Shown one piece after another: positions 1 through 26,867 of a DNA stretch of 26,867 nt; the first letter of the stretch is position 1, and each line of letters opens with the position of its first letter. Both the position numbers and the translations under genes were made by a program. The notes under the pieces are model-generated. The model worked only from the letters and a program-made list of their open reading frames with translations, searched no databases and was not told the DNA's origin. Source of the stretch: a virus. The stretch lies in the IMG/VR virus record IMGVR_UViG_3300025127_000017, positions 64,001-90,867 of that record. One strand, given 5' to 3'.

Positions 1-192
1 CGTTTTGAGAATGATAAAGAAATGTTAGAAATATTTAATTTTCTTGAATCTCAAGAAGGCAGAAGTAATTTCAGTGCTTGTTTGATTAGGAACATTGTTA
101 CATCTTATTATTATGATAATTATTTTAAATTGGTTGAAGAGAAGCCATTGCTGGGAATTGGTGTTGATTATACAGGAAGTGAAGAAGAATGA
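1..192 (+). CDS. C-terminal fragment of an unknown protein
   Basis: An open frame enters from the left edge and gives 63 residues ending in GSEEE before TGA at 190-192. The sequence is rich in Glu, Asn and Tyr and shows no motif I recognise. The stop overlaps the start of the next gene as ATGA, which marks it as an upstream member of a translationally coupled pair. Its start lies outside the window. Confidence 0.7.
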   Translation, partial: RFENDKEMLEIFNFLESQEGRSNFSACLIRNIVTSYYYDNYFKLVEEKPLLGIGVDYTGSEEE

Positions 193-320
193 CTGATGAA
201 CCAATTGTAATTAATGAAATACCTGCATTTAGATTAGCCGTGACAAATATTTGCAGAGACTCTGGACACAGATATACATTAAAGTCATGTCTAGACTGTA
301 ATCCCCTTCCGCCCGTTTGA
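189..320 (+). CDS. Small putative zinc-binding protein (43 aa)
   Basis: ATG at 189 overlaps the upstream stop as ATGA and is preceded by GAAGAAG, a weak Shine-Dalgarno-like stretch. The product has Cys and His in a C-x5-H then C-x2-C arrangement (residues about 21-40), which could bind one zinc ion. It is followed 67 bases later by a strong hairpin and T-run, so it is probably the last gene of its operon. Function unknown. Confidence 0.55.
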   Translation: MTDEPIVINEIPAFRLAVTNICRDSGHRYTLKSCLDCNPLPPV

Positions 321-387
321 ATTGCGCCTCTCGGCAATTTAAGTAGTAATCATAGAAAATTGATTATTGCAGGGAATATATATGATG

Positions 388-426
388 GGGGGAGGAAAGA
401 GGCAATCCTCCCCCTATCGCTTTTTT
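388..426 (+). terminator. Hairpin and T-run terminator
   Basis: A perfect 9-bp stem (388-396 with 406-414, GGGGGAGGA/TCCTCCCCC) with a 9-base loop is followed by six T at 421-426. It ends the operon that enters from the left edge. The G+C-rich hairpin before the T tract is bacterial in style; archaeal termination is known to need only the T tract. Confidence 0.75.
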
Positions 427-430
427 CAAT

Positions 431-501
431 AGGATATAGATAAATCCAATAACCGCAAGGCGACTAATCTGGCAAATTAAGGGAATGCCGTTCTATATCC
501 T
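431..501. ncRNA. Candidate structured RNA or three-way junction
   Basis: A perfect 9-bp helix AGGATATAG (431-439) / CTATATCCT (493-501) closes a region holding two small hairpins, CGC-AAG-GCG near 454-462 and GGCA...TGCC near 471-489. The neighbouring bases 511-530 can form a further CCAAT/ATTGG hairpin. No convincing reading frame covers 321-740. It lies between a terminator and the first single-gene unit. The strand and role are not determined, and a chance or DNA-level structure is possible. Confidence 0.35.
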
Positions 502-675
502 CCAATTACTCCAATGGCAATTGATTGGCCATATAACACCATTAGGGGCTGAAACCCGCAGTTCACGAACACGCACACGTTAAGAAAATACGGTAATACT
601 AGTTAATGCCTAATTAAGTAAAACGTCTGCCTTAGTAGGTTCTGTTGGGTGGATGCCCTCAATTTTTTAGGTCAA

Positions 676-719
676 GGTATGGCAAAGCCATACCATATGG
701 TTGCACATTTGATGCAACC
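676..719 (+). repeat. CCATATGG-hairpin repeat, copy 1
   Basis: Hairpin GGTATGGC-AAA-GCCATACC (676-694) overlaps the palindrome CCATATGG (693-700), which overlaps a second hairpin GGTTGCA...TGCAACC (699-719). The core GGC-AAA-GCC plus CCATATGGTTG recurs three more times at 1301, 2036 and 2604, always between genes. This copy sits directly upstream of the TATA box of the gene at 747. Confidence 0.8.
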
Positions 720-730
720 TTAATATATTA
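720..730 (+). promoter_or_regulatory. TATA-box promoter of the gene at 747
   Basis: TTAATATATTA lies about 20-27 bases before the ATG at 747. This is the archaeal TATA distance if the mRNA is leaderless or nearly so. No Shine-Dalgarno sequence precedes that ATG, which fits a leaderless transcript. Confidence 0.5.
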
Positions 731-746
731 CATAATTAAACTAAGA

Positions 747-1226
747 ATGGGTAAAACTATGATGATATTAGAACCTAAAGACACAAGAAGCCTATACAGA
801 ATGGAAGATAGAATTAAGAACGCTTTGACGTTCATTCATTTCCTCCTTTCTTTAAAGAACAGCCAATCAAGAACAACAACGCAACTTTACATAGTATTGC
901 AAACGGTAATGACCAAGTTCCAAACATGGCTAGAAACAGAAAAAGAAACGAATCAAATCAGATTTACAGAACATGATTTTGAATGTCAGGACTTATGGCA
1001 AGAAGAACTAAACAAAAACCCCGATATGTCTAGAAGGCATTTTCGATACTTTACAGGAAAATGGTTTATGTCGGAAGTCCGTAGGCAATACCGAGACATT
1101 GAGGGATTATGTCGAATAGTGGGAATTAAACTACATACTCGGCCTCGCTCAGTTCGAGAAACTCTCAATACGCAGGGCAAAGTGGAAGAACTTGAGTTAA
1201 GCATGGTGTATCACCCAGACCGTTGA
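747..1226 (+). CDS. Hypothetical protein, single-gene unit (159 aa)
   Basis: I placed the start at ATG 747 (MGKTMMILEP) because a longer frame from 645 would run through the hairpin repeat at 676-719. ATG 759 is an alternative. The product is charged and mainly helical, with a basic, aromatic C-terminal half (a run like RRHFRYFTGKWF followed by VRRQYRD), suggesting nucleic-acid binding, but I recognise no family. It has its own TATA box and hairpin terminators and is bracketed by inverted copies of the CCATATGG repeat, like a self-contained cassette. Confidence 0.65.
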   Translation: MGKTMMILEPKDTRSLYRMEDRIKNALTFIHFLLSLKNSQSRTTTQLYIVLQTVMTKFQTWLETEKETNQIRFTEHDFECQDLWQEELNKNPDMSRRHFRYFTGKWFMSEVRRQYRDIEGLCRIVGIKLHTRPRSVRETLNTQGKVEELELSMVYHPDR

Positions 1227-1269
1227 ATTGAACCTCAATTCAACTAAAAAACCGATTAAATTCGGTTTT
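1222..1269 (+). terminator. Tandem hairpin terminator after the 747-1226 gene
   Basis: The stop codon lies inside a 9-bp hairpin GTTGAATTG/CAATTCAAC (1222-1244). A second 8-bp hairpin, AAAACCGA (1248-1255) / TCGGTTTT (1262-1269), follows and leads into CCTTTT. Both sit exactly at the gene end. Confidence 0.65.
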
Positions 1270-1300
1270 CCTTTTCAAGGTTTTATAATACAAAGATTAT

Positions 1301-1336
1301 CAACCATATGGTTGTAATGGCTTTGCCATTTCAACC
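1301..1336 (-). repeat. CCATATGG-hairpin repeat, copy 2 (inverted)
   Basis: CAACCATATGGTTG (1301-1314) is followed by the hairpin AATGGC-TTT-GCCATT inside GGTTG...CAACC (1310-1336). Read on the - strand it matches copy 1: hairpin with an AAA loop, then CCATATGGTTG. Copies 1 and 2 therefore bracket the gene at 747-1226 in inverted orientation. Confidence 0.8.
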
Positions 1337-1350
1337 TCGACAAAAAACAA

Positions 1351-1410
1351 GGGCAATAGGGCGAAAAGTCTGAATTAATTTTCATTTTACTTATCATTGC
1401 CCTATTGCCC
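1351..1410 (-). terminator. 12-bp inverted repeat terminator of the 1455-1961 gene
   Basis: GGGCAATAGGGC (1351-1362) and GCCCTATTGCCC (1399-1410) are perfect inverted repeats around a 36-base loop. On the - strand the helix is followed by TTGTTTTTTG (six T near 1342-1348). It lies 45 bases past the stop codon of the - strand gene. Confidence 0.7.
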
Positions 1411-1423
1411 ATTAAAGAATAAA

Positions 1424-1441
1424 GGTGGCCTATGGTGCATA
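1424..1441. repeat. Gene-specific inverted repeat X1, 3' arm with GGTGGCC tag
   Basis: GGTGGCC (1424-1430) is followed at once by TATGGTGCATA (1431-1441). The reverse complement of that 11-mer is at 1990-2000, at the other end of the - strand gene 1455-1961. The same layout, GGTGGCC plus a different repeat, lies after the paralog at 2796-3335. In the mRNA this arm falls in the 3' untranslated region, about 14 bases after the stop. Confidence 0.65.
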
Positions 1442-1454
1442 ACCAATCAATTAA

Positions 1455-1961
1455 TCATTCTTCCTCTTCAACCTCCATTGAAGGGAAAGAAAGCGTTGAT
1501 AGTCCTTCAAGCGTACCGTTCCAGATTTGTTCTCGATACCATCGAGTCAATCGGCTTTCAATACGCTTTGCTTCATATTCTGCATATTGTTCATCATTGA
1601 CGAACAAATTGCCCATATCCTTTGATTTACCGTGCGGTGTCAAAAGAGAAGACATATGCGGAGCATTGAACAAATCTTGAAGATTTGCTCGAACATCCGA
1701 CATAATACCACCTAGAACTGAAATGACACTAGCGGGAAGTGAGGAAGCCTTTCCTGTACGAAAGGCTCCACTAACCTTGTTAGGGTCAATAGTCTTGAAG
1801 ATTGAACGTAGAGATTCAATCAAAGGTGTTCTGTCATCAGGCTGTGTATTATCAACCATTTCAACTGTACCCAAAACAATAGGGGCAAAATTACCCACAT
1901 CGTTATTGTTTACAAAAGAAACGATTAGTTGTTTCTTAATTGTCCATTTTTCATTGTTCAT
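1455..1961 (-). CDS. Paralog family protein 1 (168 aa, unknown function)
   Basis: ATG at 1961 has a clear ribosome site (GGAGGAATTAAA before ATG). The protein is one of three divergent paralogs in this window. Shared landmarks are FAP near residues 25-27, a basic patch then SSLPA at 73-77, HGKS at 110-113, and an aromatic YR...WNGT near 142-150. The tail is acidic (EVEEEE). Paralogs 1 and 2 both have SSLPA at residues 73-77, so their starts agree. The gene has its own TATA box and terminator and is flanked by repeat X1. I do not recognise the family; no membrane segment or signal peptide is visible. Confidence 0.8.
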   Translation of the reverse strand: MNNEKWTIKKQLIVSFVNNNDVGNFAPIVLGTVEMVDNTQPDDRTPLIESLRSIFKTIDPNKVSGAFRTGKASSLPASVISVLGGIMSDVRANLQDLFNAPHMSSLLTPHGKSKDMGNLFVNDEQYAEYEAKRIESRLTRWYREQIWNGTLEGLSTLSFPSMEVEEEE

Positions 1962-1989
1962 TTTAATTCCTCCATAGTAGATGATTCAC

Positions 1990-2014
1990 TATGCACCATA
2001 AACCGTTCATAGAA
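1990..2014. repeat. Gene-specific inverted repeat X1, 5' arm with leader tag
   Basis: TATGCACCATA (1990-2000) is the reverse complement of 1431-1441. On the - strand it directly follows TTCTATGAACGGTT (2014-2001). A matching block, TTCTATGAACAGT, precedes the equivalent repeat of the paralog at 2796-3335. Given the TATA box at 2024-2033, this arm should lie at or very near the 5' end of the mRNA. Confidence 0.65.
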
Positions 2015-2023
2015 GGCACAGTT

Positions 2024-2033
2024 GGTATTTAAT
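2024..2033 (-). promoter_or_regulatory. TATA-box promoter of paralog 1
   Basis: On the - strand the sequence reads ATTAAATACC. Its centre is about 26 bases upstream of position 2003, predicting a leader of about 40 bases before ATG 1961. The same TTAA[AG]TACC form is used by the two other - strand genes at 2578 and 3411. Confidence 0.6.
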
Positions 2034-2035
2034 GA

Positions 2036-2080
2036 GGTTGGCAAAGCCAACCATATGGTTGTAGCGTTATAAATGCTGTT
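2036..2080 (+). repeat. CCATATGG-hairpin repeat, copy 3
   Basis: Hairpin GGTTGGC-AAA-GCCAACC (2036-2052) overlaps CCATATGG (2051-2058). A weaker AGCG...TGCT pairing follows up to about 2077. It has the orientation of copy 1, and with copy 4 it brackets the gene 2220-2543 as an inverted pair. It also lies just upstream of the TATA box of paralog 1. Confidence 0.8.
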
Positions 2081-2108
2081 TGTTATATTTATTCGCAAGG
2101 GACGGGTA

Positions 2109-2160
2109 GGGGCTAAAAATAAAGAAGAGCCCCACCAAAGACCTGAATCCTTGATGGGGC
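2109..2160 (-). terminator. Strong terminator of the 2220-2543 gene
   Basis: On the - strand, GCCCCATCAAGG pairs with CTTTGGTGGGGC (2129-2160), about 12 bp with G-U pairs, followed by a T-rich stretch (TCTTCTTTATTTTT). Two smaller hairpins, GATGC-TTTT-GCATC near 2166-2179 and ACAGGT-CAA-ACCTGT at 2183-2197, lie between it and the stop codon. Confidence 0.7.
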
Positions 2161-2219
2161 GGAAAGATGCTTTTGCATCAACACAGGTCAAACCTGTCTA
2201 AAACCATGAAAAGATTGAA

Positions 2220-2543
2220 TCAATTGTATGATTCATCAACGTTATGAGTTCTGATGATATATCGTTCTCCTTCGAGAGAAGCGATTTTTTCATGCAAAAT
2301 CACATGCTTTTCATTTACAACACTAACCTTCATGGTATGGTCTTCAAATTCGGTTGGTTGTTCAACTTTTACCGTTGAACGCTTCCAACCGCCTTTGCTG
2401 GCAATTGTGGCTATTTCTAGCCCAATTCGGGTTTTGTGTTGGTTGTTCTTCTCCGTTTGGAGGCGAGTTGCTCTTGAAAGATGTCTAAATCTTCCAACAA
2501 CCCGCTTTTCTGTTGTGTCGTATATCTCATGTATGTTTGACAT
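2220..2543 (-). CDS. Hypothetical protein, single-gene unit (107 aa)
   Basis: ATG at 2543 is preceded by GGAGGTAATCCGA, a good ribosome site on a leader of only about 14 bases. The product has a basic N-terminal third (KRVVGRFRHLSRATRLQ) followed by alternating hydrophobic and charged residues that suggest a small beta-rich fold; I recognise no family. It has its own TATA box and strong terminator and is bracketed by inverted copies 3 and 4 of the CCATATGG repeat. Its layout matches the 747-1226 unit but the protein is unrelated. Confidence 0.65.
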   Translation of the reverse strand: MSNIHEIYDTTEKRVVGRFRHLSRATRLQTEKNNQHKTRIGLEIATIASKGGWKRSTVKVEQPTEFEDHTMKVSVVNEKHVILHEKIASLEGERYIIRTHNVDESYN

Positions 2544-2577
2544 TCGGATTACCTCCCTACCCTATGTATCTATAATA

Positions 2578-2588
2578 GGTATTTAAGG
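2578..2588 (-). promoter_or_regulatory. TATA-box promoter of the 2220-2543 gene
   Basis: On the - strand this reads CCTTAAATACC, centred about 40 bases before ATG 2543. The predicted transcription start is near 2557, just ahead of the ribosome site. Confidence 0.6.
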
Positions 2589-2603
2589 TATAATTCAAAG
2601 AAT

Positions 2604-2632
2604 CCTACCATATGGTTGCGCTTTGTGCAATC
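2604..2632 (-). repeat. CCATATGG-hairpin repeat, copy 4 (inverted)
   Basis: CCATATGG at 2608-2615 overlaps the hairpin GGTTGC...GCAATC (2614-2632, one G-U pair). On the - strand it reads hairpin with a CAAAG loop, then CAACCATATGG, matching the order of copies 1 and 3. It is the most divergent copy and sits just upstream of the promoter at 2578. Confidence 0.7.
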
Positions 2633-2641
2633 TTAAGCAAT

Positions 2642-2745
2642 AAAAAAACTGCATAAGGGGGGATTCTCGCTTCATTTCATCTGTTATCCTTCAAAGAAAC
2701 ATCAGGTGTTCTTGAAGTGGCATCTGAAGCGATTATCCCCCCTTA
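2642..2745 (-). terminator. Long structured terminator of paralog 2
   Basis: Three nested helices stack: TAAGGGGGGAT (2654-2664) with ATCCCCCCTTA (2735-2745), CGCTTCA (2668-2674) with TGAAGCG (2725-2731), and CTTCAA (2689-2694) with TTGAAG (2712-2717). On the - strand seven T follow (2648-2642). This is far more structure than termination needs and could also protect the mRNA 3' end. Confidence 0.7.
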
Positions 2746-2756
2746 GCGAAAGAATA

Positions 2757-2774
2757 GGTGGCCGTCGAGCATTG
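2757..2774. repeat. Gene-specific inverted repeat X2, 3' arm with GGTGGCC tag
   Basis: GGTGGCC (2757-2763) runs into CGTCGAGCATTG (2763-2774). Its reverse complement is at 3375-3386, at the 5' end of the - strand gene 2796-3335. The arm lies about 22 bases past the stop codon, between the gene and its terminator, exactly as for X1 at 1424-1441, although the repeat sequence differs. Confidence 0.7.
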
Positions 2775-2795
2775 ACCATCATTCAATCAAAACAA

Positions 2796-3335
2796 TCATT
2801 CCTCTTCGCTAACCTCCGAAGATTCATCATTGTTTGATTCGGACTTAACTGGAGCAACCATTCCAGTCAAACCGTCGTCGTTGAGAGTTCCATCCCAACG
2901 TTGTCCGTTCTTATCACGGTAAGCCGTAATAAGAGCAGATTCAGCCTTATCTGCGAAATAGTCCGCAAATGACTCTTGAGTGTAATTTCCACCAGTTTTA
3001 CCGTGAGGTAGGATAACCTCAAGCAATACAGGGCAGTTCTCAATAAGTGCAACACAAGCAGTCTTTACTTGATTCGCAACAGATTGGACACTTACCATAA
3101 CTTCTGCTGGAAGGCTTGAACGTCGTCCATGACGCAAGGTCAAGCCCTCGACGTTTTTTACCATAGAACGAATAGAATCCCAAAGGTTTCCACGTTCTTC
3201 ATCAGACTTGGAAGCAAGTCCTAAATCCATAGTTCCTTGAATCATAGGAGCAAAAGCCCCTATGTCATTTTTTGCCATGTGAGCCTTAATTGGTTCACAT
3301 CTCTCTTCAAATTTCGCTTTTGTTAATTCAGCCAT
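2796..3335 (-). CDS. Paralog family protein 2 (179 aa, unknown function)
   Basis: I chose ATG 3335 (MAELTKAKFEE) because GGAGGAAAAAAT precedes it. A frame from 3395 would translate the leader that holds repeat X2, and starting at 3335 puts SSLPA at residues 73-77 as in paralog 1. Other shared points are AFAP near 27-30, HGKT at 111-114 and a YR...WDGTL block near the C-terminus. The tail is acidic (ESSEVSEEE). Lys and Arg cluster just before SSLPA (RHGRR), and nucleic-acid binding is possible but unproven. The gene has its own promoter (3411-3419) and terminator (2642-2745). Confidence 0.8.
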   Translation of the reverse strand: MAELTKAKFEERCEPIKAHMAKNDIGAFAPMIQGTMDLGLASKSDEERGNLWDSIRSMVKNVEGLTLRHGRRSSLPAEVMVSVQSVANQVKTACVALIENCPVLLEVILPHGKTGGNYTQESFADYFADKAESALITAYRDKNGQRWDGTLNDDGLTGMVAPVKSESNNDESSEVSEEE

Positions 3336-3374
3336 ATTTTTTCCTCCTGTCGTTTGTTTTGTTTGGTTTCTGAC

Positions 3375-3400
3375 CAATGCTCGACGACTGTTCATAGAAT
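3375..3400. repeat. Gene-specific inverted repeat X2, 5' arm with leader tag
   Basis: CAATGCTCGACG (3375-3386) is the reverse complement of 2763-2774. On the - strand it directly follows TTCTATGAACAGT, near-identical to the block preceding repeat X1 (TTCTATGAACGGT). With the TATA box at 3411-3419, transcription should start near 3389, so the mRNA would begin at this repeat. Confidence 0.7.
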
Positions 3401-3410
3401 ATTCATTGGG

Positions 3411-3419
3411 TACTTAAGG
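3411..3419 (-). promoter_or_regulatory. TATA-box promoter of paralog 2
   Basis: On the - strand this reads CCTTAAGTA followed by CCC, like the promoters at 2024 and 2578. It lies about 80 bases before ATG 3335, giving a leader of roughly 50 bases with a good ribosome site. Confidence 0.55.
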
Positions 3420-3429
3420 TTCAACACAA

Positions 3430-4100
3430 AGCGTTTCACCTAATTACATACTATCAACTTAACACTACATAGGTATCAAATGTTAATACCAATCCTGAAT
3501 ACCTTTCCAAAGGGTATATTCCAATTGGTCTTATATGTATAGGATATACATATACAATATCGTATAAGATATAATTATACTATAATTAAAGTAAAACATT
3601 ATTCTAGGTCGTCGTGGTCGTTAGAATAAAACAAACCTTGAGAAACTGAAGGGTTGTGTAACAGAAGGAAAGAGAAATTAAATATTTCTAATATTCTAAT
3701 ATTCTAATACTTACTACTACTACAATTATGTGTGTGGCTTATTACTTATTACAGAATCACCTATGGGAGATATAGAATCTCTATGGGGGTCGTTAGAAAA
3801 TTAGAAAAAAGAAAAATGTTGCCAAAATGACGGTTTCGCTAATTTTCTTCTAGGCTGTGTTGCATAACCTATTATTTAATTGTTTTAGAATAACATGGCC
3901 TCGATTAGAAACATCAGAATTTATTAATCTAAAATGTTGTTTCTAAAAATATCAATTAATTTTTATTGGTTTGAAAAACACATTCGCTGTTTTTCCACAT
4001 GAATTGATTGATGGAATAGAATTGACTAAGAAAAACTTTAGAAAGTTTAGAAAGATTAGAATGATGTTCAAGAATGAATCGAGGGTTTGGATTTGTTATC
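3430..4100. other. Gene-free AT-rich region, candidate replication origin
   Basis: No convincing gene lies between the promoter at 3411 and the one at 4101. The hexamer TTAGAA/TTCTAA occurs about twelve times from 3620 to 4075, including three tandem TTCTAATA units (3681-3708) and three copies at 4033-4058. GGTCGTTAGAA occurs twice (3616-3626, 3788-3798). The left part holds AT palindromes, notably TATATGTATA-GGA-TATACATATA (3532-3554). Repeated short sites beside an AT-rich unwinding stretch are typical of origins. A regulatory region or AT-rich spacer is the alternative. Confidence 0.4.
3532..3554. repeat. 10-bp AT inverted repeat
   Basis: TATATGTATA and TATACATATA form a perfect inverted repeat around GGA. 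It sits inside a run of nearly pure A/T sequence (3530-3595), with a further hairpin AATACC...GGTATATT at about 3500-3525. It could be an unwinding element or protein-binding site of the putative origin. Confidence 0.5.
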
Positions 4101-4110
4101 GCTTATATAT
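4101..4110 (+). promoter_or_regulatory. TATA-box promoter of paralog 3
   Basis: GCTTATATAT ends 43 bases before ATG 4154, predicting a transcription start near 4132. A hairpin AACTTC...GAAGTT with inner GCC/GGC (4124-4146) overlaps the predicted start and leader. Confidence 0.45.
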
Positions 4111-4153
4111 GGTCAATCTATGGAACTTCGCCTACGGGCAGAAGTTGATACAT

Positions 4154-4633
4154 ATGGATGATATGAATTGGAACAGTTTGAAGATTGAAGTTGAAGAGTA
4201 TTTGGAAGCAGATTCCGCCCTTGATGGTGGATTGCGACAAATCGTGCAGTTGCACCTTCAAGTAGGAACAGAAAACCCTAATGAGCGAGATGCGGCACAT
4301 AATGCACTTAAGGCTCTATTGAAGGGAAGAGATGGAACTCCGTTCCGTCGAGGACAAAAGAGCAGTATTCCTGCCGCAGTCCGTGTTGCTACTGACAGAA
4401 TTTGTGGCGTTGTTGAAGAGGCTATTACGGCTTATTACAACCATGACCCAATTATCGGAGCAATCTCCGTTAAACATGCAAAGTCTGGTGGCGGTCAATA
4501 TGACTCCGCAGAAGAGTTTGCTGCTTCTTGGGTTAAGAAGACACGAAACTCCCTTAACAGCCAATACAAGGCTGGAACTTGGGATGGTTCAGTAGATACT
4601 CTACTTTCTACTGAGACAACCGAAGAACTTTGA
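4154..4633 (+). CDS. Paralog family protein 3 (159 aa, unknown function)
   Basis: The open frame extends back to a TTG at 3971. I start at ATG 4154 (MDDMNWNSLK) because the part before it has no match in the paralogs and overlaps the TATA box at 4101. From 4154, RRGQKSSIPA ends at residue 74, in step with SSLPA at 73-77 in paralogs 1 and 2. HAKS lies at 108-111, and YKAGTWDGSV matches YR...WDGTL. The tail is acidic (TETTEEL). No strong ribosome site precedes the start. It is on the opposite strand from the other two paralogs, facing them across the candidate origin. Confidence 0.75.
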   Translation: MDDMNWNSLKIEVEEYLEADSALDGGLRQIVQLHLQVGTENPNERDAAHNALKALLKGRDGTPFRRGQKSSIPAAVRVATDRICGVVEEAITAYYNHDPIIGAISVKHAKSGGGQYDSAEEFAASWVKKTRNSLNSQYKAGTWDGSVDTLLSTETTEEL

Positions 4634-4690
4634 ATTTAACTTTAAAGTTTTAGTTGTAAATTGTTAGATAATATCTAATGATAGCCGAAT

Positions 4691-4723
4691 GGGGGGAAGT
4701 TCAGGCTTCCCCTCATTCTTTTT
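4691..4723 (+). terminator. Hairpin and T-run terminator of paralog 3
   Basis: GGGGAAG (4693-4699) pairs with CTTCCCC (4706-4712), extendable by two pairs, around a 6-base loop. TTTTT at 4719-4723 follows. It lies 58 bases past the stop codon. Confidence 0.7.
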
Positions 4724-4866
4724 CCAGAGAGTTTTGTGCAGTAATAAACCAAACCTACCTCTCATTGGTCGTCATAAGCCCGCACTTCCATTGGTTTTCT
4801 CTCTTTTTCGCCTATTGTGGCACAATTAGTTTTTTTTAAAAAAGGGTCGCCCACCATCTGGCCGCC

Positions 4867-4874
4867 TTTAAATA
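4867..4874 (+). promoter_or_regulatory. TATA-box promoter for tRNA-Leu and the downstream RNA/helicase unit
   Basis: TTTAAATA in the context GCCTTTAAATAGGGG is a good archaeal TATA box, predicting a start near 4895. The first feature downstream is tRNA-Leu at 4970, then the structured element and the helicase. Bases 4724-4866 hold no gene. A direct repeat GACATTAA occurs at 4922 and 4951 before the tRNA. Confidence 0.55.
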
Positions 4875-4969
4875 GGGGTCGGCCTCAGTGTGGTTGTAAA
4901 TAGTGATTTACTTCAGATAACGACATTAATTCGTATTTGTAAGTATCTTTGACATTAACTCATCAATCT

Positions 4970-5053
4970 GTGGGAATATCCGAGTTTGGTCAAAGGAGCA
5001 GGGCTTAAAATCCTGTGCGAATTGCTTCGTGGGTTCAAATCCCACTTCCCACA
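4970..5053 (+). tRNA. tRNA-Leu (anticodon UAA)
   Basis: The full cloverleaf can be folded by eye: acceptor GTGGGAA (4970-4976) with TTCCCAC (5046-5052), discriminator A5053; anticodon stem CAGGG/TCCTG around CTTAAAA with anticodon TAA at 5006-5008; and T arm GTGGG-TTCAAAT-CCCAC (5029-5045). The long variable arm (5016-5028) is that of a type II tRNA, as expected for Leu. CCA is not encoded. It would read UUA, a very common codon in this AT-rich window. Confidence 0.95.
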
Positions 5054-5059
5054 CTTCAT

Positions 5060-5230
5060 GGAGAAGTTGTAGCAAAGGTGGCCGTTTTAGACGAAAACAG
5101 ATAATTACCTCCGCACTTTAATTATCTGTATTGCTCCTTCTCCACCTTTTCACGAGGTTTATCCAATAATAACTGCAAAAATTTGAACACACGGAGATAG
5201 TGGCTCGTAAAACCACGAAGCAGTTTCCTC
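5060..5230 (+). ncRNA. Structured non-coding RNA element, copy 1
   Basis: The 3' half matches a second copy at 8470-8625: GRGG-TTTATCC-ARTAATAACTGC, then ACGGAGATAGTGG, then GAAGCAGTT. It folds as GAGG (5154-5157) with CCTC (5227-5230), AACTGC (5171-5176) with GCAGTT (5220-5225), and GTGG (5200-5203) with CCAC (5213-5216). The 5' half has GGAGAAG (5060-5066) with CTTCTCC (5137-5143), CAGATAATTA/TAATTATCTG (5098-5128), and a crossing helix AAAGGTGG (5074-5081) with CCACCTTT (5142-5149). That crossing implies a pseudoknot or a two-state switch. It lies between tRNA-Leu and the helicase start; it could be a leader riboswitch or a separate RNA. I recognise no known class. Confidence 0.7.
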
Positions 5231-5265
5231 ATTTTATATTCACTCTAAATAAGGAGATAAAAATA

Positions 5266-6699
5266 ATGATAATAGGAACAAAACAACAAGAAGCGATTTG
5301 GCATGAACTTGCTAATGGGACAGGAGATGTAATTGTAAATGCTGGTGCTGGCACTGGTAAAACATTTACAATTGTTGAAGGTGGAAACAGAACAAAGGGA
5401 GATAATATGGCTTTTCTTTGTTTTAACAAATCCATTCAAACAGAACTTGCAGAAAGACTACCAGACAATGTAGAAGCAAAAACATTTCATGCACTTGGAT
5501 TTGCTGCTATTCGTTCAGCAGGTATTAAAACAAGAGTAAATAACTTCAAGGTTAAGAATATTATTAATGATATTCTCGGTAAGGATTTCCATGCTGCACC
5601 ACTTTGTAAGTTAATTAGTTTAATTAAAGGTTCTATGGTTGAAGGAAATGACCGTAAATCAATCTTTGAATTGATTGACCGATATAATATTAACTTTGAA
5701 TCAGACCGAGAAGAACAAATGGCTATTGAAGCGATTCCTGCCATTCTTGCCGAATGCCGACGTAATCTTGCTATGATTGATTTTGATGACATGATTTGGA
5801 TTCCTTTGGTGGAGAATTTCCCATTACCGCAATTTGATGTTCTATTTGTTGATGAAGCACAAGACTTCAATGAAATGCAAAGACAGATGATTCTTCGATG
5901 TATCGGTAATAACCGAGTAGTCATTGTTGGTGATAGAAACCAAGCAATTTACGGTTTCCGAGGTGCTGATAGTAACTCAATTTCTATTTTTAAGAAAGAA
6001 TTGGAGAGTCTTGGTCGAGAAGTCAAGGAATTTTCTTTGTCCTTAACATGGCGTTGTCCAAAATCGGTTGTTTCTGAAGCAAACCGATTTGTCAAGGAAT
6101 TTGAATGCAAAGAAGATGCGATTGAAGGTCGAGTTATGGAAAATGCACCGTTTAATCCCCAAGAGGGAGATATGGTTCTATGTAGATACAACGCTCCTTT
6201 AGTTGGTGCTTTTTACGATTTGATTATGCAAGGTAAATCTGCATACGTTCTAGGTCGAGATATGACAAAAGGGCTAATTAATGCAGTAAACAAGATTACC
6301 AAGAATAAGAACATGGGCTCTGAAGAATTCTCGGTTCTCTTAGAACAAGATTTTCAATACAATTATCAGCGTTTAGTCAAACTAAACAAGGTAAATCAAG
6401 CACAATCTTTAGAAGATAAGTTTGAATGTATTCGCATTTTTGCAACAAAGGCATCAACTGTTGGTGGTATTATTGCAGAAATTAAGCGTGTATTTGATGG
6501 TAATGAAAAAGGTGAAATTATGCTTTCTACTGTCCACAAGGCTAAGGGTCTTGAGGCAGATAATGTTTATATTCTTGCAACAGAACGTATGCCACATCCA
6601 AAGGCTACTGACATGCGAGAAGAGATGAACATTTGTTATGTGGCTATTACAAGAGCAAAGAAAAATTTGTATTATTGTGGGCCAAAACCAGCACAATGA
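5266..6699 (+). CDS. UvrD/PcrA-like superfamily 1A DNA helicase (477 aa)
   Basis: This is an ATP-driven 3'-5' type DNA unwinding enzyme for replication or repair. Motifs appear in order: Q-motif region KQQEAI (6-11), Walker A AGAGTGKT (26-33), DEAQD (196-200), GDRNQAIYGFRG (222-233), TVHKAKGLEAD in the C-terminal half, and CYVAITRAK (457-465). It is shorter than cellular UvrD (about 700 aa) and has reduced insertion domains, like phage helicases such as Dda-sized proteins. I chose ATG 5266 because AAGGAGAT precedes it; a GTG frame from 5200 would translate the conserved RNA element. Confidence 0.93.
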   Translation: MIIGTKQQEAIWHELANGTGDVIVNAGAGTGKTFTIVEGGNRTKGDNMAFLCFNKSIQTELAERLPDNVEAKTFHALGFAAIRSAGIKTRVNNFKVKNIINDILGKDFHAAPLCKLISLIKGSMVEGNDRKSIFELIDRYNINFESDREEQMAIEAIPAILAECRRNLAMIDFDDMIWIPLVENFPLPQFDVLFVDEAQDFNEMQRQMILRCIGNNRVVIVGDRNQAIYGFRGADSNSISIFKKELESLGREVKEFSLSLTWRCPKSVVSEANRFVKEFECKEDAIEGRVMENAPFNPQEGDMVLCRYNAPLVGAFYDLIMQGKSAYVLGRDMTKGLINAVNKITKNKNMGSEEFSVLLEQDFQYNYQRLVKLNKVNQAQSLEDKFECIRIFATKASTVGGIIAEIKRVFDGNEKGEIMLSTVHKAKGLEADNVYILATERMPHPKATDMREEMNICYVAITRAKKNLYYCGPKPAQ

Positions 6700-6711
6700 G
6701 GTGAAAAAGAA

Positions 6712-6876
6712 ATGAACAGTTATTTAGAACAATTTAAAATGATAAAGGATATAGCAGACGAAGAAGATATTAATATTCTTTTAGAAGAGTTGCTAAGTAT
6801 TGTTGCCAAGCATGAAGGAAATGATTACGTTATTTCCTTGCTTGGTGATTATATCAATGAAATACTTGAGGGATAA
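6712..6876 (+). CDS. Small acidic helical protein (54 aa, unknown)
   Basis: ATG 6712 follows GAGGTGAAAAAGAA, a good ribosome site overlapping the helicase stop. The product is short, acidic and helical (EEDINILLEELLSIV), with no recognised motif. Translation is probably coupled to the helicase. Confidence 0.6.
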   Translation: MNSYLEQFKMIKDIADEEDINILLEELLSIVAKHEGNDYVISLLGDYINEILEG

Positions 6877-6878
6877 AT

Positions 6879-7079
6879 ATGATTAATTTTTGGAATAAAA
6901 TACTTCCTAATTATTGGGAAACATTCTGGTATGAACAATTACAGTGGGCTATCAACTGGTGTTGGAATAGTCCACAATATCAAATGTACGAATTAGTACA
7001 GGTAAAAAATAAAATAGAAGAGGCTATGTGGAATAGTAGTATTAATGATGATTATTATAAGTTTCCACCTGCGGCTTAA
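6879..7079 (+). CDS. Small tryptophan-rich protein (66 aa, unknown)
   Basis: The start lies two bases after the previous stop, with GAGGGATAAAT as ribosome site. The 66-residue product has eight Trp and many Tyr in its first half (NYWETFWYEQLQWAINWCW), suggesting an aromatic interaction surface rather than a membrane helix, since polar residues are interspersed. Family unknown. Confidence 0.6.
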   Translation: MINFWNKILPNYWETFWYEQLQWAINWCWNSPQYQMYELVQVKNKIEEAMWNSSINDDYYKFPPAA

Positions 7080-7094
7080 ATGGAGATGAAAAAT

Positions 7095-7238
7095 ATGTTG
7101 AACAAATGGAGAAATATAATAGAAATGAAGTGTGAATGCGAAATTAGCGTGAAATACGATGGTGATTGTAGCGTTAGTTTCGTTGATGCATGGAGAACGA
7201 AAGAAGAACTTTGTGAGTGTGAAAAGAATGAAGTGTGA
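7095..7238 (+). CDS. Small Cys-rich protein (47 aa)
   Basis: This gene has a strong ribosome site (GGAGATGAAAAAT before ATG 7095). Its Cys residues form C-x-C, a central Cys and a terminal C-x-C (MKCECE...DCS...LCECE), a plausible single zinc site. It overlaps the next gene by 11 bases in another frame. The string MKC.CE near its start resembles the start of that next gene (MKCEH). Confidence 0.5.
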   Translation: MLNKWRNIIEMKCECEISVKYDGDCSVSFVDAWRTKEELCECEKNEV

Positions 7239-7344
7239 ACATAAAGAATTTATTTATATTGAAGAAGATTTTGAAGAAGGAATTATGTATTGTGAATGTC
7301 TTGATTGTGGTAAGCAATTCAAGAAAACAATTCTATGTAGGTGA
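7228..7344 (+). CDS. Small zinc-finger protein (38 aa)
   Basis: I place the start at ATG 7228 (MKCEHKEFIYIEED) rather than at an earlier in-frame GTG. The product carries C3-H5 and C22-x-C24-x2-C27 plus a terminal Cys, a compact zinc-ribbon-like knuckle (YCECLDCGKQF). The CxxCGKxF form is typical of small zinc fingers in archaea and their viruses. It may bind nucleic acid or protein. Confidence 0.55.
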   Translation: MKCEHKEFIYIEEDFEEGIMYCECLDCGKQFKKTILCR

Positions 7345-7349
7345 TTAAA

Positions 7350-7544
7350 ATGGGAAAGATGAGTCAATTAAATGCCATGTTAGATAATGGTGCATCAGCA
7401 AAGCAAATTGCAGATTGGATTTTTAGTTTGAAAGTTCAACGTGGTGAAAATATTAACGAAGATACTTTTGATAAATGTCTTGAAACTGCAAAGATGTTTG
7501 TTAGACAAGATGAGGTGAAGAAAAATGATAGAGGACATGAGTAG
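7350..7544 (+). CDS. Small helical protein (64 aa, unknown)
   Basis: GTAGGTGATTAAA places a ribosome site before ATG 7350; a GTG at 7341 is in frame but lies inside that site. The product MGKMSQLNAMLDNGASAKQIADWIF looks like a helix-turn-helix-sized domain, but I see no firm family. It overlaps the regulator gene at 7525 by 20 bases, so the two are probably coupled. Confidence 0.6.
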   Translation: MGKMSQLNAMLDNGASAKQIADWIFSLKVQRGENINEDTFDKCLETAKMFVRQDEVKKNDRGHE

Positions 7545-7968
7545 AGAACATAAAATAGACAAACTAATTTATTCTTCAGTTTTTGAACACATTGATGAAC
7601 CAAAAGAACAATTTGTTCTACCTCCACCTAACAATAATGATATTGTTAGTTTGTTCGGTCTGACAAATAGAACTGCTGTTCTTCTTGATTTAATTGAAAG
7701 AACGCCTCTTACAATTTATGAAATAGATATTCCAAGAATTGCGAAAAAATACTCTAATGCACCTTCGACTAAGTTAAGTTTGAAAAATTCTTTAACTGTT
7801 AAACGAAACGCTTTAGACCATTTTGTTGAGCAAGGATTTGTTCATGTCTTGAAAAATTTTAGAAGTAAAAGAGGAAGACCGCAGTATATCTATCATTTAG
7901 ACGTAAATAATCCGATTATTCAAGGAATAATATCGCTTATCAGACTTGAGGTGAAAAAAGATGTTTGA
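7525..7968 (+). CDS. Winged helix-turn-helix DNA-binding protein (147 aa)
   Basis: This is probably a viral transcription regulator. After about 45 polar residues comes a winged-helix domain: RTAVLLDLIERTPLTIYEID (helix 1-2), KNSLTVKRNALDHFVEQGFVHVL (recognition helix and strand), and a basic wing FRSKRGRPQYIYHL. The RGRP plus hydrophobic strand is typical of ArsR/MarR-like archaeal regulators. ATG 7525 follows GAGGTGAAGAAAA. Its target is unknown; the MazG gene overlaps its end. Confidence 0.65.
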   Translation: MIEDMSREHKIDKLIYSSVFEHIDEPKEQFVLPPPNNNDIVSLFGLTNRTAVLLDLIERTPLTIYEIDIPRIAKKYSNAPSTKLSLKNSLTVKRNALDHFVEQGFVHVLKNFRSKRGRPQYIYHLDVNNPIIQGIISLIRLEVKKDV

Positions 7969-8284
7969 AAAAGAATGGAATAAATTAGCAAAAGAAGTCT
8001 ACAAAAACGCAGTTAATCATGGATTCTGGAAAGATGAAGTGAATGATGGCGAAAGAATGGCTTTAATTCATGCTGAAATAAGTGAAGCATTAGAGGCTTT
8101 ACGTGAAGGTAATCCTTCTTCAAATAAGATTATTGAGTTTAGTAGTCTTGAAGAAGAACTTGCTGATGCAATTATCCGTATTATGGATTATGCGTTTGGT
8201 AAAGATTTAGATATTGCAGGTGCTATACTTGCAAAGGTGGAATATAACACCAGTCGTGAATTTATGCATGGTAAATCCTTTTGA
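7961..8284 (+). CDS. mazG: MazG-like nucleoside triphosphate pyrophosphohydrolase (107 aa)
   Basis: Members of this all-alpha family hydrolyse (d)NTPs, or in phages possibly ppGpp or modified nucleotides, to monophosphates. The metal-binding pattern is visible: E39-I-S-E42 (HAEISEALEALR) and E66-L-A-D69 (EEELADAIIRIMDYA), the ExxE...ExxD signature. The length fits a minimal single-domain MazG. ATG 7961 overlaps the end of the regulator gene. It probably cleans or balances the dNTP pool together with the ribonucleotide reductase at 12319. Confidence 0.85.
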   Translation: MFEKEWNKLAKEVYKNAVNHGFWKDEVNDGERMALIHAEISEALEALREGNPSSNKIIEFSSLEEELADAIIRIMDYAFGKDLDIAGAILAKVEYNTSREFMHGKSF

Positions 8285-8293
8285 GGTGAAACT

Positions 8294-8443
8294 ATGGATG
8301 ATACACAATACAATGATGACGCAGAATATCTATTGAATATGATACAATCATTTCATTCTGTGTTATTAGAGAACAAGAACAAACCTGTTCGTAAGTTAAT
8401 AGAAGCATACGAACAGTATTTCAAATTCCAATTAAAGTTATAG
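8294..8443 (+). CDS. Small unknown protein (49 aa)
   Basis: GAGGTGAAACT directly after the mazG stop provides a ribosome site for ATG 8294. The product starts MDDTQYNDDAEYLLNMIQSF and is helical with an acidic start and a basic C-terminal half. No family is recognised. It is the last gene before the second structured RNA element. Confidence 0.55.
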   Translation: MDDTQYNDDAEYLLNMIQSFHSVLLENKNKPVRKLIEAYEQYFKFQLKL

Positions 8444-8469
8444 GCATATGTTTGGCCTTTTCAGACCTT

Positions 8470-8625
8470 GTTGGAAACGGAGGTTTAAAGGTAAAAATAC
8501 ACTTGGCGACGGTGTTTGGTATTCACCGTGAGTATTTTCCTCCAACTTTAGGGGTTTATCCAGTAATAACTGCAAATTTCATATGCACGGAGATAGTGGT
8601 CACAAAAACATGAAGCAGTTCCCCC
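8470..8625 (+). ncRNA. Structured non-coding RNA element, copy 2
   Basis: It shares with copy 1 (5060-5230) the block TTTATCC-A[AG]TAATAACTGC, then CACGGAGATAGTGG and GAAGCAGTT. The outer helix has changed on both sides together: GGGG (8551-8554) with CCCC (8622-8625) against GAGG/CCTC in copy 1. AACTGC (8568-8573) pairs with GCAGTT (8615-8620). The 5' part differs in sequence but keeps the layout: GTTGGA (8470-8475) with TCCAAC (8541-8546), inner AAAATAC/GTATTTT (8494-8538) and ACGGTG/CACCGT (8509-8529), and a crossing TAAAG/CTTTA pairing (8486-8490, 8546-8550). It lies just upstream of the gene at 8644. Confidence 0.7.
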
Positions 8626-8643
8626 GCCTTTATGGTGATAATT

Positions 8644-8844
8644 ATGTTAAAATGGTTAAATAATGTATTAAGAAAAGAAATATTCACAAGGAAACCCAAG
8701 ATAAGATGTCATGTGTGTTTCCTTCCTGCAACTCACAATTTGAGAATAATCAGTAGTGAGTTTGATTCTGTTGAAGAATCAGAAATAATAATAACAATAT
8801 GTAGTGGTTGTAATGAAGATATATATGAAAGATATAATTCCTGA
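8644..8844 (+). CDS. Small zinc-ribbon protein (66 aa)
   Basis: ATG 8644 follows GGTGATAATT; an in-frame ATG at 8632 lies ahead of that ribosome site. The product has CHVC near residues 25-28 and CSGC near 54-57, a four-Cys zinc ribbon, after a basic N-terminus (LRKEIFTRKPKIR). It directly follows the second structured RNA element, so any cis-regulation by that RNA would act on this gene. Possible roles are nucleic-acid binding or transcription. Confidence 0.6.
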   Translation: MLKWLNNVLRKEIFTRKPKIRCHVCFLPATHNLRIISSEFDSVEESEIIITICSGCNEDIYERYNS

Positions 8845-8845
8845 G

Positions 8846-8989
8846 ATGAGTCATAGGTTGTATAAACCTGAGTTTCTGAATAGGACGATAAAATACGAAG
8901 CAAAACGGGTTGAAAAATACCAAGAATTACTGGGTCTAGGAATGCGCCCATACCAAGCATACCAAAAATCAAAGAAGGTGAAAATATGA
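8846..8989 (+). CDS. Small basic protein (47 aa, unknown)
   Basis: ATG 8846 begins one base after the previous stop; in-frame starts at 8813 and 8804 would overlap that gene. The product is basic and helical (RTIKYEAKRVEKYQELLGLGMRP), ending KKVKI. No family is recognised. The start is uncertain because no strong ribosome site precedes any candidate. Confidence 0.5.
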   Translation: MSHRLYKPEFLNRTIKYEAKRVEKYQELLGLGMRPYQAYQKSKKVKI

Positions 8990-9162
8990 ATAACAAAATA
9001 AAAGAACACTTGTATGAATTACTAGATATGTGCATTAGAGCAATAAGGAACTATGATATGGAAGATGATGAACATTATGAAACATTACTTAGTCTAATTA
9101 GATATAAATGTATGGACTATGTTAAAGAATTCAATTCTACTGTAAGTGGTGAGGAAGAATGA
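8986..9162 (+). CDS. Small acidic helical protein (58 aa, unknown)
   Basis: ATG 8986 overlaps the previous stop as ATGA, preceded by GAAGGTGAAAAT. The product is helical with many Asp and Glu residues and ends GEEE, whose codons form the ribosome site of the next gene. No family is recognised. Confidence 0.6.
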   Translation: MNNKIKEHLYELLDMCIRAIRNYDMEDDEHYETLLSLIRYKCMDYVKEFNSTVSGEEE

Positions 9163-9329
9163 ACCCAATCATTGAATTTATGCGTAAAAACTACAAAGGA
9201 TATAATGGCTCAAGTCGAGAAATTGGATGGTATATGTGCATCCCAATGCAAGTTATTGCTGAAACATTCGGTATGACTTTAGACGAATTGGGCGAACAAA
9301 CATGGTATTGGAAAGGTGAAGAAGAATGA
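9159..9329 (+). CDS. Small protein (56 aa, unknown)
   Basis: It starts at ATGA 9159 with GAGGAAGA as ribosome site. The middle (SSREIGWYMCIPMQVIAETFGMTLDELGEQ) has the helix pattern of a small helix-turn-helix or lambda-repressor-like domain. This is only suggestive. The end KGEEE overlaps the next start. Confidence 0.55.
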   Translation: MNPIIEFMRKNYKGYNGSSREIGWYMCIPMQVIAETFGMTLDELGEQTWYWKGEEE

Positions 9330-9508
9330 ACCGCATAGAAGAGATTGTTATGATGGAAAGAATTCTTAATCTCGAAAACAAGGCTCGAAAAGAATACCTA
9401 AAATATACTGATTGGACAGAGGTAATTGCTATGCTCTCTAAAGAAAATGAAGAAGAGTATTGGAATCTTATGGACAAATTATACGAAATTAGAGGTGTAA
9501 AGAAATGA
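9326..9508 (+). CDS. Small helical protein (60 aa, unknown)
   Basis: ATG 9326 overlaps the previous stop as ATGA. The product is acidic and predicted helical (MERILNLENKARKEYLKYTDW), possibly a short coiled coil. It overlaps the gene at 9505 by four bases, and GAGGTGTAAAGAA at its end is that gene's ribosome site. Confidence 0.6.
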   Translation: MNRIEEIVMMERILNLENKARKEYLKYTDWTEVIAMLSKENEEEYWNLMDKLYEIRGVKK

Positions 9509-10137
9509 ATATATTTGCACTAAGTAAATGTCCTGTTGAATCAGCACAACAAATGCTTGATAAGCACGTTGTAAAGATGCCAACAGAAACTTGTCAAATG
9601 TTGCATACTAATCTATTGTTTACAACGTTTAAGGGTCTTTATGGTTTCGAACCATCTCTAAAAGAATTAAAAGTATTCCATGAACAGTTTAATTCTAAAC
9701 TAATGAAACCCGCTATGTTGAATCACCCTTCAACTATTTGGGCGAGAGAATCTTTGCATAATACAAAGTGGTTATATGAGCATGGTTTGGCTCTTTGTGA
9801 AGAATTTACTTTTAGATATGGAAAAACACATGGAAGTGAACAAAGAATTCTTGATATGGATATTAACCTTAAAGATGCCTTTTCAAGTAAAGCAACTCCA
9901 GTAAAAATTGCTATGTTTGACAAATATCGCATAGAGAACACTTTTGATGACGATTGGGAATTTGTAATACAATCCTATCGTCATTATTACCTTGAAGGTA
10001 AATGGCGGTTTGCTGAGTGGAGAAAAGATAGAAGACCGAATTGGTTTCCTGCAAACCAATATGAAATCAAATACAATGAATGGGCGTTGGCATTCAATAA
10101 AGCATTCAACGCAAATATACAATTAAAGGAGGAATAA
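9505..10137 (+). CDS. Conserved marine-phage-type protein (210 aa, unknown function)
   Basis: The sequence resembles a family I recall from marine phages, starting MNIF followed by a DKHVVKM motif, though I cannot check this here. Landmarks are DKHVVKMPTETCQMLHT (19-35), NHPSTIWARES...WLYE near 73-92, then RYGKTH and FAEWRKDRRPNWF near the C-terminus. Conserved His, Cys and Trp residues suggest an enzyme or nucleic-acid-binding role, but its function is not known to me. ATG 9505 has a good ribosome site. Confidence 0.7.
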   Translation: MNIFALSKCPVESAQQMLDKHVVKMPTETCQMLHTNLLFTTFKGLYGFEPSLKELKVFHEQFNSKLMKPAMLNHPSTIWARESLHNTKWLYEHGLALCEEFTFRYGKTHGSEQRILDMDINLKDAFSSKATPVKIAMFDKYRIENTFDDDWEFVIQSYRHYYLEGKWRFAEWRKDRRPNWFPANQYEIKYNEWALAFNKAFNANIQLKEE

Positions 10138-10139
10138 AT

Positions 10140-10433
10140 ATGAGTATTACGAGAGATAAAAGAGTAGAAACAATTAGACAGATGATTTCAGAAACTTTAG
10201 ATGAAAACGATATAGACTATATGGTATGGAAAAAGAAAACTGAGGAACTAATTTTTGAATATCAAAACCCCCATATTTATGGCGGTCAAAAATTTTGGGA
10301 ATTTAGTCATCGTGATGAAGAAGTGCTTAAAGATGCTCTTTGGAAACTTATCAAATGGATGATGTCTACTCATCCGAATTATAGAGATAGCACAGTTTGG
10401 CGAAGAGGATGGACGCCACCAAAGGAGGAATAA
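10140..10433 (+). CDS. Hypothetical protein (97 aa)
   Basis: A strong ribosome site (AAAGGAGGAATAAAT) precedes ATG 10140. The protein is charged and helical with a Trp-rich second half (WEFSHRDEEVLKDALWKLIKWMM) and ends WRRGWTPPKEE. No family is recognised. The next gene repeats the same ribosome-site block, so the two may have arisen from similar modules. Confidence 0.65.
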   Translation: MSITRDKRVETIRQMISETLDENDIDYMVWKKKTEELIFEYQNPHIYGGQKFWEFSHRDEEVLKDALWKLIKWMMSTHPNYRDSTVWRRGWTPPKEE

Positions 10434-10435
10434 AT

Positions 10436-10708
10436 ATGAAAGATGAAAGTAAAATATTTTTTAATAACGTAGAGCAAAAAACTCTTCAGATGTTGAAGCA
10501 GAAGTATGGTTCAATCCATGACGCTGTTGATACAATGGAGAAAGAACTAGGAATTGCAAATGCAAATAATTATTTACAGGCAGCGTATGAAATGTTTTTA
10601 GAAAACCCAAGTTCGACTAACTATAACTATGTAATTGCTACAATGCTAACTTATCAGTATTGGAGCCAAAAAGACACAAATGAATTTATTATTACGGAGG
10701 AATTCTGA
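10436..10708 (+). CDS. Hypothetical protein (90 aa)
   Basis: I chose ATG 10436 (MKDESKIFFNN) because AAAGGAGGAATAAAT precedes it; a start at 10397 would overlap the previous gene. The product is helical (KTLQMLKQKYGSIHDAVDTME) without recognised motifs. Its last base overlaps the next start as TGATG. Confidence 0.65.
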   Translation: MKDESKIFFNNVEQKTLQMLKQKYGSIHDAVDTMEKELGIANANNYLQAAYEMFLENPSSTNYNYVIATMLTYQYWSQKDTNEFIITEEF

Positions 10709-10986
10709 TGGTTTGTAAAGAATGTGGTGGGCGTGGATTTACCCTTGAAGCAGACTACAATCATGATGTAATGATGAAAGTAGAATGTATGTCTTGTAAA
10801 GCAGAACAAGCGTTTCTTGATTTCTTAGAGCAAGAGGTTAGAGATGTTTTAGTTAATTGCAGTATTCAGAAACTTGCTGAAACAGTTGCAACTGCTATTA
10901 TTCGTTCTAACGAAGATAATACAGACCGCATTCAGATGCTTACTCAAACGAAAAACATACCTGCATTATTGGCATATGTTGGTTAA
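10708..10986 (+). CDS. Zinc-knuckle protein (92 aa)
   Basis: The N-terminus has CKECGGRGF (3-11) and CMSCKAE (27-33), two CxxC pairs like half of a DnaJ-type zinc domain (CxxCxGxG), followed by an all-helical region to the end. DnaJ-type knuckles bind unfolded protein or nucleic acid. ATG 10708 overlaps the previous stop, after ACGGAGGAATTCTG. tRNA-Arg begins 7 bases after its stop. Confidence 0.65.
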   Translation: MVCKECGGRGFTLEADYNHDVMMKVECMSCKAEQAFLDFLEQEVRDVLVNCSIQKLAETVATAIIRSNEDNTDRIQMLTQTKNIPALLAYVG

Positions 10987-10993
10987 ATAAAAT

Positions 10994-11065
10994 GGGCATA
11001 TGGTGTAATGGATAGCATTTTGGCCTTCTAAGCCGAAGATACGGGTTCGATTCCTGTTATGCCCG
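10994..11065 (+). tRNA. tRNA-Arg (anticodon UCU)
   Basis: Acceptor GGGCATA (10994-11000) pairs with TATGCCC (11058-11064), discriminator G11065. The D arm is like other tRNA-Arg(UCU) genes (AATGGATAGC). The anticodon stem TTGGC/GCCGA encloses CTTCTAA with TCT at 11027-11029, and the T arm is ACGGG-TTCGATT-CCTGT (11041-11057). CCA is not encoded. It reads AGA, the dominant Arg codon here. It is embedded between two genes, so it must be cut from a polycistronic transcript. Confidence 0.95.
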
Positions 11066-11091
11066 CTTATTCACAAAAGGAGATGAAAAAT

Positions 11092-11289
11092 ATGATAGAT
11101 TATGAACAGATGTTTAATACATTGAAAGAAGAAATAAAAAAAATAATGACAGAAAGAGATATTGATAATTATGAATGTCCGAGAAATGGAAAGTATATGA
11201 ATACTATTCAGTTCTTAAGATGCCAATTGGAAGATATTGCAACTCTTATTGGAACAGAATATGACTATCAATACCTAAAATTATGGTGA
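11092..11289 (+). CDS. Hypothetical protein (65 aa)
   Basis: ATG 11092 follows AAAGGAGATGAAAAAT; an upstream in-frame ATG at 11059 lies inside the tRNA 3' end. The product MIDYEQMFNTLKEEIKKIM is acidic and helical in its first half, with two Cys in the middle (NYECPRN and LRCQLED). No family is recognised. Confidence 0.6.
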   Translation: MIDYEQMFNTLKEEIKKIMTERDIDNYECPRNGKYMNTIQFLRCQLEDIATLIGTEYDYQYLKLW

Positions 11290-11293
11290 TAAT

Positions 11294-11551
11294 ATGACAG
11301 TAACACAACAAAAGAAACCAGTAGAATTTAGAATAGTCGATGATGAGGAATTACCTCCCATTGTTGTAACTATGAACGAAAACGATGAACCAAAGGTGAT
11401 AATTAATACCTATCACCGTATTTGGATAAGCCTCAATAGGAAACTTATTGCAGGTATATTTGACGCATTACCAGAAAAGGTAGATTATATCCTTGATGGC
11501 TATTTGCGAGAACAACGACAATACGAGAAAATGGACAAGGAGATGGATTGA
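11294..11551 (+). CDS. Hypothetical protein (85 aa)
   Basis: GGTGATAAT precedes ATG 11294. The first half is beta-rich (VEFRIVDDEELPPIVVTMNENDEPKV, shown in part as VVTMNENDEP), with an aromatic strand HRIWISLNRK, then a helical charged tail. It lies two genes upstream of the ubiquitin-fold gene, but nothing in it ties it to that system. Confidence 0.6.
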   Translation: MTVTQQKKPVEFRIVDDEELPPIVVTMNENDEPKVIINTYHRIWISLNRKLIAGIFDALPEKVDYILDGYLREQRQYEKMDKEMD

Positions 11552-11647
11552 TTGCATTTCGACAATAATGAAACAAGCGCACAACCCCAACGATTAGTAA
11601 CGCTTAAGTGGCTGAGGTATATGGAAGGAATGGAAGTGAGAATATGA
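11552..11647 (+). CDS. Possible TTG-started small protein (31 aa)
   Basis: AAGGAG (11537-11542) lies nine bases before a TTG at 11552, which opens a frame of 31 residues ending at TGA 11645-11647. The stop overlaps the next ATG as ATGA, the coupling form used throughout this region, and this is the main support. The product is short and basic at its end with no motif. Confidence 0.35.
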   Translation: MHFDNNETSAQPQRLVTLKWLRYMEGMEVRI

Positions 11648-11850
11648 TAACGCTAACAATTTTAAATGAAACAGGACATACAACGCTAACCTTATCGGAA
11701 AGCGAAGTAATTGAACAAATTGACACCCATCCGACCCATTGGGTTTTTATCAATGGTGAAATGGTTGCAAGAGAGCAAATTCGTGAAATTGCTTGGGATG
11801 ACGTTACAAGCGTCGATTTAACCCCTGCAATTGTTGGAGGTCTATATTGA
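11644..11850 (+). CDS. ThiS/ubiquitin-like beta-grasp protein ending GG-LY (68 aa)
   Basis: The product fits the ThiS/MoaD-type ubiquitin fold. An N-terminal strand pair (MITLTILNET, HTTLTLSE) is followed by a helix, the core strand WVFINGEMVAREQI, then DDVTSVDLTPAIVGG. The NGE-x-V-x-RE...D-x-V pattern and the glycine pair at 65-66 match ThiS. Family members are adenylated at the C-terminal glycine by a ThiF/E1 enzyme. Here two residues (L67, Y68) follow GG and would have to be removed, which a JAMM peptidase such as that at 18294 could do. ATG 11644 follows GGAATGGAAGTGAGAAT. It is the last gene before the terminator at 11884. Confidence 0.65.
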   Translation: MITLTILNETGHTTLTLSESEVIEQIDTHPTHWVFINGEMVAREQIREIAWDDVTSVDLTPAIVGGLY

Positions 11851-11883
11851 TTTAATTCAATATATTTCAAGCCACGAACTTTT

Positions 11884-11924
11884 GGGGGAGAAGGACTGTT
11901 GGGGTTCTTCTCCCCCTTTTTTTT
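11884..11924 (+). terminator. Strong hairpin and T8 terminator
   Basis: GGGGGAGAAG (11884-11893) pairs perfectly with CTTCTCCCCC (11907-11916), followed by eight T (11917-11924). It divides the + strand gene string into two blocks, the helicase-to-Ubl block and the ribonucleotide-reductase-to-clamp-loader block. Confidence 0.85.
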
Positions 11925-11938
11925 CATTGTTGATTATT

Positions 11939-12316
11939 ATGGATTTAAAATCTTTCATATCCGAAGAAGCCCTAAAAATGATGATGCAAATTAACGGTTG
12001 GAAATTAATGAATCCTACTGTGATAAATAATATTGCCGTATTTAAGGCAGATTTTTACGACAACGAATCAATTATAGCAGTATCTCCTAAAGGTTCTCAA
12101 ATTAGAAGTTTAGGAACTACTGTTGTTAAATATCAAAATAAAATATTCAATTCAATATCTGAACTAATAAAAGAGTTTGGAAACAAAGTAATAGACTCAT
12201 TCGATGAATGGCAATTTATCGAGGAAAAAGAATGGGTTGTTTTTAAGGAAGGTGTATGGATGTATTCCTTTACCACTTTAGATAAATTGCCTAAAACAAC
12301 AAAATTAAGGTGTTAA
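11939..12316 (+). CDS. Hypothetical protein (125 aa)
   Basis: I chose ATG 11939 (MDLKSFISEEALKMMMQ), since any earlier start would translate the terminator. No clear ribosome site precedes it, and the initiation mode is unclear. The protein shows alternating strands (AVFKADFYDNESIIAVSPKG, EWVVFKEGVWMYSF in part) and a central helix. No family is recognised. Its position just after the terminator makes it the first gene of the downstream block, although no clear TATA box is visible. Confidence 0.6.
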   Translation: MDLKSFISEEALKMMMQINGWKLMNPTVINNIAVFKADFYDNESIIAVSPKGSQIRSLGTTVVKYQNKIFNSISELIKEFGNKVIDSFDEWQFIEEKEWVVFKEGVWMYSFTTLDKLPKTTKLRC

Positions 12317-12318
12317 TT

Positions 12319-14178
12319 ATGACGACAGAAAAAGAGATTTTATCAGACATTACTGTGCATATGAAATATGCTCGGTATCAAGAAGAAGTACAAAGAAGAG
12401 AAACATGGACTGAAATTGTTAAAAGAAACATGAATATGCATATTAAGAAATATCCAGATTTAGAAAGCGAAATAGTAGATGTTTATGATAATTTTGTAAT
12501 CACTAAGAAAGTGTTGCCTTCTATGCGGTCAATGCAGTTTGGTGGTAAGCCTATTGAAATTTCTCCGAATAGAGTCTACAATTGTGCATATTTACCAATT
12601 GATTCGATTGTATCTTTTTCAGAAAGTATGTTTCTTCTTTTAGGAGGAACAGGAGTAGGTTATTCTGTTCAGCGACATCACATTGAAGAATTACCAGAAA
12701 TTGTTCAACCTAATCCGAATCGAACTCGAAGATACTTAATTGCTGATTCAATTGAAGGTTGGGCTGATTCTGTTAAGGTTCTATTAGAATGTTATACGGG
12801 TATTCGTTCTTCTTCTCCAGTATTTGATTATTCAGATATTAGACCAAAAGGTTCTCTATTAAGAACCAGTGGTGGAAAAGCCCCGGGTTTTCAGCCATTA
12901 AGGGAGTGTTTAGTTAAAATAGAAGGTATTCTTCAAAATATTTCTGTTGGCGAGAAATTAAAATCGGTTCAAGTTCATGATATTATGTGTCATTTGGCTG
13001 ATGCGGTATTAGCAGGTGGAATTCGTAGAGCCGCTATGATTAGTTTGTTTAGTGCTGATGATACAGATATGATTGCTTGTAAATCTGGTAATTGGTGGGA
13101 AAACAATGCTCAACGTGGAAGGGCCAACAATTCAGCAGTTATTCTTCGTCATCGAGTAACAAAAGAGTTTTTCATGGAATTATGGGAACGCATTCAACAT
13201 AGTGGTTCGGGAGAACCTGCTATTTATTTCAGCAATGATAAGGATTGGGGAACTAATCCTTGTTGTGAAATTGCATTAAGACCTTATCAATTTTGTAATC
13301 TTACAGAAGTGAATGCTTCAAATGTTACCGACCAATTTGATTTAGAAGCCAGAGTTAAGGCTGCTTCGTTTTTAGGAACATTACAAGCAGGATATACTGA
13401 CTTCCATTATCTAAGAGAAATTTGGCAAAAGAATAGTGAAAAAGATTCATTACTCGGAGTATCAATGACAGGTATTGCGTCTGGAGTCGTTGAGAAATTA
13501 GATTTAGAAATGGCTGCGTTTGCTGCTAAAATGGAAAATAAAAGAGTTGCGAATATTATTGGAATTAATGAAGCAAGTAGAGTTACTTGTGTAAAGCCAG
13601 CAGGAACTACTTCTCTTGTATTAGGAACTTCAAGTGGTATTCATGCGTGGCATGATAAGTATTACATTCGTCGGGTTAGAGTTGGAAAGAATGAAGCAAT
13701 TTATTCTTATTTAGCAGTTCATCATCCAGAATTAGTGGAAGATGAATATTTCAATCCAACAGAACAAGCAGTTATTTCTATTCCACAAAAAGCACCATCC
13801 GATGCAACAATTAGAACAGAAAATGTGTTTGATTTATTAGACCGAGTTAAGAACTTTAGCATTCGTTGGGTTCGTGAAGGTCATAGGGATGGATTGAATA
13901 CACATAATGTTTCTGCAACAATTTCAATTAAAGAAAATGAATGGGATGACGTTGGAGAATGGATGTGGATGAATAGACACTATTACAACGGATTATCTGT
14001 ATTGCCTTATGATGGTGGAACATACAAACAAGCACCGTTTGAAACAATTACAAAGAAAGAGTATGAAAAACTTGTAGGTAATTTATCTGAAATTGATTTA
14101 ACCCAAGTAATTGAAAGTCAAGATAATACAAACCTATCGGGTGAATTAGCCTGTGCAGGTGGAGAATGTGAAATCTAA
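12319..14178 (+). CDS. nrdJ: Adenosylcobalamin-dependent class II ribonucleotide reductase (619 aa)
   Basis: The enzyme reduces ribonucleotides to deoxyribonucleotides with a B12-generated thiyl radical and no separate radical subunit. Seen here are C89 (NCAYLP) and C326 (FCNLTEVN), which form the redox pair; N313-x-C315-x-E317 (NPCCEI), the radical and proton-relay triad; and the tail C612-x4-C617 (CAGGECEI), which shuttles reducing power. The spacing matches the monomeric Lactobacillus-type enzyme, but the chain is shorter (619 against about 740 aa), as in phage versions. ATG 12319 follows AAGGTGTTAATT. B12 must come from the host or environment. Confidence 0.93.
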   Translation: MTTEKEILSDITVHMKYARYQEEVQRRETWTEIVKRNMNMHIKKYPDLESEIVDVYDNFVITKKVLPSMRSMQFGGKPIEISPNRVYNCAYLPIDSIVSFSESMFLLLGGTGVGYSVQRHHIEELPEIVQPNPNRTRRYLIADSIEGWADSVKVLLECYTGIRSSSPVFDYSDIRPKGSLLRTSGGKAPGFQPLRECLVKIEGILQNISVGEKLKSVQVHDIMCHLADAVLAGGIRRAAMISLFSADDTDMIACKSGNWWENNAQRGRANNSAVILRHRVTKEFFMELWERIQHSGSGEPAIYFSNDKDWGTNPCCEIALRPYQFCNLTEVNASNVTDQFDLEARVKAASFLGTLQAGYTDFHYLREIWQKNSEKDSLLGVSMTGIASGVVEKLDLEMAAFAAKMENKRVANIIGINEASRVTCVKPAGTTSLVLGTSSGIHAWHDKYYIRRVRVGKNEAIYSYLAVHHPELVEDEYFNPTEQAVISIPQKAPSDATIRTENVFDLLDRVKNFSIRWVREGHRDGLNTHNVSATISIKENEWDDVGEWMWMNRHYYNGLSVLPYDGGTYKQAPFETITKKEYEKLVGNLSEIDLTQVIESQDNTNLSGELACAGGECEI

Positions 14179-14530
14179 TCGGGCTTTAAGAAACATTTCT
14201 TACGCTGATTTCAAAGCGTATGTTCAATTGAATGCAAAGAGATTCTCGTTAGAATCTCAAGAAAGATTAGAAAAAACATTTAATGTCTGCGACCAGTTAG
14301 AAAACGAACATGATAGAAAGGTAAGGTTATATAATGTGCTTTACCACAAGTGTTTGTGGGATATTGACGAAGCCAAAGAGGTTGGTTTCGTTCTTTTCCT
14401 AGAAGACGAACTTAAAGATGTTGGGGAAATGTTTTCTTATTACCGTAATAACGATATAAACTATATAGATGAAATAAATAATAAATATAGAGGTATGAAA
14501 AATGAAAGAAAAGAATCCAGACTTTGTTAA
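14168..14530 (+). CDS. Hypothetical helical protein (120 aa)
   Basis: It overlaps the end of the reductase gene. I chose GTG 14168 because GGTGGAGAAT precedes it; an ATG at 14153 is the alternative. The product is basic at the N-terminus then acidic and helical (RFSLESQERLEKTFNVCDQL). No family is recognised. Coupling to nrdJ suggests a linked role but does not show one. Confidence 0.55.
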   Translation: MKSNRALRNISYADFKAYVQLNAKRFSLESQERLEKTFNVCDQLENEHDRKVRLYNVLYHKCLWDIDEAKEVGFVLFLEDELKDVGEMFSYYRNNDINYIDEINNKYRGMKNERKESRLC

Positions 14531-14669
14531 AAGTCATAGAGCATACGGCAAAAGAGTAGCAACTCGTTGCCGCATTTGTGGGGGTCAATTATTGATTCCC
14601 GAAGAAATAAAAAGACAAGTTCACGAAGTATGTGAGAAAAAAATAGATGATAATATGTATATGATGTGA
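14502..14669 (+). CDS. Small zinc-finger protein (55 aa)
   Basis: ATG 14502 follows GAGGTATGAAAA and overlaps the previous gene by 29 bases. The product has CRICGGQL then H-x3-C (QVHEVC), a CCHC zinc knuckle resembling small HNH-less treble clefs, with a basic N-terminus. It probably binds nucleic acid. Confidence 0.6.
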   Translation: MKEKNPDFVKSHRAYGKRVATRCRICGGQLLIPEEIKRQVHEVCEKKIDDNMYMM

Positions 14670-14673
14670 TGAT

Positions 14674-15921
14674 ATGGAAGATGAAAAGAATAAATTAATA
14701 ATAAGAATAGGAAAGGTAGATGACACGCAAGCCCACTTTGAAACACAAATATTTTGTGATAACATTCGTTTAAACAAAATATGTCGAATCTTTCCTAGAA
14801 ACTTTGCACATAAAAAAGACCCAACTAATTCGGCAATTGCTGAATTTGTTAGTAAACAGTTAATAGGTTCTCGAAGAAGAGGCTATAATAACAATTATCT
14901 AGGTCTACCTAGAAGTGAAGATTTTGAAGTGTTTTTAACAATCGGAACATTACCTGTATTTATTCAAAGAAAGGGTAATCGTTTTTCTTTAAATGGTGTT
15001 GAGAAATCTAAAATCATTATTTGCGAAACTCTATCAAGAATTATTTATAAGTCTTGTTTTGAAGAAGATACTTCTGTACTTTTATCTGTTATGCATCACT
15101 ATCTAAATATGCCCGAAAATATTCGGCATGTACTAGAGAATCGTTTAGCATATTATTTCTTCGATGAAGGGTATCATCGTCATGATGTCTTAATCAATGT
15201 AGAACAGATTGGTTCAGATGAATTTGCACTAGAAATTTCTGATGGTGTTTGGGGAACCATTACTACTGCTAACCTAAATACTATGGTTAATTCATATGTT
15301 CACAATAAAAAGCGTGGACATTGGAAAGACTTAACCCCGTCAGTTCTCTTTGAACGATTAATTGGTCGCCCATGTTCTGAATCGGAACATAAACTTATGG
15401 TAGAGTTTTTGAAACAAAATCGAAAGGATGGTATTGTTGAAGATAAGGCGTTAGAACTTCTCCAAGAAGTAAATGAAAAATATGATAATATCTATGTATC
15501 TTGGGATGAACCCGATAAAAACGGAAATCGCTACCCTAAAGAAGTGCTCGTTCGTGGAAAAGGATATGATTGGAAAATTGAACCTTCTCGCTATAAAGCA
15601 AGTGGAACGCAGGATGTTCGTTCTTATGTTTGGGGAAGTGAAGAAACTCTTTGTTACGATAGAAATGGAAATAAAATCCTTGATGAAGAAGGTAATCATA
15701 TTAAAGTAACGAAAGGCGGTCATTGGAAAGGCCCAATATGCATTGATAATATGCAAAGTGGTTCTTCAATTGGTGACCAATTCGTTGCAAGAGCATTGGC
15801 ATTTCTAAATGATACTATGACAGTTTCGAGAGTTTCTACGATTAAGAGGTATTTAACTGATGAAGAAAATTCTCTCAGAAACCCTACTCTAACAATGGCA
15901 ATAAATCCTTTGGGGGAATAG
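14674..15921 (+). CDS. Large protein of unknown function (415 aa)
   Basis: ATG 14674 lies four bases after the previous stop (GTGATGAT region as weak ribosome site). The protein is soluble with no transmembrane segment. It has a mixed N-terminal half with repeated strands (LIIRIGKVDD, FEVFLTIGTLPVFIQ), a helical middle rich in Glu and Lys, and a Gly/Asp/Trp-rich C-terminal third (YVWGSEE...GHWKGPICIDNMQSG). I recognise no domain. It lies between the reductase and TFB genes; a replication or transcription role is possible but not shown. Confidence 0.7.
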   Translation: MEDEKNKLIIRIGKVDDTQAHFETQIFCDNIRLNKICRIFPRNFAHKKDPTNSAIAEFVSKQLIGSRRRGYNNNYLGLPRSEDFEVFLTIGTLPVFIQRKGNRFSLNGVEKSKIIICETLSRIIYKSCFEEDTSVLLSVMHHYLNMPENIRHVLENRLAYYFFDEGYHRHDVLINVEQIGSDEFALEISDGVWGTITTANLNTMVNSYVHNKKRGHWKDLTPSVLFERLIGRPCSESEHKLMVEFLKQNRKDGIVEDKALELLQEVNEKYDNIYVSWDEPDKNGNRYPKEVLVRGKGYDWKIEPSRYKASGTQDVRSYVWGSEETLCYDRNGNKILDEEGNHIKVTKGGHWKGPICIDNMQSGSSIGDQFVARALAFLNDTMTVSRVSTIKRYLTDEENSLRNPTLTMAINPLGE

Positions 15922-15923
15922 TA

Positions 15924-16784
15924 ATGATTAGTTGTGAAGAATGTGGATGTAGAGAATTCTCTTTTAATGAAAGACTAGGAGAAAAAGAATGTTCTAATTG
16001 TGGACTTGTGTTGATTTATGATGCCTTTGAAGAGCAGGTCATTCTCTCAAAGGAGGGTGAACTTGTAAGAAATCCTGATAATAATAGACTAGGCTCTATC
16101 ATTACAGGAAAGGGTTCATATAAGTTCAATCGTGGTGGACTAAACAATAATATGTCTACTCACATTAACAAAGCACTTGTGATGTCAAATATGATTCTAG
16201 CAAGATTAGGCTTTTCATCAATTAAGCGTGATGCTGAGATGATGTATATGTCTTTGTACGAAAAGAATGTTTTTGGTGCGTCTAATCTTGAAATCAGATG
16301 TAGTGCAATGGTCTATATTCTTCTCGAAGAAAATGGAACACCAGTAAAGACAAAAGATATTATTAAGGAGTTTGATTGTAATATTAAACTCGTAAATAAG
16401 ATGATTAGAAAGATTCGCAAACATAGGAAACCAAACATGAGAGATAACTCATTATTTAAGTTTAAGCGTGAACTTTCTAAATTGACAGACGACTTAGCCT
16501 TTCATCTGAAAGCAACAGAAGTTTATGAATTCTTTGAAGGAGTTATTCGAGATAGTCATTTCAACAAAGGTAAAAGTTATGATGCGACTATTTGTTGGAT
16601 TACAGTAAATATGTTCAATTGGCATCCTATCAATAGAGGAATGATTTCTGATAGGTTAGGATTAAGCACCGTAGCAATATGGAAGCAAACTCAATTAGTT
16701 CTTGAACTAATTGGTTTAGCAAACGCAAAAGAAGTCAAAGGTAAAACCTTTGCAGATTTAATAAATACAAAAGAAGAGGAATGA
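15924..16784 (+). CDS. tfb: Transcription initiation factor B, viral TFB (286 aa)
   Basis: TFB binds the TBP-TATA complex and recruits archaeal RNA polymerase. The zinc ribbon C4-x2-C7-x15-C23-x2-C26 is followed by a linker (VRNPDNNRLGSIITGKGSYKF, in part) that stands where the B-reader normally lies, then two cyclin-like repeats. The first runs from NMILARLGF to about residue 170. The second is around HLKATEVYEFFEGVI and ends with a helix-turn-helix-like SDRLGLSTVAIWKQTQLVLELIG. The length is close to cellular TFB (about 300 aa). ATG 15924 follows GGGGGAATAGTA. It could steer host polymerase to the viral TATA promoters. Confidence 0.88.
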   Translation: MISCEECGCREFSFNERLGEKECSNCGLVLIYDAFEEQVILSKEGELVRNPDNNRLGSIITGKGSYKFNRGGLNNNMSTHINKALVMSNMILARLGFSSIKRDAEMMYMSLYEKNVFGASNLEIRCSAMVYILLEENGTPVKTKDIIKEFDCNIKLVNKMIRKIRKHRKPNMRDNSLFKFKRELSKLTDDLAFHLKATEVYEFFEGVIRDSHFNKGKSYDATICWITVNMFNWHPINRGMISDRLGLSTVAIWKQTQLVLELIGLANAKEVKGKTFADLINTKEEE

Positions 16785-16786
16785 AT

Positions 16787-16945
16787 ATGGACGATAAACA
16801 ATTAATTTTTGAATTAGAACAAATAATAGAATACATAAGAAATACAGGAAGAATGGAGAAAAAGAAAGAAGTTTCTGGATTTTTCTTATCCATTATGGAA
16901 AAAGTATTGACACCAGAAGAATACCTTGAATGGAGAGGTGAATAA
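16787..16945 (+). CDS. Small helical protein (52 aa, unknown)
   Basis: ATG 16787 follows GAGGAATGAAT at the end of tfb. The product is a charged helical peptide (MDDKQLIFELEQIIEYIRNTG) ending EWRGE, whose codons overlap the ribosome site of the E1-like gene two bases on. No family is recognised. Confidence 0.55.
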   Translation: MDDKQLIFELEQIIEYIRNTGRMEKKKEVSGFFLSIMEKVLTPEEYLEWRGE

Positions 16946-16947
16946 AT

Positions 16948-17508
16948 ATGAAAAGAAAAATATTAGTAATTGGAGCAGGTGGAATTGGTTCGTTTTTGAT
17001 TCAGTTCTTAGATAAAGTTGGGCTATATGACATTACAGTTGCAGACCCCGACATTGTTGAAGAGAAGAACTTAACGTATCAAAACTTTAAGAAAGGACAT
17101 ATTGGACAGAATAAGGCATTAGTTATGAGAGATACATACTCTAGTGTTGGTTTTGGTAATACATTCAAAATTCTTTCAGAAAAACAAATGCAAGGATATG
17201 ACTTGGTTGTGTGTTGTGTGGATAACTTAGGAGTAAGACGCACGTTATACAACACAAGTCTTAAGTGGCTTGACCTTAGAGCGCAAGGTAGGAACTCGGC
17301 TTTAATTTCATCGCTTTCCGACCCAATGCTTTATGATAGCCTATTGGCAGGAGATGATAGAAGTTTCAGTTGTCAGGGAGATTCTTGGGATGGAACTAAC
17401 AAAAACGTTCAATTCATGCAAATTGTAATTGCAGGAATGGGCGCACAATGGACACAAAAATTCTTTAACGAAGAAGAAGTAAAAGATTTCGTTATGATTA
17501 ACCTATAA
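16948..17508 (+). CDS. E1/ThiF-like ubiquitin-activating adenylyltransferase (186 aa)
   Basis: Enzymes of this family adenylate the C-terminal glycine of a ubiquitin-like protein. Features are the Rossmann nucleotide loop GAGGIG (9-14), D33-P-D35 at the end of strand 2, NLTYQNF (41-47) in the place of NLxRQ, G53-x2-K56, and C90-V-D92-N with the Mg-binding Asp. SCQ at 141-143 gives a candidate thioester Cys (C142). The usual Arg of NLxRQ is Tyr (Y44). It is short (186 against about 245 aa for ThiF) and lacks CxxC zinc pairs. Partners in this window are the Ubl at 11644 and the JAMM peptidase at 18294. Confidence 0.85.
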   Translation: MKRKILVIGAGGIGSFLIQFLDKVGLYDITVADPDIVEEKNLTYQNFKKGHIGQNKALVMRDTYSSVGFGNTFKILSEKQMQGYDLVVCCVDNLGVRRTLYNTSLKWLDLRAQGRNSALISSLSDPMLYDSLLAGDDRSFSCQGDSWDGTNKNVQFMQIVIAGMGAQWTQKFFNEEEVKDFVMINL

Positions 17509-17521
17509 GGAGATGAAAAAT

Positions 17522-18307
17522 ATGGTAAAACAAAATAACAAATGGACAGCAGAACAAACAGCATTTATGTATTTGCATTTGAATAAAACAGCAAAGCAAA
17601 TCTATAAAAAGTTTGTAGACAAATTTGGAGAAGTAAGAACTTTTAAGTCAGTTGAAGTAAAGGCTTCTTCCTTGAGAAAGAATAAAGTTGGGTCTAAACT
17701 TGTGGCAAATACAAGAGCAGTTGGTAAAAAGATTAAGCCTAGCCCTAAGCCTACAAAAAAGCCTTCAAAGAAAAGTATTCCTAATAGGAAGGAATGTCGA
17801 ACTTGTGGAGTTAAGTTGACAAAAGATAACCAATATCCGTCAATGAGAAAGAATAACGCACGACAATGTAAAAAGTGTTGGAGCGATTATCTTAAGGAGC
17901 GCAAGAAACTTAAGAAGGTTCTTTCTGCAAAGACAGAAAAGGTTGGTTCTAAGAAAAAGCAATCTCGACCTAACATTACTGAAGATGCGGATATTATTCT
18001 TGCTGATAAGGATGAGCAAATTCTAAGGCTTAATCAATATCTTGAACAACGAAAGAAAGAGATTAAGAATCTAAAGGCAACAGTCAAGAATCTTAAACTA
18101 CAAATTCAAACTCTTACAGATACAGCCGTATTGTCTGAAAAATCATGGAAGGCAGCATTTGAGAAGTACACAAAGAAAATGGAAATTCTTTTGGCTGATG
18201 CAAAGAAAGAGCCTCTTACTCGTCGAGAACGACGAAAGTTGAAGAAGCAACAAAAACTACAAGCAAAATTGGATAAACTAGTAGGTGAGAATAATGATAC
18301 CGTATGA
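17522..18307 (+). CDS. Myb-like, zinc-finger and coiled-coil protein (261 aa)
   Basis: ATG 17522 follows AAGGAGATGAAAAAT. Residues 7-55 (WTAEQTAFMYLHLNKTAKQI, then R-x-F-K-S-V-E-V) fit a Myb/SANT-type helix-turn-helix. A Lys/Pro linker follows, then CRTCGV...QCKKCWSDYLKERKK near 92-125, a CxxC...CxxC treble-clef-like finger. A long coiled coil runs from about 158 to 240, and the end is very basic. It is very Lys-rich and probably binds DNA. It sits between the E1-like and JAMM genes and overlaps the latter by 14 bases, so it could be a target, scaffold or ligase-like partner of the Ubl system, but that is inference. Confidence 0.65.
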   Translation: MVKQNNKWTAEQTAFMYLHLNKTAKQIYKKFVDKFGEVRTFKSVEVKASSLRKNKVGSKLVANTRAVGKKIKPSPKPTKKPSKKSIPNRKECRTCGVKLTKDNQYPSMRKNNARQCKKCWSDYLKERKKLKKVLSAKTEKVGSKKKQSRPNITEDADIILADKDEQILRLNQYLEQRKKEIKNLKATVKNLKLQIQTLTDTAVLSEKSWKAAFEKYTKKMEILLADAKKEPLTRRERRKLKKQQKLQAKLDKLVGENNDTV

Positions 18308-18797
18308 AGAAGAATTAAAAAATCGAAGAGATTACGTTGAGGAATCAATTAAAGAAACATGGAATGCTAGAACTGATTGGTATAATGAACACTCAGATTT
18401 TGAACCATTTGCAGAAACAAGTTTCTTTGGTGTTATTTGGAATATGTCCACAAAAATCCTACCACACCTTGAAGTTCAAGTTGTAATTGACGATAACGAT
18501 AATTGTTTCGTATCTTCTGGTTCAACAGGTTTTGTATCTTTTATGCAACAACCAACAGGGATGAAATTACCGATTAAGTGTTGGATTCATACTCATCCTT
18601 TTGGTAGAGCATATTTTAGCGGAACTGATTGGAATACTGTCAATATTTGGCAGACAAAAATGAAAGAAGCATATGTTCTCGGTGGTCGAGAACATTTTGG
18701 TTTTTGGCAGAATACTGACCCACATACTCTCTTTATTCAAGAAAGCAATATGGGTGAAAGTTATTATCAAAATCAATACAGGGAGGAAGAAGAATGA
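18294..18797 (+). CDS. JAMM/MPN+ metallopeptidase (167 aa)
   Basis: The full JAMM zinc motif H99-x-H101-x7-S109-x2-D112 is present (WIHTHPFGRAYFSGTD), with E41 (ETSFFGVIW) as the likely catalytic Glu. JAMM enzymes cleave after the C-terminal glycine of ubiquitin-like proteins, either to mature precursors or to free conjugates. Start ATG 18294 follows GTAGGTGAGAATA; a GTG at 18285 lies within that site. The tail is REEEE. Its gene overlaps the upstream zinc-finger gene, one gene after the E1-like enzyme. Confidence 0.85.
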   Translation: MIPYEEELKNRRDYVEESIKETWNARTDWYNEHSDFEPFAETSFFGVIWNMSTKILPHLEVQVVIDDNDNCFVSSGSTGFVSFMQQPTGMKLPIKCWIHTHPFGRAYFSGTDWNTVNIWQTKMKEAYVLGGREHFGFWQNTDPHTLFIQESNMGESYYQNQYREEEE

Positions 18798-19009
18798 GAA
18801 GTAAATCACCAGTAGCACAAAGAAGAGAAAAACACTTTGAAAATCATCCGAATGATAAAAACATTCGTAGTCCACAAAAAGGAGTAACATGGTCTAAAAA
18901 AACTGAACGTGATAAAAAACTAGAAGAGTTCCATCGAAATCATATTTGGACTTATACTGATATGACTTTAAAAAAGAAATGGGTTTATATCGGAGGCGAA
19001 GAGGAATGA
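18794..19009 (+). CDS. Small basic protein ending IGG-EEE (71 aa, unknown)
   Basis: ATG 18794 overlaps the JAMM stop as ATGA. The product is strongly basic (MRSKSPVAQRREKHFENHP, SKKTERDKKLEEF) and Trp-containing at its end (HIWTYTD...KKWVYIGGEEE). It lacks the strand pattern of a ubiquitin fold, so the terminal GG is probably chance. It may bind nucleic acid. Translation is probably coupled to the JAMM gene. Confidence 0.6.
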   Translation: MRSKSPVAQRREKHFENHPNDKNIRSPQKGVTWSKKTERDKKLEEFHRNHIWTYTDMTLKKKWVYIGGEEE

Positions 19010-19158
19010 AGTGCATAATTTGTAATGAATTTAGAGGGGCTAAAATACCAATAATTTATACATCTTCAAGAGCAGTTTGTTTTAAATGTATTCCAGAATT
19101 AGTAGATTCTTATATTACTCTAAGAGAAAGAAATTGGATAATGAGGGAGGAACAGTAA
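19006..19158 (+). CDS. Small four-Cys zinc protein (50 aa)
   Basis: ATG 19006 overlaps the previous stop as ATGA after GGAGGCGAAGAGGA. The product has CIIC (3-6) and CFKC (25-28), a compact zinc finger, then a helical tail. The final codons (MREEQ) carry GAGGGAGG, the ribosome site of the GroES-like gene that starts at once after its stop. Confidence 0.6.
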   Translation: MKCIICNEFRGAKIPIIYTSSRAVCFKCIPELVDSYITLRERNWIMREEQ

Positions 19159-19371
19159 ATGAAAGCATATGGAAAGTATTCAGTAGTATTACAGGACGAA
19201 GATACAGTAGGTCAAATTATTGTAAAAGAGAATAATGTCGGCATTGTTGTAGATAGTATGAATGAAGATATTATCGGAAAGCGTATTGTATTTTCTTTGA
19301 TGAAGCCTATTGAAGATTTAGGTGAATTTAAGTTTATTCACGATGATTGGATTTTGGCGGTGTTAGGGTGA
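19159..19371 (+). CDS. groS: GroES-like co-chaperonin (70 aa, short)
   Basis: The C-terminal pattern matches GroES/Cpn10: VGIVVDSMNEDIIGKRIVF fits the GEVVAVG...VGDxVxF strands, and FKFIHDDWILAVLG fits the closing ESDILAIVE. At 70 residues it is shorter than cellular GroES (about 95), so the mobile loop and roof loop are reduced or rearranged, as in T4 Gp31-type viral caps. It lies 220 bases upstream of the GroEL-like gene. The fold assignment rests on the C-terminal half and position, so it is moderately sure. Confidence 0.6.
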   Translation: MKAYGKYSVVLQDEDTVGQIIVKENNVGIVVDSMNEDIIGKRIVFSLMKPIEDLGEFKFIHDDWILAVLG

Positions 19372-19487
19372 AGTATGAAGGAATGTATAGAGAACTACAT
19401 TACATCGTAACTAGACCGTCTTATTCAGAAAGAATTAATTTGTTTTATGAATGGCACTTGAGACACAAAGGAGATGAAGAGGAATGA
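19368..19487 (+). CDS. Small protein (39 aa, unknown)
   Basis: GTG 19368 overlaps the previous stop; an in-frame ATG at 19383 would give 34 residues. The product (KYEGMYRELHYIVTRPSYSE, in part) ends KGDEEE, and its last codons form the ribosome site GGAGATGAAGAGGA of the next gene. It is supported mainly by the ATGA couplings at its 3' end. Confidence 0.45.
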   Translation: MKYEGMYRELHYIVTRPSYSERINLFYEWHLRHKGDEEE

Positions 19488-19594
19488 AGTATGAAGAATA
19501 TGAAAGAATCATAGAAGCGATAAGGGGATGCCCTATGTCTATAAAAGAAAATATAGCAATTACTAATTTTATTAGAGGATTGGTGAAAGAATGA
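19484..19594 (+). CDS. Small protein (36 aa, unknown)
   Basis: ATG 19484 and the stop both overlap neighbours as ATGA. The product starts MKYEEYERIIEAIRGCPMSI, close to the MKYEG start of the preceding peptide, and is helical. Its end (GLVKE) carries GGTGAAAGA, the ribosome site of the GroEL-like gene. Confidence 0.5.
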   Translation: MKYEEYERIIEAIRGCPMSIKENIAITNFIRGLVKE

Positions 19595-21105
19595 TTTTAT
19601 TCGGAGATGAAGTAAAGAAGAAGTTAATGGAAGGAATTAATCTTGTTGCTAATACGGTTAAACCAACATTAGGCCCACAAGCAAGAACAGTTATTTTGCA
19701 AGGTAATCCTCCAGTTGTAATCAACGATGGAGTAACAATCGCAAAGTATGTAAATTCTGAGGACGCTTTTGTTAATATGGGTATTCAGTTAGTTCAGAAT
19801 ATTGCATCAAAGGCTCAAGATACTTCTGGAGATGGAACTACAACGGCTTGTGTTTTAGCACAGGCTCTTTGTCAAAACATTCTTGATAATGGAGAAATGT
19901 ATAACCTTCATCAATTAAGGCGAGAATTACTTCTTGCTCAACGAAAAGTTGTTCAGTATTTGGAAGAAACTGCCAAAGCAATTAATGAAGACAATGTATT
20001 CGATATTGCCATGATTGCATCAAACAATGATGAGAGTATGGCTATTATCATCAGCGATGCAGTAAAGACTGTTGGTAAAGAAGGTATTGTTGCAGTAGAG
20101 GAATCTAAAACAAATAAGACTTATCTTGAAGTAAAAGAAGGCATTGAACTAGATGAAGGCTATCTAAGTCATCTTATGGCAAACACTGAAAATGGTGAAG
20201 CAGTATTTGAGAACCCTCTTATCTTTATGTCGAATCTAAACATTCGTAACTTTAAAGATATTTTACCAGTTCTTGAAATTTCTTCTGCACAAAGCCGACC
20301 ATTGTTAATTATGTGTAAAGGTATGGAGGGTTCAGCATTAAATAATCTTATTGCTAACGTGGTTGCAAATACGATTCAATGTGCTGCTATTCTTGCACCT
20401 AATTTTGGTGACGCACAAATTGATGAATTAGGAGATATTCAATCATTAGTCGGAGGTAAAGTATTTACTTCTGAAGCAAAGGATGACCCTCAATTAGTTT
20501 CATTAACAGAACTTGGAAGTTGCTTGAGGGTTGTGGTGTCGAAGGAGAGAACTATTCTGATTGGCGGAGAAGGTAATCCAAAAGATAAAATCGCTCAACT
20601 AAGGGGCAGTATCGAGGAAGCAAAGGGTATTGACAAAGCAAGATTGAAGCGACGATTGGCACGTTTAGCGGGTGGCGTTGCCATTATTCATGTTGGTGCT
20701 GGTTCAACCGTTGAATTGAGAGAAACAAAGGAAAGACTCGATGATGCTCTAAATGCAACTAAATCTGCGTTAAAGGGAGGAATTATCATTGGTGGCGGAA
20801 AATCATTGTATAATGCAAGAAAAGTCTTAGACATCGAACAAAAGGGAGATTTTATTGTGTATAAATCTTTAACTGCTCCTTTGCAAGCATTAGTAGAAAA
20901 TGCAGGAATTAGCATTGATAGATACGATGCGCTTCTTGATGATAATAGAGATATGGGTATTAATATGGTAACAGGTGTTTCTTGTGATTTAAGAGAAGCG
21001 GGAATCTTTGACCCCGTTCTTGTAACAATAGGGAGTTTTGATGCAGCCATGTCAATCGCAAACCTTTTCTTGACTACTGACGTAGCAGTATTGATGGGGG
21101 AATAA
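19591..21105 (+). CDS. groL: GroEL-like group I chaperonin (504 aa)
   Basis: ATP-driven protein-folding ring subunit. ATP-site motifs are present: TLGP (26-29), DGVTIAK (46-52) and DTSGDGTTTA (77-86). The apical domain (GYLSHLM...FENPLIFMSNLNIRNFKDILPVLE, in part) and the second equatorial part (ARLAGGVAIIHVGAGSTVE, ALKGGIIIGGG) follow in order, ending MSIANLFLTTDVAVLMGE. It is clearly GroEL/HSP60, not an archaeal thermosome. At 504 residues it is about 40 shorter than bacterial GroEL and lacks the GGM tail. A short GroES-like gene lies just upstream. It probably folds viral structural proteins. Confidence 0.95.
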   Translation: MILFGDEVKKKLMEGINLVANTVKPTLGPQARTVILQGNPPVVINDGVTIAKYVNSEDAFVNMGIQLVQNIASKAQDTSGDGTTTACVLAQALCQNILDNGEMYNLHQLRRELLLAQRKVVQYLEETAKAINEDNVFDIAMIASNNDESMAIIISDAVKTVGKEGIVAVEESKTNKTYLEVKEGIELDEGYLSHLMANTENGEAVFENPLIFMSNLNIRNFKDILPVLEISSAQSRPLLIMCKGMEGSALNNLIANVVANTIQCAAILAPNFGDAQIDELGDIQSLVGGKVFTSEAKDDPQLVSLTELGSCLRVVVSKERTILIGGEGNPKDKIAQLRGSIEEAKGIDKARLKRRLARLAGGVAIIHVGAGSTVELRETKERLDDALNATKSALKGGIIIGGGKSLYNARKVLDIEQKGDFIVYKSLTAPLQALVENAGISIDRYDALLDDNRDMGINMVTGVSCDLREAGIFDPVLVTIGSFDAAMSIANLFLTTDVAVLMGE

Positions 21106-21106
21106 A

Positions 21107-21229
21107 ATGGAGGATAGATTAATTAATGTATGTGCTGATGCTATTACCCTTTTGCACGTATTAGGACATCCTAATTTAGCAAATACCTTACAGGAAAGAG
21201 TTAATGCAATTATGGGGGTTCATGAATGA
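21107..21229 (+). CDS. Small helical protein (40 aa, unknown)
   Basis: ATG 21107 is two bases after the GroEL stop, preceded by GGGGGAATAAA. The peptide (MEDRLINVCADAITLLHVLG) is helical. Its stop overlaps the next start as ATGA. No family is recognised. Confidence 0.55.
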   Translation: MEDRLINVCADAITLLHVLGHPNLANTLQERVNAIMGVHE

Positions 21230-21621
21230 AAAGAGCAATTACTGTAACTTTACCTGCACCACATAAAGCACAGGTAAAATGTCCAATCTGTAAAGGAAAC
21301 AAATGCATTGTATGTAATATGACAGGTTCATTAAAGATTGATGTTGCACCTAAGATACCGATTCAAAGAGCGCATATTATAAAATATGTTTTTGAAAATA
21401 TGCACACCGTTGCAAATGAATTAACTCTTAAGTATGGTCTTGTTCCAGAAATAGGAACTAAAGAAGTATTAGAGATTAATGAAGGTCAATTTGAAATTGT
21501 TCAAATTTCGTCACTAGGCGGTGCTTGTTGGGTTGTAAATCGTTTGGATGATTTAGATACCCCTAGATACTTTACTTCCGCAAAGGAACTTGAAAAGTTT
21601 AAACAGGGGTGGATGAATTGA
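21226..21621 (+). CDS. Zinc-knuckle protein (131 aa)
   Basis: ATG 21226 overlaps the upstream stop as ATGA. The N-terminal region has CPICKGNKCIVCNMTGS (19-35), a tight CxxC-x4-CxxC cluster like a DnaJ-type zinc knuckle. A mixed alpha/beta domain follows (HTVANELTLKYGLVPE, FEIVQISSLGGACWVV). No further family is recognised. The last 13 bases overlap the PC4-like gene. Confidence 0.65.
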   Translation: MKRAITVTLPAPHKAQVKCPICKGNKCIVCNMTGSLKIDVAPKIPIQRAHIIKYVFENMHTVANELTLKYGLVPEIGTKEVLEINEGQFEIVQISSLGGACWVVNRLDDLDTPRYFTSAKELEKFKQGWMN

Positions 21622-21827
21622 CAGATGAATTTAATTTAATTGGTAGAATTGTTAGAGATTCTAACAATGAAGTTTTGATTAAAAGAGGAACATACTGGAA
21701 TGTTGATGTTCTGGATATTAGATGGTTTAACAATGATAAACCATCAAGGAAAGGCATTCGATTGAATGCAGAAGAAGCAAAAATATTATACGATATATTA
21801 AGGAGAGAGTTTAATGAAGAGAACTAG
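21609..21827 (+). CDS. PC4-like single-stranded DNA-binding / transcription coactivator (72 aa)
   Basis: The region WNVDVLDIRWFNNDKPSRKGIRLNAEEAKILYDIL matches the PC4/p15 core in order: strands with a DIR motif, a basic loop (KPSRKGI), then a helix after an LNAEEA turn (given here in overlapping parts). PC4 proteins bind melted DNA and aid transcription and replication. The start is GTG 21609 or TTG 21618; GGGGTGGATGAA is the only good ribosome site and favours 21618. It is a minimal domain without an N-terminal extension. Confidence 0.55.
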   Translation: MDELTDEFNLIGRIVRDSNNEVLIKRGTYWNVDVLDIRWFNNDKPSRKGIRLNAEEAKILYDILRREFNEEN

Positions 21828-22104
21828 AATAAGTGAAGTGCAAGCAAAAAATGCACTAAGAAAAGCAAATCCCGATAGACAATATGCTTATGGGTCATAT
21901 GGTAGATTCAGAAGATATTCTGGAAATCTAATTGATTTATTTGCTATGATTGTTGAAAGGAGAATGGATAAACCTGCAAATAGTGGAAGAGGTTGTAGGG
22001 TAACTCCTGAACATATTGAAAATTCATATGCTAAATTACAAAAGGTAGTTTATGATTTACTTTTGAATATTGAAATGCAAGCCTATGGAGATGAAGAAGA
22101 ATGA
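21814..22104 (+). CDS. Hypothetical basic protein (96 aa)
   Basis: ATG 21814 follows AAGGAGAGAGTTTA within the end of the PC4-like gene. The N-terminal half is rich in Arg, Lys and Tyr (KRTRISEVQAKNALRKANPD, YGRFRRYSG); the rest is helical and ends GDEEE, coupling to the next gene. Nucleic-acid binding is plausible. No family is recognised. Confidence 0.6.
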   Translation: MKRTRISEVQAKNALRKANPDRQYAYGSYGRFRRYSGNLIDLFAMIVERRMDKPANSGRGCRVTPEHIENSYAKLQKVVYDLLLNIEMQAYGDEEE

Positions 22105-22448
22105 GTAATAAACTATACTTAATTGCAAACAACGATAAAAAGTTTGCATCATGGTGCAAAGAAAAGCGGAAGAAACTAGATGGAGTATTTCTTGACAGTT
22201 TTAATATGAATGCTCAAGAGATTCGATATGCGAACTATTTTGCAAGAGCATCGTTTATTTGTTATTGGGAAATACAACTTAATGGTTCATTAGCAAAACT
22301 AGCACCTGCAATAACACAAGCAACTTTAATTCATGTAATGCATAGGCTTCTTGAAAAAGATAAGCAACATGAAGCAGAAGTTGTTTCTATGATGATGACT
22401 AATTTCCTAAGACTATTACAGGAGATTGATTCAGATGAAGAAGAATGA
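22101..22448 (+). CDS. Hypothetical protein (115 aa)
   Basis: ATG 22101 overlaps the previous stop as ATGA after GGAGATGAAGAAGA. The protein has a basic start, a middle rich in Ala and aromatics (ANYFARASFICYWEIQLNG) and a helical C-terminal region ending in SDEEE. No family is recognised. Confidence 0.6.
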   Translation: MSNKLYLIANNDKKFASWCKEKRKKLDGVFLDSFNMNAQEIRYANYFARASFICYWEIQLNGSLAKLAPAITQATLIHVMHRLLEKDKQHEAEVVSMMMTNFLRLLQEIDSDEEE

Positions 22449-22662
22449 TTGGATATACTTAGCGAATGCTATGTGGGAATATTCAGAAAAACACGAAGGA
22501 AGAGTTAGCCAATTACTCAAACAATTGGTAAAAGAAGTAAATAAAAATAAGGAAGTGATGATAGATGACAATGAAACAATTAGCGAGACTACTGGAAGCG
22601 AGCGAGTTTATGACTCCAACTCAAGCGGTAACATTTCTTTCAAGGGAAATGGAGAATTTTGA
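22435..22662 (+). CDS. Hypothetical protein overlapping the ligase start (75 aa)
   Basis: ATG 22435 (MKKNDWIYLANAMWEYS) lies within the end of the previous gene, with AGGAG about ten bases upstream. The first 43 residues look like a real helical protein. The last 32 (Ser/Gly/Asn-rich) are read from the same 98 bases as the ligase N-terminus. Either the overlap is real or the working gene is shorter, so confidence is moderate. Confidence 0.45.
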   Translation: MKKNDWIYLANAMWEYSEKHEGRVSQLLKQLVKEVNKNKEVMIDDNETISETTGSERVYDSNSSGNISFKGNGEF

Positions 22663-24085
22663 AGATAAGAAAACATTGTTTAGTATTCTTTCTCAAGACT
22701 TAGTATCAAACAATATTGGTTTGGCTAAGGCTAAGAAGTGGATGGCTAAGGTTTATGATGTATTTGAATCTGAAATTCAAACAGAATATGATTCCTATGG
22801 AGATTTAGGAGAAGCGATGTATTGGGTAGATTCTTCTAACAAAGAAAACACTTATACTATCAAAACCTTCAAGACTCTTTTAGAACTTGATTGTTCTAAT
22901 ATTGTATCTAATTCGTTTGACCTAATTCAAGAACACATATACAATATGTCTGATATTGAAGTAAAGTGGTTTATTCGATACTGGCTAAGAACTAGTCGTA
23001 ATGGTATTCAAACTTCAACACTACAAAAGGTATTAGCAAAGCACTATGGAAAGAAAATATCAGAAGTAAAGAAGCATTGTAACTTCAATACTCTTAGTGA
23101 TGTTATCTCATATTATGAGATGAATGAAGAACCGCCAATGAATTTAACTCATGGTAGTTTTATTAAACCAATGTTGGCTAAAGCCCTACCTATGAAACAA
23201 TGGCCTGATAGTAAGATTATTGATTTTAAATATGACGGTAATCGCTATCAAATCCATAAGAGTAAGGATAGCGTTATTATCTTTAATAGGAAAGGAAAAA
23301 TTGTTACAGAACAATTTACCGATGTAGCAGAAGTAGTTAGAAACTATGAGGTTGATGAACTTATTTTGGATGGTGAAATCTATCCTATACTTGAGGGCGG
23401 TTCACCCGCACCACATTCCAAATTAGGAACAAGGGTGCATTCTAAGGATAAAGCAGATGCAATCTCTAAGTGTCCTGTAAAGTGGGTCATGTTTGATTGT
23501 TTGAAGTATGATGGTGTTACTATTATGAATTTGCCTTATTGGCATAGATTAGAGTTCATTAAACGCTTACCCGACCAAGCCGAGCGTTCAACAACTGATG
23601 TAATGGCTTTCTACAATAAAGCAATCAATGAAGGCTTTGAAGGTATTATTGTAAAAGATGCAGATGCGCCTTATGAATCTGGTAAAAGGTCAAAATATTG
23701 GGCTAAGTATAAACCACCTCTAATTGATTTAGATGTGGTTATTATTTCAGCAAAGTATGGTGATGGTAAGAACTCAAATGTATTTGCCACATTTGAAATT
23801 GCAGTAAAATCGGATAATGGTTTTACTTCTGTTGGATGGTGTGGAAGTGGTTTCACAGATGTTCAATTAATTACATTAACAAATACTCTAAGAAAGAATG
23901 TTGAATCATTTAAGGATGGAACATATCATTTCTTACCTAGAGTAGTTTTAGAAATTAGGGCTGATTTAGTCAGCAAAGACGCAAAGGGTAATCTTTCTCT
24001 CAGATTCCCTCGATGCAAAAGAATTAGAGAGGATAAGTTTGTAAGCGATATAGACACAATAAAAAGAATGGAGGAATTAGCATGA
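22565..24085 (+). CDS. lig: ATP-dependent DNA ligase (506 aa)
   Basis: It seals nicks by transferring AMP from a lysine to the DNA 5' phosphate. The N-terminal DNA-binding domain covers about 1-195. The adenylation motif is K222-Y-D-G-N-R. Next come ILDGEIYPI (motif III), VMFDCLKYDG, EGIIVKD (motif IV), YWAKYKP (motif V), and the OB domain ending RFPRCKRIREDK (motif VI). Domain order and length (506) fit archaeal and eukaryal replicative ligases, slightly trimmed from about 560. ATG 22565 follows GGAAGTGATGATAG. It probably joins Okazaki fragments for the virus together with the clamp loader. Confidence 0.95.
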   Translation: MTMKQLARLLEASEFMTPTQAVTFLSREMENFEDKKTLFSILSQDLVSNNIGLAKAKKWMAKVYDVFESEIQTEYDSYGDLGEAMYWVDSSNKENTYTIKTFKTLLELDCSNIVSNSFDLIQEHIYNMSDIEVKWFIRYWLRTSRNGIQTSTLQKVLAKHYGKKISEVKKHCNFNTLSDVISYYEMNEEPPMNLTHGSFIKPMLAKALPMKQWPDSKIIDFKYDGNRYQIHKSKDSVIIFNRKGKIVTEQFTDVAEVVRNYEVDELILDGEIYPILEGGSPAPHSKLGTRVHSKDKADAISKCPVKWVMFDCLKYDGVTIMNLPYWHRLEFIKRLPDQAERSTTDVMAFYNKAINEGFEGIIVKDADAPYESGKRSKYWAKYKPPLIDLDVVIISAKYGDGKNSNVFATFEIAVKSDNGFTSVGWCGSGFTDVQLITLTNTLRKNVESFKDGTYHFLPRVVLEIRADLVSKDAKGNLSLRFPRCKRIREDKFVSDIDTIKRMEELA

Positions 24086-24453
24086 CATACAGTAACAAAT
24101 ATATTAGTGATAGCAATGGTAGATGTTTTAAGATTTCAGCAATGACTGAAAAACAAATCGGTTTGTTTATTAAAGGAGAATATCATAAATTGAAGCACAT
24201 TAAAGAAAGATTAAATAGTCTTCATGACCGTCTTTTGATTCTTAGATTAGAACATACTCCTGATGCGGTTAAGCCCGATTTACGTAAAAAGATTATAAAG
24301 CATCTAAAATTAGGATTAAAGTCCGACCAAACACTACTGATAGAGAATCAAAGACTAATGGAAGTATTTAATCTCGCTCTAAAGGTTTTAGAACAAGAGG
24401 CCGATTTAGATGTAGTCAAGTCCGTATTGAAGCAGGGTGTTCAAAATGATTGA
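24082..24453 (+). CDS. Hypothetical helical protein (123 aa)
   Basis: ATG 24082 overlaps the ligase stop as ATGA after GGAGGAATTAGC. The product is mostly long amphipathic helix (KLKHIKERLNSLHDRLLILR, then a Leu-rich second helix), perhaps a coiled coil. No family is recognised. It overlaps the histone-fold gene by eight bases. Confidence 0.6.
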   Translation: MTYSNKYISDSNGRCFKISAMTEKQIGLFIKGEYHKLKHIKERLNSLHDRLLILRLEHTPDAVKPDLRKKIIKHLKLGLKSDQTLLIENQRLMEVFNLALKVLEQEADLDVVKSVLKQGVQND

Positions 24454-24907
24454 AAAGGGAAAACTAACTTTGATTGATGGTAATACCTACATGGTTATGA
24501 AGATTGAAGATGGGATGGCTCATCTAAAGGATATGGTTAATTCTAAAGGGCGACCAAGAAAAATGAGTGTTGAAAGAGTTCCTTACTTTAATGAAGATGG
24601 AGAATTTGTTGTTCCCGAAGTCAAATCATTACCTAAGTTCAATGTATCTGGTAAAATATCATTAAGGGCGATGGTTAAGGAATATACAGATATGTCAGTA
24701 TCAAGAGATTTTATAGGTTTTCTCAAACTTTGGATTGAAGGAGCAATAGAAGATTTAGTAATCGGTGCAGAAGAAAATGCTAAAGAGAAGAACCATTCAT
24801 CCCTTACTGCGGGGCATCTGTATTGGTGGGAAATGCATCCTTCTCAATCAACAAGCGGTTATTGGCCTTCGCAAATACAACACATGAGGGAATTAAATGA
24901 TGAGTGA
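24446..24907 (+). CDS. Histone-fold protein with N-terminal SH3-like segment (153 aa)
   Basis: Residues about 69-128 align by eye with archaeal histones: SLRAMVKEYTDMSVSRDF (helix 1 and loop), a long helix LKLWIEGAIEDLVIGAEENA, then KNHSSLTAGHL matching RKTIKAEDI before helix 3. Before it lies a beta-rich stretch of about 45 residues (LIDGNTYMVMKIEDGMAHLK), like a small SH3-type barrel. After it is a Trp/Gln-rich tail. Histone-fold pairs bind DNA or form TAF/NF-Y-like regulators. ATG 24446 follows GCAGGGTGTTCAAA. The extra domains make it unlike a plain archaeal histone (about 68 aa). Confidence 0.65.
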   Translation: MIEKGKLTLIDGNTYMVMKIEDGMAHLKDMVNSKGRPRKMSVERVPYFNEDGEFVVPEVKSLPKFNVSGKISLRAMVKEYTDMSVSRDFIGFLKLWIEGAIEDLVIGAEENAKEKNHSSLTAGHLYWWEMHPSQSTSGYWPSQIQHMRELNDE

Positions 24908-25268
24908 TTTAGAAGTCTTTCTTGAGGAAAATCAAGAGGCTACTGAATTTATTTTTAATACTGATTCTTTAATCAGTCAAGAAGTAGGAACTGCTTTTAG
25001 AATTGCACTGCAATTGGCTTTGAATGTAAATGATGTAATATTGTTAGATGAACAGGCTATGGGATTTACATATGAAGTAGAAGAAGATTTGCCATATGAT
25101 TTAAAAGAAGAAGATATGCGATATAAATTTATGTTACATTTTGTTATAGGTGTTATTGCCATCGAACAGATGGAATTACTAAGGCAAGTATTAGAAATGG
25201 GATTAGTTGAAATGAATATTAACTATGACTTTGTAGAAATCAAAACTATTCAACAGAGTGGTGAATGA
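24900..25268 (+). CDS. Hypothetical acidic protein (122 aa)
   Basis: It starts at ATG 24900 (or the adjacent ATG 24897) inside the end of the histone-fold gene, after GAGGGAATTAA. The product is very acidic (SDLEVFLEENQEATEFIF, VEEDLPYDLKEEDMRY) with hydrophobic helices, and would suit a partner or DNA mimic, but no family is recognised. Confidence 0.6.
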   Translation: MSDLEVFLEENQEATEFIFNTDSLISQEVGTAFRIALQLALNVNDVILLDEQAMGFTYEVEEDLPYDLKEEDMRYKFMLHFVIGVIAIEQMELLRQVLEMGLVEMNINYDFVEIKTIQQSGE

Positions 25269-25269
25269 A

Positions 25270-25668
25270 ATGTTCTCTAAAGATATGTTAATAGGAATTA
25301 TTTTAAGTTGTTCAAAGTTTGATTTACATTTAAGCAGATGCGATAAATCTAAGATTGGATATAGAGTTCGACTAAGATTAAATATTCGAGGTAATAAGGA
25401 TTTTCTTCTAGCAATAGAAAGAACACTATTACAGTACGAAATAGAAAGCACATTCAAAGAAGAAGAACACAAAACAAGACCAAGACCTATTCTTAAGATT
25501 GGTGGTATTTTGAATCTGTATAAGTTATCTGAAATTATTCCAGATGCTTTACCAGACTTAAGAGGTGAATGGTCTGAAGTAAGAAAAGCAATTGATATTG
25601 TTGCAAATAAACAACACCTCACATTAGAGGGAATGGAACAATTGTTTGAATTGAAAGGGGTAATTTAA
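25270..25668 (+). CDS. Degenerate single-domain LAGLIDADG-like protein (132 aa)
   Basis: ATG 25270 follows GAGTGGTGAATGAA. The strand pattern RVRLRLNIRGNKDFLLAIE, then RPILKIGGILNLYKL, then HLTLEGMEQLFELK resembles the core of LAGLIDADG homing endonucleases (the later 'NKxHLTxEG' region is typical). The helix that normally holds the LAGLIDADG motif reads MLIGIILSCSKF, with no acidic residue at the metal-binding position. It is therefore probably not a nuclease and may act as a DNA-binding protein. The assignment is tentative. Confidence 0.45.
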   Translation: MFSKDMLIGIILSCSKFDLHLSRCDKSKIGYRVRLRLNIRGNKDFLLAIERTLLQYEIESTFKEEEHKTRPRPILKIGGILNLYKLSEIIPDALPDLRGEWSEVRKAIDIVANKQHLTLEGMEQLFELKGVI

Positions 25669-26525
25669 TGGGATTAACTAATATGAATAAGAATAGACCA
25701 ATACTAATAACAGGAAAAACAGGGACAGGAAAATCAACAAAGGCTTTAACGTTTGTAAAAGAACCTTTGATATTCTATGCAAATGAAATAGAAGTCAAGG
25801 ATATTTTTGCTATTGACATTGATAGTGGCATCATTATTGAAGATGTTCACTACAAGCCTAGAAAAGATGACATCCTGTATGTTATTAGAAATTACAAAGG
25901 TCAAGTGGTTTTGACTTCTATTAATGAGAAAAGCGTTCCTAAAGAAATTAAGTCTCTTTGTCAAATCAAAAGAGCAGGTTCTAAGAAATACTTATCTGAG
26001 TCAATTAAAGAACTTGCTCCTAGAAGTGAAGAACCATTTACCTTTGAGAGAGATACATACTCTTTGGTAATGGAATATCTTAAACAGACTGATAGAGATT
26101 TAGTTTGTAAATTGCTTATCTATAACAAACCATCAGATACACAAATATTAACATGGCTAGCAGAAAATATGCATCCTAATAAATTAATTTTTGTTGATGG
26201 TGTAGTTAAGAGAAGATGGAATCAAAGATACTTTTATGAAATGTTGGCCTATACCCATCAAGGTAAAACCTTTGGCAGAATCAATATGCCAAAAAGAGGA
26301 ACTTATTCTAAGATTCCTTATTTGGCTAGAAAACTAGGAATTAAAAATTCCGATACAAGAATACTTAAACAGTTATTGAAGGATGATGAGTTTAAGAACC
26401 ATACTATGAAACGGTTGAATAATACCGATTGTAGAATGTTAGGTTTAGAAAAGCCTAGAAAGAAAAGAAACGCTCCTATTAAATTGGAGATAAAGAATTT
26501 AAATGATTATTTTAATGGTGAATAA
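25668..26525 (+). CDS. rfcL: Replication factor C large-subunit-like clamp loader (285 aa)
   Basis: AAA+ ATPase: Walker A GKTGTGKS near residues 16-23, a Walker-B-like GIIIEDVHY near 53-61, a region QVVLTSINEKSVPKEIKSLC like the RFC sensor-1 segment, then a helical collar. The C-terminus KNLNDYFNGE resembles the PCNA-binding box (Leu-x2-aromatic pair) that ends archaeal RFC-large. It is short (285 against about 480 aa). The gene for an RFC small subunit begins at 26841, which supports the call. It would load a sliding clamp for viral replication. Confidence 0.75.
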   Translation: MGLTNMNKNRPILITGKTGTGKSTKALTFVKEPLIFYANEIEVKDIFAIDIDSGIIIEDVHYKPRKDDILYVIRNYKGQVVLTSINEKSVPKEIKSLCQIKRAGSKKYLSESIKELAPRSEEPFTFERDTYSLVMEYLKQTDRDLVCKLLIYNKPSDTQILTWLAENMHPNKLIFVDGVVKRRWNQRYFYEMLAYTHQGKTFGRINMPKRGTYSKIPYLARKLGIKNSDTRILKQLLKDDEFKNHTMKRLNNTDCRMLGLEKPRKKRNAPIKLEIKNLNDYFNGE

Positions 26526-26526
26526 G

Positions 26527-26835
26527 ATGGTAAATAAAAGTGATTATCGGATGTTTGATGAAATGTTAATAGTTGTTTTTGGTCTTTCTCTTAAAAAGAC
26601 TAAAGAAATTAAAAAGATGAGAAAAAATCTTCCCAGAAATTTCATGCAAATGAAAATATGGAAAGTCTTGACGGAAGAACAGTTTAATTTACTATATGCT
26701 GTTCTTTATAACGAATCAATTGATATATTCATCAAATTGGCCATTCTTATGAATGAAGAATGGAAGGCTAGAAATAGAGATAAAATTAATGCGAGAAAAA
26801 GAAAACAACATCAAGAGAAAAAAAATAAAGAGTGA
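26527..26835 (+). CDS. Hypothetical basic protein between clamp-loader genes (102 aa)
   Basis: I chose ATG 26527 because GGTGAATAAG precedes it; an earlier in-frame ATG at 26503 lies inside the previous gene. The product is helical and very basic at its C-terminus (NKINARKRKQHQEKKNKE in part), so it probably binds DNA. It is placed between the RFC-large-like and RFC-small genes. No family is recognised. Confidence 0.6.
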   Translation: MVNKSDYRMFDEMLIVVFGLSLKKTKEIKKMRKNLPRNFMQMKIWKVLTEEQFNLLYAVLYNESIDIFIKLAILMNEEWKARNRDKINARKRKQHQEKKNKE

Positions 26836-26840
26836 TAAAT

Positions 26841-26867
26841 ATGTTATGGACAGAAAAATACAGACCA
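26841..26867 (+). CDS. rfcS: Replication factor C small subunit, 5' end only
   Basis: Only nine codons are in the window, MLWTEKYRP. This is the hallmark N-terminus of archaeal and eukaryal RFC small subunits (WxEKYRP), which contacts the adjacent subunit's ATP site. ATG 26841 follows GAGTGATAAAT. With the RFC-large-like gene just upstream, the virus seems to encode its own clamp loader. Confidence 0.85.

Follow-up and report, generated by a model that had tools for sequence, protein, structure and literature searches.

Does this virus encode a ubiquitin-like (Ubl) protein modification system of its own? The question is posed by three genes in a stretch of 26,867 nucleotides (positions 64,001-90,867 of IMGVR_UViG_3300025127_000017; hereafter, the window), in which a preliminary description, made from the letters alone, recognized a Ubl, an E1-like enzyme and a JAMM peptidase. 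Our analysis favors, with a probability of roughly 0.6, a self-contained, reversible, virus-encoded system of Ubl protein modification that works without a recognizable E2, similarly to the SAMP-UbaA-JAMM system, and that lies below the cut-offs of the existing families. The coordinates, lengths and motifs originally given for all three genes match the sequence. The trio and the neighboring genes discussed here are the following:

11294..11551, plus strand: core gene (85 aa) directly upstream of the Ubl gene, present in 28/28 loci
11644..11850, plus strand: predicted Ubl modifier, 68 aa, ending in VGG-LY (identified from the AF2 model, Foldseek and relatives)
11827..11850, plus strand: C-terminal region of the Ubl, A-I-V-G-G-L-Y-stop, with the conserved A-[IV]-V-G-G followed by a Leu-Tyr tail
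14674..15921, plus strand: core gene of 415 aa, located between the Ubl and E1 genes and assigned to no family, 28/28 loci
15924..16784, plus strand: TFB/TFIIB-like gene adjoining E1, 28/28 loci
16948..17508, plus strand: predicted compact E1/ThiF-type adenylating enzyme, 186 aa, with GAGGIG, DPD, CVDN and Cys142
18294..18797, plus strand: predicted JAMM/MPN+ metallopeptidase, 167 aa, with E60 and H99-T-H101-x7-S109-x2-D112
19591..21105, plus strand: chaperonin of the Cpn60/TCP-1 family (Pfam Cpn60_TCP1, 6.9e-41), 25/28 loci

Each gene of the trio has dozens of relatives on other viral contigs, with the strand and order unchanged and the motif residues invariant or nearly so; hence, these are real genes. 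All three are among the core genes, which make up 11 of the 45 genes in the window. In related viral genomes with loci long enough for testing, Ubl, E1 and JAMM occur together (66/66, 64/64 and 65/65 distinct genes), and no locus retains E1 and JAMM but lacks the Ubl, the arrangement that the preliminary description had named as evidence against its proposal. At the sequence level, this conservation is beyond what chance would yield. Because the trio is confined to one syntenic virus lineage, its co-occurrence carries less weight than repeated, independent acquisition would carry. The trio is a real feature, kept across a large set of marine tailed viruses that resemble magroviruses in gene content and probably infect archaea. 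The three genes are not adjacent, with about 5 kb between Ubl and E1, and are located among replication and transcription genes. The TFB/TFIIB-like gene provides context that marks an archaeal virus; its product shows a weak match to the Pfam TFIIB zinc ribbon (E = 0.0022, under the family cut-off), and the zinc-ribbon cysteines are conserved. A Ubl profile search of cellular genomes yielded matches only on two contigs of one Altibacter MAG, apparently viral sequences that were misbinned.

The AF2 model of the 68-residue protein (pLDDT 84) has a beta-beta-alpha-beta-beta-(short helix)-beta topology. Foldseek searches against PDB and BFVD retrieved mostly ubiquitin-fold proteins, with probabilities of up to 0.99-1.00, and ubiquitin, ISG15, SUMO and NEDD8 dominate the 50 best PDB matches; the E-values are modest (best in PDB, 4.7e-3). 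The protein is thus predicted to adopt a ubiquitin-like beta-grasp fold, as anticipated at the outset, when any other fold was named as the outcome that would go against the proposal. The VGG motif is invariant in 72/72 distinct Ubls and is followed by just 0-2 variable residues (two in 51, one in 6 and none in 15). Among the 51 two-residue tails, 38 have Tyr or Leu as the second residue; in the window protein, which ends in PAIVGG-LY, the last 9 bases of the C-terminal region correspond to the Leu-Tyr tail and the stop codon. For pairs with high dS, the Ubl has a median pairwise dN/dS of about 0.16. The original label of this protein, 'ThiS-like', holds as a resemblance of folds but not at the level of profiles: the ThiS/MoaD model (PF02597) gave no match in the record at E <= 10, and in hhalign comparisons E. 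coli ThiS reaches the terminal GG weakly (31% identity, P 0.004, probability 8.6%) and MoaD has a probability of 0.6%. Neither Salipiger ThiS nor the one PRTRC-C sequence compared matched the Ubl.

A different identity for the 11644 product, a regulator resembling the T4 Lon inhibitor PinA that would be unrelated to E1 and JAMM and no modifier at all, is suggested by weak Pfam Inhibitor_I24 matches in 22 of 46 Ubl members (best E 1.4e-4) and by the alignment of T4 PinA with Ubl residues 6-50 (31% identity). We consider such a role highly improbable. The window protein does not reach the family cut-off (PF10465; 15.8 against 27 bits), the alignment stops short of the VGG end, among the most conserved parts of the Ubl, and the 50 best matches in the fold searches include ubiquitins but no entry named PinA. 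Nor would a PinA-like role account for the fixed GG, the short tail or the strict coupling with E1 and JAMM. On the grounds of the fold and of a match that excludes the conserved GG end, PinA was rejected as the identity of this protein.

The 16948 product scores above the Pfam ThiF cut-off (PF00899; 2.2e-18, 66.8 against 28.1 bits), in line with its initial assignment, and its PDB profile matches include NAE1C, UBA5, Cap2, MoeB and Uba4. Among its relatives, G9, G11, G12, G14, D33, D35, K56, D92 and C142 are invariant, and N41 is also conserved; Cys142 falls in the column of the catalytic Cys of MoeB, ThiF, PRTRC and crAss enzymes. The replacement of the NLxRQ Arg by Tyr, already noticed in the window, is the norm for the family (Tyr44 is invariant in A2) but is not universal, as L180 has Thr in this position (NETTQ). 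Also missing from the E1 are a rhodanese domain, the N-terminal RYxRQ region of MoeB and ThiF, and the CxxC (zinc) pairs. Without the NLxRQ Arg and the N-terminal arginine region, the enzyme may work by an altered chemistry; an E1 that operates in the absence of these two regions, conserved in MoeB/ThiF, is possibly a catalytic variant in its own right. A quick E1 tree has long branches. Membership in the UbaA, ThiF, MoeB and PRTRC_ThiF equivalogs was rejected, all scores being far below the curated cut-offs. A CBASS-type defense reading (E1-E2/JAB) was rejected as well: the E1-E2 models match the E1 part only, and no E2 was found.

The JAMM protein is modeled by AF2 with a pLDDT of 90, and its best Foldseek matches are Rpn11, Sst2/AMSH, CSN5, Caldiarchaeum Rpn11 and PfJAMM1, with modest E-values from 0.014. 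The H-x-H-x7-S-x2-D motif is complete, as first reported; its residues H99, H101, S109 and D112, and the catalytic-type Glu E60, are invariant in 53/53 sequences, and 45 of these 53 family members match Prok-JAB, in agreement with the JAB-family assignment. Removal of the Ubl tail by this enzyme, as originally proposed, is plausible. However, all 15 lineages with tail-less Ubls, in which the stop codon lies right behind GG, keep the JAMM; with 15 of 72 Ubls ending at GG, tail trimming cannot be its sole job. Judging from these sequences, its role is probably wider, and retention in the 15 tail-less lineages fits deconjugation.

The main rival of tagging is sulfur transfer of the ThiS/MoaD/CysO type, in which a Ubl thiocarboxylate made by the E1 would supply sulfur to an acceptor of the host or the virus, be it a cofactor, tRNA or cysteine, and the JAMM would trim the tail or free the product as Mec+ does. 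Such a Mec+-like role accounts for the JAMM in tail-less lineages, too; the E1 is as near to ThiF/MoeB as to any E1, and the alignment with E. coli ThiS, weak as it is, runs to the terminal GG. Against these stand the failure of both the ThiS Pfam model and Salipiger ThiS to match the Ubl, the lack of zinc pairs and a rhodanese domain in the E1, and the absence of any Pfam match to MoaE, ThiG, TtuA-type, CysM or rhodanese proteins in the viral record at the thresholds used. These scans covered most ORFs of the record, with short ORFs incompletely sampled, and an acceptor might be supplied by the host; the absence of sulfur-acceptor genes leans to tagging over sulfur donation, and we regard the latter as unlikely. 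Pfam scans of the record at the same kind of thresholds likewise detected no E2, consistent with the initial impression of a trio lacking this component, although a divergent E2 might escape. A Ubl, an E1 and a JAMM without a detectable E2 constitute the gene set of an archaeal sampylation-type system.

Thus, sequence and predicted fold place the trio in three protein families, with active sites intact except for the missing Arg and with an invariant GG. From this, we infer trimming, adenylation, thioester formation, conjugation, deconjugation and action during infection. The Ubl would be made either ending in GG or carrying a tail of 1-2 residues, which the JAMM would take off where present. 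Using ATP, the compact E1 would adenylate the exposed Gly of the Ubl, which would then probably be loaded on Cys142. Lysines of viral or host proteins would next receive the Ubl, either from the E1 acting alone or with the help of an unrecognized partner; the JAMM would also cleave the Ubl from its targets. Precedents are UbaA-dependent lysine sampylation with cleavage by HvJAMM1 (PMC4443979) and the Caldiarchaeum Rpn11/JAMM, which both matures pro-ubiquitin and acts in deconjugation (PMC5654768). The TFB/TFIIB-like protein represents a possible substrate class, and the 415-aa core protein, which retains one Cys (C356), is a speculative candidate for a partner or substrate. The JAMM could also act on host conjugates, so that the trio might be a decoy or antagonist of a host SAMP-type system, the JAMM stripping host conjugates while the viral Ubl and E1 compete; many predicted de-SAMPylases are encoded on archaeal Borg elements (PMC12660748). 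This appears improbable given that a dedicated E1 and a GG-conserved Ubl are more readily reconciled with an active private system than with inhibition alone. The preferred reading, private reversible tagging, suggests that the trio tags proteins with the virus's own label during infection. More tentatively, it might amount to the full conjugation-deconjugation circuit of an archaeal virus, orthogonal to the host, in which a minimal E1 acts directly on substrates and viral or host proteins are marked during infection.

Viruses borrow or block host ubiquitin systems. In the literature searched, we found no report of modifier, activator and remover being jointly core in a prokaryotic virus lineage, and no earlier mention of a Ubl or JAMM in archaeal viruses. 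The ThiF/MoeB gene alone has been described as common among predicted archaeal viruses (PMC8276007), and the parts of five magrovirus papers that were covered (PMC10160649, PMC8651126, PMC5628999, PMC10768690 and PMC12999244; Philosof 2017 and Prabhu 2025 were outside the scope) make no reference to ThiF, ubiquitin or JAB. If it works, the trio would be among the smallest possible Ubl circuits (three proteins of 68, 186 and 167 aa) and a test case for E2-less conjugation, and protein tagging would be part of the infection programme of apparently widespread ocean archaeal viruses. Core genes of 'function unknown' become a directly testable set.

Among the known systems, the haloarchaeal SAMP-UbaA system is, to our knowledge, also devoid of an E2. 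With SAMP-UbaA-HvJAMM1, the viral trio shares a GG-ending beta-grasp modifier, a single E1 and a JAMM, which in that system can reverse the tag (PMC4443979). Unlike that system, the trio is virus-encoded, its Ubl escapes the ThiS Pfam model and in most cases bears a tail of 1-2 residues, and its E1 is much shorter than UbaA, lacks the NLxRQ Arg and scores 36.8 bits against a cut-off of 450. The ubiquitin/E1/E2/RING/Rpn11 system of Caldiarchaeum subterraneum has in common with the trio a tail behind GG, and there a single JAMM, one of the fold matches of the viral enzyme, matures and removes the modifier (PMC5654768); that system is cellular, with an E2 and a RING E3, neither of which is seen in the virus.

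The crAss001 proteins gp76 and gp77 combine a compact E1 domain that lacks the NLxRQ Arg, absent from jumbo-phage and other crAss-like E1s as well, with an adjoining JAMM-type protein (H-x-H...FFSGTD). Compared with the viral trio, these proteins are larger, the host is bacterial, E1 identity is just 26-33%, and a non-exhaustive search identified no gene for a GG-ending Ubl beside the crAss-like E1 and JAMM. The PRTRC plasmid system (ThiF, PRTRC-C and others) also features an E1 on a mobile element, with a Cys aligned to Cys142; the viral E1 scores 44 against the cut-off of 144.75, and the PRTRC ThiFs examined retain the Arg (NLTRQ/NVGRQ) that it lacks. Finally, lambda and T1 encode a Ubl domain (TAPI) and a JAB peptidase (TAPK), as this virus does, but as a tail-assembly module of JAB and Ubl only, with no E1 (PMC1779556), whereas the viral trio lies among genes for replication and transcription.

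Three genes of the window encode a ubiquitin-like protein, an activating enzyme and a peptidase:

11644-11850, ubiquitin-like protein (Ubl), 68 aa
16948-17508, E1-like enzyme (E1), 186 aa
18294-18797, JAMM peptidase (JAMM), 167 aa

All three genes are present in every distinct locus with sufficient flanking sequence, whether the loci were collected from the JAMM (66/66), the Ubl (64/64) or the E1 (65/65), and gene order and strand are identical in 119/119 loci checked, some of which overlap. Across 28 loci compared over 9 kb on both sides of the E1, only 11 of the 45 window genes, the trio included, are core, that is, present in all loci. The probability that three given genes are all core by chance is about 1%, a value that serves only as a guide because the loci were chosen by these genes. 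Given that the order is conserved within one virus lineage, the co-occurrence reflects a common constraint and not several independent assemblies of the trio. When bacterial and archaeal genomes were scanned for the Ubl, it was detected in only two contigs (L158, NZTP01000030.1; L159, NZTP01000027.1), both from one Altibacter MAG and most likely misbinned virus. The 184,733 bp record IMGVR_UViG_3300021958_000021 (loci L028/L101 and L066/L116) carries the E1 and the Ubl twice, as differing copies separated by about 90 kb, and probably represents two virus genomes joined in assembly.

The source record (90,867 bp in total, with the window at positions 64001-90867) encodes an SU10-type capsid protein, portal, tail tube, prohead protease and terminase, and also carries genes for two ATP-dependent DNA ligases, RFC and a split family B DNA polymerase. 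The window additionally encodes an RNR-like protein, a TFB-like protein, a Cpn60/TCP-1 family chaperonin, an SF1 helicase, and a tRNA-Arg(TCT) (10994-11066) that has also been reported for a magrovirus (PMC5628999). Members of the order Magrovirales are tailed viruses of 90-110 kb linked to Poseidoniales archaea (PMC10768690, PMC12999244); the gene set of the record fits the published descriptions, and from this gene content we infer the host and family.

Several other features of these genomes were observed. Thirteen otherwise unrelated structural-module proteins (L004, L005; G000, ~40-62 kb, minus strand) share an M-x-W-x-x-[ILV]-[LIV]-K ('MNWQxILK') N-terminus, a common tag that may mark proteins as cargo or for targeting. 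At 5200-26867 of the window, the products of many genes terminate in ...EEE, which seems to result from an overlap between the stop codon and the Shine-Dalgarno-like GAGGAGGAATGA belonging to the gene that follows. Among the core genes, 25258-25668 (28/28 loci) appears LAGLIDADG-like by eye and is possibly domesticated; the highly conserved product of 21226-21621, with a median identity of 78%, contains a zinc-binding-like CPIC-x-GNKC-x-VC motif; and a 415-aa protein without a recognized family (14674-15921), with one conserved Cys356, is always encoded between the Ubl and the E1 and could be an unrecognized partner of the system.

A family search with the single 68-aa Ubl sequence yielded no significant match. 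The AlphaFold2 model (pLDDT 84) has a beta-beta-alpha-beta-beta-short helix-beta topology with a disordered end, and the PDB fold search retrieved almost only ubiquitin, ISG15, SUMO, NEDD8 and Ddi1-UBL (best E-value 4.7e-3, which is modest; probability 0.99); in the viral library, ubiquitin-like proteins of giant viruses are a recurrent class among the matches. The profile of 46 sequences (76% mean column identity) contains invariant N8, G11-T13, H29, P30, H32, W33, R43, W51, V57, L59, A62 and V64-G66. To our knowledge, the invariant set of His12, His29, His32 and Trp33 is untypical of ThiS/MoaD; a metal site or an enzyme interface is possible. All 72 distinct relatives end in VGG followed by two (51), one (6) or no (15) residues; the first tail residue is variable, and the second is Tyr or Leu in 38 of the 51 two-residue tails. 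Modifiers that undergo processing show just such a constant GG followed by a short variable end. The window Ubl is acidic (pI 4.2), and the family almost lacks lysines (none in 13 of the 46 members, one in 31, two in 2), which limits the scope for chains linked through lysine.

The E1 scores 66.8 bits against Pfam ThiF (cut-off 28.1), and its profile matches NEDD8-E1, UBA5, Cap2, MoeB and Uba4 in the PDB. The family retains the Gly-rich loop, D33/D35, N41, K56, D92 and Cys142, which shares the catalytic-Cys column with MoeB, ThiF, PRTRC ThiF, and the crAss and jumbo-phage E1s; a second alignment, in which the phage sequences fit more poorly, places it similarly. Three elements are missing: the NLxRQ Arg, the CxxC zinc pairs and an RYxRQ segment at the N-terminus. 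The Tyr in place of this Arg, pointed out in the preliminary description, is near-universal in the family (Thr in one divergent member), and because the Arg is likewise absent from the E1s of crAss-like and jumbo phages, its loss is a trait held in common with other compact phage E1s. The invariant R111 and R115 lie within an unusual D-x-R-x3-R motif that might compensate for these losses.

The single JAMM sequence matches Pfam weakly (E-value 0.005), and 45 of the 53 family members match Prok-JAB. E60, H99, H101, S109 and D112 are invariant, and the AlphaFold2 model (pLDDT 90) retrieves Rpn11, Sst2/AMSH, Caldiarchaeum Rpn11, PfJAMM1 and CSN5 among the best fold matches (best E-value 0.014, again modest). 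At least 316 viral stretches encode this JAMM.

Intact active sites and precedents suggest a pathway in which the JAMM would trim the tail, where present, off the Ubl; the E1 would adenylate the GG and then form a thioester on Cys142; and the Ubl would be handed on to lysines, an attachment that the JAMM would reverse. In haloarchaea, SAMPs are conjugated in a UbaA-dependent manner and removed by HvJAMM1 (PMC4443979), and in Caldiarchaeum, Rpn11 performs both pro-ubiquitin maturation and deconjugation, with unprocessed pro-ubiquitin being refractory to the E1 (PMC5654768). The JAMM is kept in all 15 tail-less lineages, which argues that trimming is not its sole role. A Mec+-like function would likewise explain this retention, and the Ubl could serve sulfur transfer to a host acceptor instead of tagging; however, scans covering most ORFs of the record (outside the window, those of at least 60 aa) detected no sulfur-acceptor family. 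A search of the record for E2 families also found none, and the preliminary description had seen no E2 in the window. The missing sulfur acceptors make tagging more probable than sulfur transfer.

Components of such systems have been described in viruses and Borgs: E1-like proteins in predicted archaeal viruses, where ubiquitination was suggested (PMC8276007), Ubl-JAB pairs in lambda-type phage tails (PMC1779556), and JAMMs in Borgs (PMC12660748). In crAss-like phages, the E1 and JAMM genes are adjacent; in the bacterial phage crAss001 (gp77-gp76; L155, 6259-8657), a protein annotated as 'metalloprotease' contains the JAMM motif HSHNNMATFFSGTD and adjoins a compact E1, forming a pair similar to the one described here. 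The full trio as viral core genes with a variable short tail was not encountered in the literature searched, which covered part of the magrovirus papers. The E1 falls below all curated cut-offs for ThiF, MoeB, UbaA and PRTRC ThiF, and the Ubl does not match the ThiS model; we therefore classify the trio as a variant, itself new, of a known kind of system.
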